Below, one piece after another: positions 1 to 48,617 of a DNA stretch of 48,617 bases. The notes beneath the pieces are model-generated. The model searched no databases. It was given only the letters and a program-made list of their open reading frames with translations, and had not been told where the DNA came from. Every line of letters begins with the position of its first letter. The first letter of the stretch is position 1. This DNA is from an uncultured Clostridia bacterium (lineage in GTDB: Bacteria; Bacillota; Clostridia; Oscillospirales; Acutalibacteraceae). The stretch covers positions 73,667-122,283 of the forward strand of contig CANQGK010000003.1 of assembly GCA_947623175.1 (NCBI GenBank), in the 5' to 3' direction. The translations under genes were made by a program, and so were the position numbers.

Positions 1-3000
1 AACAGGTGATAGTTTTGCTCGCCGGCGCTGTTCGGCAGATAAAGATAATAGAAATCCTTTGACGTATGGGTGCATGGCGTATCTGTCGCCGCACCTGTCG
101 CGTCGGCGTAATAATACCTCGGCACTCCGTCTTCGTACACCTCGACGATCTGCCGCGGTACGCCGCTTTCGTAGCAGAACAGAGCACGACTGCCGTTTGT
201 GTCTACCAGCAGCGATGCGTTGTCGGTCAAGATATCCAAGCTTTCGACACGCTTCTGCCAAGACTGAGAAAACGGGTTCCATTTAAGCCTCTGTGCGAGG
301 CGTTCGCCGGTCAGGCCCTGTACGTATACCTGATAGTTGAATATTTCATTTTGTTGTTTCTCAATAAGTGTAAATTCGTCCGGCGCCTCGAGAGTCTTTG
401 TGACCATCAAAGTGGAGTTTGCAACCTCCAGCCGTCCGTTATTGCCGAGAAAGTTGTTAACAACGAGGCCTTCTCCGGCGGTTGAGATCTCCGACAGGGT
501 GGGAATATAGTAGTTGTTGGCGGTCTTTGTCACGTTGCCGGCATAAAACCCGTAGTCGCCGAACGTAGGCCCTGTTCCGTTTTTGATTTCATCCGCCGAG
601 AGCTTGGCCTGCATATTGTTGAACATATCGCCCACGCGGATGCCGCCGGTACGCGCCGCGACAGACCAGTCAAACAGCTCGTCAAACTTGGCTTGCCGAT
701 CGTCGGCCTTATCGGCCTTCTTGATTTCCTCGATCAGCGCCGCCATGTGTGGATCGGCCTGCACGCTCGTCCAATATTTGACATCGTCTTCGAGGTATTT
801 ACCGCTTAAGCCGATACTTTCCAAATATGTCCGTAAATCGTTGCCCGTGTAGGTCAGCTTTTGCAGTGTCGGTCTGCCGCGAGTGTTGTCGCCGGTGTCG
901 GTGCGGGAGTTATATTCAAGTTCTGACGTGCAGTTGCCGTTGATATCGGTCCAGCAGAGCATATCGCCGTTGTCGATATTTTCGGAATGAAGCCCCGAAC
1001 CGAAGGCGGAGCCCTTGCGGGCGATCATACGGCTTACTTTGCGCACCGCCTGCGTGTTGGGGTCTTCATTACCGTGAATATCCTTTCCCGCGCCCTCCAT
1101 CGGCAGATAATATTCGATGCAAAGGAAGAAATAATCGTCCGATGAGAACGAATTGGAGCCGCTCGCGTAGCCGCCGGAAGTGTCAGAATCCACCTTGGAA
1201 AGCTGGTCTTCGGTATAGGTGATAACCGCGTCTTTGATATCTTGCGGCAATGGATAAGCGTAATTTTTTTCATCCGTAATATACCAAACGCCGTCTTTCT
1301 CAAACTTCTTTCCGAGCGCCGTTTTGAAAGTCGCTTCACTTTCATAGGTGCCGATAAATTCTCCGCCCGACCAAGTGGCGCCGCCGGTCTTACCGTCCTC
1401 CCATGTAGTCTCACCGTTGCCGGCGCCGTTATCGCCCCACACCTTGCCGTCCGCGTTGTCCACCGGAGCGACGTTTCCTTCCCCGTCCGTCACACGGTAG
1501 GCGTGGGCAATCAGGGGTAGCGGCTTTTGGAACAGGTAATAACGGTTTTTCTCATTTGGCGAGAAGGTCACCGCCGCGTCGCCGCGGGTGCGGTATTCTT
1601 CCGCCGCGTCGCTGGTGTAGCCGCGATAGGCCGTGTTGGAATACCAATTGGAAATAAAGTGTATGTTATTGGTTTCGGGGTCGCTGTGACTTTCAATGTA
1701 TTCGCCCGAAATTTTGGATACGTCCACGCCGGTCTGATTCCCGTCCGCATCCCGCAGAATGAGATCTTCGGTGAGACCCACGGCATAAAACAGGCGGACG
1801 GGAGTAGATTGTTTCTTGTCGTTCAGATTGTCTTTGTAGGAAATCGGGCCTTCGGCGCCGATGGTGATCTCGGCAAGCTGCGTCGGCACCGCAGACACGG
1901 GGACATTGACATACAGCGAATCGTCGTATCCGCTTTCTTCTTCCGGCGTAATCGCGCCGGTCTGGTCTACGTAGTCGCCGGTATGCTCCGCCCAGACGCG
2001 GATGTCCGAAAGTCGGTAAATGCCGGAATAATCACTGTAGAAATCCTTGCCGACGGGATAGGAGCCGTAGGTGTCGAAATAATTTTGCCATTCCTTTTGC
2101 AGGCTGTCCGTAACCTCGCCGAAAATCGGATTGCAGCGAAGCTTGTTGCGATCTACCTGCGAATCGGCAAAGCGATAGCAGGTGTAAACGGTGTGCTTGA
2201 TTTGCTCCGGAACCTCGGTGGGCTTCATTGTATCAGTGATGCCCGAAATGGGAACGAACTCCGCCAGCGTTTTGTAGTCGAGCCGCAGAACCCAGCCCTG
2301 CGCCCACGCGTCCGCCGCGGACGTGCAGCCTTCGGGCAGACCGGTAACCTTGTCATAGCTGTAAACCGCGTTTTCGGCGTCTCCTTTGTACCAGCCGATT
2401 TCAAGCGGTTCCTCGTCGGGATTTACGTTCGGATTCGGATAGCCCGTTTTCGCATCGTTATCGTGCATATATTTGTTATTCCACTGATAGTCGTAAACGC
2501 CGGCACGCACCAGTCCGTGCATCTCGCCGAACAGCAGCATCGACATATCAAAGGTCTTTTCGGACGAACCCGTCACCGTGCCTTTTTCCACGGTAATGGC
2601 GCCGTTTTTCAGCTCCATATATTCGCCAAGCGGGTCTTGGTAGGTAATGGAATCCGCCACACCCGCAGCGTTGTTGCCGGATATGGGCACAAAGGCCTGA
2701 CCCAATAGTTCCAGAACGACCTGCTGGAACAGATCTTCTAAGCCTTCAAACCCTGTTTGGCTGAAATTGTCTTTCGGAACGTAATTGATATTTTTTTCAA
2801 TATCCGCAACGCTTATATTGCACCAATCATACGAACTGTATCGACCGCTGCCGTTTTCTAATTGCTCTTTTGTCGTATTTAGCATGATAGCGATCTCATT
2901 GAGATTGTCGTTCTTGGAAGAGGAGTTACTACTGGTCGTATTTTCGGAAAATGTTATGTTGGTTGCGCCATTGTTCTTCCATGCTTTATACAGCTCATAT

Positions 3001-4445
3001 GCGGTGTCAATGTACTCATCTACCGAATTGTTCGCATTCAGTTTGCCGCTGTTTTTCAGTTCGCCGGTGGAATCCTTGAAATGCTCCTCCGGCCCCAGAA
3101 TAGCGTCGATGGTGGCCTTGACTTGATTGTCACTCAAATCGGAGTAGTTTTTCTCATCGCTTGCGTAGATGGAATAGCACGACAAAGCAACCGGTTTGCC
3201 GTCTTTATCCGTCACGCCGGTGCTGTTGTAATAGGCCTCCACGGCGGACTTGTAATAGGCCGCCGTCATCAGCGTCTGGAAGATGACCGGAGCCGCATCG
3301 CCATAGCCGGTGAGCTGGCTGGCATTATAATAGTTTTTTTCAGTGGGACTTACATTTAACGGGCTGTTATACGCCAAATCATACTTCCAGTTGACGTTGT
3401 TCCAGTTGCTGGCGGTCTTTTTCCACGCCTCGCTGCTACTCGATTCCGCTTCCGGCTGGATCCAAGCCAGATCGCTGGCCTGGCCGTCGGTCAAGTGGAT
3501 CAGCGCAGGTAGCCGCAAATACTCCTTGTCTTCGACGATCGTGTTCCAAGTCAGTTCGTTGTTTTCCTCAATAAATTCATTCATAGCGACAGCCAAACCT
3601 GCCTGAGGGTTGGTGATATGCCCAACATGGATCGGATTATTTTCGTTTTTGACATTGCCGGTGGTATTGCCGCCGGTTCCGTGATATGTGCGGTTGCTTG
3701 TTCCTTCGGTTCTGTTGTGAGCTTCATTGTTTGTTTGCCCGGCGTTGTCGGCGTAATACCTGATTTCGCTGCCGTCCTTTTGCTGTACGGTGGCCGTCAG
3801 GCTGAAATGGAGTCCCTGAGTGCCGCCGTATACCTCAATAAACTTTGTCGACAATTCGGCGCTGGTGTAATGAGCCAACGGCACCAGAACCGCAGCAGTC
3901 GAGCCGTAGACTACGATGCCGAACCGCGAATTTGGGTTGTTTTTGAGTAGGAGAGAAATGGCGTTGTTGACGGCAACCACCGTTTTACTGATGGCGGAAT
4001 CTGTAAAATTAGCCTTATCTACAAGGACACTTCCATTTTTGCCCATGGAGCCGGATACGTCCAATACAAACATCACATCCAAGGGCTGGGGCGGATTTTC
4101 TTTGACAACTTGAGAGCTCGATAAAGCGGAGAAAATCGTTCCAAAATCAGAATTGAATTTTACGGTTCCGTCGTAGCCGTCGGTATCCATATCGAGGCCG
4201 ATGTTGTTACCAAAAGCAAACACGCTCTTGTCCGTCCACACGCGCCCGGCATACCGGCTGCCCCAATCGTCCGACAGCAGCTTGCCGATATAGGTATCGC
4301 TCGTATCCCCGTCGGCAACCCGACTCATTACGTTCCCTGTCGCCTCTGCGGCAAATGCGGACGACAACACCCAACCGCCGAAATTACACAGCATAGCCGC
4401 CGTCATACACAAGCACAACACGCATGAGAGCAGTCTTTTACCCAT
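1..4445 (-). CDS. Giant secreted von Willebrand A (vWA) surface protein, C-terminus beyond the window
   Basis: The frame stays open from the ATG at 4445 to the left edge, giving at least 1,481 residues with no stop. A signal peptide spans about residues 1-34 and ends in AFAAEA. A vWA domain follows: the metal-binding (MIDAS) motif DVSGS is at about residues 129-133, and a later LIHLTDGQ strand at about 315 has the conserved Thr-Asp. A long Ser/Asn-rich region of no family I recognise comes next. Near the edge, STLMVTKTLEAPDEF starts what resembles a DUF7601/Cna-B-type isopeptide stalk domain, so a sortase motif may lie outside the window. An in-frame ATG at 4520 would add 25 residues (MRELSRNSNRQRRSF); neither start has a clean ribosome binding site. 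The gene lies downstream of the TetR gene on the same strand. The likely role is adhesion or matrix binding; the ligand is unknown. The region is visibly richer in GC than the rest of the window. Confidence 0.85.
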   Translation of the reverse strand, partial: MGKRLLSCVLCLCMTAAMLCNFGGWVLSSAFAAEATGNVMSRVADGDTSDTYIGKLLSDDWGSRYAGRVWTDKSVFAFGNNIGLDMDTDGYDGTVKFNSDFGTIFSALSSSQVVKENPPQPLDVMFVLDVSGSMGKNGSVLVDKANFTDSAISKTVVAVNNAISLLLKNNPNSRFGIVVYGSTAAVLVPLAHYTSAELSTKFIEVYGGTQGLHFSLTATVQQKDGSEIRYYADNAGQTNNEAHNRTEGTSNRTYHGTGGNTTGNVKNENNPIHVGHITNPQAGLAVAMNEFIEENNELTWNTIVEDKEYLRLPALIHLTDGQASDLAWIQPEAESSSSEAWKKTASNWNNVNWKYDLAYNSPLNVSPTEKNYYNASQLTGYGDAAPVIFQTLMTAAYYKSAVEAYYNSTGVTDKDGKPVALSCYSIYASDEKNYSDLSDNQVKATIDAILGPEEHFKDSTGELKNSGKLNANNSVDEYIDTAYELYKAWKNNGATNITFSENTTSSNSSSKNDNLNEIAIMLNTTKEQLENGSGRYSSYDWCNISVADIEKNINYVPKDNFSQTGFEGLEDLFQQVVLELLGQAFVPISGNNAAGVADSITYQDPLGEYMELKNGAITVEKGTVTGSSEKTFDMSMLLFGEMHGLVRAGVYDYQWNNKYMHDNDAKTGYPNPNVNPDEEPLEIGWYKGDAENAVYSYDKVTGLPEGCTSAADAWAQGWVLRLDYKTLAEFVPISGITDTMKPTEVPEQIKHTVYTCYRFADSQVDRNKLRCNPIFGEVTDSLQKEWQNYFDTYGSYPVGKDFYSDYSGIYRLSDIRVWAEHTGDYVDQTGAITPEEESGYDDSLYVNVPVSAVPTQLAEITIGAEGPISYKDNLNDKKQSTPVRLFYAVGLTEDLILRDADGNQTGVDVSKISGEYIESHSDPETNNIHFISNWYSNTAYRGYTSDAAEEYRTRGDAAVTFSPNEKNRYYLFQKPLPLIAHAYRVTDGEGNVAPVDNADGKVWGDNGAGNGETTWEDGKTGGATWSGGEFIGTYESEATFKTALGKKFEKDGVWYITDEKNYAYPLPQDIKDAVITYTEDQLSKVDSDTSGGYASGSNSFSSDDYFFLCIEYYLPMEGAGKDIHGNEDPNTQAVRKVSRMIARKGSAFGSGLHSENIDNGDMLCWTDINGNCTSELEYNSRTDTGDNTRGRPTLQKLTYTGNDLRTYLESIGLSGKYLEDDVKYWTSVQADPHMAALIEEIKKADKADDRQAKFDELFDWSVAARTGGIRVGDMFNNMQAKLSADEIKNGTGPTFGDYGFYAGNVTKTANNYYIPTLSEISTAGEGLVVNNFLGNNGRLEVANSTLMVTKTLEAPDEFTLIEKQQNEIFNYQVYVQGLTGERLAQRLKWNPFSQSWQKRVESLDILTDNASLLVDTNGSRALFCYESGVPRQIVEVYEDGVPRYYYADATGAATDTPCTHTSKDFYYLYLPNSAGEQNYHL

Positions 4446-4610
4446 ATCGGCAGTAAATATTCTATTGTGAGGCGCAAACGAGCGCCTTTGCCGATTTGAA
4501 TTTCGACTCAATTCTCTCATCTCCCATGGTGATTTTCTTTCGTATAGGAAAGCGCGATATAAATTTCCCGCATTGATTTTGTTTTCATTCGGCGGAAAAA
4601 GTGGTAATAT
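4446..4610 (-). other. Short gap between the TetR gene and the vWA gene
   Basis: This 165-base gap follows the TetR stop and precedes the vWA start (91 bases if the ATG at 4520 is used). It is AT-rich on the TetR side. I see no convincing terminator and no clear -35/-10 pair, so read-through from TetR into vWA is plausible but not shown. Confidence 0.4.
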
Positions 4611-5255
4611 TTAATAGGATGATTCCTCCGACATAAACTCATTGACAAGCCCCATCAGGCGGCGAAAACCGTATTCGGACGCTTCGGCGCCGTCCGGTCG
4701 CCATCCCGCGCAAACGGGATAAACGGACGAAGCCGTCGCTTCAAGCGCTATATAGACCAGCGTTTCGGTATCCGTGTCCGGCAAAAGCTCCCGAAGACGC
4801 TCCGCGATAGGCTGCCAGATAGCCTGATAACTGTTTTTCGCGGTTTCATCAAAAAATGCGGAGTAATAATACCGAATCATAAAAGCGCATGCTTCTTTAT
4901 GCTGACTCAGCCATGTCCAAACGGTATGCCATATAAAGCGCAGCCGGTGTTCGCATGAAATGTTCTTTTCCCACAAAACCGAAAGCAGTAATTCGACCTG
5001 CTTCATAAAAGCCCTGCTTTCCCGCACAAAGGCTGTCAGAAAAAGCTCCTCTTTACTTACGAAAAATCGGTAAATCACCGTATCGGTCAATCCATGCCCC
5101 GCTTCGGCGGCAATGGCGCGGGTTGAAGCGCCTTCCACACCCTTTTTCGCGACGACGCGAACAATAGCGTCCCACAGCAATACGTCCGCATGTATTCTTA
5201 CAGGTTCGTCAACATAGCTTTTTCTTGTTCGTTTTTTATCGGTTTTGGCAACCAT
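4611..5255 (-). CDS. TetR/AcrR-family transcriptional regulator
   Basis: The 214-residue product has the usual TetR layout. A basic N-terminus (KTDKKRTRK) is followed by a helix-turn-helix at about residues 28-75 with the signature STRAIAAEAG...TDTVIYRFFVSKEELF. The rest is an all-helical ligand or dimer domain that I cannot assign to a ligand class. The start has GAGG about nine bases upstream. Its 5' region extends to the left arm of the recombinase inverted repeat, with no obvious promoter of its own, and the vWA gene follows on the same strand. TetR proteins usually repress neighbouring or own promoters. Here the position suggests control of the vWA surface protein, or being itself the target of the invertible promoter. 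That assignment is inference. Confidence 0.85.
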   Translation of the reverse strand: MVAKTDKKRTRKSYVDEPVRIHADVLLWDAIVRVVAKKGVEGASTRAIAAEAGHGLTDTVIYRFFVSKEELFLTAFVRESRAFMKQVELLLSVLWEKNISCEHRLRFIWHTVWTWLSQHKEACAFMIRYYYSAFFDETAKNSYQAIWQPIAERLRELLPDTDTETLVYIALEATASSVYPVCAGWRPDGAEASEYGFRRLMGLVNEFMSEESSY

Positions 5256-5289
5256 TTTATTCGCCTCGTTTAATTTTCTTTCCCAGAAA

Positions 5290-5372
5290 CAATCGCTTTT
5301 ACAGTCTCACTGCAAAAACCCGAATTTTGTGCCGTAAAAGCGAAAATTACGGATAAAGCGATTGCTTTTTTT
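5290..5372 (+). terminator. Stem-loop with T-run facing into the recombinase element (left flank)
   Basis: CAATCGCTTT (5290-5299) pairs perfectly with AAAGCGATTG (5355-5364), which is followed by C and seven T. The large loop holds a second small hairpin, CCGTAA...TTACGG. Read on the plus strand it looks like an intrinsic terminator pointing into the element. Read on the minus strand it lies in the leader of the TetR gene and has no T-run. A related hairpin lies in mirror image outside the right arm, with compensating base changes in the stem. Confidence 0.5.
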
Positions 5373-5378
5373 AACCAT

Positions 5379-5403
5379 TTTTTTTCGCAGAGTTCCTTAT
5401 TCT
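5379..5403 (+). repeat. Left arm of a 25-bp perfect inverted repeat flanking the recombinase
   Basis: This stretch is seven T followed by CGCAGAGTTCCTTATTCT. Its exact reverse complement is at 6828-6852. The two arms enclose about 1.42 kb holding one complete tyrosine recombinase gene. Outside the arms the similarity continues imperfectly (R-TTGC-T6-7 and TTTTACAGTC blocks). The layout fits recombinase crossover sites of an invertible segment. Confidence 0.85.
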
Positions 5404-5453
5404 GCTGTTTTAGCGGGTGCAAGCGCATATTCGCAGGGATTTTTCTCCTGCTT

Positions 5454-5474
5454 TGACGGCAATTTGTGACGGCT
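5454..5474 (+). repeat. TGACGGC direct repeats, left end (possible recombinase arm sites)
   Basis: TGACGGCA (5454-5461) and TGACGGCT (5467-5474) lie just downstream of the recombinase stop codon. The same heptamer in the same orientation recurs at the other end of the element (6649-6678). Tn916-type integrases bind short arm repeats near both ends of their element, so these are candidate sites for the N-terminal domain. Confidence 0.45.
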
Positions 5475-5478
5475 TAAA

Positions 5479-6600
5479 TCAGCAGCCGATAACCGCCAGC
5501 TTGTCCATATTTGCGCGTTTCAACTCCATGGAAGAATGAACGTATCGCTCCAAAGTAAACTTCGGGTTAGTGTGTCCGAGAATTTCGGACAGCGATTTGA
5601 TTTCAAATCCGACCTCCACACAGCGCGTTGCAAAAGTGTGTCTGAGCGCATGAAAATGCACGCCCTCGAGCCCGCATTCGGCTGTATATCGCTCCAAACG
5701 GTATTGCAGAGTGCGAGGCTCCATATAGCGGTCTTTATTCCCGGTCAGCACGAATGCCGCCGGATCTTTCTTTTCTCTAAGCGCACACAGCTTCGCCGCA
5801 TATTCGGTGAGCGGAATCACCCGAGCCGACGTGTTGCTTTTCGGAGGGGTCATCACGATTTTGGTTTTTCGTATAGCATTTGCTTCATAATCCTTTAATC
5901 TCAGCATGGTGGAAACCACGGTAAGGGTGCGTTCGGACAGCGAAATGTCGCCCCAGCGCAAAGCGCATATTTCGCCGATCCTGAGCCCCGTAAGCAGCGC
6001 CAACAGCACGCCGAATTTACAGTCGTCCAAATCGGTAAGTAAATACGCCGTAAATATTTGCTGTTCTTCGCGGGTGAGTACCCGCATTTCTTTTTTGGCT
6101 TCTTTCGGATAGACGATCTCAATGTTCTGCGGCAGCAACAATGCATCCTGCCTCCGGATATAACCTATAACCGAATGTACTACCGTCAAAATACATCGGA
6201 TGGTTTTCGGCGATAATTCTTCTTCGCAAAGTAATTCATGGCTGAATTGCTCGATAAGGACGGATGACAAAGCCGACAAAAGGCATCCGCCGAGGTTCGG
6301 CAAGATGTGATTGTGAATGATTACGTCATATTTCATATAAGTGGATTCCTTGACGCGACTGCGGCAGAGAGTCAGCCACTCTTCGCAATAAACGGCGAAA
6401 CGTTTTCGGGTGTTTGTCGCGGAAGCCGTACCTTTAAGCAAGTCGGCTTTTGCCGAGTTCAGCTTGTCGCGCGCTTCACGGTAGGTCTTGGCATAGCAAT
6501 ACCCGAAGCGCGGAGAACCGTCCGGTTTGTAGCCCTTGATATATCGGGCTTCCCAACGATTGTCTTTGCGTTTATAAATGTTTTCTCCCTTTTTGGACAT
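5479..6600 (-). CDS. Tyrosine recombinase/integrase inside an inverted-repeat element
   Basis: I start the gene at 6600 (MSKKGENIYKRKD), because AGGAGG sits seven bases upstream; the longer open frame to 6696 has no such site. The product is 373 residues. The first 60 resemble an integrase arm-DNA-binding domain (RWEARYIKGY...GYCYAKTYREA). A SAM-like core-binding domain spans about 75-165. The catalytic domain has Arg in TGLRIGE (about 207), Lys in PPKSN (about 266), His-x-x-Arg in HALRH (about 318-321), His in LGHTN (about 343) and Tyr in LERYVHS (about 352). All catalytic residues are present, so it should be active. It is the only gene between the two inverted-repeat arms. No excisionase, mobilisation or cargo gene accompanies it, which favours a DNA invertase over a mobile-element integrase. 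Confidence 0.9.
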   Translation of the reverse strand: MSKKGENIYKRKDNRWEARYIKGYKPDGSPRFGYCYAKTYREARDKLNSAKADLLKGTASATNTRKRFAVYCEEWLTLCRSRVKESTYMKYDVIIHNHILPNLGGCLLSALSSVLIEQFSHELLCEEELSPKTIRCILTVVHSVIGYIRRQDALLLPQNIEIVYPKEAKKEMRVLTREEQQIFTAYLLTDLDDCKFGVLLALLTGLRIGEICALRWGDISLSERTLTVVSTMLRLKDYEANAIRKTKIVMTPPKSNTSARVIPLTEYAAKLCALREKKDPAAFVLTGNKDRYMEPRTLQYRLERYTAECGLEGVHFHALRHTFATRCVEVGFEIKSLSEILGHTNPKFTLERYVHSSMELKRANMDKLAVIGC

Positions 6601-6648
6601 AGTAAATGCCCTCCTTTCAAATAATATTATTATTTTACTCCAAAATCC

Positions 6649-6678
6649 CGACGGTTTTTGACGGCAGTTTTGACGGCA
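6649..6678 (+). repeat. GACGG direct repeats, right end (possible recombinase arm sites)
   Basis: CGACGG (6649-6654), TGACGGCA (6659-6666) and TGACGGCA (6671-6678) lie just upstream of the recombinase start. They match the two copies beyond its stop codon. They could be arm-type recombinase sites or an autoregulatory operator. Confidence 0.45.
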
Positions 6679-6789
6679 TATGCTATCAAAAATCACCGAT
6701 TTTCGGGCACATTTTCGCTGCTTATTTGTAGAAATTTACGATTTTCTGTTTTTGAGATATAAAAAATTTTGAATTTTTTGTAAAAACAC

Positions 6790-6818
6790 TTGAAATTTAT
6801 GAAATTTGGAGTTATAAT
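6790..6818 (+). promoter_or_regulatory. Near-consensus outward promoter just inside the right arm
   Basis: TTGAAA (6790-6795), a 17-base spacer and TATAAT (6813-6818) form a near-perfect sigma-A promoter. It reads rightward, across the right arm starting ten bases further on. No plus-strand gene follows; a terminator at 6921-6960 stops it. If the segment between the arms were inverted, the same promoter would read leftward into the TetR gene with a leader of roughly 150 bases. This is the regulatory heart of the proposed switch. Confidence 0.65.
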
Positions 6819-6827
6819 CTACTGCAT

Positions 6828-6852
6828 AGAATAAGGAACTCTGCGAAAAAAA
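6828..6852 (-). repeat. Right arm of the 25-bp perfect inverted repeat
   Basis: This is the exact reverse complement of 5379-5403. It lies ten bases after the -10 box of the outward promoter, so any transcript from that promoter begins at or just before the arm. Confidence 0.85.
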
Positions 6853-6862
6853 TATAAAAAAG

Positions 6863-6914
6863 CAACCGTTTCAGATTTACATTATTTTGTATTAATTTGA
6901 CTGTAAAACGGGTG
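6863..6914 (-). other. Mirror-image stem-loop outside the right arm
   Basis: CAACCGTTTCAG (6863-6874) pairs, with a mismatch and a bulge, with CTGTAAAACGGGTG (6901-6914). On the minus strand the stem is followed by a T-rich tract leading into the arm, so it faces into the element as the left-flank hairpin does. The stem bases differ from those of the left hairpin in a compensating way (CCG/CGG here, CGC/GCG there). Confidence 0.4.
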
Positions 6915-6920
6915 TAAAAA

Positions 6921-6960
6921 AACCGACCGAGACGCAAATAATTCGTCTCAGTCGGTTTTT
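6921..6960 (+). terminator. Strong terminator blocking the outward promoter
   Basis: AACCGACCGAGACG (6921-6934) pairs with CGTCTCAGTCGGTT (6944-6957) with one G-U pair, and T's follow. The minus-strand reading also ends in a T-run, so it can work both ways. It sits about 100 bases after the start point expected from the promoter at 6790-6818. Confidence 0.75.
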
Positions 6961-7231
6961 CCTTGCCGCCTGCACCGCGGTGAAAACTTAAAATCATTAT
7001 ATTACCCACCGCGCCGGACAGTACTCTTCCCATAACACCGAAAACGGCAAAAACGCCCGGGTCTCTACACCCGAACGCCGTGGGGGTGATATTTAAAAAA
7101 TTTGCCTATCGCCGTTGTTTGCAATACCATCGCCTTTATATTGACTTAATTGAATTTTTATAATCAAAAAGTTCTCATCTTTTTTATTTAATAAAACAAA
7201 CGACGATTGCGATGCACCGATACAAAAGTTT
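6961..7231. other. Intergenic remainder between the recombinase element and the GH89 gene
   Basis: The whole gene-free stretch from 6601 to 7261 holds the recombinase leader, the outward promoter, the right arm, a hairpin and two terminators, listed separately. In this remainder I see no convincing gene, promoter or RNA. The open frame on the minus strand across 6812-7033 runs through the arm and the terminator and is not coding. Confidence 0.5.
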
Positions 7232-7258
7232 GTCCGCACTCAAAAACCGAGTGCGGAC
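7232..7258 (-). terminator. Terminator of the GH26-GH89 unit
   Basis: GTCCGCACTC (7232-7241) and GAGTGCGGAC (7249-7258) form a perfect 10-bp stem with a 7-base loop, three bases past the GH89 stop codon. On the minus strand it is followed by AAACTTTTGT, a modest T tract. Confidence 0.7.
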
Positions 7259-7261
7259 CTT

Positions 7262-10129
7262 TTACAGCGCCAAAATCTTATCGACAATTTTAGGAATATC
7301 TATATCATTAGCCGTTTTGGGATATTTTTTATCACTTCTCACCCAACGCCATTCGTAATCGAACCAATTTATTTTTTCACGGAATTCTTCGCCTTTTAGC
7401 TCTCTTATGCGTTCGTTTATCCACAATTGCCAACGACATTTGTAAAAATCCTTTTCCAATCCCGACCACTGCTTGTTAGCGTAATCCCGCAATCCCCCGG
7501 TTTCGCATTGTTCAAACGATCCCCAAGTGGTTATTTGCGCCTTGGCGTTTATTTGATAAAGCCGCTTTGTAAAATCATCCGTATTTTCCGCCGCTTTTTC
7601 CGCCAAGCTTAGCCACCTGCCGAGAGTGCAATATTCGCTTTGTGACAAAAGCTCATCCATAATATCGAAAATATTTAAAAATTTTCGTGATAATTTGCGA
7701 AATTCGGAAAGTGAACCTTCTTCAAACGCTTTTGCCGTTTCGAGCTGAATATCCTGCGATTTATTTACAAGAATTTGTTGAAACAAAGCCACAAGATCCC
7801 AGATATATCCCTCGTTGTGCTTTAACCTATCATAATCCTTTATTAAAAGCTTTCCTGCCTTTACAAGTACCTTTTTATCATAAGTTACGGAATCGTTTCC
7901 CCAAGAGGACGCCGCACGCACCTTAAGTGCCGGCTTTGAATTACTTACGGCATCGACCGCTCCCTGACCGATGTTATTGAACTTCGCCCTATATACTGTA
8001 TTGATCAAAATATCCCACGCGCCGTTAACGGCGTCACTGTTTATTCCGTATCGCCTTTGCGTATACTTATGCAACCATTCCTTTAAATCGAGAGACTGCA
8101 TATCACATTCGGCATTATCCCGCCAAACCGACTCAAGGAGAAAATCGTATAATATGGGATTATTATAGGTTGATTCGGCCGTGATCCCTATACCCGAAAT
8201 ATATTCGCTTTTGTTAAAAGCGTCCGGAATCCAACTGTTGAGATTATCGATATGACCGTGCAGACCGCATCTGCCGCCAAAATTATTCAACATGCAAAAT
8301 ACCCATGGTGTTCCGTCAAATTCAGGCGAATACCCGTGGTCGGGATTACCGGAAGAGCCTTTTTTATAATTTGGCTGTTTTTCGGCATATAAATCCAAAA
8401 TCAAGGCGTGACGTTTACCGTTTTCAATTTCGCCTATACCGGCAAGCAATTCGGAAGACGGATTGCTCATCCAAGACTGTATTACCCAAATTGCGCTTTT
8501 ATTATATTCGAGCATCTGCTTCAAAATCAAGCCGGCAACTTCCCGCGGAGACATATCTCCCATATTGCCGCCTTCGTGAAAGGGGTCTACGGCAAAATAT
8601 TCGGTAATATTTCCGTACACTTCGGACTGTGATTCGTAAAATAATTTTGCATATTTTTTAAAACATTTCGAGGTAGTTCGCAACATTACTGGGCGGTCAA
8701 ACGAGCACCATGTTCCCTGCAAAACTATTTCCGCACTTTTATCGTGATCAAGAATATCGTTAGGCGCCATTCCGCTGTATCCCTGTAAAACGGGGCTCAT
8801 GCCCAAAATGCACATAATACGCTGATTTTTACGCGCCAAATCCGTTCTTTTTTTAAACCAACTGTCATGCACGGGACCGCCGTAGTGTGACATGTTCGCC
8901 ATATAAAGCCAAGCGTAATATGCGGGGCCGGTTAAAAAACGTTTTATTTCTTCATGCGTGTAATTAAGCTTGCCTAAAAAACGGCGCCAAACCTCTTCCT
9001 GAGCTGTAATATCCAACACAAGGTTAACTCCGTTTAAGGCTAACCAATCAAGCTCCCTGCGCCACTCCGTTTCTCCCCAAAAAGCCATTGTATAAGAGTG
9101 TGTACAATAGTTGTAAGCATACCTCACCCGCGCCTTAGTCTCTTTATGTACCGTATTGTCAAGCGGCACGGGATTTTCAGGCATTTTTGTTTGATTTCCG
9201 AGCTGTGATATTAAAACATTACAAAAGTATTTAAGATAATGATTAAGCCCTGACGCCAGGGATACTCCGTTGTTGCCTTTTATAAGTATCTTTTTGTCGG
9301 GAGTGTTTGATAATTCAAAATAATCGTAAGGTTCGCTGCAATTTTCGGCGATTTCTAACTTAAACCAAGCTTTATAACCTTTCCCCACTGTACGCTCTAC
9401 AATTCCGTAAACTTCATTGTAGGTATCGTTTATGGTAACGGGAACATTATATTCGGTATCTTCAAATTTCGGAATATTTATTTTTTGCGGATATATTATT
9501 TCGGTATTGCTTTTTTCGCCCGTAAATTTAAGATCGTTTAAAATTGCTTTCGGCGACGCGGAATTATATTCAAAATATACGCGAATAAATCTCGCTTCTT
9601 TTTTATTTGCAAAAAAAATATCACCGTTTTCGTTACACGGCTCGTCATTTTGTTTTTCCGCCAAAAAATCATAATCGACGCCGTTTATGCTTGTGAAAAC
9701 CGAATAATGACTGAATCCGTCTTTACTTGTAAAAACCGATACGGTATCAAGAAAATAGTTTTCACCGAGGTCCTTATCAAAACATGTAGGATAATAATTT
9801 GTAACACTTTCCTTTAATTCCTCGTAAATTTCAATATCGTATCCGTTTAAATCAATATCGGCAATAAAATAAACGTGCGTTGCGGAAAACGAATTTTCAA
9901 ACTCAAATTCTATTTTTTCGGCGCCGGTCACTGTTTGTTCCCCGGCAAAAATCAAATCTGAAATAATGCCGTTCTGAGCGTATTTTATTGTAATTTTTTT
10001 GCCCGAAGCATCGGCAAATACATTATTGGGGGTTAAAACGATTTTTTTAACAAAACGCCCCAAATCAAATTGATAAAATAAGCCCGTGTCGTTCTGCCTT
10101 ACCTTAAAAAGTCGTATTTTCTCTAACAT
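7262..10129 (-). CDS. GH89 alpha-N-acetylglucosaminidase-like enzyme (NAGLU family)
   Basis: The 955-residue product has no signal peptide and is probably cytoplasmic. The first 215 residues look like an F5/8C (CBM32-like) beta-sandwich (FTSKDGFSHY...EARFIRVYFEY). A NAGLU N-terminal domain spans about 230-315. The catalytic barrel, about 335-660, contains FWGETEWRRELDWLALNG, SPVLQGYSG and the acid/base region AVDPFHEGG (Glu about 513). WVFCMLNNFGGR follows, and the likely nucleophile Glu lies in GITAEST (about 650). A helical C-terminal domain completes the protein. GH89 enzymes remove terminal alpha-linked GlcNAc, for example from GlcNAc-alpha-1,4-Gal caps of gastric-type mucin or from heparan-type glycans. 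The start is supported by GGAAAGAGAG upstream. It follows the GH26 gene by 61 bases. The family is clear; the exact substrate is not. Confidence 0.9.
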   Translation of the reverse strand: MLEKIRLFKVRQNDTGLFYQFDLGRFVKKIVLTPNNVFADASGKKITIKYAQNGIISDLIFAGEQTVTGAEKIEFEFENSFSATHVYFIADIDLNGYDIEIYEELKESVTNYYPTCFDKDLGENYFLDTVSVFTSKDGFSHYSVFTSINGVDYDFLAEKQNDEPCNENGDIFFANKKEARFIRVYFEYNSASPKAILNDLKFTGEKSNTEIIYPQKINIPKFEDTEYNVPVTINDTYNEVYGIVERTVGKGYKAWFKLEIAENCSEPYDYFELSNTPDKKILIKGNNGVSLASGLNHYLKYFCNVLISQLGNQTKMPENPVPLDNTVHKETKARVRYAYNYCTHSYTMAFWGETEWRRELDWLALNGVNLVLDITAQEEVWRRFLGKLNYTHEEIKRFLTGPAYYAWLYMANMSHYGGPVHDSWFKKRTDLARKNQRIMCILGMSPVLQGYSGMAPNDILDHDKSAEIVLQGTWCSFDRPVMLRTTSKCFKKYAKLFYESQSEVYGNITEYFAVDPFHEGGNMGDMSPREVAGLILKQMLEYNKSAIWVIQSWMSNPSSELLAGIGEIENGKRHALILDLYAEKQPNYKKGSSGNPDHGYSPEFDGTPWVFCMLNNFGGRCGLHGHIDNLNSWIPDAFNKSEYISGIGITAESTYNNPILYDFLLESVWRDNAECDMQSLDLKEWLHKYTQRRYGINSDAVNGAWDILINTVYRAKFNNIGQGAVDAVSNSKPALKVRAASSWGNDSVTYDKKVLVKAGKLLIKDYDRLKHNEGYIWDLVALFQQILVNKSQDIQLETAKAFEEGSLSEFRKLSRKFLNIFDIMDELLSQSEYCTLGRWLSLAEKAAENTDDFTKRLYQINAKAQITTWGSFEQCETGGLRDYANKQWSGLEKDFYKCRWQLWINERIRELKGEEFREKINWFDYEWRWVRSDKKYPKTANDIDIPKIVDKILAL

Positions 10130-10190
10130 AAATAACTCTCTTTCCGTATTTGCGAACGTAAGAACCTTTTTGCGGTCGAATTTTGAATTA

Positions 10191-11153
10191 TTATTTATAG
10201 TTGTTTATCGTTTCCAGGGTTACCGAATAATCCGAGAGCGTCCTGTCGATATTTTTCGGAAAATCATAATAAAATCCCAAGAACGCGCAGCGCGCACCGT
10301 TTTTAAAGTGACGTTCCAAATGGTCCTGTGTTTCACGAAGCGAGAATTGATCCATATGATAATTGCCGTCGCCTCCGAATTCCGCAACCGCAAACGGCAT
10401 GTCTTTGCCGGCGGCATTTTGTAATTCGTTATAAAATTCGGTGTAATTACCTTCTTTTAAATACCAGTCGAGAGACAGTATATCAACATAGTCATTACCG
10501 GGATAGCACTTTGCGGCGTCTTCCTTAGCAAACATAAGCGAGGGATTAAATTCCCATAGTATGTTTTTTAAATTCCATTCGTTCTCAAAATAATCATGAA
10601 CAAACTTAAATAAATCGGAAGCGTCTTTACCCGTAATACCGTTTTTCAAATACATTTGCCACCAAAACCATCCGCCGTTTATTTCATGCAGAGGGCGCAT
10701 TATTACGGGAACACCCGATTTTTCAAACTTTTTTATAAATAAAGCGTCAATATCAAGCTCGTCTTTAAAGTTGGTATTCAACTCGGTGCCGTCTTCGAAT
10801 ATCTGTAAAAATTCAGCTTTGGTAAGATTATACCTGCTGTTGTTAGCACCACGCATAACGGCATCCTTTATATTTATCTGCGGAGTAAGCCAATGCGCGG
10901 TAAGAGCTATAAATCCACCTTTTTGCGCAAATTTGCACAATTCGTCAATTGCCTTAGCCACATCGCTCGGAGTCAAAAAAGGCAGAGAGTGCATATCAAA
11001 ATCGAGAAATGCGGGAGTTTTGCCTGTCGCCGTTTTAAACCTTTCTATAGCTCTGGCCACATCTAAGCTTCCGCAAAGATGAGTACCTACGGCATAATTA
11101 TCGGTTTTAAAGGTCAAATTTTTAATTAAATTATAAAGCTCCGTTTTGTTCAT
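10191..11153 (-). CDS. Intracellular GH26 glycosidase (beta-mannanase family)
   Basis: The 320-residue product is a lone GH26 catalytic domain without signal peptide or accessory module. Family motifs are FIALTAHW, GANNSRYNLT, the acid/base motif RPLHEINGGWFWW (Glu about 155), NILWEFNPS, and the nucleophile region FAVAEFGG (Glu about 258). GH26 members are mostly endo-beta-1,4-mannanases, with some exo-mannobiohydrolases and beta-1,3-xylanases. A cytoplasmic enzyme would be expected to cut imported oligosaccharides. It is closely related along its whole length to the C-terminal domain of the secreted dockerin protein at 19689-22970. It is the first gene of a two-gene unit with GH89, divergent from an AraC regulator. 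Confidence 0.9.
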   Translation of the reverse strand: MNKTELYNLIKNLTFKTDNYAVGTHLCGSLDVARAIERFKTATGKTPAFLDFDMHSLPFLTPSDVAKAIDELCKFAQKGGFIALTAHWLTPQINIKDAVMRGANNSRYNLTKAEFLQIFEDGTELNTNFKDELDIDALFIKKFEKSGVPVIMRPLHEINGGWFWWQMYLKNGITGKDASDLFKFVHDYFENEWNLKNILWEFNPSLMFAKEDAAKCYPGNDYVDILSLDWYLKEGNYTEFYNELQNAAGKDMPFAVAEFGGDGNYHMDQFSLRETQDHLERHFKNGARCAFLGFYYDFPKNIDRTLSDYSVTLETINNYK

Positions 11154-11470
11154 AATTTTAAATACATCCTTTCGGCTGTTATTTATTGAATTTTTTTATA
11201 TGTGATTATTTTGATTTTAAATAAAGTTTACAATATACTTTCCATTACACTCAAGCTATTGCTCCGGTATAATGCTTTTTTGAAGTCATTGATAAATATT
11301 CAAATCGTTTTGCCGCATATTAACTTTACTGCCCGCCGAAGGCTCGTGGTAAGGTTTCGAAAGTACATCCTTGATGCTCTCCGGTTTTTAATATTTATAG
11401 CATTCTTTTGTAATTCGACTTGATTTTGCCTGATTTTTTTATATAATTATATATAAGAGGTGACTCATAT
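11154..11470. other. Divergent intergenic region between GH26 and the AraC regulator
   Basis: This 317-base AT-rich region separates divergent genes. It holds a good plus-strand promoter for the regulator (listed separately). On the minus strand I see only a weak candidate (TTGTAA, 17 bases, AATAAT) for the GH26 gene, which fits a promoter needing an activator. No gene or structured RNA is apparent. Confidence 0.5.
11420..11447 (+). promoter_or_regulatory. Promoter of the AraC regulator at 11471
   Basis: TTGATT (11420-11425), a 16-base spacer and TATAAT (11442-11447) lie 23 bases before the start codon. AGAGGTGA serves as the ribosome binding site. Confidence 0.6.
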
Positions 11471-12310
11471 ATGGCAAAATACAGAGATCTTGATCCTTTT
11501 ATGGAGCAAAGAATTTATCCGAATGAAGTCGACCCCGTATTTTTTCAAATGAATGAACTCGGTGAAGCGGCAACCTTTCCACCGCATTTTCATGACGAAA
11601 TTGAAATATTATATGTATTTCGCGGAAAAATAGCGGTTACCATTTACGGCGAAGAATATATCGTGCCGAAATACAATATATGTTTTGTTCCGAGCATGTC
11701 TATTCACAGTGTAAGAAATTTCAGCGAAATAAGCGAATACAACGTCTGTTTTTTGAAACCGGCTTATTTTGCCAAAGAAAATGTGAATATAACGGCATAT
11801 ACCATACCGTATATCATTAACGATACCGATATCACAGAAGATTATAAAAAATTAAAAAATCTCTTTTTCGGCGATAAAAGCCAATTCAAACAAATTGCTT
11901 TAAGATCTCTCGGAACATATTTTGTAATAAATATGATAAAGCACGCTTCGCTAAACGAAAACGAGCCGTATTTACCGAATGACCAAAAATTGGCGGTAAT
12001 TAAAGATGTTACTTTGTTTTTAAAAGAACATGCCTGTGAGCAAATTGATATAAGTGAAATTTGCAAAAAGTACGGATACAGCTCAAGCTATTTAAGCAGG
12101 CTGTTTAAAAAATATACCAAAACCACCATGAGTAAAGCGCTTAACTATTACCGATGCATAAATGCGCAAAAACTGCTTATGACAAAGGATATATCTATAA
12201 TGGAAATATCTGAAATGTGCGGATACAATAATTATTCTTACTTTACCAAGACCTATAAAGAATGTATAGGTGAATTGCCGAGCACCACAAAAAACGCATA
12301 TATAAGTTGA
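11471..12310 (+). CDS. AraC-family regulator with cupin sensor domain
   Basis: The 279-residue product has an N-terminal cupin-like sugar-sensing domain with the motif FPPHFHDEIEILYVFRG at about 36-52. A C-terminal pair of helix-turn-helix motifs spans about 178-276 (ISEICKKYGYSSSYLSRLFKKYT, then IMEISEMCGYNNYSYFTKTYKE). This layout is typical of activators of sugar-use genes in Firmicutes. It is divergent from the GH26-GH89 unit and convergent with the large operon ending at 12373, so GH26-GH89 is the natural target. The effector is unknown. A second regulator of the same type lies at 42540. Confidence 0.9.
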   Translation: MAKYRDLDPFMEQRIYPNEVDPVFFQMNELGEAATFPPHFHDEIEILYVFRGKIAVTIYGEEYIVPKYNICFVPSMSIHSVRNFSEISEYNVCFLKPAYFAKENVNITAYTIPYIINDTDITEDYKKLKNLFFGDKSQFKQIALRSLGTYFVINMIKHASLNENEPYLPNDQKLAVIKDVTLFLKEHACEQIDISEICKKYGYSSSYLSRLFKKYTKTTMSKALNYYRCINAQKLLMTKDISIMEISEMCGYNNYSYFTKTYKECIGELPSTTKNAYIS

Positions 12311-12331
12311 GCGGCATTATTTTACAGAAGA

Positions 12332-12369
12332 GCCGACAAATCAGAATCCGATTTGTCGGCTTCTTTTTT
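12332..12369 (+). terminator. Terminator between convergent genes
   Basis: GCCGACAAATC (12332-12342) and GATTTGTCGGC (12350-12360) form a perfect 11-bp stem with a 7-base loop, followed by a T-run (12364-12369). It ends the AraC transcript. On the minus strand it lies just past the stop of the LRR gene, but its T tract is weaker that way. Confidence 0.85.
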
Positions 12370-12372
12370 AAT

Positions 12373-15300
12373 TTAACGCGTCTGTATTACTTTATTTTTG
12401 CGCCTTTTTTTCGCATTCAACACAATCAAAACGACGACCGCCGATACAATAAGTATGCCTGCGATACTTACAGTCACAATAAACCATGTCTGCATATAGA
12501 ACGGATATATTATACGCTTTCTCACAAGCCTGCGCTTAGAGCTCGCTGTATCGCTTTTTTGAGTGGTATCTTCGCTTTCTGTTTGAGTTGAGATATTTTC
12601 TTCCTCTTCTTCGATTATGCGCTTATTATAAATTGTTTTGGTTTTAAATTCAGTGGTATAGTCATGCGTATAGGTGTCGTTGCTGCTGTATTTAAATGTA
12701 AAAAATTCAGTTTCCGCTTCCTTGTAAACCGGTCTGTCAAAGGAAATTTCAAATTCGTCGTTACCGTTTATCAATTTAACCGTACCCGACGCTTTTGAAC
12801 CCGCCCGGACAAATGGTTTCGCCCAGACCGTTTTGTAATCCGACAAACTGTAGAATGAATTTTTCGCCATTTCTAAAACATCATCCGCGGTGGATTTATC
12901 GCTTAGGCAGACGTTATCCATATATACCTGCGCATAGGCGCAAGCCTCCAAAAAAGACATATCCATATCAAAATTAAAGCTTGAATTTTGACCTGTCGGA
13001 TCGTAAGCGCCTTGGTATTCCGCCGGTGCGTAAACGGTTACGACATGACCCAGCCGACCGGTATCGTTCGAAGAAAATGCTCTGTCGTAGGTGACGTTTG
13101 GCGATAACACCCTTATTCTGAGATTATCGATTATCTTAGAATGATAAAAATCGTCTACAAGCTTGATATCGTTTTCATCCTTAACTTCATTGCAAAGATA
13201 ACTGCAATCCGAAGCGCCGTTGCATGGATACGCGAATGTATCATTCGAAAGCTCTTCGACAGCGTAAGGCAATATCGCGTTGCGAATACCCGCCTGCCAG
13301 AAGGCTTTGGAAGCGATGCTTTTAACGTTTGACGGTATGTAAAGCTCTTCAAGCATACATGTGTACGCAAATGCGCTTGCACCTATGCTTTCCAAAGCTT
13401 CGGGCAGGTGAACCGTTTTAAGCATATAGCAATTTTCAAAGAAGGATTGCGGCAATGAGATTACATCGTCGCCCAATACGCAGACCTCCAAATGGCGAAG
13501 CTTGCTGCAAAAACCGCTTCCGTCAAATTCCTTTACGCTGGAAGGGAAAACTATTACCTGAGCATTTGCCACGTTGCCGTCAAACCAACCCATTTCAATA
13601 TTTTCAATACCTTCGGGAATAACGATTTTTCTTGCTTCGCCGGTATAATACTCCAAGGATTTACCGTCCGACGAGAGCATAAAATCTTTAGCCGTGCTTA
13701 CTTCATTCTTTGCAAAGGTATATTCATTTAAATCCGGCAAAACCACGGATTTTATTATTTTGCTTTTGCTTTCTTTCGTATTTTTGACGGTTATATTTGA
13801 AATAATATATCCGTTGTATCCGGGGGTGATTATTCCGTAATTATCCTTGGCGCCCGCCAAAGATTTATACAAATAGAAATCATCCAAAACCAACGAACAG
13901 CCGGTAGTAGCTATACTGTCTTTAAGAGCAGCTTCGTATTCCGATTGCGAGGTTAAATTATCGGCTTTGAATTTTTCCGCCGATTCGGCGACAATCGCGA
14001 ACGCTTCGTCAAGCGAATACTCCTTATCACGAGTAACCGATATGATATAGGTAACCTGTTTTCCGGCGGCGGTTGTTACATTTATCTTCACCTGTTTTTC
14101 AACGCCTACTTCAAAATCCAAATTGTTTATTATTTCGCAAGCGGCGTCTTCGGCTAAGGTGTACTTCAAATCAAGAGATGTCGTATCATACGGCACTTTT
14201 ACGGAATATTCAAGAATTTGCGGATTAAAGGAAGGCTTAAGCTCAACGCCCGCGGATAAATTAAGTAAAGTATTTACCTTAAACGCCGCCATTTTTGCAA
14301 TATCGGAGCCGTGAGAAATATCAATTATTGCCGTATCAACTATATCGCCCTCTTGCCAAGAAGTATTGTATTTTACGTCCATAGCGTTAAAATAACTCTC
14401 GGAAGAACGCGACCAGCTGTTTACGTCGGTAAGCGTGGCGCTCGGAACGGCATTCAAATCATAACCGCTCGTAATAAGCTTATTTAATGCTGCCGCGGCA
14501 TATGCCGTCGCCTGGACAAATGTAATATCCTTTATGGTATCGCTGATTGCGCTGTCAAGAATTACGTTTCGCGTACCTTGCGAAAAGCCATAACCGTCGT
14601 CGTTATGAGCGGCATTGCCCCATTTTTCAACGTCATTCATATATCCCGGCAGACCGAACTGAATTTCGCGTAAAGCCGTATTGTAAAATACGTTTTCCTG
14701 AATATACGCTTTAGCCGGTACGTTTACATTTTCCAAGGCAGGCATACAATAGATGTTGTATTGTGCAATCGTATCAAGGTTATCCAATATTTTGGGCAAC
14801 GCCAAATACTTTAAATTGGGCAGATTTCTGATTATTCCCTGCTGTGCAAATATATTGGTTCTGCCGTCGTTGGTAGAATAAAAATAAGCTTTGTCCTTAT
14901 ATATTTCGACCGCCCTGAGCGACTGCCAAGCCCAACTTTGATAAGACTCGTTGCTGTTTTCGGTATATCCGTTAAGCGCTCCGGCTTTTAATGGTACCGC
15001 CTTATCTCCGTTTGCAAAAACAATTACCTTTATGTTATCGCGGTTGGGGAAAAGCCCGGCATCGGTAATTGCCGCAAGAGTGCCCACGTACCCCGCCGGA
15101 AATACGATTTTATCGGCGTCGCCCGAATAACCTATAACATTTTTTTCGTCGTCGTATTTAAACTCCGGATCTTCGCCTACTACAGCGACTTTGGTTATTT
15201 CAATTAGTTCGTCCTGTCTTGAAAAGGCGCGTACAAACGCATATTCCTCGTCAAAAATGCTGAAAATGGCAGATACGCTTCCGTCGCTTCCCGGAATATC

Positions 15301-16812
15301 CAACCGGTAGCCGGATTTTGTATCAGTATCGGTACAGCCGTCTACGGCATGCTTAATGTAAAAATCATCGACGGATAGCTTTACGTTTGCGCTGACCGCG
15401 CTGACCGCGTCAAGCAATCCTTCGTAAGTGCAAATATTTTTATTGTTATCCACATAATCACATGCAGCATCAATAATTAGGTTTTCCTCTTCCTCTATCT
15501 TCGGATCCTTTTTAATAAAATACATGTCCGCCGAGCTTTTGCCGTCGGATAAGCTGTATGATTTCAAGTAACTGCTGCCGCAGGGTTTCCAATCACTTGC
15601 AAGCTTTGCCGTAAAGGTTTTGAAATAATCGGTAGAAGGACTTACAAGATTAGGCCAACCTGCCGACATATTTTTCCAACCTTTGGCAAGCTGTGCGGGA
15701 TTATTTAAAACCTCTTCCTCGGTTTTCCCGTTTGTCAGCTGTTCGTTAATTGAAGCCGATACATAAGCTAAGCCCTCAATAAAGGTAGCTTCTTTATTAC
15801 AGTCTATTTCATTTACCGTGCCGTTCGATAAGCCATATTTTTCTTTGCTTTCAAAGTCCACTTCGCGTATGCTGTATGTAAATTCTCGGGCGCCGGTATT
15901 TCTGAAAGCCCCCCACATTATGGTACCGCTGCAATAGGGCACATTAACGTTTACAAGCGAAGGCAAGTATGAAAAGCACCAATTTGATATATTATCTCCG
16001 TTATCCAATGATTCGGGCAAATACAGGTATTTAAGATTCGGTAAATACGCCGCTGTATCCTTATTTGCAAATATATTCTTTTTATCCGACCAACCGAAAT
16101 TTTCGCCGCCGAAAATATCCAGCGCGATAAGCGACCTAAATTTCCAGGACTCGGGATCGGGATCCTCGGCATTTCCGGCAAAGCCGTTTAAGGAATCCGC
16201 CGTCAAATTATAGGTCGTATCTGAATTTTTAATCATTATTACCTTAACGTTATCTCGATTCGGAAATTTATCGTCCGATATTTTGCTTAAGGTTCCCTTA
16301 TAGCCCTTCGGAATTACGATTTTATCCGCATCGCCGGTATAACCTATAATACTGCCGCCGCGGCGGTTATATTCGAAGCCTTCCGATTGACCGGCTACAG
16401 CCACTTTTTCTATATGAATAAGCTGTTCGTAATGTGAAAAGGCATGGGAAAAGGTTATCGGAGTATCGCCTTTATAAAATATTGCCGCAACTGCGCCGTC
16501 GCTGCCCTCGATTTTAAGCGGATAGCCCGAGATTGTGTCATCGTCATAACAACCGTCTACAGAATGTTTTATATAAAAATCCTCATTTTTAAGTGTAATA
16601 CTGCCGTCTATTTTTTGCACTGCGGACAAAAGTTCCTCTTTTGTTACCGTATTCTGTGCTTTTTTAACGTAGTCGGCTGCCGCCGCTATGATTTTATCGG
16701 TATCGGAATCGGCAAGACTTCGGACAGACGTAATCCCGGCAAAGCAGGTAAAAACGATGGTTACGGCGCATAATAAGCTGAGTAATTTTTTTGCGTTTTT
16801 CATTTCTTTCAC
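12373..16812 (-). CDS. Membrane-anchored BspA-type leucine-rich-repeat surface protein
   Basis: The 1,479-residue product has a signal peptide (about 1-34) and a C-terminal membrane helix (about 1440-1466, WFIVTVSIAGILIVSAVVVLIVL) followed by a basic tail. Two long related modules start at about residues 39 and 443. Each has a short helix (DYVKK/DYVDN), the signature FYIKHxVDGCxDxDTxSGY, GSDGxVxAIF, then BspA-like LRR strands (GDADKIVxPxGYxGTL; LPNLKYLxLPxxLDN). A cadherin-like beta-sandwich domain lies at about 847-930 (LNLSAGVELKPSFNP). A third, degenerate module with clearer LRR_5 repeats runs from about 935 (VHLPEALESIGASAFAYT). A Glu/Thr/Ser-rich linker precedes the membrane helix. Such proteins usually bind glycans or host proteins at the cell surface. 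It is the last gene of the operon, nine bases after the DUF4855 gene. Confidence 0.85.
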   Translation of the reverse strand: MKEMKNAKKLLSLLCAVTIVFTCFAGITSVRSLADSDTDKIIAAAADYVKKAQNTVTKEELLSAVQKIDGSITLKNEDFYIKHSVDGCYDDDTISGYPLKIEGSDGAVAAIFYKGDTPITFSHAFSHYEQLIHIEKVAVAGQSEGFEYNRRGGSIIGYTGDADKIVIPKGYKGTLSKISDDKFPNRDNVKVIMIKNSDTTYNLTADSLNGFAGNAEDPDPESWKFRSLIALDIFGGENFGWSDKKNIFANKDTAAYLPNLKYLYLPESLDNGDNISNWCFSYLPSLVNVNVPYCSGTIMWGAFRNTGAREFTYSIREVDFESKEKYGLSNGTVNEIDCNKEATFIEGLAYVSASINEQLTNGKTEEEVLNNPAQLAKGWKNMSAGWPNLVSPSTDYFKTFTAKLASDWKPCGSSYLKSYSLSDGKSSADMYFIKKDPKIEEEENLIIDAACDYVDNNKNICTYEGLLDAVSAVSANVKLSVDDFYIKHAVDGCTDTDTKSGYRLDIPGSDGSVSAIFSIFDEEYAFVRAFSRQDELIEITKVAVVGEDPEFKYDDEKNVIGYSGDADKIVFPAGYVGTLAAITDAGLFPNRDNIKVIVFANGDKAVPLKAGALNGYTENSNESYQSWAWQSLRAVEIYKDKAYFYSTNDGRTNIFAQQGIIRNLPNLKYLALPKILDNLDTIAQYNIYCMPALENVNVPAKAYIQENVFYNTALREIQFGLPGYMNDVEKWGNAAHNDDGYGFSQGTRNVILDSAISDTIKDITFVQATAYAAAALNKLITSGYDLNAVPSATLTDVNSWSRSSESYFNAMDVKYNTSWQEGDIVDTAIIDISHGSDIAKMAAFKVNTLLNLSAGVELKPSFNPQILEYSVKVPYDTTSLDLKYTLAEDAACEIINNLDFEVGVEKQVKINVTTAAGKQVTYIISVTRDKEYSLDEAFAIVAESAEKFKADNLTSQSEYEAALKDSIATTGCSLVLDDFYLYKSLAGAKDNYGIITPGYNGYIISNITVKNTKESKSKIIKSVVLPDLNEYTFAKNEVSTAKDFMLSSDGKSLEYYTGEARKIVIPEGIENIEMGWFDGNVANAQVIVFPSSVKEFDGSGFCSKLRHLEVCVLGDDVISLPQSFFENCYMLKTVHLPEALESIGASAFAYTCMLEELYIPSNVKSIASKAFWQAGIRNAILPYAVEELSNDTFAYPCNGASDCSYLCNEVKDENDIKLVDDFYHSKIIDNLRIRVLSPNVTYDRAFSSNDTGRLGHVVTVYAPAEYQGAYDPTGQNSSFNFDMDMSFLEACAYAQVYMDNVCLSDKSTADDVLEMAKNSFYSLSDYKTVWAKPFVRAGSKASGTVKLINGNDEFEISFDRPVYKEAETEFFTFKYSSNDTYTHDYTTEFKTKTIYNKRIIEEEEENISTQTESEDTTQKSDTASSKRRLVRKRIIYPFYMQTWFIVTVSIAGILIVSAVVVLIVLNAKKRRKNKVIQTR

Positions 16813-16821
16813 CTACCGACG

Positions 16822-18099
16822 TCAGAATAATATATCTTCGCTTTTAAGCGTCCGCTTTATAAAGCGATACATCTCATGGTAAACCGACTGACCGTACTGC
16901 GTTTTATGTTTGTACCACTCATTTACGCAAATAGGTCCGTTATCAATGTAATACATATGCACAAAATCGATTCTGCCGTTTTCCAACATGCACATCATCG
17001 TTTCTTTAAAGCCCCGTATACCTGCCGAGGTATTAAACGCAGAAGCTTCCATTTCCATACCCATTCCGTTAAGCTCCGTTATGTTGGAATTTGTGCTCAG
17101 GCGTTCTATCGGCCCCGCGTTCGGACCGTCGGGCGTACCGGGAAAATAATTCGACTGCATGGTGGCAATATCGAATTTCAATTTTTTCCAATCGGAATAA
17201 CCCCTCGCATTGAAAAAGGGCGACCAATTTGTTATATAATTTTTCGAATGAATATAATCGTTCATTTTTTGTATTAAAGAATAATGCGCTTGTTCGGCAT
17301 ATTCGTCAAACCAATAAAATCCGACTAATTTCAAATTTTTGAATTTTTTCGAATTAAAGATACTTATGTGCGTATCTATAAACCATTTAAGCGCCTCAAG
17401 TCTGCCCTCTTCCGTAGAACAGTCTATCTTTTTGCCGTTATATTCCCCAAAATCGGTTACAACCTCCATAGGTCTGAAAAGAGGCAAAAATACATTTACC
17501 TTATAATCCTTTTTACCGAGCGCCGTCTTAACCGTTCCGACAGCTTTTTCCAATGCGTTAACGTTGCAATCCTCCCGGTAAAGCGAGTTATTGATATAAT
17601 TCAGAATATACTTCTGATCCATGGGAATGTCGATTTCCTCACTGGGAGATGGCAAAAACGCAAAAGTATCAAACATTGTATCTACAATTTTTCCCGCCTG
17701 CATATATCCCACGCTCGGTAAAAACTGTTCTTCGGTAACCTTGGAGCTGCTGTTCGTATAGCTTTTAAGCATTTCATAAATATTCCACTTATTTTTATAG
17801 GTTTTTATGGAGCGCTTATTATCCACTATAACCACATCTTCCACTGTCTCGGGCTCGTAAACTACTGTTTGTTTCTTTTTCGAGGATACCGTATCTGCAG
17901 TATTATCATCTTGCGAAAGGTCAATATCTTCCTGTCCGGCAGAATTAACGGACGGGGTATCGGAAATTGTTTTATCACCGCTCGCGGTTGATGCCGTATT
18001 ATGCGGTTCGTTTTTACCGCCGTCGCAGGCGGTAAAGCATACCATGCAATCAATTATTAAAATAATTGCAAATATTCGCATTAAAAGTTTACTTCGCAT
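16822..18099 (-). CDS. DUF4855-family lipoprotein
   Basis: The 425-residue product has a lipoprotein signal ending VCFTAC (Cys about 25) and an acidic Ser/Thr linker to about residue 75. The remainder matches the layout I know for DUF4855: an opening with IYEMLKSYT, then SVGYMQAG, MFDTFAFLPSP, YINNSLYRED, an ALEKAVGTVKTALG helix, VNVFLPLFRP, LVGFYWFDEYAEQ, YIHSKNYITNWSPFFNARG and FDIATMQSNYFPG. The pattern suggests a barrel-fold, glycosidase-like protein of unknown activity. DUF4855 and DUF5696 proteins tend to accompany sugar ABC importers, as here. AAAGGAA precedes the start. The gene is 71 bases after the binding-protein gene and nine before the LRR gene. Confidence 0.8.
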   Translation of the reverse strand: MRSKLLMRIFAIILIIDCMVCFTACDGGKNEPHNTASTASGDKTISDTPSVNSAGQEDIDLSQDDNTADTVSSKKKQTVVYEPETVEDVVIVDNKRSIKTYKNKWNIYEMLKSYTNSSSKVTEEQFLPSVGYMQAGKIVDTMFDTFAFLPSPSEEIDIPMDQKYILNYINNSLYREDCNVNALEKAVGTVKTALGKKDYKVNVFLPLFRPMEVVTDFGEYNGKKIDCSTEEGRLEALKWFIDTHISIFNSKKFKNLKLVGFYWFDEYAEQAHYSLIQKMNDYIHSKNYITNWSPFFNARGYSDWKKLKFDIATMQSNYFPGTPDGPNAGPIERLSTNSNITELNGMGMEMEASAFNTSAGIRGFKETMMCMLENGRIDFVHMYYIDNGPICVNEWYKHKTQYGQSVYHEMYRFIKRTLKSEDILF

Positions 18100-18170
18100 T
18101 TACAAATTCCTTTCAATTGCTCGGGACATATTCCCCGATAGAATATTAAGGTGTAAAAAATTATTTGCCG

Positions 18171-19604
18171 TTATTTGTGAAGCTTTGCGATATTGTTATT
18201 GTCGATTTTAACCGTATCGTTAATCATACCTTGATAAGAATCGATTACCGATTTTACGTTAGCGCCGGTTCCCTTTATCATATCCTGCCATACTGCATAA
18301 TTGTATCCGTTTCCGAAGAAGAATTCGTTTTTGCTTATAACCGATTTAACTACGGTTTTGGCTTCTTCGTTAAAGTAAAATTCATCTTCGTCTAACGATT
18401 CCGGTGAATAAATATAACGCAGGAAATAAGGTACCGCGGCAGCGTTTTTAGCTCCTACGGGAATACCGTATGCACAAGTGGTAAACATAGGCGTATGCGT
18501 GGAATCGGTGGGCATCGGCACAAAGCCTAAATTATTGCCTTTTTTGAGAGATTCGTTGCCTACGCCCATTTTTTCCGCGGTAGAAGAATAGGTCCATGAA
18601 AAAAGTATTTTGCCGGATTCGAAGCCAGTTACGTCAACAACGGAGGTAGACCATTTTTTATTTATGGCGTCAACAATCTCGCCATAGCGCTTTATCGACT
18701 CCGCGGTATTGGATTCGTTTACGGTTTTGCCTTTTTCGCCGTCATAACGCCACAGAGATACGCCGAAAGCGTTTACGTATCCGTCCTCCGTGCCCCAGGT
18801 AGATCCGTAATAGCCTTCTTTTCCGCCGTTGGCTTTAACAAAGGCGTCGCACATTGACCAAAACTTACTCCAATTCCATTTGGACGGATTTGATTTCCAA
18901 AGCGTATATGGGTCGTCCTTTGACAGGTTTGCACGCTTGAGCGCTTTTTTATTGTAAACTATTATACCTATGTTTTTGTTGGGAGAATCTTGTACATTAA
19001 CGGCATAACATTTACCGTTATATGTAAACATTTGCATCAGCTTTTTATCCCACGCGTTATCTTTAAAATTATATCCGCTGTTGGTTATAGGCTGCAGATT
19101 GGAAACAGTACCTACGTTATTGTCTTCACACATTACGACGTCGGGCGATTTACCCGCCGAAATACGTGCCGCGAGAGTCGATTGGTAAGTAGGTTTGTCT
19201 GCGACCTCGATTTCCACCTTTATGCCGGTTTTTTGTTGGAATTTATTTAAAGCTGTTTTATAAACAGTGCTTCTCAAATCATCCCAAAAGAACATTTTAA
19301 TGGTTGAACCTCTTAGTTTTGTGGGCATGGTGTCCAAAAATTCATCCGGCGTCATATTATCCTTTACGGTAGGATTAGCGGTTGAGGTCGAACCGGAAGA
19401 TACCTTGCTTTGCGTACCGTTGCTTTCTTTGGGTGCTTCGGATTGGGTATCGTTATCGGATACCGTCGTTTCGTCACCACCAGCAACTTCGCCGGGTACA
19501 TCTTCGTAATAAGATTCGTACTCTGTCTTAGCGCCGCAGGCGGCACACATGAAAATAAGCGATATGCTTAACAATATACTTAAGACTCTGCTGATTTTTT
19601 TCAT
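18171..19604 (-). CDS. Sugar ABC importer substrate-binding lipoprotein (family 1 type)
   Basis: The 477-residue product has a lipobox (FMCAAC, Cys about 22), a long Ser/Thr/Glu linker to about residue 85, then a solute-binding fold. Signs are STIKMFFWDDLRSTVYKTALNKF, FQQKTGIKVEIEV, AARISAGKSPDVVM, GYPV-like bilobed core segments and LGFVPMPTDSTHTP. It most resembles carbohydrate-binding proteins of the MsmE/UgpB type. The likely partners are the permeases at 23038-24916, which the dockerin GH26 gene separates from it. No ATPase is in the window, as is common in Firmicutes that share one MsmX-like ATPase. The ligand cannot be read from sequence, though the operon suggests oligosaccharides. 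Confidence 0.88.
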   Translation of the reverse strand: MKKISRVLSILLSISLIFMCAACGAKTEYESYYEDVPGEVAGGDETTVSDNDTQSEAPKESNGTQSKVSSGSTSTANPTVKDNMTPDEFLDTMPTKLRGSTIKMFFWDDLRSTVYKTALNKFQQKTGIKVEIEVADKPTYQSTLAARISAGKSPDVVMCEDNNVGTVSNLQPITNSGYNFKDNAWDKKLMQMFTYNGKCYAVNVQDSPNKNIGIIVYNKKALKRANLSKDDPYTLWKSNPSKWNWSKFWSMCDAFVKANGGKEGYYGSTWGTEDGYVNAFGVSLWRYDGEKGKTVNESNTAESIKRYGEIVDAINKKWSTSVVDVTGFESGKILFSWTYSSTAEKMGVGNESLKKGNNLGFVPMPTDSTHTPMFTTCAYGIPVGAKNAAAVPYFLRYIYSPESLDEDEFYFNEEAKTVVKSVISKNEFFFGNGYNYAVWQDMIKGTGANVKSVIDSYQGMINDTVKIDNNNIAKLHK

Positions 19605-19688
19605 AAATATTACCTCACCTTAAATTTTACTTTTTTAAAGTATTCAATTTACCGGAGAATTTCCCCCGCTGTAAAAACCTGTTGCTTT

Positions 19689-22600
19689 TCAAATATTTGC
19701 GATATCGTCAAGCATAAGCGCACTGCCCGGAAGTGTAAGAGGATTAAGTAAGTCAATGTTGCAATAAATACCCACATACGCGATTTTATAGGGCAAATTT
19801 ACCGTAAGCTCCTCTAACTTTGAGGCTAAATTCTTGTGAGCCGAACTATCCGAACTAAAGAACTCGGAAACGGCGACGGGCTTATCCCCGCAAGCCTGCT
19901 GTAAATAGTAATAATCATCCGCAATATCGTGGAAATTATTGTTTGACGGATAACAGTCAATACTTAAAATATCTACATTATCGGGGCTTATCAAATCGGA
20001 CGTCGAACAGGATGCGTCAATATTGAACTGCCATATAATATTATCAAGTCCGCATTCGTCCGTGAAATAATCGTGTACGTAATTGTAAAGCTTTGCCGTC
20101 ATTTCGGGAGTAATGTTGTTATTAAAATTCGAACACCACCAGAACGAGCCGTAATTATTTTCATGCAGTGGACGATAAATAACGTTTATTCCCAAATTGT
20201 TAAGCTGATTTATGAACGCCGCTTCTATTGCCAATTCCTCGCGAAAATTATTATAAAGGTCGTTCCCGGGCGTATAAACCTGCACGTATTGCTCTGCCGT
20301 AAGTCTGCAACGCGAATTATTGGCGCCCGCGTTCGAAGATTCCGAAAGCTTTTTCGTAGGATCCAACCAATGTGAAGTCAATGCAATAAAGCCGCCGTCG
20401 TTAGCGAATTTTGCCGTTTGCGCCACAACGTAATTCGTTTTGTTTTCGTCAATATAAGGCAATGCGCACATATCAAAGTCAATGTAAGCAGGTTTTTCAT
20501 CGGTTTTTTGCTCGAATTTCTCAACGGATTTTGCAATTTTTATATCGTTTGCAATATTAAAACCCAGTGCATAACCGTCGGTATTATGTAATGTCGAAAT
20601 TAAGGAAGCAAGCTCGGGCTTTGTGCGAATATTTGTAAGAGCCAACAGCGCATTTTTAATAAATATCAAATCTGCGGCGGTAATATTTTCGGCGGTATCA
20701 TAAGCGTCGTGACCGAGATTTGCCATATTTATTTCCACATTCTCACCGATCGCCGCTTTTTTAACGACTATGAGGTCGATAATATTGAATGCGCCGTCGC
20801 CGTTGGCGTCTCCCAAAAGAATGTCGCCCGCAAATTGGAGATCGTCAACCACGGTAATTGTAAACTGACTTTCGGTAACACCAAACCATCCGTATTGTTC
20901 CCATTCGCAGAAATCTACGTCACAATCGGCAATATCGCCTCCTGTAATCGGATTGCCGCTCTCGTCGGATTCATACATCTGTGGATTTGATATTGAATAG
21001 CAATGATTTTTTCTTTCATCGTCAAGATTATCTATATTAATTTCCACATTATAAGACGATGCAGTAAAGGTGTAGCTCAAAACACCGGTTTTGGAATCGT
21101 ATTTTGCGCCGTTAAGCGGCTGTTTGGCGTCCATTACGGTAGTTCCGTCCACTTTAAAGATCGCATTACCCTTTTCATCGTTCCAAATTGCTTTAAAGGT
21201 ATAGGTTCTATCCTTAAATACAAAGACGGTTTTAATCAAGCTTGCCGCATCCCACATGTTCCAATCGTATGACAGCACATATCTGCCGCCTAAAGGCTGT
21301 GCATGAGGAGGATTGTGCCGCAGTTCGAACTCGGTTTTCTTGACCGTTTCTATCGCCTGTGAAATGTCAAATTCATTATTCCAATTCCACGATCTCCATT
21401 CGCAGAAATCCACGTCACAATCGGCAACGTCGCCGCCCGGCAGAATATTTCCCTGTGCGTCCGTTTCAACCAGCTGCGGGTCGGCAATCTTATAGCTGTG
21501 ATATTTTTCCGTATCGTCCGCTCCCAAGTTGTCAAGACTTATCTCTACAATATTTGACTTAGGCGTAAAGGTATAGCTTAATATACCGGTATAAGGATCG
21601 TATTGAGCGCCGTTTTCAAGATTATAGTTACCGTTTATTATCCGCGTACCGTCTACCAATATCCTTGTGGTTGAATTGCCGTATGTTCTGTAAAGCATAC
21701 TGAATGTATAGGTCCTGTTTTTAAATACAAACGTGGAATGAGTTAGCTGACGCTGATCATAACTGTAGGTATATGAAACGGCATATACGTTTTCGTCTTC
21801 CGGAGTTTGGGCATGTGCAGCGCTTCTGATGACAAAGTCGGCGGCATTACCTTCTGTTACGGTAATATTGCCGCTGTCATCGTCTTCAACAAGTGAATAA
21901 TCCTGCTTATAAACCAGCCACTTATCACTGCAAAGGTCAACGTCACAGTCAACCACGTCGCCGTCGACCACCGGTTCTCCGTTTGAATTTACCTCATACA
22001 TCTGCGGATCGGCAAACGCATAATTCTTGTTGTATTTAAATTCATCTTCGTTTTTGCCGTCACCGTATTCGCAGTTATCAATCGAGATTTCAATTACCGA
22101 ATTTTTTGCAACAAAGGTATAGCTTAATCTTCCCGTGTAGGGATCAAAAGAGGCACCGTTTATGGTATCGTAACCGCCGTCTAAAATCTTCACCTCATCT
22201 ACAGCTATAACAGTTTGCGAATTGCCCAAATCCTTCCAAAGCATGCTAAAGGTATATCGTTTTCCCGCGATAGCGGTTGCGTTGTATTTTACAACGCGCT
22301 TATCCCAGCTGTTTTTATAGGAAAATACCCAAACCTGACCCTCCGGTTGAGTATGCGAATCATCCTTTGACGCGGTAATAAAATAAGTTTCGTCTACCGG
22401 TTGGATTGCCAATTCGGGTGTAGGATCGCCCCAAACCGAGGTGTTCCAACTGCAAAAATCAACGTCACAGTCGACTTCTGTGTCCAAAATCGGTCTGCCG
22501 TTTTCGTCCGCCTGATATAGTCGCGGATCGGCAATTGTATAATCCTTTCGCTTTATATCTTCCCCGCGGTTTTCAAAATTAATTTTAAGCGTATCACTTT

Positions 22601-22970
22601 CCGATAAAAATGTGTAGCTCAAACGACCGGTATAAGGATTGTAGGAAGCGTTTTCATTTACGATATTGTATCCGCCGGCAACAATTTGGGTTCCGTTTAT
22701 CTCAACCGAGGTATGGTCGTTGTCGCCGGTCTTCCATAATATGCTGAAGATATAGGTTTTCCCGCTTTCAACAGCTATGTCCTTATGAACAGTCTGCATA
22801 TCCCATTCGACGGCGGGATCGGGATGATACGCATAAACCTTACCGTCGCCGGGTTGTGTGTGCGCGCCTTCGGCGAAAACGCTCATTAGCGGAGTTGCCG
22901 TCAAAACGGCAATCATAGCAATTACAAGTGCTATTGCCTGTACAGATTTGAATAAACGCTTAGGTGTCAT
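19689..22970 (-). CDS. Secreted four-repeat, dockerin-like GH26 glycosidase
   Basis: The 1,093-residue product has a signal peptide (about 1-34, ending VFAEG). Four repeats of about 170 residues start near 36, 205, 383 and 555. Each opens with H(T/A)Q, contains YDPYTG(R/I)LSYTF-like strands, and ends with a Cys pair in DCDVDFCxW. They look like beta-sandwich carbohydrate-binding modules of no family I can name. A type I dockerin-like domain follows (about 717-780; GDANGDGAFNIIDLIVVKK, then a second, weaker half). A GH26 domain ends the protein (about 787-1093), with RPLHENNYGSFWW (acid/base Glu about 935) and PVAVSEFF (nucleophile Glu about 1035). It is a paralogue of the intracellular GH26 at 10191. 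Role: extracellular cleavage of a mannan-like or related polysaccharide, perhaps docked to a cohesin encoded elsewhere. Confidence 0.88.
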   Translation of the reverse strand: MTPKRLFKSVQAIALVIAMIAVLTATPLMSVFAEGAHTQPGDGKVYAYHPDPAVEWDMQTVHKDIAVESGKTYIFSILWKTGDNDHTSVEINGTQIVAGGYNIVNENASYNPYTGRLSYTFLSESDTLKINFENRGEDIKRKDYTIADPRLYQADENGRPILDTEVDCDVDFCSWNTSVWGDPTPELAIQPVDETYFITASKDDSHTQPEGQVWVFSYKNSWDKRVVKYNATAIAGKRYTFSMLWKDLGNSQTVIAVDEVKILDGGYDTINGASFDPYTGRLSYTFVAKNSVIEISIDNCEYGDGKNEDEFKYNKNYAFADPQMYEVNSNGEPVVDGDVVDCDVDLCSDKWLVYKQDYSLVEDDDSGNITVTEGNAADFVIRSAAHAQTPEDENVYAVSYTYSYDQRQLTHSTFVFKNRTYTFSMLYRTYGNSTTRILVDGTRIINGNYNLENGAQYDPYTGILSYTFTPKSNIVEISLDNLGADDTEKYHSYKIADPQLVETDAQGNILPGGDVADCDVDFCEWRSWNWNNEFDISQAIETVKKTEFELRHNPPHAQPLGGRYVLSYDWNMWDAASLIKTVFVFKDRTYTFKAIWNDEKGNAIFKVDGTTVMDAKQPLNGAKYDSKTGVLSYTFTASSYNVEINIDNLDDERKNHCYSISNPQMYESDESGNPITGGDIADCDVDFCEWEQYGWFGVTESQFTITVVDDLQFAGDILLGDANGDGAFNIIDLIVVKKAAIGENVEINMANLGHDAYDTAENITAADLIFIKNALLALTNIRTKPELASLISTLHNTDGYALGFNIANDIKIAKSVEKFEQKTDEKPAYIDFDMCALPYIDENKTNYVVAQTAKFANDGGFIALTSHWLDPTKKLSESSNAGANNSRCRLTAEQYVQVYTPGNDLYNNFREELAIEAAFINQLNNLGINVIYRPLHENNYGSFWWCSNFNNNITPEMTAKLYNYVHDYFTDECGLDNIIWQFNIDASCSTSDLISPDNVDILSIDCYPSNNNFHDIADDYYYLQQACGDKPVAVSEFFSSDSSAHKNLASKLEELTVNLPYKIAYVGIYCNIDLLNPLTLPGSALMLDDIANI

Positions 22971-23037
22971 TTTACTTTCTCCTTTGCAATTTTTATTTTT
23001 TTAATAAAATTACCGGTTTAAATTGAGCCGTAGGTCT

Positions 23038-24009
23038 TTATCCCACAATGCCGACTCTGTCAATGCTTTGTATAAATTTGCGCTGCATTAACAAATACAT
23101 GGCAAGCGGCGGAATTATAAACAAAATACAAGCACAAAGCTCTACACCGTAGCTTAATGTTGTGTTAATCGTTATGTTATGGTTGCGCGCCCATATACTT
23201 ATCACGGTTTCTGCGTTGTACAGCTGTGAAGAAAGGGTAAAATTGTTTGTTGTATACATAGTCGGCAAAAGCCAATCGTTCCAATGCCAAACCACCGAAA
23301 AAATCGTAACGGTAAGAATAACTACGCCGCTGCTCGGAATAATTATGCTGAAAAATGTTTTAAAAGGACCTGCGCCGTCAAGCCATGCCGCCTCTTCGAG
23401 TTCTACCGGCAATCCTTTAAAAAATTGTATATAAATATACATAAGTATTCCGCTTTTTAATCCTACCCCGAATATTGACGGCAGATAGAAACACCAAAGA
23501 GTATCCGTAAGGTTGGGCCGCAGCTCCCTCCCCGTAAGCTTACTTATCAAGCCCAGAATACCGAAAAAGTCCATATGGCGAAAATTAGTTATGCGCGGCA
23601 TAATTAGGACAATGTCAGGCACAAGAATTATAAGTATTAAAAAGAAGGTAAGCAATCCGTTTATTTTCATTTTAAAACGGGAAATTCCGTAGGAATAAAA
23701 CGCACAGGTGAATACCTGAATAAGACCGCTTAAAATGCTGAAAATAAGGGTATTTCTTAAAGCTTTAGGATATTGCATCCCCCGAAAAGCCAACTTAAAG
23801 CTGTAAAATGACGGCGAATGTGATATCCATTTAACGGCGGGATTCATAACGTCGGGTCGGGTTTTGATCGCGTTTGCTATCATAAATATAACCGGATAAA
23901 GCAGTATATATGAAAACGCAATCAAAAATATAATTCTGAAAATTGCAGCAAGCGCCCTTGTAGTATGCTTCGTTGTTCTGTGTAAAGTGTTTTGATTTAT
24001 TCTAACCAT
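23038..24009 (-). CDS. Sugar ABC importer permease (MalG/AraQ-like)
   Basis: The 323-residue product has six predicted membrane segments. The cytoplasmic EAA loop reads EEAAWLDGAGPFKTFFSIIIP at about 210-230, the contact for the ATPase. The C-terminus QRKFIQSIDRVGIVG is typical of MalG-type subunits (QRxFxxGxxxGAVKG class, here divergent). It starts one base past the end of the preceding permease gene, so the two are almost certainly translated together and form a heterodimer. It has a longer N-terminus (about 20 extra residues) than its counterpart at 29243. Confidence 0.9.
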   Translation of the reverse strand: MVRINQNTLHRTTKHTTRALAAIFRIIFLIAFSYILLYPVIFMIANAIKTRPDVMNPAVKWISHSPSFYSFKLAFRGMQYPKALRNTLIFSILSGLIQVFTCAFYSYGISRFKMKINGLLTFFLILIILVPDIVLIMPRITNFRHMDFFGILGLISKLTGRELRPNLTDTLWCFYLPSIFGVGLKSGILMYIYIQFFKGLPVELEEAAWLDGAGPFKTFFSIIIPSSGVVILTVTIFSVVWHWNDWLLPTMYTTNNFTLSSQLYNAETVISIWARNHNITINTTLSYGVELCACILFIIPPLAMYLLMQRKFIQSIDRVGIVG

Positions 24010-24010
24010 A

Positions 24011-24916
24011 TTATTCCCACCTGTTTAAAAGCAACTTTTTATACACGATAACGATAATTGCAATTATTATTTCGGTAAAAATGAAATACGGCCAAAGCAT
24101 TGCGGAGGAGGTGCTGTAATCTTGCTGCAATAAAAGTGAGGTGGCTTTTGAAACAAGGGCGCTTTTTTCCACAAAAAGCTCTACTATTGTATAAAAAATC
24201 ACAAGCAGTATTACTCTCCCCAGCATAGGTACGGTAACAAACCAAAATTCTTCCCATTTGGATATACCCTCAACCCTGCCGACTTCGTAAAGCTGTTCGG
24301 GTATTGTTTGAAGTCCGGCGACAAATAAGAGAATTTGTATTCCGCAAGACCATATAAGATTAAAAGTATTCGAAAGCCAATCGGTTATAAGCTTGCCTAT
24401 ATTTTCGGGTAAATTAAGCTTGGCTATAAGCTCGGAAAAATTTATTACGTTCATATACGAAGAGGTTTGGCTTGCCGCCATACCGGAAGTTTCCATTATT
24501 CCCTGCTGCATTGAAAAGGAGGAAAGCTTTGTCATTACCACGCTTGATCCTATTATTACCGGCAAAAAGAATATTGCGCGCGCAAAGGTGCGCCCCGCGA
24601 ATTTTTGATTTAAAATAAGAGCAAGCATCATAGAGAGCGCAACGATAATAGGAAGCGACGTAAAAAGACTCGAAAAGGATTCCGCCATAAGATTTGTGTA
24701 ATCGGCGGATTGCGCAAACAGCTTATAATAATTTTCAAAACCTATAAAATGAGTTTCTAAGCCCTGCGGCGTCATATTAGTATCGGAAAGTCCGTAAATT
24801 ACGGAGTTTATAAGCGGTACAATTACAAAAATTATTATGCCGACTATCCATGGAATAACAAACATATAGCCATATCTGCGTTTTATGACTTCTATGCCCT
24901 GCGGACGCTTTTTCAT
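24011..24916 (-). CDS. Sugar ABC importer permease (MalF/UgpA-like)
   Basis: The 301-residue product has six membrane segments. An N-terminal GYMFVIPWIVGIIIFVIVPL helix is typical of MalF/UgpA subunits. The EAA loop is variant: YEVGRVEGISKWEEFWFVTVPML (about 210-232), with Val and Gly replacing the usual Ala-Ala and Glu replacing the conserved Asp before Gly. The gene overlaps the DUF5696 gene by four bases (ATGA) and is followed directly by its partner permease. Confidence 0.9.
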   Translation of the reverse strand: MKKRPQGIEVIKRRYGYMFVIPWIVGIIIFVIVPLINSVIYGLSDTNMTPQGLETHFIGFENYYKLFAQSADYTNLMAESFSSLFTSLPIIVALSMMLALILNQKFAGRTFARAIFFLPVIIGSSVVMTKLSSFSMQQGIMETSGMAASQTSSYMNVINFSELIAKLNLPENIGKLITDWLSNTFNLIWSCGIQILLFVAGLQTIPEQLYEVGRVEGISKWEEFWFVTVPMLGRVILLVIFYTIVELFVEKSALVSKATSLLLQQDYSTSSAMLWPYFIFTEIIIAIIVIVYKKLLLNRWE

Positions 24917-27156
24917 CTGCTATCCCCCTTTGAATTTACCGTATAGGAATACGCCTCTACAACTTTTTTATTATAGGTATACGGATTTTGCGTATGATTA
25001 ACGATTACATGTGTACCGTTTGAAAATACGGTTTCGGTTACGCCTTTTACCAATATCTTATGATTGGTTATGTGGGCGCCTTTAATTGCGGAATAATAAT
25101 CCTTTACGGCATTAAGGGTATCTTTTATGTATTCCTTATTCCCGTCAAAGCTGCAGGCATACAAATAATTTTCCGTACTGTCTATTAATGAAACGTCCAC
25201 CTTATTCGCAATAGTAAAGGAGGGATAAACGCCGCCTTCTATGCATTTAAGCAGAATATCGGTTTTATTGCTGCAAATATTAAGCGAAGGTCCGTAAAGT
25301 CGTGTGTAACCGCCGAAAACGTATTCGTAAAAGGGAATGTATTCATCGAAGCATTGATAATTTCCGTTGGAAACCGGCGCCCGCGTAACCGCGTCGATAA
25401 GCCCCGCGCAGTATGCGTTTGCCAAAGATAATACTACCGTATTGCCGCTTTTTTTAATTGAATCAAGCTCCTTTTCTATTACGTTGACACTGCCGCCCAA
25501 CATACCCGCGGTATTTGTACAGTCGCTGAATACCGTCGAGCCGAAATTATCCGAATAAAATCCCAATTCATACTTTTGTAAGAATTTAACGGCTTTACCG
25601 CACGCCTTACCTATTTTGTCTATTTCCAAAACATGAACGTAACGTTCCTCCTCGTTATTAACACGAACGTTTACCTTTTGCGGATAAATATGAATGCTTT
25701 CACCATTAGCGCCGCTTGCGGCGTCAAATGTAAAATTAAAGCCCCCTCCGGACTGCGAATAGGTTAATAAATTAAGATTAAACTGTATATTTATATTGTT
25801 TGCATCGGCGTAAGCTTTTAAATTCCCGATTTTTCCGTATTTGGAAGAACAGGTAAAGGAATCACCGATTTTGCTTGGCGTCAATCCGCTTTTACCGAAA
25901 CCGTTTAGCACCACATTGGGAGTGAGCGAGGTATCCGAAAGCTCGGATAAAATACTTTCGGCGGCGGCAAAATCGGTCATAATATTCAATTTTCTGTGCG
26001 GCAGACCTAACGTATATGCTTTTAGCGAAACGCCGCCCAACAGTTCCAAATTATAATCGGCGTTAATCACAGACGAGGCTTTTAAAAAACCGTTTTTTTC
26101 CGAATATTCCTTATATTTTTGTGCAATATCCGCATATGAAGCGTTTGGCGCATGAACGGAGTATAAATTTATTCCGTAAAATTTGTTTTTGGGAATGGTT
26201 TCATTTATCAGAACGGTATCCAAATACATTTCTTTTCCGTTCTTTTCTGTTCCGGTATCCCATTCCGTGTTTACATAGTCTCTTACCGTAAAAATCGGGT
26301 AAACGCAGGAATATCCGCTGTTTACATCCCCGGCAAGTGCGCGTATTGCGGCGGAATTGTCACCCTGTGAGATAATTCCCATATTAACCGAATTTTTATT
26401 TTTGGCGCCGTAAACCGGAATTCTTATTGATTCTTCATTGCCGTTATTATCAAGCAGAGGTCTCGACAGATTTGTACCGTAAACGTCACCTTTATATTCT
26501 CTGGCGGTACCCTTTATATCCTCACCGGTGTACATAAGGGCGCCGCTTCCCACAGGTACAAACAGATAAACATCTTTACTTTCGGTATTTGGAGCCGAGC
26601 AGAAATAAGGCGCTATTGACACACTTAAAATTTTTGTAGTGCCCGTCTCGTAAATATCGTCGCTGTTTACATACATATATAAACAATCGTCTTTAAGCTC
26701 ATAGCAAAGGCTTACGGTAATTTCCGCTTCGGTAAAATAGTATGTAGCCTTCACCCCATTTTCATATTTCTCCGATTTAAAGGATAAATCTTCTACACAG
26801 TAATAACCTGCGTCGGTTTGAACAAAGGTATCGCTGATGTTGTAATACTCTATAAACAAAGGTGAATAGATATCGCCGTTATATTCCCCTCCGGCTATAA
26901 AATCCGGCGGAACGGGAGAGATAATTTCATTTGTTATTTTGTTTTTTGCATAACCGAATTGATATTCGCTGTTCCACAGCAACTGTAAAGAATTGTTTTC
27001 GCAAATCAACTCATCGTTTAAACAAGGAAGGTCTCCCGGCACCTTATATTCCGCGGTTATATCGCCGCTGCAGCCGGTTAAAGAAAACGCAAAGGAAAAT
27101 ACGAAAACAAGGCTTAAAATCTTAATTGCGGTTTTCTTTAATTTAACCTGTTCCAC
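24913..27156 (-). CDS. DUF5696-family lipoprotein (GTG start)
   Basis: The open frame extends upstream to 27531, but that part overlaps the upstream gene and lacks protein character. I start at the GTG at 27156, where GGAGG lies seven bases upstream, giving a 747-residue lipoprotein (signal to LTGCSG, Cys about 26). Features match DUF5696: NSLQLLWNSEYQFGYAKN, FTEAEITVSLCYEL, VPVGSGALMYTGE, IPVYGAKNKNSVNMGIISQG and a C-terminal barrel-like half (NIQFNLNLLTYSQSG; GFYSDNFGSTVFSDC). I suspect a glycosidase-like fold; no activity is established to my knowledge. Its start overlaps the 3' end of the NHL-Yip1 gene by 19 bases and its end overlaps the next permease by four, so translation is coupled on both sides. 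Confidence 0.82.
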   Translation of the reverse strand: MEQVKLKKTAIKILSLVFVFSFAFSLTGCSGDITAEYKVPGDLPCLNDELICENNSLQLLWNSEYQFGYAKNKITNEIISPVPPDFIAGGEYNGDIYSPLFIEYYNISDTFVQTDAGYYCVEDLSFKSEKYENGVKATYYFTEAEITVSLCYELKDDCLYMYVNSDDIYETGTTKILSVSIAPYFCSAPNTESKDVYLFVPVGSGALMYTGEDIKGTAREYKGDVYGTNLSRPLLDNNGNEESIRIPVYGAKNKNSVNMGIISQGDNSAAIRALAGDVNSGYSCVYPIFTVRDYVNTEWDTGTEKNGKEMYLDTVLINETIPKNKFYGINLYSVHAPNASYADIAQKYKEYSEKNGFLKASSVINADYNLELLGGVSLKAYTLGLPHRKLNIMTDFAAAESILSELSDTSLTPNVVLNGFGKSGLTPSKIGDSFTCSSKYGKIGNLKAYADANNINIQFNLNLLTYSQSGGGFNFTFDAASGANGESIHIYPQKVNVRVNNEEERYVHVLEIDKIGKACGKAVKFLQKYELGFYSDNFGSTVFSDCTNTAGMLGGSVNVIEKELDSIKKSGNTVVLSLANAYCAGLIDAVTRAPVSNGNYQCFDEYIPFYEYVFGGYTRLYGPSLNICSNKTDILLKCIEGGVYPSFTIANKVDVSLIDSTENYLYACSFDGNKEYIKDTLNAVKDYYSAIKGAHITNHKILVKGVTETVFSNGTHVIVNHTQNPYTYNKKVVEAYSYTVNSKGDSR

Positions 27157-29225
27157 TGTATTACCTCCGAAACAATGTCTCTTATAAATGAGTAGCATTG
27201 CGTTAACAATATGGCGAACATGAATATTACAAATACGACGAGGATCATAAGAACAACCGTTAAAAACATCATTGCCAATATTTTCGTAAACGATTCTTCG
27301 TGTATTGTCATAAGCCCCACGCAAAGCATTATGCCGCATATAATGTATGCTATTGCCTTTAATCCCGATATGGCAAAGCTTGATTCGCTTGCCAAAACGT
27401 GAGATAACGGCGTGGATATGATATTGTATATTATTAACGGTAATGTCGCATATGAGGTTACGACGTAAACTTCTTTTATACGCCCCTTTGAGCCCATTAA
27501 TGAGGATACTCCCCAGTTGCTTACGGTCCAAAGCGCGATAATACCTACCGTTTGTATAAGCTGAAAAATTACATTATAGGTCGCGGGATCGAACGAAGTA
27601 TATCTAAAATCGCTGCTTATGGTACAAAATGCGCTCGATAAGAAAAACAGTACGGTCAAAGCCGCGGCAATCGGCAACGAGCCCAAGCTGCGATACTTAA
27701 TATCGTAAAATGCGCCGAAAGGATGATACATTGCGGCGAAACAGGTATGTAATTTTGCGTTTTTAATAAATACAAGCTTTTTCTTAATGCTGACCAATAA
27801 AAGCGCAACTACAGCCGCCAAAGCCGCTATTGCGAGCGGAAATATCCAGGCGAAGTTTCTCCCATAGTATTCGGTTTGAATTTGCGCAAGCGCAGACGAA
27901 TAAAGAGTTTTATCGTATGATTTTTCAGCATATTCCATAGCGGTTTTATAATCGTTGTTAAAATATGCCGCATTTCCCATACCTTTTAACGCCAAATAGT
28001 TCATGGCGTCTTCGTTTAATACCTTTTTCCAATACGGCAGGGCCGCATTGTAATCGGATTCGTTTGTATATTTCTGCGCTGTCAGGTAATTCGCGCCGAA
28101 TTCGGTTTTGGAATATACCGTAATATTTTGATTATACGAATCGGCAACAAACAGCTTACCGTTTTTAAAAGCTAATGAGCATGCGTTAATATAGGTTCCC
28201 ATTTGCTCGCCGTGACCTCTGCCGCCGCCAAACGCCGCAATTAAATTGCTTCGGTTATCGTAGACATATATAAAACCGTACGCGCTGTCCAAGGCGTAAA
28301 TAAAGCCGTCTTCATCAACTGCCACGCTGCAAAAATTCTGGCGAACCGTTTCATTAAGTCTGGTAACGATATCCGTTTCGCCGAAATTTGTGGAATCGCA
28401 ATTTACAAGTATATTGCTGCCTCCCGGTGAAAGCATTCTTATCTGACCGGTATTTCCGTTGGAATTTGTACCGGAAACGGTGTATACAAAACCCTTGCTA
28501 TCGGTACAAATGTCGGAAAAATCATATGGTAAAACCTTTTTGGATTTGCTTCTTTTGATATCGTTTTGGGTAAGCCTGTTCCAAATGCCGGTTAGTGAAG
28601 TCAAAATAGATCCGCTTACCTTATTCGCGCCGTAAAAGGAAGTAAAATCGCCATCGGGTGTAAACAGCAAAGCACCGTAATAACAGCCCTTTGAAACGGC
28701 GTATATATAACCGTTTGTGTCTATTGCCAATTTAGACGGCTGAAATATTAAATCATCGGGTATTAAATCCGAAGTGGGATTAGCTATGGTCTGTATTACG
28801 TTACCGTCTTTAACGTGCAAAATTCGATTATGTGCGGTATCGGCAATGTAGTATTCGTTTTCGGAAATCAAGAGTAATCCTTCCGCTTCGGAAAAATCCG
28901 CCGGCAGTCCGTTTTCACTAACCTTATACTCTTGCATAAATGAAAGCTCATTATTAAACTTGTATATTTTCCCCAAAGTGGTCAGCACATACAAATTCCC
29001 GTCTCGGTCGGTATCGATATCGGTTATTTTCCCGGTTTTGTCAAGCGATCCTATCTGTCTTAAATCAAAAATGCTTTGTACGTTATAAATTGCTTTTGTC
29101 GCCACCGTTTTTCCGTTTACGGAACGCGTAAAGGTATAGGTGGGAGAATCGGTTCTTGCGGATACGGAAAGACTTAAGGCGAATATTAATACAAGACAAA
29201 GGATAATAGAAATAATTTTTTTCAT
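27138..29225 (-). CDS. NHL beta-propeller, TPR and Yip1-type membrane protein
   Basis: The 695-residue product has a signal peptide (about 1-23). An NHL-like propeller spans about 45-375, with repeated blades such as DIDTDRDGNLYVLTTLGKIY, LAIDTNGYIYAVSKG, DSKGFVYTVSGTNSNGN and AVDEDGFIYALDSAYGFIYVYD. A TPR-like pair lies at about 385-450 (YWKKVLNEDAMNYLALKGMGNAAYFNNDYKTAMEYAEKSYDK). A membrane helix follows at about 457-478. A Yip1-type domain with about five helices spans 490-690 (YHPFGAFYDIKYRSLGS is the typical lead-in). Outside the cell the propeller could sense or bind glycan, but its role in uptake is unknown. It sits between the two permease pairs, 17 bases after the upstream permease. 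Stop and next start overlap. Confidence 0.8.
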   Translation of the reverse strand: MKKIISIILCLVLIFALSLSVSARTDSPTYTFTRSVNGKTVATKAIYNVQSIFDLRQIGSLDKTGKITDIDTDRDGNLYVLTTLGKIYKFNNELSFMQEYKVSENGLPADFSEAEGLLLISENEYYIADTAHNRILHVKDGNVIQTIANPTSDLIPDDLIFQPSKLAIDTNGYIYAVSKGCYYGALLFTPDGDFTSFYGANKVSGSILTSLTGIWNRLTQNDIKRSKSKKVLPYDFSDICTDSKGFVYTVSGTNSNGNTGQIRMLSPGGSNILVNCDSTNFGETDIVTRLNETVRQNFCSVAVDEDGFIYALDSAYGFIYVYDNRSNLIAAFGGGRGHGEQMGTYINACSLAFKNGKLFVADSYNQNITVYSKTEFGANYLTAQKYTNESDYNAALPYWKKVLNEDAMNYLALKGMGNAAYFNNDYKTAMEYAEKSYDKTLYSSALAQIQTEYYGRNFAWIFPLAIAALAAVVALLLVSIKKKLVFIKNAKLHTCFAAMYHPFGAFYDIKYRSLGSLPIAAALTVLFFLSSAFCTISSDFRYTSFDPATYNVIFQLIQTVGIIALWTVSNWGVSSLMGSKGRIKEVYVVTSYATLPLIIYNIISTPLSHVLASESSFAISGLKAIAYIICGIMLCVGLMTIHEESFTKILAMMFLTVVLMILVVFVIFMFAILLTQCYSFIRDIVSEVIQWNRLN

Positions 29226-29242
29226 TTATTGCCTCTTACCTT

Positions 29243-30109
29243 TTATTCTTTTATTCCTGCTGAGCTCATGGTTTGCATAACGTTACTTTGTGTTACAAAA
29301 TAAACGATAACCGGCGGTATAAGCAGAAGCACGGTACATGCCATTGCGCTGCCCTGACGCGCCAAGCCTCCCGCGGCAACCGAGGTCATAACATACGGTA
29401 AGGTTTTAAGCTCCTCACTGTAAATCGTACCCGCAGTAGGCGAAACGGACCATACTCCCTGAAACGCAAATAGCAAAATTGTCATCCACGCGGGTTTTAT
29501 ATTCGGCATCACGATATTAAGATATATTCTGAAGGGAGGCGCGCCGTCAATACGTGCGGCTTCCAAAAGCGTATCGGGAATGGAAGCGTCGATGTATTGT
29601 TTTATTAAAAACACACCCGTTGTGGAAGCCAACGTAGGAAGTATATATACCCATATAGTGTCAATCAAATGCAGATTTGTCAAAATTAAATATTGAGGTA
29701 TGGCAAGCGTTGTAGCGTTATATAAAAGCGAAAATTGAATTATTAAGAAAAAGACGGTTTTGAATTTTATTTTTGATTTTGAAAGCACATACGCCGCCAT
29801 AGAAGCAAAAACAATTTGCAATAAGGTACTTACTACGGTTATGAAAACGGAATTTAAAAAATATCTTGTGACCGGTACGGTCATTTTACCTAACAGGGCG
29901 GGAATTTCAATAAAATTTGTCAAGGTAGGTCGACGAACAAAAAATCTCGGCGGATAAACCAATAGCTCATCCAATGGTTTAAAAGAGGTAGCTATGCAAT
30001 ACACAAGCGGAAGTACGGAAAAGGCGCCTGCCAACAATAAAAACATAAAATATACAACGCTTCCGAATTTGCTTCGCGTATACTTTTTATACTGATATCC
30101 TTTTGCCAT
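29243..30109 (-). CDS. Sugar ABC importer permease (MalG-like, second system)
   Basis: The 288-residue product has six membrane segments. The N-terminal part has VLPLVYCIATSFKPLDELLVYPPRFFV, the classic MalG-type lead. The EAA loop reads LEAARIDGAPPFRIYLNIVMPNIKPA at about 185-210, with all consensus residues. The C-terminal region (VTQSNVMQTMSSAGIKE) is typical. Ten bases separate it from the partner permease upstream. Confidence 0.92.
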   Translation of the reverse strand: MAKGYQYKKYTRSKFGSVVYFMFLLLAGAFSVLPLVYCIATSFKPLDELLVYPPRFFVRRPTLTNFIEIPALLGKMTVPVTRYFLNSVFITVVSTLLQIVFASMAAYVLSKSKIKFKTVFFLIIQFSLLYNATTLAIPQYLILTNLHLIDTIWVYILPTLASTTGVFLIKQYIDASIPDTLLEAARIDGAPPFRIYLNIVMPNIKPAWMTILLFAFQGVWSVSPTAGTIYSEELKTLPYVMTSVAAGGLARQGSAMACTVLLLIPPVIVYFVTQSNVMQTMSSAGIKE

Positions 30110-30119
30110 ATTGCCCTCC

Positions 30120-31034
30120 CTACTTACCGAGCGAATCCATTACTTTGCCGATAAGTACTCGCGTTATTGCCATAACGGCGAAAAGAAATACCGAAAGCGC
30201 CGCCGCATAGCCCATTTCATAACGAACCGTGCCTATATCGCCTATCATAGAAACTATCGTATCGACCGAATTGTCCGTTGAAGGGTATCCTGCCAACGCC
30301 TGTTCTATAGCGCCGATTGAAAACGAGCTTTGAATTTGCATTACCGCGCTGAAGAGCAAAATGGATTTCATCGAAGGAAGCGTTATGTACCAAAGCTCCT
30401 GCCAGCGGGTACGAATACCGTCGATAGCTCCCGCCTCGTACAATTCCACATTGGAATTTTGAAGTCCCGAAATATTGGCAAGAAAGGATACGCCCATGCT
30501 TAACCAAAGCTGTATCAAAACCAAAACTGCCATATTGTAGGTTGTATTGCTGAACCAATTGACAGGCTCCGATATAAAACCGAACTTTAGCAAAAAGCTG
30601 TTTATGTAGCCGTAGCTGTCGCCGCTGAAAGCTATTTGCCATACAAAATAAGCGTTGCCCGCAAGTGTGGGAACATAGAACAAAAAGGCTAAAATATTTC
30701 TTACGACAGGATTAAATTCATTGATAAACCATGCCAATATAAAGGAAATTAAAAATCCTATAGGACCGGTTATTACTGCAAATTTAAGGGTATTTAACGC
30801 CGTCTTCCAAAAAACGTCGTCCGTAACGAACATTCGAAAATAATTTGCCGTACCGGCAAATTTCGGTGAAGAAAGCATATCATAGCTGAAAAAGCTCAGC
30901 ACAATGGAATAAAGAACCGGCAATACCGTAAATACAAAGAAAAATAAGGCAAAAGGTGCAATCATCATATAATGTATAAACGTTTCGTTATTCATTACAG
31001 AGTCTTTTTTTATTTTAACTTCGGATTTATTCAT
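30120..31034 (-). CDS. Sugar ABC importer permease (MalF-like, second system)
   Basis: The 304-residue product has six membrane segments beginning MMIAPFALFFFVFTVLPVLYSIVLSFF. The EAA loop is YEAGAIDGIRTRWQELWYITLPSM at about 215-237. The start at 31034 is fixed by AGGAGG six bases upstream. It is 20 bases after the binding-protein gene, its likely partner. Confidence 0.92.
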   Translation of the reverse strand: MNKSEVKIKKDSVMNNETFIHYMMIAPFALFFFVFTVLPVLYSIVLSFFSYDMLSSPKFAGTANYFRMFVTDDVFWKTALNTLKFAVITGPIGFLISFILAWFINEFNPVVRNILAFLFYVPTLAGNAYFVWQIAFSGDSYGYINSFLLKFGFISEPVNWFSNTTYNMAVLVLIQLWLSMGVSFLANISGLQNSNVELYEAGAIDGIRTRWQELWYITLPSMKSILLFSAVMQIQSSFSIGAIEQALAGYPSTDNSVDTIVSMIGDIGTVRYEMGYAAALSVFLFAVMAITRVLIGKVMDSLGK

Positions 31035-31054
31035 TTTTGCCTCCTTTTTCGTTG

Positions 31055-33832
31055 TTATTCGGCATATTCCGCGGTTTTGCGCTTGATTTCGCTGTCAACC
31101 GCTTTGGACCATTTTATAAGTGAATCAATAGGCAATTTATCCTGCTCAACGGTTGCCCAGAAGGCTTGATCGATACCTCTTGCGGTATAGTAACCGCCGG
31201 GCACCTCTTCTATTTCAACGATATTGTTATTTAAGATATCCAAAAGCAATTCTTTTGTTTTATCATCGTAATCCATTTGAAAAAGCGCTTCTATATTAGA
31301 GGTGGCGACGCGTCCCAAGGTGCCTAAAACGGATTCCAACTTATTTGAATATCTTATCTGTGTATCACTCGAAGTCCACCATTTAAGAAATTCCCACGCA
31401 TTTGCCTTATTTTTGGTAAGCTTTGTTATTACACAACCGCTTCCGAAACCCGCAACAGAACGATTTATACCGCCGTTACCGTCAGGCATACCCGGAATAT
31501 ACGTAATATGCCATTTGCCTTCTATTTCCGGAGCGGCGTCCATAAGCGTAGCATACTGTGTGTAAGGCGCTATGCCTATAGGCATTGTTCCTACTCGAAA
31601 CCGGTTATAAAAATCCGCCTGAGCCAAGAATTTATATTTTGTATACATTTCGGTCCAATTTGCAAAAACCTTTACCTGACTCGTTTGTGACAGCAGGCTT
31701 TGCGATTTATCCTCCTTATAAAGGCCCAAATTGTTCTGTAATAACAGGGTTGGATAAAGCGAAAGTCCACCGACGCCGGTGTTGGTGGAACCGCTGTCGG
31801 CAATTCGTGTATACGGAATGTAAGCGGATAAATTTTTACGCTGCAGCTTCATCGCGGTGTCAATATATTCGGTCCAGGTATCCGGAATTTCCATACCCAA
31901 AGAATTAAATATATCATCTCTTACAAACATTACGAAGAAGCTTTGAGTATCCGGAAGAGCGTATACCTTGTCTTTATAAGTGTACGGCAAAACCGCATTT
32001 TCGGAAAATCGGGATATTACCTCGTTAAAGTCCGGAAATTCATCCAAATTAAGCAATGCGCCGCGCATGGCGTAATTTACGGGATCAGTACGATTCAGCT
32101 GAAGCAGTACGTCCGGTCCGTTTCCCGAAAGAATCGCCTGAACTATTGTGGCGTTTGCAATTAATACGTTTACATCAATTCCGGTTTTGGGAATAAAGCT
32201 GTCTTGTATAAGCGTACTGAAGGCATTTGCCTGATCGCGTCCCCAGCCTATCCATAAATCTATGGAAGCGTTGCCGTTTTCCGATTTTCCGGTATTATGC
32301 GAATATCCTTCGGTATAAGATAATATTATTCTTTTTAAACCGTAAGCGAGTTTTTGGGCTAAAGATATGTACTCCGCACTTTTTTCGGAATTATAGCCTG
32401 CCAATATGATTCGGTCCAAATCCAGAGCGGAATTTGTAATTGTACCCATAAGCGCGCTTAAATCGGTATAGCAATTATAATAATCGTTTTTGTACAAGTG
32501 AGACGAATACGGATTGTCTATCATCTGCTTCAATACGCGAATTGCATTTTGAAAAGTTGAAACGTTGGTATTACTCGCGGATTTTTGGCTTAAATCCGCA
32601 ATAATCGAATTCATCGAATCAACCATACCCTGTAATCTTTTATTAAAATCGGGAATTTTATCGAATAACTCGTAAGAACGGTTAGCGTCGACCGTTTCGC
32701 CGATTATCATTGTCATATCCAAATACAATTCGGACATATCCGCGGTAAGGGCTTTTAAATTGCTGTAAATTTTTGAAAAAGGGCCCGGAGTAGCCGATAA
32801 TGATAATGTGTGTTTACCCTTTTCCAATTGAAAATAATAAGGCTCTTTGTCGTCGTTTGCAAAGATATAATTCTTAAATCCGGAACAATATTCAAAGCTT
32901 ATACGTTTTGCTTCTTCAAAGGGAGATTCGCCGTCTATTTCCAAGCTGCGCCAGGCGTTGCCGCCTACTATTGAATTCTGCCGGTAATCGAAGCTTATAG
33001 AGTAATATCCGGGCCTTTCAACCGTTATATCCCAATAAAGCGTGCTGCCTGCGGCGGACCAATTATCGCCGCCGATGTAATTTAGCTTGCGAACGTACGG
33101 GTCTATCGGATGTAAAGCGGACTCGGTACCGCTCAACGGCAAAAGGGATTTTGAATTTTTCAAAGACGCCTTTTCTGCTTCTATTTCTATTAAGGAATTT
33201 ATTATTTTAAAATCGTTCGGCGTTTTGTATTCGTTTGAGTCCTTATACGGAACAAATGCAATGCTTTTAACCGTTAGAGCTCCTCCCGTAGAGTCGATAC
33301 CTATTTTATGCTCTCCCTTTTGTATGAAAAAATTATATCTTCCCTCGGTCTGACCGGTATAATCTTCAGCATAAGCTTTTATAAAATCATTAAACAAAAC
33401 CTGCTCCGGCGCGGCTTGATCGCCGTTGTCCAAGGTCTTAAATTCCGAATCGACATCGGTATAAACCGCAGGTAATTCAATTTTTTCACAATCCGAAAAA
33501 GGAAAATCGCCGTCTATTGTTAACGAAACGGCTCCGTCCTTATTGGAATTGCATTTATATTCAAACTGAAGCTGATAAATACCGTCCTGTGAAGCTGTTA
33601 TGCCGAAGGTGTGGTTTTTAAGCAGGGTTTCCTTGTTTAAAACCGTTATAGGAGCATATGCGGTATTATCAAAATCAAGATTTGACAAATACTCAGCGTA
33701 GCTGCCTTTTTCAAAATATTCCGACCGATTTTCACGAATGTTTGAAACTTTTGCTTTGGTATTGCCGCAGCCTGCGAAAGAGATCGCTATTGCCGCGCAT
33801 AAAAGCAACGCTACAAAGCCTTTGATCTTCAT
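31055..33832 (-). CDS. Very long sugar-binding lipoprotein with N-terminal carbohydrate-binding modules
   Basis: The 925-residue product is about twice the usual length for this family. The lipobox is ISFAGC (Cys about 22). Two CBM-like beta-sandwiches span about 40-195 and 205-360 (GIYQLQFEYKCNSNKDG; ERPGYYSISFDYRQNS; GKHTLSLS in the second), followed by a helical linker to about 510. The solute-binding domain covers about 515-925, with IDLWIGWGRDQANAFSTLI, ILSGNGPDVLLQLN, YALPDTQSFFVMFVRDD, and the typical end KANAWEFLKWWTSSDTQIRYSN and SNIEALFQM. The added sandwiches could hold polymer at the surface and hand pieces to the binding domain. The gene precedes its permeases by 20 bases and follows the SGNH gene by 53. 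Confidence 0.87.
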   Translation of the reverse strand: MKIKGFVALLLCAAIAISFAGCGNTKAKVSNIRENRSEYFEKGSYAEYLSNLDFDNTAYAPITVLNKETLLKNHTFGITASQDGIYQLQFEYKCNSNKDGAVSLTIDGDFPFSDCEKIELPAVYTDVDSEFKTLDNGDQAAPEQVLFNDFIKAYAEDYTGQTEGRYNFFIQKGEHKIGIDSTGGALTVKSIAFVPYKDSNEYKTPNDFKIINSLIEIEAEKASLKNSKSLLPLSGTESALHPIDPYVRKLNYIGGDNWSAAGSTLYWDITVERPGYYSISFDYRQNSIVGGNAWRSLEIDGESPFEEAKRISFEYCSGFKNYIFANDDKEPYYFQLEKGKHTLSLSATPGPFSKIYSNLKALTADMSELYLDMTMIIGETVDANRSYELFDKIPDFNKRLQGMVDSMNSIIADLSQKSASNTNVSTFQNAIRVLKQMIDNPYSSHLYKNDYYNCYTDLSALMGTITNSALDLDRIILAGYNSEKSAEYISLAQKLAYGLKRIILSYTEGYSHNTGKSENGNASIDLWIGWGRDQANAFSTLIQDSFIPKTGIDVNVLIANATIVQAILSGNGPDVLLQLNRTDPVNYAMRGALLNLDEFPDFNEVISRFSENAVLPYTYKDKVYALPDTQSFFVMFVRDDIFNSLGMEIPDTWTEYIDTAMKLQRKNLSAYIPYTRIADSGSTNTGVGGLSLYPTLLLQNNLGLYKEDKSQSLLSQTSQVKVFANWTEMYTKYKFLAQADFYNRFRVGTMPIGIAPYTQYATLMDAAPEIEGKWHITYIPGMPDGNGGINRSVAGFGSGCVITKLTKNKANAWEFLKWWTSSDTQIRYSNKLESVLGTLGRVATSNIEALFQMDYDDKTKELLLDILNNNIVEIEEVPGGYYTARGIDQAFWATVEQDKLPIDSLIKWSKAVDSEIKRKTAEYAE

Positions 33833-33885
33833 ATTTATTCCTTTCTCAGGATTTGCAACACAAATTACAAAAGCTGATAATTATT

Positions 33886-36800
33886 TTAAGAGACAAGAAT
33901 TCCTATAACCGTAAATTCCGTACCGGTTGACGGAGTTATCGTAACGGTATGTGTGCCGCTTATATTGCCGTTCAACAAAGCATAAGAAGCCGTGTAATTA
34001 CCCCAACCTCCCGGAAAAGCGCCGTTTAAGATGTGAGGCGTGTCACCGTCGATACTTATATCGGCGATTCCGGCGCCCGACGCGGTAGATACTTTATACA
34101 GTACATAAATATTTTTTGCATTGTTTACGGTAAATACAATAGGTTCTTTTTCGACGCCTGTATATGACCAGCCGTTACCAAATTGGAATGCAGAAGCATC
34201 AACTCTAAATGAACCGAAACTATCGGGAGAAAGAGTTGTTGAGTTATACCAAATTCCGCTCTCATAGGCGTTATTCGTAACCGGTGCCGGAAGACTTCCT
34301 ATATCAGCAAAAATCTTATCCAAATTAGCATAAGCGGTTTCAACACAGTAGATCAAGGCTTCGCTTACAATAGCATGACCTATATCATTCGGATGAATAG
34401 TGTCAGGTGAAATTTCGCCCCAGCTGTAATTTTTAATTGCCTGCTTATAATCTACAATAGGTAAATCATAAAGCTTACCTAACGGAACGTGGTATTCGGC
34501 GGCATTTGTGCCGTCGGATTTAACCATCATAAGCATAATTAAGGCGGGATTATTATCCTGTTTTAGTATTTTGCGTATAAGTCCCTCGTAGGTTTCCGCA
34601 TAAAGCGCTTCTTCGGGATCGTTAACCGTAAAATCCGCTATTACCAAATCCGGTTTATACGAAAGCAGGTCATTATCTGCGCGGTGAACTCCCATAAGCG
34701 AATCCGTAGCGCCCTTGCCCGCATTTATTCGGGTTAATTTAGAATCGGGAAATTTAGCTTCCCACCAATCGCAAAAGCGGTCAAAATATCTGTTTGCGGC
34801 GACAGAAGCGGCGGTGCCCTCGGTGATAGAACCGCCTATCGCTCCGATGGTAATATCTTCGCCGCGCTCCGCTCTTTTAATTACATCGGCAAGTCTTGCC
34901 ATGCTACCGCGGTTAGTCAATGTATCCTCTAAAACATCCTGCGTCAAACCGAGCTTAGCCGCTTCGGCGCGCACCTCCGGCTTTGCAAAAGCCGAACCAG
35001 GTTCCTCTTTTTCAAGAGTAACTTCACAATTGCCTAACAGCATTTTCCTTAATTCGGTCAATTTAGCCGAAGTTATTTCACAAGACTCTCCCAATACGTT
35101 TTTCTCATTTATTTTGCTTATATCAAAATCCAAAAAATACTTTTTTAAGCGAATAAAGTCTAAAATATTAACCATGTTATCGCCGGTAGCGTCTGCACAA
35201 AATACTGTGTCCGTAACCGTAAACGACGTCGGATTGTTTACCGCCGGATAAACCCTGCAGTTTCCCACAGTAAAATCAAGTGGGGAGTTATCGGTTTCGG
35301 CGAGCTCTATTATTGCTAAATCACCGCTGTTTTTGCCGTCAAAAGAAACATTTAACCTGTTTTCATTTAATGAAACCTTTGCGTTGACCGACTCATTGGT
35401 AATAGTACCTGCAAGCTTAAGATTTGAATTGCCGAACACAATATCGGCAGACATACCGAACAAAACATCTTCTGTGCTTATTTTAAGCTTCAAAGTATCG
35501 CCGCAATCATAAGCATAAAAAGTAATCTTTTCGGCGGTGAATAGAGCCGATGCGGTTTGAGAATCGCAAGCAAAGCTTACGCAAACTTCGCCCGAAAGGT
35601 CGGTATCGGCGATAATACTTACCGATTTCAAATAATCGTAAGATTCCGCAGACCATGCAAGTGCCTTAATCTTATCGTCGGGAATGGAAGTGTAATCCGT
35701 TTCCCCGCCGTTAAACCTTTCGCTTACCTGTGCCGCAAGTATGGCAACTGCCTGTGAAAAGGTAATTTTATCCTCAGGCTTAATAATCCGCACCGTACTT
35801 CCGCCGGAAAAACAATGAGTGTAATCTTCGCCGGTGGCGGACTGCCAATTTAAAACTTCATCAAATCCGCCGAGCTTATATTCTCTTACCGCGTTATCGG
35901 TAAATCCCCCGTACATGTAATATGTTCTTAAGGGAATATTTATATTTTCAAGAGCAGAAAGCGATGAAAATACCCAATTTGTCATATAGTCATTATCAAG
36001 CGAACCGGGTAATGCCACATATTTTAACGCAGGCAAACCCCTTAGGTTTGCATAAGTCATAAAGCCTTTATTATCACTCCAGCTAAAGCATTTTCCGGCA
36101 TTAAAGGAAAATGCTTTTAAAGATTTCCAATTTGTCGTTTCCGAAGCGTTAAAAGCGTCTTGTACTAAGGGAACCGTATTTTCAATAATAATGCATTCAA
36201 CATTATTCATAGCGGGATATGCCGCAAAATCGGGTATTCCCACGGTGCCGTTAAAGCTCTCCGGAATAACGATTTTACTTACGCCTGCGGCACAACCGAT
36301 AATATTTCCCACATCATCGTAATAAAGTAAATCGTTATTTATTCCGGCAACAGCTGTCTTATCTGTTTTTAAAATTTCCTTATCACAGCCGAAGGCGGTA
36401 ACAAAATCTACCATGCTGCCGTTTACGGCAAGCGAAACGAATACGGCGCCGTCGCTTCCCGGTATATTAAGTGGATAGCCGGAAGCTTCGTCATTATCGC
36501 TTACGCCGGGAACCGCGTACTTTATGTAGCAATTGTTTTGGTTTATAACGGCAGTCGGCTCTACGGTGCGCGCCGCCGCAGCAATTCCGTCGTACGTAAC
36601 ATTGTTTTTTTGGCTTTTAATATATTTTGTAACAGCCCTTTTTACAGTTTGTGTATCTGCAGCGTCAGCAGTATAGAAACGATAAGTCCCGCGCCATTCG
36701 GTTTCGCTTCCCGCAGGGATAGTAACCCCGTTTGTGGATATTAAATTAAAATATGCCTTTCCGCTTTCGGCGCTGCCGTAAGCCGCGGTAAAAGCGCCTT

Positions 36801-37605
36801 TGCGATCGGGATCCACATACTCTCCTTTGCCCAAACCAGTAGTACGGTCAAGCTTCATTTCGAGTCTGTGCTCACCTTTTGCGAGCAGCATCGTATCACA
36901 AAGACGGGTATTTGATTCGGTTGCGGCATCGCCGTCGGTGATATCGCCCACGGCGCCGTCGCCATAGTAAATTTTATCGTTCCATGGTCCGTATACGCAC
37001 TGCAAGCCGTAATAATTTTTTAAATATGTATCGTTCAAAAACGAAATTTTATCACAAAAAGACCATATTTCTCCGTCAAATGCGGCGGTTATATTTTCCG
37101 TAAAATATTCTTCTTTAGTGCCGAGTTTGTAAATATGATTAGTCCAAGATATTTGAAGGCTTTCGGCATAAGTGTCCGCATTTCCCAAAACGACGGTGCC
37201 GTCTAATTTCAAAACTATATTATCCGATCTGCCGGAAGCATTACCGTCATGGTCATGCGTTCCCCCATACCAATACGAACCATCAAAATAAGGACCTATC
37301 CAATCACTTTCCGCCATTCCCACCATAAGTGCGGCGGCGGATATATCGTCGGAAATATCGGAACTTGTATTTTTAATGGTTTTAGGAGGTGCAATATTAA
37401 AGATTTTGTTGGGCAAAAGCGGTTTCATAACCATAACAAAATCCTCGGTGTCGCTGTACTTTTGCACAACTTCGAGCTCGTTGGAAGCTTCATTATAATT
37501 CACGTACATAAGTTTTAAAGCCTCCGCTTTTACAGTTTGCGGAACAAAAAACAATATAGACAAAACAACAGCCAAAGCCGTAAGTACACTTATAAGCTTT
37601 TTCAT
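33886..37605 (-). CDS. Secreted multidomain SGNH hydrolase with LRR-like and dockerin-like modules
   Basis: The 1,239-residue product has a signal peptide (about 1-28). An N-terminal beta-rich domain of no recognised family spans about 30-315. A module at about 322-640 is homologous to the paired modules of the LRR protein at 12373 (CYIKYAVPGVSDNDEASGYPLNIPGSDGAVF; LRGLPALKYVALPGSLDND). A cohesin- or Ig-like sandwich lies at about 665-800. A dockerin-like domain follows (DATGDNMVNILDFIRLKKYF, about 805-865). An SGNH hydrolase spans about 916-1110, with block I GGSITEG, GKGATDS, VNDPEE and block V DTIHPNDIGH, so Ser, Gly, Asn and Asp/His are all present. A C-terminal sandwich ends the protein. 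SGNH enzymes here usually deacetylate polysaccharide. GGAGG precedes the start. It is the first gene of the operon. Confidence 0.85.
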   Translation of the reverse strand: MKKLISVLTALAVVLSILFFVPQTVKAEALKLMYVNYNEASNELEVVQKYSDTEDFVMVMKPLLPNKIFNIAPPKTIKNTSSDISDDISAAALMVGMAESDWIGPYFDGSYWYGGTHDHDGNASGRSDNIVLKLDGTVVLGNADTYAESLQISWTNHIYKLGTKEEYFTENITAAFDGEIWSFCDKISFLNDTYLKNYYGLQCVYGPWNDKIYYGDGAVGDITDGDAATESNTRLCDTMLLAKGEHRLEMKLDRTTGLGKGEYVDPDRKGAFTAAYGSAESGKAYFNLISTNGVTIPAGSETEWRGTYRFYTADAADTQTVKRAVTKYIKSQKNNVTYDGIAAAARTVEPTAVINQNNCYIKYAVPGVSDNDEASGYPLNIPGSDGAVFVSLAVNGSMVDFVTAFGCDKEILKTDKTAVAGINNDLLYYDDVGNIIGCAAGVSKIVIPESFNGTVGIPDFAAYPAMNNVECIIIENTVPLVQDAFNASETTNWKSLKAFSFNAGKCFSWSDNKGFMTYANLRGLPALKYVALPGSLDNDYMTNWVFSSLSALENINIPLRTYYMYGGFTDNAVREYKLGGFDEVLNWQSATGEDYTHCFSGGSTVRIIKPEDKITFSQAVAILAAQVSERFNGGETDYTSIPDDKIKALAWSAESYDYLKSVSIIADTDLSGEVCVSFACDSQTASALFTAEKITFYAYDCGDTLKLKISTEDVLFGMSADIVFGNSNLKLAGTITNESVNAKVSLNENRLNVSFDGKNSGDLAIIELAETDNSPLDFTVGNCRVYPAVNNPTSFTVTDTVFCADATGDNMVNILDFIRLKKYFLDFDISKINEKNVLGESCEITSAKLTELRKMLLGNCEVTLEKEEPGSAFAKPEVRAEAAKLGLTQDVLEDTLTNRGSMARLADVIKRAERGEDITIGAIGGSITEGTAASVAANRYFDRFCDWWEAKFPDSKLTRINAGKGATDSLMGVHRADNDLLSYKPDLVIADFTVNDPEEALYAETYEGLIRKILKQDNNPALIMLMMVKSDGTNAAEYHVPLGKLYDLPIVDYKQAIKNYSWGEISPDTIHPNDIGHAIVSEALIYCVETAYANLDKIFADIGSLPAPVTNNAYESGIWYNSTTLSPDSFGSFRVDASAFQFGNGWSYTGVEKEPIVFTVNNAKNIYVLYKVSTASGAGIADISIDGDTPHILNGAFPGGWGNYTASYALLNGNISGTHTVTITPSTGTEFTVIGILVS

Positions 37606-37654
37606 ATGACGACCTCCGAATCCATTTTTTATACAGCAAAAATAACATCCGTTA

Positions 37655-37684
37655 CTTATATTTTAAATTGTACGCCATTGTAAA
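37655..37684 (-). promoter_or_regulatory. Candidate promoter of the large glycan operon
   Basis: On the minus strand TTTACA (37679-37684), an 18-base spacer and TATAAG (37655-37660) lie about 50 bases before the SGNH start codon. The match is moderate, as expected for an activator-dependent promoter. The shared motif lies about 25 bases upstream of the -35. Confidence 0.4.
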
Positions 37685-37708
37685 GCAAGTAGCAAATGTT
37701 GCATATAA

Positions 37709-37724
37709 TAACACAAAAGTGAAC
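37709..37724 (-). promoter_or_regulatory. Shared upstream motif TAACACAA-N3-TGAAC, copy 1 (candidate activator site)
   Basis: On the plus strand this reads TAACACAAAAGTGAAC. The region upstream of the glycosidase gene at 45649-48312 has TAACACAATTTTGAAC at 48421-48436, 13 of 16 bases identical. The motifs lie about 104 and 109 bases before the respective start codons, and 20-25 bases upstream of the -35 boxes. That placing fits a class I activator such as an AraC-type protein. Confidence 0.4.
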
Positions 37725-37936
37725 AATTATATAATTAAATCGAAATTTATCGCAAAATTTCCTGTTTTTACACATTTACTAAAAAAGCACAAGCAAATTG
37801 GATAATCTTGTTTCGTATTGCAATCAGATTTCAAAAAAATGCGCCGAGATTGCCGCAAAGCAAAAACGATACGCCATATTTTATTCAAATTAATTTTAAT
37901 ACAAATATAACCGTTTTTAGTGTCGCCAAAACCAAT

Positions 37937-37960
37937 AAGCCGCCGATAAAACGACGGCTT
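37937..37960. other. Second hairpin downstream of the GH42-like gene
   Basis: AAGCCGCCG (37937-37945) pairs with CGACGGCTT (37952-37960) with one G-U pair. There is no clean T-run on either side. It may be a backup terminator or an RNA-stabilising end. Confidence 0.4.
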
Positions 37961-37989
37961 AACTCGACAGACAAACTAAAAAATTCAGT

Positions 37990-38012
37990 TGCGGCGGCAA
38001 TGCCGCATTTTT
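37990..38012. terminator. Terminator downstream of the GH95/GH42-like unit
   Basis: TGCGGC (37990-37995) and GCCGCA (38002-38007) form a 6-bp GC-rich stem. TTTTT follows on the plus strand. On the minus strand, 19 bases past the stop of the GH42-like gene, the stem is followed after a few bases by a run of six T. Confidence 0.55.
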
Positions 38013-38025
38013 CACTTTCACACCG

Positions 38026-40005
38026 CTAAAACGTTATATAATAAAATTTATACGGTAAAAGTGCAGGCAAAGCAAAAACGTTACCGTCGGATTCCCTTCT
38101 TACAGAGTAAATACGAGTCTCATTGCATTCTTCATCGGTAATATAAGCCTGCTTTTTATCTACGGCGGCAAAAAGCTCAACTCCGTTAAGCTCTTCGTTA
38201 TTGCAATTAAATATTACAGCCGCCATACCTTTTTCGGTTTTACGGACAATTACCCTTACGCGATGATAGGAGGAAATAAAGCAAAACGGATAATTTTTAA
38301 TTAAACTGTGGAAAATATTTTTTATCTGCTTGGATTTTTGCGAATCCATTAAATCGTTCCACGGATAATAGCCCGAAACAATAACCGTACCGCCGAGCTT
38401 ATTTTTATAAAGCCCCATAGTACAGGACGCAATTTCTTCGCCGTTTTCGTTTCTGAGTGAACAAAGTACTTCACCGCCCGGAGGTACAATAAGGGTATCT
38501 GTCACTCTCTCACCGCTGAATACGGCAAAGCAGGATCTGCTTTTGCCGACAATAGCGACGTTTAAAGGATGATTTGCATAAACCTCCGAAAGGTCGGCTG
38601 GAGCATTTTTTCCGCATTCGAAACCTAAATATTCGCCGTATCCGCGTTTTCTTAAAATTTCCAATGCTTCGGTATCCATATAAACACCATTCGAAAGCAT
38701 ATGCATAATTTCTTCATCGGAAAACGCCAGCGGCTGTCTGCCCTTAAGCAGATAGCATGCTGCCGCTTTAAAATTATATGCGTGCGGAAGACCCATCAGC
38801 TCAAATTCGGTCATAGTATCGGCAAAAGCACCTCCGTAATCCGAGAAAAAGGATTTGTCGGCGGTTGCCTGACCGTTTATGCTCCAACCGTCATGAATAC
38901 CATACGCGGTATTTGAAATAAAGTTCGAAGAAAGCTTTTGCATAAAATTAAACGATTTTTCAATTTCTTCAAATATATTTTCCGCCAACATTACAGGCTC
39001 TTGCGCACCGCCGTAACCCGGCAATATATTCCACGTAGTACCGTTGGCTCCGCAAGCCAAATAAAGCATCGATTCGATTGCTGTAGAACGCCCGCTCTTT
39101 TTCAGCATTTGATATGGAAAGGATTCGACTTCCGATTGAATTTCATCCACATAATCCGGTAAATTTGCAACCTGACGTCCGATTTCAATTGATTTTAACG
39201 TAAATTCTCTGAAATCAAAATCGTTATAGGCCCCTCCGCCCGGTCTCCACATAATTTTGTGTCTGCCGTTTGCCGATAACGCCCTTGCCCAACCTTCGAA
39301 TCTGAAGCCTTCAAAGTAGCGCTCTCCGCTCATTAAACCGAGCTTTACCTTATCGTTATGCGAGTATACCGTATCGGCAACAAACCCGAGCAAATTTTCC
39401 ACCTTATCGCTTTGATGCGAAAGCCATTTTTTGCGAAGCTCCGTTTCATTTTTATCCGAAAGTCTTTCCGTTAAAGCTTCCCTTGTAAAATCAAAGCCGT
39501 AGTCTTTATTGAATTTTTCTATACAGCCGTCACAGTAACAACCTGTACCTATGGGATAATGGTTATATCTTACATCGTCGTCCAACCATATAAAATCCGG
39601 ATTTGCCGACAACAAAATAAGATAAAGCGGTTTAAGATATTCTTGTAAATAACGCCTGTCGTTCATACAGTAGCTGCCCTTGCACTCTTCGCCGTCTTGG
39701 TTGGTCATATGAGTATAATTTGCCTGAAGACTTGTATCTAAAAACTGCGGATGATGCCCTACGGTAGCAAGTACGTTTATTCCTGCCGAAAAACCCATTT
39801 CGTGAAAGGTTTGTATACGCTTTGCCAGAAGTTCTATAGATTCTTTTTGCATTTCGAGCCTTAAAGGCGTATGACAGTCGGAATTAAAAATTGATATTCT
39901 GTCTATAACAGACCGGTGCTTTTTCAATAATTCAAGCAATCTTTCAAATTCTTCATCCGATTTCCAGACGTCTGTCGCAAGGCGCAGTGTACTTGTGTGC
40001 TTCAT
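38026..40005 (-). CDS. Probable GH42-like (beta-galactosidase-type) glycoside hydrolase
   Basis: The 659-residue product has no signal peptide. Its first 330 residues read as a TIM barrel: RISIFNSDCHTPLRLEMQ, FSAGINVLATVGHHPQF, NPDFIWLDDDVRYNHY, KVKLGLMSGERYF and DEIQSEVESFPYQM. A Cys cluster GCYCDGCIEKFNKDYG resembles the metal-binding CYCxxC segment of GH42 beta-galactosidases. The middle (about 345-500) could be the trimerisation, Rossmann-like domain of GH42, and a small beta domain ends the protein. The usual GH42 acid/base motif is not evident; Asp in LDDD or Glu in IQSEVES may serve. I am confident of glycosidase character but not of the family. It starts six bases before the GH95 gene ends its operon partner, so the two are cotranscribed. 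Confidence 0.62.
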   Translation of the reverse strand: MKHTSTLRLATDVWKSDEEFERLLELLKKHRSVIDRISIFNSDCHTPLRLEMQKESIELLAKRIQTFHEMGFSAGINVLATVGHHPQFLDTSLQANYTHMTNQDGEECKGSYCMNDRRYLQEYLKPLYLILLSANPDFIWLDDDVRYNHYPIGTGCYCDGCIEKFNKDYGFDFTREALTERLSDKNETELRKKWLSHQSDKVENLLGFVADTVYSHNDKVKLGLMSGERYFEGFRFEGWARALSANGRHKIMWRPGGGAYNDFDFREFTLKSIEIGRQVANLPDYVDEIQSEVESFPYQMLKKSGRSTAIESMLYLACGANGTTWNILPGYGGAQEPVMLAENIFEEIEKSFNFMQKLSSNFISNTAYGIHDGWSINGQATADKSFFSDYGGAFADTMTEFELMGLPHAYNFKAAACYLLKGRQPLAFSDEEIMHMLSNGVYMDTEALEILRKRGYGEYLGFECGKNAPADLSEVYANHPLNVAIVGKSRSCFAVFSGERVTDTLIVPPGGEVLCSLRNENGEEIASCTMGLYKNKLGGTVIVSGYYPWNDLMDSQKSKQIKNIFHSLIKNYPFCFISSYHRVRVIVRKTEKGMAAVIFNCNNEELNGVELFAAVDKKQAYITDEECNETRIYSVRRESDGNVFALPALLPYKFYYITF

Positions 40006-40011
40006 TTTATT

Positions 40012-42456
40012 TTACTCCTCATATTTTCTTCTTATAACAAAGGTTTCGTTTTCAAACACCAACTTTACGTGCTCACCAATTCTTGAAATATCGACCGATT
40101 TATCGGACGGGCATATCAATAAATCGTTGGAAAGCTCAATTAAAGCTTCACCCTGCCTTATCGCCGTCAGTACAGCTTCGCATAATTTTCCGTCAGCCCA
40201 GGTAATATCCGCTCTTAAACCGGATTTAAGCAAAATGCCGCAAAGTCGTCCGTTTTTCCAGTTTTCGGGCAATGCCGGCAGGAAACGAATACAGTCTCTG
40301 TCCTCTATTATGCAATCGGTAACGGCGGAAATAAGCCCTAAAGAAGCCTCAATCTGTAATAAAGGCAGACCGTCAAAAATGGGATTTGTATCGCTTACGG
40401 TATTGGTGGTTGTAAGCATGAAATTCGGAAGCATAAAGTTCTGAACCAATTCCTTTAGCGCCTGCCTTGCCATTTCGGCGTTATGCAGCCGGGCAAAAAG
40501 CTGAACATCCCACGCCTTTTCCCATGCAACTTTCGGCAGCGGAGCGTTTTTTCGACGAATTTCAAGCAGCTTTTCCGCCGCCGACATAAGCTCGGGCGTA
40601 TCGATATAATTTACACTGTTGCCTGGACAAAGCCCGATAAGCGGCGAACGGTGCCTGTGACCAGGATCTTCGATTGTTTCGTCGCCGTCCCATTCCTTGA
40701 ATACACCGGCAGAATCTACTGAAAAGAAGGGTACGCGTTTATCCATATCAAGCCATTTTTGTATTTTTTCACCGTCCGTATTCAAAAGCTTTGCGGAATG
40801 TGCCGCGGTTTGAAGCGTCCAATGAATTAATTCTAATTCCATTGCAGAAGGAGACGAAAAAACACTCCACGGATTTCTTCCCTTTACGCCCGCCTCCATA
40901 GACGCGCTCGGTACCGGAATAAGCTTTCCGTCCTCGGTTTCATAAAGAAAATCCTCATAAAACAAAGCCGTTTCCTTTATAAACGGATATATTTTGTTTT
41001 TTAATTCTTCCGTATCGGCGGTATATTCAAAATAGCGGTAAATAGTTTGTGCCAGCCAAGCGGCGGCTCCCGTAAACGGATAGCCTAAATTATCGTAATT
41101 TCCAAGCTGATTAAAATCATTGGCGGTGGCAAAGCAAATACCGTTACAGCGGTAAAGATTTTGCGCCGCAACGCGGGCTTGAGGCATTAATTTTACCGCC
41201 CAATCGATAAGCGGCTTGTAAAGCTCCGTAAGACCTACGGAGGCTAACGACCAATAGGACATCTGCACATTCATATCAAGATGATAATCGCTTTCCCATG
41301 CGGGGCGTCTGTCTTGATTCCAAATTCCCTGCAAATTAATGGGAGCACAAACGCCGTTAGGGCGCCCCGAACATATAGCAAGATACCTGCCCATATTGAA
41401 AAGCTTTTCGACTATAACGGGCGAGGTTTCACCAGTACTGCGCGCCGCTCTCAGCAGATATTCATCCGCGATAGGCGAATCGTCGGACAAATCAAGTGAA
41501 ACCGCATCATAATATTTTCGATGCGAAGCTGTATTTTCTTGAATTATTTTATCATAATCCTCAAAAAGATCATACCTGCAAAGAAAATCACTTATTTTAG
41601 TTTCGGCAATCTCGCCTACCGTTTTACCGTCTTTACATTCACTGTCATCCGACAGTGCCACAACAATAAACGCTTCGTCTACGCTGTCAAAATAGCAATG
41701 TATCCCCTTGCTAAAATCAAAATCCGTGCGTTTTCTGAATTGATATAATGTGCCTTTGTTTTCGGGTTCGGGCACAAAATTTTCGTTTTTGCGATAGATT
41801 CCGTTATATCCGGTAATTCTTCCGCCCTTGGTTAAAACGGTATAACGTGCCGCAAAGGTGACTCCCTCTTCAAATCGCCCCGTAATTTCACCTGTATTGC
41901 CGGCGGAATATCCGTCTACCTCACATTCAGGATCATCCAAACGTGAAAGTGCAATTCCCCCAAACAGCGACGCAGGTCTGCTTGCCGAAAGGCGAACGAT
42001 AATAAGGTCTCCGTCGTAAACCGAAACAGTTTCTCGTTTATAGGTAACTCCCTTTACCGTAAAACTGCTTTCGGCAACACCCGAGGACATATCTAACGAG
42101 CGTTCGTAATCGTGAAGTATATGCTCCTCGTCTCCTAAAGAAATATATAGGTCGCCTACAGGCACAAAGGCGTTAAGATAAACCGTTTCTGAGGTGGCGG
42201 GTATTGTGCGCATTGTAAGCTGCTGCGCCTCATCCCATTTGCCCTCCAAGCACAATTGACGGATTTTTTCAAAATCCTTGCCGGTGTTGCGCTTTGAATA
42301 GGGAACATTTCTTCTCCAAAGTGTATCATAATTTAAGGACATTTTTTCGCAATATCCATCACCGAAAATCATGGCTCCGGTTTTTCCGTTACCTACCGGA
42401 TAACCGTTATGCCAATGAATTGCCGGCTGAAATGAGCGAAGCAGATCGTGACTCAT
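40012..42456 (-). CDS. GH95-family glycosidase (alpha-L-fucosidase type)
   Basis: I start at the ATG at 42456, where GAGGG lies about eight bases upstream; the ATG at 42483 has no such site. The product is 814 residues, normal for GH95, with no signal peptide. The N-terminal sandwich has the family signature WHNGYPVGNGKTGAMIFGDG and LNYDTLWRR. The helical barrel has GIWNQDRRPAWESDYHLDMNVQMSYW, whose two Asn match those that activate water in GH95. PVPSASMEAGV is near the general acid, and WEKAWDVQLFARLHNAEMA matches the conserved Asp/Arg segment. GH95 members are mostly alpha-1,2-L-fucosidases, some alpha-L-galactosidases. It is the first gene of a unit with the GH42-like gene and divergent from an AraC regulator. 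Confidence 0.9.
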   Translation of the reverse strand: MSHDLLRSFQPAIHWHNGYPVGNGKTGAMIFGDGYCEKMSLNYDTLWRRNVPYSKRNTGKDFEKIRQLCLEGKWDEAQQLTMRTIPATSETVYLNAFVPVGDLYISLGDEEHILHDYERSLDMSSGVAESSFTVKGVTYKRETVSVYDGDLIIVRLSASRPASLFGGIALSRLDDPECEVDGYSAGNTGEITGRFEEGVTFAARYTVLTKGGRITGYNGIYRKNENFVPEPENKGTLYQFRKRTDFDFSKGIHCYFDSVDEAFIVVALSDDSECKDGKTVGEIAETKISDFLCRYDLFEDYDKIIQENTASHRKYYDAVSLDLSDDSPIADEYLLRAARSTGETSPVIVEKLFNMGRYLAICSGRPNGVCAPINLQGIWNQDRRPAWESDYHLDMNVQMSYWSLASVGLTELYKPLIDWAVKLMPQARVAAQNLYRCNGICFATANDFNQLGNYDNLGYPFTGAAAWLAQTIYRYFEYTADTEELKNKIYPFIKETALFYEDFLYETEDGKLIPVPSASMEAGVKGRNPWSVFSSPSAMELELIHWTLQTAAHSAKLLNTDGEKIQKWLDMDKRVPFFSVDSAGVFKEWDGDETIEDPGHRHRSPLIGLCPGNSVNYIDTPELMSAAEKLLEIRRKNAPLPKVAWEKAWDVQLFARLHNAEMARQALKELVQNFMLPNFMLTTTNTVSDTNPIFDGLPLLQIEASLGLISAVTDCIIEDRDCIRFLPALPENWKNGRLCGILLKSGLRADITWADGKLCEAVLTAIRQGEALIELSNDLLICPSDKSVDISRIGEHVKLVFENETFVIRRKYEE

Positions 42457-42476
42457 AATATAACCCTCTTTTACAT

Positions 42477-42505
42477 TTGACATTTATTTGCATTTGGTTT
42501 ATACT
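42477..42505 (+). promoter_or_regulatory. Strong promoter of the AraC regulator at 42540
   Basis: TTGACA (42477-42482), a 17-base spacer and TATACT (42500-42505) give a near-consensus promoter. The transcript would begin about 28 bases before the start codon. A TATAAT box for the divergent GH95 gene (minus strand, 42509-42514) overlaps the start-point region but has no good -35. Confidence 0.65.
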
Positions 42506-42521
42506 GAAATTATAATTAACC

Positions 42522-42542
42522 GGGGGGGGTGAAATTAAATTG
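42522..42542 (+). promoter_or_regulatory. G8 ribosome binding tract and TTG start
   Basis: Eight G (42522-42529) followed by TG form the only ribosome binding sequence for the TTG start at 42540-42542, about ten bases away. An in-frame stop (42513-42515) excludes an upstream start. GTG at 42529 is in a frame that stops after four codons. A run of eight G inside a ribosome binding site is prone to slippage and could change translation. Confidence 0.55.
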
Positions 42543-43352
42543 AGTTTTGCCTATCTTGAACAAAATATTGTAACCGGTATAAACAAGCCGGTTCACGTAC
42601 AGCCAAATGAGCTCAACAATAAACAGCGTGTTCCCGCCCATTGGCATGAAGATATTGAAATTTTACATTTTTTAAGCGGAACGGCAACCGTTCTGTGCGA
42701 CAACAACCTTTTTGAAATTGAAAAAGAATGTCTTGTATTTTTTAATTCCAATGCAATTCATTCCGTGGTTGAATCAAGCGGCAGACAATGTTTATATACA
42801 TGTATGAAATTAAACGCCGAATTTATAAGGAAAGGCGATATTCAAATATCAAATAATCTGTTTATTGCGCCTGCTTATAATAACGATATTATCCGCCGGT
42901 TTGAAGAATTAAAAGAAACGGTTTTACAAAAGAAACCACCGCTTGTAATTAAATTTGACTGTTTGTCTTTTGTTGCACATTTATTGCAGGAACAACCCTC
43001 TTTTCAATCCGATTCATCCGACAGTAACAGCAAGGTTCTGTTGGTCAAGGATATCATAAGCTACATTAAGCAGCATATAAACACACCGCTCACCGCCGAT
43101 GAAATCTTTTTAAAATTCAACTACAGCAAAAGCTATATTTGCCGAATAATAAAACAGTACACACAGCTTACTTTGATTGAAAATATCAATCTGTTACGCT
43201 GCCAATACGCCAAAAATCTTTTGCTGAGCAGTAATTGCAGTGTTCAGGAATGTGCGGAAAAAAGCGGATTTGAAAATGTTTCTTATTTTTCAAAAACATA
43301 TCTGCGCTACATAGGTGAACTGCCTTCTGCTACAAAAAGAATTCATATTTAA
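42540..43352 (+). CDS. AraC-family regulator with cupin domain (TTG start)
   Basis: The 270-residue product has an N-terminal cupin with VPAHWHEDIEILHFLSG (about 30-46) and AIHSV. Two helix-turn-helix motifs lie at about 170-268 (DEIFLKFNYSKSYICRIIKQYT; VQECAEKSGFENVSYFSKTYLRYIGELPS). It is similar in layout to the regulator at 11471, including the shared ending YxGELPS. It is divergent from the GH95/GH42-like unit. Its stop codon lies three bases from the stop of the oppositely oriented GH116-like gene. It may activate the neighbouring glycosidase genes and possibly the large operon. Confidence 0.9.
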   Translation: MSFAYLEQNIVTGINKPVHVQPNELNNKQRVPAHWHEDIEILHFLSGTATVLCDNNLFEIEKECLVFFNSNAIHSVVESSGRQCLYTCMKLNAEFIRKGDIQISNNLFIAPAYNNDIIRRFEELKETVLQKKPPLVIKFDCLSFVAHLLQEQPSFQSDSSDSNSKVLLVKDIISYIKQHINTPLTADEIFLKFNYSKSYICRIIKQYTQLTLIENINLLRCQYAKNLLLSSNCSVQECAEKSGFENVSYFSKTYLRYIGELPSATKRIHI

Positions 43353-43355
43353 CCT

Positions 43356-45584
43356 TTAGATGAATTTTATATCTACCGCCTTTAAATCACGGCTGAAGCG
43401 ACCATTGCTTTCCTTACCGTTTAACAAACAGCGAGTCCAATTCTTTTTAAGCGTTATCGTAAATACCGTACCCGCTATTTGAACCTTTTCAAGGTGCAGT
43501 TCGACGTTCTTTGCGGGTTTTAAAAAGAAATTGTCCATATCTAATTCCATACCGAGCAAGGTAATAATATGCTCCCATGACGATTTATACCTCGGATAAG
43601 GCGGAAAACGCGGCGTATCTTTGCCGGGCTCCCATTTCATCGTCTCCGGCGTCATATCATCGGCAAGACCGCGGTTATATTCTCCCGCCGCGACAGCATT
43701 ATCGCCCACGCCCTTTGAAACATTGTAAAAAACGTCCTTGCCCTCGGTTTCCATATCAAGTCTGTACATCAAGGACGCCATTTCCATTTCGGTACTGAGC
43801 CAACAGCAAATTGCGTGATATCCGCATTCCTCAAAAGCGGCATCCGCCTTGTGTATTGAGGGCGTTTTTTCTTTTTCGGGCAACATTCCGACTAACCAGC
43901 AGGAATAATTTTTTTCGGTTTCTTCCAAGCGATTGTGTGTATAGATTTTTTTAAGCGCACGGCGCTGCATTTCGGGATTTAAAACATTTTTAGCAGTAGG
44001 ATCTATACAAACCGCCCAATATCCGAAAAGCTGGTCGGCAAAAACAGCGTCACCGAATGGCAGTTTAACAGATTTTTCGGTAGTTTTATAAGCGTGCCAA
44101 TACCCCTCTTTTTCATCCCAAAGAACGTTATTGTATTCCTCGGTTGCTTTAAGCCGAAGCTCTTTTAGATTATGTCCGAGCAGTTCCGGCTTTTCACCCA
44201 ATAAATTGCACAATCTTTCAAATGCGAACAAGGCGTAAATCCACTGCACATTGACGTATGCGCCTATTCCGGGCATTTTCCAGGCGTCATAGCTTTGATT
44301 ACCCTCAATATTCTCAATCAAGGCGCCGCAGCCCTCGGTTTTGTAAATATGCTCCAACGCCGCTTTAACGCTTGCAAATGCATCTCGCGCGAAATTTTTG
44401 TCTCTGCTCCACAGTACATATCTCCATACTCTTAAAGCGTATATTGCTTCTTCAACATAATGCGCGGCATCCGCCCAAAGGGAATGCCATACCTTGCCCG
44501 GATAAGGTCCGTCTAAGGGTACGGTGTTAATATATTGATACAAATCCGTCGTTTCGAGCATAGGCCAATTTATCATATAAAGCCAACAGGAATAAACGCT
44601 GACGTCCATAGTATTAAGACATCCGTGAGGTTGTTCAATTTCAAAGAAATATCCTTCGGTTGTATAAAGAGAAGAGGTAATCACCGAGGCAAATGATCCG
44701 AAAAGGATTCGCGAAATGTAGGCAGGAAGCTCAAAGCCGTTATGCCAGCGGTCTATATCCTCCGCCCAAGACTTACCGTTGGCAAGCGCCGTTTTTAAAA
44801 CTTCGGCGGAATTTAGATAACGGTTTATGTAATTACGTAAATATCCCGACCGGTTTTTTTGGCTTTCGTTATCCTTTACAAGATGGTGACGAAGCATTAT
44901 ATCATTTCTTGCAAGCCCTTTAGTGGTAAATTCCGGATAATACCAGGCTAAAGCTGCCTCAGCGGCTTTTGTCTCCTTCGGTTTAATTTCAAATTCCATT
45001 ACCGCGGCATCGGCATTTGCAAAACCAAACGACATATTTCCCGAAGCTTCGCTTAAATGCAAAATATTGTCTTTTATTTCAACTGTATATTTTTCTTTAG
45101 AGCAATCAAATCCCAAAGATATATTTTTGGCTTTATCGGTGGAATTGATAATACGGTATTCTATGATGCAGGCAGGTATGCTCGTTCGCTCCAAATCGTA
45201 AGGCTTTACGGACGAATACATTAAAAGCTCGAAATTTACGCCCTGCGCCTTAAAATAAAAGCGTCCGAAAGGCATAAACGCATATGCGCCGGAAAACTCA
45301 CTTGCGCCCCCTTCAAGCAAAGAAGATTTTCTGCCCTGAAGCAAATAACGCTCGCCGTCAATCTCGGCATATAAGGCAAACGGAGCTTCATCCGGATTTT
45401 CTTCGGTATAATCCCACCGCTTTCCGTAAGGGTACTCATCGGTTTGCTCCGCTTCCGGATATCCGTCCAAATTAACGTTGACAAATCCGTGTCTTCCGAA
45501 AACAAAATAACCGGTTCCGATACCGCCGAAAGGTACTCCCAATCCGTGAGATACGTTTATATATTTTTCAGATAAACCGTTCAT
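43356..45584 (-). CDS. GH116-like glycosidase (DUF608/GBA2 type)
   Basis: The 742-residue product has no signal peptide. The N-terminal beta-sandwich begins GVPFGGIGTGYFVFGRHG, the typical GH116 opening. The helical barrel has NTMDVSVYSCWLYMINWP and SYDAWKMPGIGAYVNVQWIYAL, matching the GH116 pattern with Asp in an FD/YDxW segment, and ends with EPGKDTPRFPPYPRYKSSWEHI. Family members are beta-glucosidases, beta-xylosidases or N-acetylglucosaminidases. I cannot place both catalytic acids with certainty, and the last 100 residues differ from the forms I know. The gene lies 64 bases after the GH95-like gene and is probably cotranscribed with it. No terminator separates it from the convergent regulator. 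Confidence 0.78.
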   Translation of the reverse strand: MNGLSEKYINVSHGLGVPFGGIGTGYFVFGRHGFVNVNLDGYPEAEQTDEYPYGKRWDYTEENPDEAPFALYAEIDGERYLLQGRKSSLLEGGASEFSGAYAFMPFGRFYFKAQGVNFELLMYSSVKPYDLERTSIPACIIEYRIINSTDKAKNISLGFDCSKEKYTVEIKDNILHLSEASGNMSFGFANADAAVMEFEIKPKETKAAEAALAWYYPEFTTKGLARNDIMLRHHLVKDNESQKNRSGYLRNYINRYLNSAEVLKTALANGKSWAEDIDRWHNGFELPAYISRILFGSFASVITSSLYTTEGYFFEIEQPHGCLNTMDVSVYSCWLYMINWPMLETTDLYQYINTVPLDGPYPGKVWHSLWADAAHYVEEAIYALRVWRYVLWSRDKNFARDAFASVKAALEHIYKTEGCGALIENIEGNQSYDAWKMPGIGAYVNVQWIYALFAFERLCNLLGEKPELLGHNLKELRLKATEEYNNVLWDEKEGYWHAYKTTEKSVKLPFGDAVFADQLFGYWAVCIDPTAKNVLNPEMQRRALKKIYTHNRLEETEKNYSCWLVGMLPEKEKTPSIHKADAAFEECGYHAICCWLSTEMEMASLMYRLDMETEGKDVFYNVSKGVGDNAVAAGEYNRGLADDMTPETMKWEPGKDTPRFPPYPRYKSSWEHIITLLGMELDMDNFFLKPAKNVELHLEKVQIAGTVFTITLKKNWTRCLLNGKESNGRFSRDLKAVDIKFI

Positions 45585-45648
45585 ATCAATTCTTCCAATT
45601 CACTTTATTTTTTTACTTGATTTTTGCGTCAATAAAAATTTTAACCGC

Positions 45649-48312
45649 TTAAAACATTCTCTCAATACCCAAGCGGCTTTTACCAAAACGCTTGCATTCC
45701 GTATTTTCGGAAGCGGAAATATCATGTATATAAATATTGTCGGGCGTGTAACTGTCCGAAAGTATTAAAACTCCCGAATTTTTACCGAGCTCAAAGCAAA
45801 GCAGATTATCGTTATTTGCGGTTTTTTCACGCAAATTAAATTCGGAATAATCTTTCGAATAGGCTTTCGGCAAATATTTCCACGGATTTACAAGACTGAG
45901 CGCATTTTCTTTTTCGGATTCGATATAAATATAATCCGCTTCGCCTTCGGTCATTTGAGCATAAACGGTAACCGAATTTGCCGCTTTAAGCTTAAATGAG
46001 CCGGTATGATTTTTTACACAAGCCGGAAATACTCTTATAACTCCGTCGTAGCTTTGAAGCTGCATTTCATTCACCGCCATCGCGGTAATTGGCAGCATTT
46101 CCAAATCAAAATGTCTGAATTGCCAAGCCGGAATCGAAAACCTGTTTTGCGGGTTATCACAATCCTTGACGTTGTGACTGTAAAATCTTAAATTGGACTC
46201 TTTAAGCATGTTGTCATACGGACCGTAATGCCCCATACCGTTAGGGTACCATTGCCAGGCTTCTATTGCATTTTCAAGTCTCGGCTTTAAATCGTCCGCC
46301 ATTCCCAAACGCGCCAAAACAATCGGATCCAAGCTCCAGCCGCAATACGGAACGGACTCCTTTTCCGAAAAGGTTACCTGCTCTTTATCATGCAAAGCAA
46401 ACGGCTGTTTCATATTCATTAAATTTACCATGGCGCAAAAAAGGTCGCTGTCCTTATCCTTAAGCCCGATATTATTATTCGGAAAAACCGCCGAATATTC
46501 GGGATCCGGAAAACCGTAATAGGGTTTTCGCTTTTCGGTGCTGAAGGTTGAGCGAATAAGTTCGCCTTTTTTTACAGTGCTCCAATAAGCGCTGTCTTCA
46601 AGCGCCGCCTCTTCGGGGCCGCGTTCTTCCCCGCAGAAAATTCCGGTAACGGGCACAAAATCTTTTTCTATAAGTCTTCCCTTACCCACGCCGGATTTAA
46701 TATATTTCTTACCGTTTATTACCTCGTATTCATCCTTTTCAAGCGGAATAATTTTTATGGGTGCCAAATTATTTGCAATTTCCGAAATAAATTCACGCTT
46801 ATCGTATTCGGGTAACAAATCACCGTTGTGGATCAACAAATTCATGCATTTTACAGCGTCGTCGAATACCATACTCATTGCCGAACGGTCGGTAATAACG
46901 TCGTCCATTATAGGCGAGCCCTCGTACGCCTGCGAACGGTAAAGATGGTAATAACCGTCCTCCCCCTTTTTTACCGTGTTCGCATACAGCATTGCGGCAT
47001 TATATATAACGGGAAAACCTTTTTTCAAAAGATAATCGTAATCACCGGTATACAAATAGTAATCCCAAAAGAAATTTGCAATTTGCGAACCCGGAGTAAG
47101 GTTATCTGTCGTATTGGCGTCACATGCGGCATTTGCACCGGAAACATCCGTATATAAAGCGCCATCGACGCCACGGTATTTTTTTGCCGTCTTAATCGCA
47201 AACGGAAGCTGTTTGTACCTAAAATCAAGATATACCTTTACAAGCTCCGGATGCCCCGCCGAAAAATGCGCCCAATATTGAAGTTGCATATTCCAATGAA
47301 AAAAGTGATTCCATGGAACATAATCGTGATTAAAGCCCCAGATCCCGTTGCAAAAATGCGGCGGCAGAGCGCCCAGCATCTCGCTTTTGCCGTAATACGA
47401 ATTCAAATACCACAAATTTTCAATATAGTCGTCCTGTAATTCGGTATACGAGCTGTTCCAAAAATCCGACCAATCCGCACAGTGCTCGTAATACGCGAAT
47501 TTTAAGTCCTTTACGGTATTATTTAATCGGTTTTGGGCTGTCAATTTTGCCTCCTCTTCGTCTTCTCCCAAAGCCACGGTTAAAACAATATCAAATTTTA
47601 TATGCTTTCTTTTGGAAAATGTCGAAACTGCCGAATGAGAATTTTGCCTTCTGTTTACAAAGTCACAGTCGCTTTTTATAAAAATACCGGTACAAAAGGC
47701 GCCGGTGCGAAGCCTTCTTGTAACATAAATACAGCTATCGTCCACAAAAGAAGCCGTATTGCCTATTCCTGCGGCGGGATCCCGCCTTACCTGAGCATAC
47801 CAATGGCCGAAGGTTCGACTGCCCCAATTTTCGAGTACCGCTTCAACCGGATTGTCTTCGGAAAAATCCGCTTTTACTGAAATTACCGTACACTTAGATT
47901 TATTCGAAGCGTACGCCTTTGCCATAAGATGTGAAAACGGCGTTACGGAATCAAGAGTGTAGGTGGCATCCTTTAAAGATAAAACCGCCTTATAATCGGA
48001 TTGATAAATCAAATCCAAAACCGGCTGATTAAACCGAAGCTCTATTCTTCCGGCATTTCGAAGAGCATGACTGTTTTCCTCTTCCTCCAAATTCCAATTG
48101 TGAATTTCATCCGAACTTACGGTATCCCATAAATCCGTATTATTAACCGAAAAAATCAGCCTGTCTTTTTCGGGCCATATTAAACATCCGGTGCTTCCGT
48201 CGCCTATGGGTATACCCTTGAGCGGGTCGTCTACGGGTGACAAAAAAACCAAATTGTGCTTTGCTATACGTTCGGCGGCGGATTTTGATTTTATTTTTTC
48301 GATACAATCCAT
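45649..48312 (-). CDS. GH95-like/DUF5703-like (alpha/alpha)6 glycosidase
   Basis: I start at the ATG at 48312; GGAGG is ten bases upstream, and that site lies inside the coding part of the longer frame from 48336. The product is 887 residues without signal peptide. The N-terminal sandwich has GIPIGDGSTGCLIWPEKD and VNNTDLWD, like DUF5703 and GH95 openings. The barrel has GIWGFNHDYVPWNHFFHWNMQLQYW, which parallels the DYHxxxNVQMxYW segment of GH95 (here WNMQLQYW), and ENAIEAWQWYPNGMGHYGP. The C-terminus is a beta domain (GVIRVFPACV). I see no clear general acid equivalent. It is a distant relative of the GH95 enzyme at 40012, so fucosidase activity cannot be assumed. Confidence 0.7.
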   Translation of the reverse strand: MDCIEKIKSKSAAERIAKHNLVFLSPVDDPLKGIPIGDGSTGCLIWPEKDRLIFSVNNTDLWDTVSSDEIHNWNLEEEENSHALRNAGRIELRFNQPVLDLIYQSDYKAVLSLKDATYTLDSVTPFSHLMAKAYASNKSKCTVISVKADFSEDNPVEAVLENWGSRTFGHWYAQVRRDPAAGIGNTASFVDDSCIYVTRRLRTGAFCTGIFIKSDCDFVNRRQNSHSAVSTFSKRKHIKFDIVLTVALGEDEEEAKLTAQNRLNNTVKDLKFAYYEHCADWSDFWNSSYTELQDDYIENLWYLNSYYGKSEMLGALPPHFCNGIWGFNHDYVPWNHFFHWNMQLQYWAHFSAGHPELVKVYLDFRYKQLPFAIKTAKKYRGVDGALYTDVSGANAACDANTTDNLTPGSQIANFFWDYYLYTGDYDYLLKKGFPVIYNAAMLYANTVKKGEDGYYHLYRSQAYEGSPIMDDVITDRSAMSMVFDDAVKCMNLLIHNGDLLPEYDKREFISEIANNLAPIKIIPLEKDEYEVINGKKYIKSGVGKGRLIEKDFVPVTGIFCGEERGPEEAALEDSAYWSTVKKGELIRSTFSTEKRKPYYGFPDPEYSAVFPNNNIGLKDKDSDLFCAMVNLMNMKQPFALHDKEQVTFSEKESVPYCGWSLDPIVLARLGMADDLKPRLENAIEAWQWYPNGMGHYGPYDNMLKESNLRFYSHNVKDCDNPQNRFSIPAWQFRHFDLEMLPITAMAVNEMQLQSYDGVIRVFPACVKNHTGSFKLKAANSVTVYAQMTEGEADYIYIESEKENALSLVNPWKYLPKAYSKDYSEFNLREKTANNDNLLCFELGKNSGVLILSDSYTPDNIYIHDISASENTECKRFGKSRLGIERMF

Positions 48313-48371
48313 ATATATCTTACCTCCGTTATGCATATTTCGGGATAAATTTTTATCACTTATTTGAGTTC

Positions 48372-48400
48372 ATTCTATCATCGGCGGACCTTTAATTCAA
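48372..48400 (-). promoter_or_regulatory. Promoter of the glycosidase pair at 43356-48312
   Basis: On the minus strand TTGAAT (48395-48400), a 17-base spacer and TAGAAT (48372-48377) match the sigma-A consensus well. The start point falls about 50 bases before the ATG. Confidence 0.65.
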
Positions 48401-48420
48401 TGGTTTTTTTTGCACAAAAT

Positions 48421-48436
48421 TAACACAATTTTGAAC
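48421..48436 (-). promoter_or_regulatory. Shared upstream motif TAACACAA-N3-TGAAC, copy 2 (candidate activator site)
   Basis: This reads TAACACAATTTTGAAC on the plus strand and matches the copy at 37709-37724 in 13 of 16 bases. It lies 20 bases upstream of the -35 box. On the minus strand TTGTG also recurs eleven bases downstream, as direct-repeat AraC sites often do. Confidence 0.4.
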
Positions 48437-48617
48437 CTCAGACTTAATTTTTCGGTAAAATCAGAAAAATCAACCGACCGATAATTAAGAAGAAAAGCAA
48501 AACCTTTTGATAATCGACATAAAAGCCTTTATAAAAAACCGCAGTCAAGACCACCGGTGAAACCGGTGGCTTGCACAGCCCCTAAAAGGGGCTCTTACAG
48601 GCTTAACCCCTGAAAGG
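48437..48617. other. Right-edge intergenic region
   Basis: Together with 48313-48436 this makes about 305 gene-free bases at the right edge. The first part holds the promoter and shared motif. From 48551 there is a cluster of three hairpins, listed separately. Otherwise I see nothing coding. Confidence 0.5.
48551..48617. repeat. Cluster of three hairpins, possible IS200/IS605-type or repeat-element end
   Basis: CCACCGG/CCGGTGG (48551-48569), AGCCCC/GGGGCT (48577-48593) and a weaker CAGG/CCCTG stem (from 48598) follow one another with short linkers. No T-run follows the stems within the window. Tandem subterminal hairpins of this look are found at ends of IS200/IS605 elements and in intergenic repeats of gut Clostridia. 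The window ends before it can be decided. Confidence 0.35.

Follow-up and report, generated by a model that had tools for sequence, protein, structure and literature searches.

A candidate self-contained invertible promoter, encoding its own tyrosine recombinase, upstream of a sortase-pilus operon in an uncultured Clostridia bacterium

The window analysed here is a 48,617 nucleotide (nt) stretch of DNA from an uncultured Clostridia bacterium. Towards its left end lies a segment bounded by a 25-nt inverted repeat without mismatch, with 1424 nt between the two arms (Table 1). This is the only mismatch-free pair of that length between positions 4400 and 8200. The pair has an arm score of 25, compared to a best score of 13 in 30 two-base-block shuffles of the flanks, and the 18-nt core of the arm occurs at only two places in the window when up to three mismatches are allowed (mean of 0.01 in 100 shuffles). 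In the organism's own genome, zero-mismatch matches to a 21-nt arm pattern (16 fixed bases) are found at the window arms only. A search of this genome for extra copies of the site with up to three mismatches gave 25 forward and 16 reverse matches versus 16 and 16 in the control, with no clear site in trans. The inverted similarity extends imperfectly beyond the arms, to positions 5356-5371 and 6856-6871 (88% over 16 nt), and may be left over from an earlier duplication of the leader. Elsewhere in the genome (contigs C8, C20, C28, C33, C42, and C40), a word similar to TTTTGCAGAGCTTTAGCTTCT is repeated at seven places and is perhaps the end of another repeat element.

Table 1. Features of the segment and its surroundings, in window coordinates.
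Feature	Position	Strand	Basis or remark
vWA surface protein, N-terminal 1506 of 2259 aa	3..4520	-	continues outside the window
TetR-family regulator	4611..5255	-	PF00440; would be the promoter's first gene in the flipped form
Left arm	5379..5403	+	TTCGCAGAGT as outer half-site, then spacer TCCTTAT and the beginning of the inner half-site
Two TGACGGC putative arm-type sites, left end	5454..5473	+	sequence and motif count; presumed binding
Tyrosine recombinase, 374 aa	5479..6603	-	PF00589, PF14659
Two TGACGGC putative arm-type sites, right end	6659..6677	+	same strand as left; presumed binding
Outward promoter TTGAAA-17-TATAAT	6790..6818	+	predicted; 9 nt inside right arm
Right arm	6828..6852	-	perfect inverted copy of left arm
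Terminator-like hairpin	6918..6960	+	z -5.40; 0/200 shuffles as good

The tyrosine recombinase, the one open reading frame (ORF) of the segment taken to a Pfam family search, is the sole convincing gene between the arms: the other listed ORFs of at least 40 amino acids (aa) between or across the arms overlap the recombinase or cross an arm, and no excisionase or transfer gene was recognised there. The ORF begins with an ATG at 6603 behind AAAGGAGGG. A longer product from a GTG at 6696 is possible as an alternative, but most alignments with relatives begin at residue 1 or 2. The residues that we take to be the catalytic set (R208, K255, H318, R321, H344, and Y354) do not vary across 44 aligned sequences, the window protein among them, and these positions together with the PF00589 match identify a catalytic domain with the R-K-H-R-H-Y set. 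The initial annotation had described perfect 25-bp inverted arms enclosing a complete recombinase, with all catalytic residues, as the only gene, accompanied by no excisionase, mobilisation gene, or cargo. The arms are borne out by the shuffle controls, the completeness of the gene by Pfam and the invariant residues, and its solitary position by the ORF list, as nothing but the recombinase was recognised between the arms.

The N-terminal domain of the window protein is not recognised by Pfam. In a predicted model (mean pLDDT of 86), it consists of three strands and one helix, an arrangement given as a feature of the Int_Tn916 subgroup in the covered part of PMC8138268. Among solved structures, those of the Tn1549 integrase come closest in both sequence and fold. 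Residues K5, G6, N8, I9, K11, R12, D14, R16, W17, E18, and R20 of this domain are invariant in the 44 aligned sequences, which fits with the conservation of the putative arm-type sites discussed below. Predicted fold and arm-type sites place the recombinase near the Tn916/Tn1549 integrases.

A predicted promoter of the sigma-70 type is located inside the segment, close to the right arm and pointing outward. It matches the consensus at 11 of 12 positions and is the best of six sites between 4000 and 8000. Because sites of this type are not in excess in the region (6 versus 6.8 in shuffles), the case for the promoter is made by the quality of the site and by the recurrence of its place in relatives, not by site number. 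Among 83 related loci with arms (discussed below), 57 have an outward site of at least 9/12 within 45 nt of the upstream arm (11.9% in shuffles), and the other 26 have no promoter of at least 9/12 near the arm. In the assembled orientation, the predicted promoter faces the terminator-like hairpin, beyond which lies a convergent alpha-N-acetylglucosaminidase (NAGLU) gene; as assembled, the segment would be OFF. Terminator-like hairpins are present in the promoter-faced flank at 31 loci versus 8 in the other flank, with 81 of the 83 loci used and those with short flanks left out. In the flipped form, the distance from the -10 box to the TetR start codon would be 157 nt. At the threshold applied, the window gave no promoter for the recombinase itself.

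To the left of the segment, the TetR gene precedes a co-oriented gene encoding a 2259-aa protein with vWA, DUF7601, and DUF5979 domains, which confirms the earlier description of a TetR regulator and a giant vWA surface protein as neighbours of the recombinase. By eye, this protein has a signal-peptide-like start and a membrane-anchor-like end. Beyond it, outside the window, are genes for a pilin backbone protein, two sortases, and a minor pilin: the TetR-side gene set is a sortase-pilus operon. Relatives of the vWA gene are found in 13 of 16 chosen loci, both with a recombinase (L015, L016, L019, L020, L021, L022, L023, L029, L040, L041, and L129) and without one (L130 and L131). The region to the right of the element (7262-12310) encodes NAGLU, a GH26 enzyme, and an AraC regulator, and is likely a carbohydrate-use locus.

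Related recombinases were compared at 95 loci: 80 from a scan of species genomes, 10 from same-genus genomes (10 of 70 of these genomes, the organism's own included, have a recombinase match), four from viral contigs, and the window. Arms scoring at least 14 surround the recombinase at 83 of the 95 loci, with a span of mostly about 1.45 kb; this count includes two pairs of identical records (L005/L064 and L006/L045), and at L023 and L065 a lower-scoring pair was chosen as the arms. The remaining 12 loci either have flank DNA missing on a side (L008, L013, L017, L018, L047, L053, and L095) or have no arm pair (L033, L054, L058, L096, and L097), with a single site at L033, L096, and L097. The genes read outward were scanned up to two genes a side, leaving out the window and seven near-duplicate loci. 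On one side (107 proteins), they include nine Trans_reg_C, eight TetR, four signal peptidase S26, four vWA, three WxL, and three camelysin proteins; on the opposite side, five of 56 are TetR.

A viral control comprised 75 further viral loci (without L095-L098), 46 of which have enough flank. Arms scoring at least 17 are present at none of 16 loci with 25-30% identity, 3 of 24 with 31-36%, and 3 of 6 with at least 37%, compared to 66 of the 73 genome loci whose flanks were long enough. No arms were found at the mycobacteriophage integrase locus L110, where the best score is 11. Integrases and switches are not cleanly split by this measure, since arm scores reach 24-26 on the unverified 'phage' contigs L107-L109 and lie between 12 (L099) and 26 (L104) at plasmid loci. 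Several contigs filed as viral or phage carry a recombinase between inverted arms (L163, L164, L167, L168, and L107-L109); these are either switch-bearing phages or misfiled bacterial contigs.

The half-site TTCGCAGAGT is found with up to two mismatches on both sides at 57 of 107 loci. The 50 loci without the motif on one or both sides were left out of the spacer comparison, among them every Enterococcus locus but L087, as the Enterococcus arms differ in sequence. At 52 of the 57 loci, the 7-nt spacers of the two sides are identical in the inverted sense (mean of 6.72/7), with 46 different spacers among the 57; when the right-hand spacers were redealt among loci as a control, the mean was 2.94/7 and at most 3.39. 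The spacers fit in the direct sense at only three of the 57. L048, L069, and L098 scored low, probably from the wrong site having been picked, and were counted anyway. In the window itself, the spacers of the two arms agree in the inverted sense. Tyrosine recombinases require a matching overlap sequence, and this requirement together with the matched inverted spacers indicates that these sites are built for inversion, not excision. Transposition and excision of the segment were also considered and are rejected from the sense of the spacers.

Hexamers of the GCCGTCA type are concentrated inside the arms on one strand, upstream of the gene at 74 of 83 loci and downstream at 66 (approximately two expected); on the other strand, the numbers are four and three. 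They, like the TGACGGC pairs in the window, resemble arm-type sites, recognised by an integrase with two kinds of binding site. These putative arm-type sites are direct and the cores inverted.

Opposite orientations of the segment are observed among relatives. L048 and L069 represent one locus in two MAGs, with flanks that agree at 92.3% (3463 nt) and 92.6% (256 nt). When aligned in the orientation of the flanks, their segments agree at 48% as read versus 95% when flipped, and the breakpoints are at the arms. In L015 and L016, which have TetR and vWA genes related to those of the window, the promoter is on the TetR side, opposite to the window; by eye, the leader in these two loci resembles the flipped form of the window. 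The flank opposite the target gives no match between the window and either L015 or L016. Target-side flanks match across orientations between the window and L015, L016, and L023, between L025 and L026, and between L043 and L044. Of nine pairs that match on both flanks, eight have the same orientation (two are identical records) and only L048/L069 cross. No flip was seen at two Enterococcus raffinosus loci (two and four records, with at least 80% of the query on one strand), and one Enterococcus plasmid query fully matched its own record only, the remaining matches being to the flank or a part.

Of the 46 loci where just one side has an outward gene, 39 look OFF and 7 ON, by a rule that is rough: it calls the opposite L048 and L069 both OFF, and L048 has little left flank. 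Outward genes are on both sides at 33 further loci and on neither at four. The relative L131 (3840-4420) has arms of 20 nt with one mismatch and 359 nt between them, plus a third copy of the site. Its promoter is 9 nt from the arm and directed toward TetR; the recombinase is absent there, and in this genome, which is approximately 90% complete, the best match to it has 26% identity. L131 resembles a frozen version of the element, a natural relic, and may be locked ON.

Taken from sequence, these features make it highly probable that the window segment is a self-contained invertible promoter, probably flipping the pilus operon ON and OFF. The recombinase would bind the core sites in both arms (half-site TTCGCAGAGT and spacer TCCTTAT), and its N-terminal domain would probably bind the TGACGGC pairs inside each end. 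Strand exchange within the spacer would then invert positions 5379-6852, the recombinase gene included. In the ON form, the promoter would point left into the genes for TetR, the giant vWA protein, the pilins, and the sortases; in the OFF form, which would be the one assembled, it would point right into the terminator. Comparison of loci shows that segments of this family invert at their arms, that the spacers match, that the outward promoter is kept, and that related targets occur with opposite orientations. For the window itself, we infer that this copy is active, that the arm-type sites are bound, that the pilus operon is transcribed from the promoter, and that the pili are phase-variable. 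The segment would most likely switch sortase pili by phase variation, presumably within a population. The initial annotation had proposed that the recombinase inverts its own segment and had suggested comparing orientation in relatives. The first claim finds support in the layout at 83 of 95 loci, the inverted spacers, L048/L069, and L015/L016; the comparison yielded opposite orientations at L048/L069 and, for the window's target, at L015/L016. The promoter, the terminator, the putative arm-type sites, and the pilus genes past the window edge are additions to that annotation.

Some of these features would also suit a minimal integrative element or transposon, with the arms as its ends and the recombinase excising and integrating it: the enzyme is of the Tn916/Tn1549 type, putative arm-type sites lie inside both ends, and related cassettes precede unrelated genes and so have moved in evolution. 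We regard this as very improbable given that the spacers match in the inverted sense at 52/57 loci versus 3/57 in the direct sense, that L048 and L069 keep both flanks while the segment is flipped, and that no excisionase or transfer gene is recognised between the arms.

The intact ORF with its invariant residues, the perfect arms with the spacer kept, and the near-consensus promoter make it improbable that the family inverts while the window copy is inactive and locked OFF, although assemblies are mostly OFF-like, 8/9 pairs with two matching flanks agree in orientation, and a recombinase-less relic exists in L131. It is likewise unlikely that the segment inverts with its outward promoter serving another purpose, the pilus operon having a promoter of its own. 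The outward promoter is recognised by its consensus match alone and in most assemblies is directed away from the neighbouring outward gene; however, its position near the arm is kept in 57/83 loci, terminator-like hairpins are commoner in the flank that it faces, and in the relic L131 it is still directed toward TetR.

The self-contained invertible promoter that we favour can be compared to known systems. In the Hin/H segment of Salmonella, the recombinase lies within the inverted segment and the promoter points outward, as in the window. Hin is a serine recombinase, whereas the window enzyme is of the tyrosine type (PF00589) and differs in its putative arm-binding domain, its sites, and its target: the analogy to Hin in the initial annotation holds for the layout and fails for the type of enzyme. 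RecV of Clostridioides difficile is encoded outside the switches it serves, whereas the window recombinase is inside its own. In the covered part of PMC5903667, RecV resembles the window system as a tyrosine recombinase of Clostridia that uses inverted repeats to turn surface genes on and off, and acts on several switches of its genome; the same part states that recombinases mostly adjoin their switch and are occasionally inside it, naming Hin. The earlier comparison with RecV is the weaker one, since RecV acts on several switches, and the likeness is drawn from descriptions. The Tn916/Tn1549 integrases share with the window enzyme the fold, the N-terminal domain, sequence similarity, and paired sites inside the ends. 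The window differs from a Tn916-like element in having no recognised excisionase or transfer genes and in having core spacers that are inverted, not direct.

In the covered part of PMC11892184, Clostridia inverton group 139 is statistically linked to a nearby tyrosine-type invertase group, group 35. This inverton group may include elements of the window type; in a comparison by description only, the group 35 invertase is near the inverton, whereas the window recombinase is inside. The parts of the reviews PMC11868660 and PMC8987985 covered here describe no such cassette, and no tyrosine-recombinase cassette of this make-up was found in the titles and abstracts searched, which covered few subscription papers.

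The invertible promoter as such is known; its self-contained form with a Tn916-type integrase is unusual and is seen repeatedly in gut Clostridia and in Enterococcus. On balance, we lean toward the view that portable self-inverting promoter cassettes are widespread in Clostridia and Enterococcus and commonly give rise to phase variation in the Gram-positive bacteria of the gut. Such cassettes would have their own recombinase (a Tn916-type integrase with inverted, not direct, cores), a matched spacer, arm-type sites, and mostly an outward promoter, and would precede pilus operons, genes of the SipW/TasA type, and master regulators. A unit of approximately 1.45 kb with the recombinase inside, inverted arms whose spacers match, arm-type sites, and a promoter pointing outward would constitute a compact signature, by which sequence alone could reveal phase-variable surface genes of gut Clostridia and Enterococcus. 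In the source organism, this signature predicts phase-variable sortase pili. It also suggests a route from mobile-element integrase to switch, and the family supplies numerous natural pairs of enzyme and site with which to study how an integrase that binds arm sites is made to invert DNA and not excise it.

Related arrangements are found both in the organism's own genome and in relatives. Contig C10 (L128, 3600-5095) encodes a second recombinase of the window type, 45% identical and with its own arms, in an element that adjoins a helix-turn-helix gene. On contig C35 (L127, 3602-5284), a TetR paralogue (55% identical) occurs without a recombinase; upstream of it is a perfect 28-bp inverted repeat with 570 nt between the arms. 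At L065 (2480-6417), two similar camelysin/TasA-like genes face away from the element, one on each side, and long inverted repeats score 166 and 77; a flip at this locus could choose between the two genes. The non-target flank of L016 (5208-5445) contains 7.4 copies of a 32-bp unit, each with an arm-like half-site, and L015 has two copies 32 bp apart on the target side.
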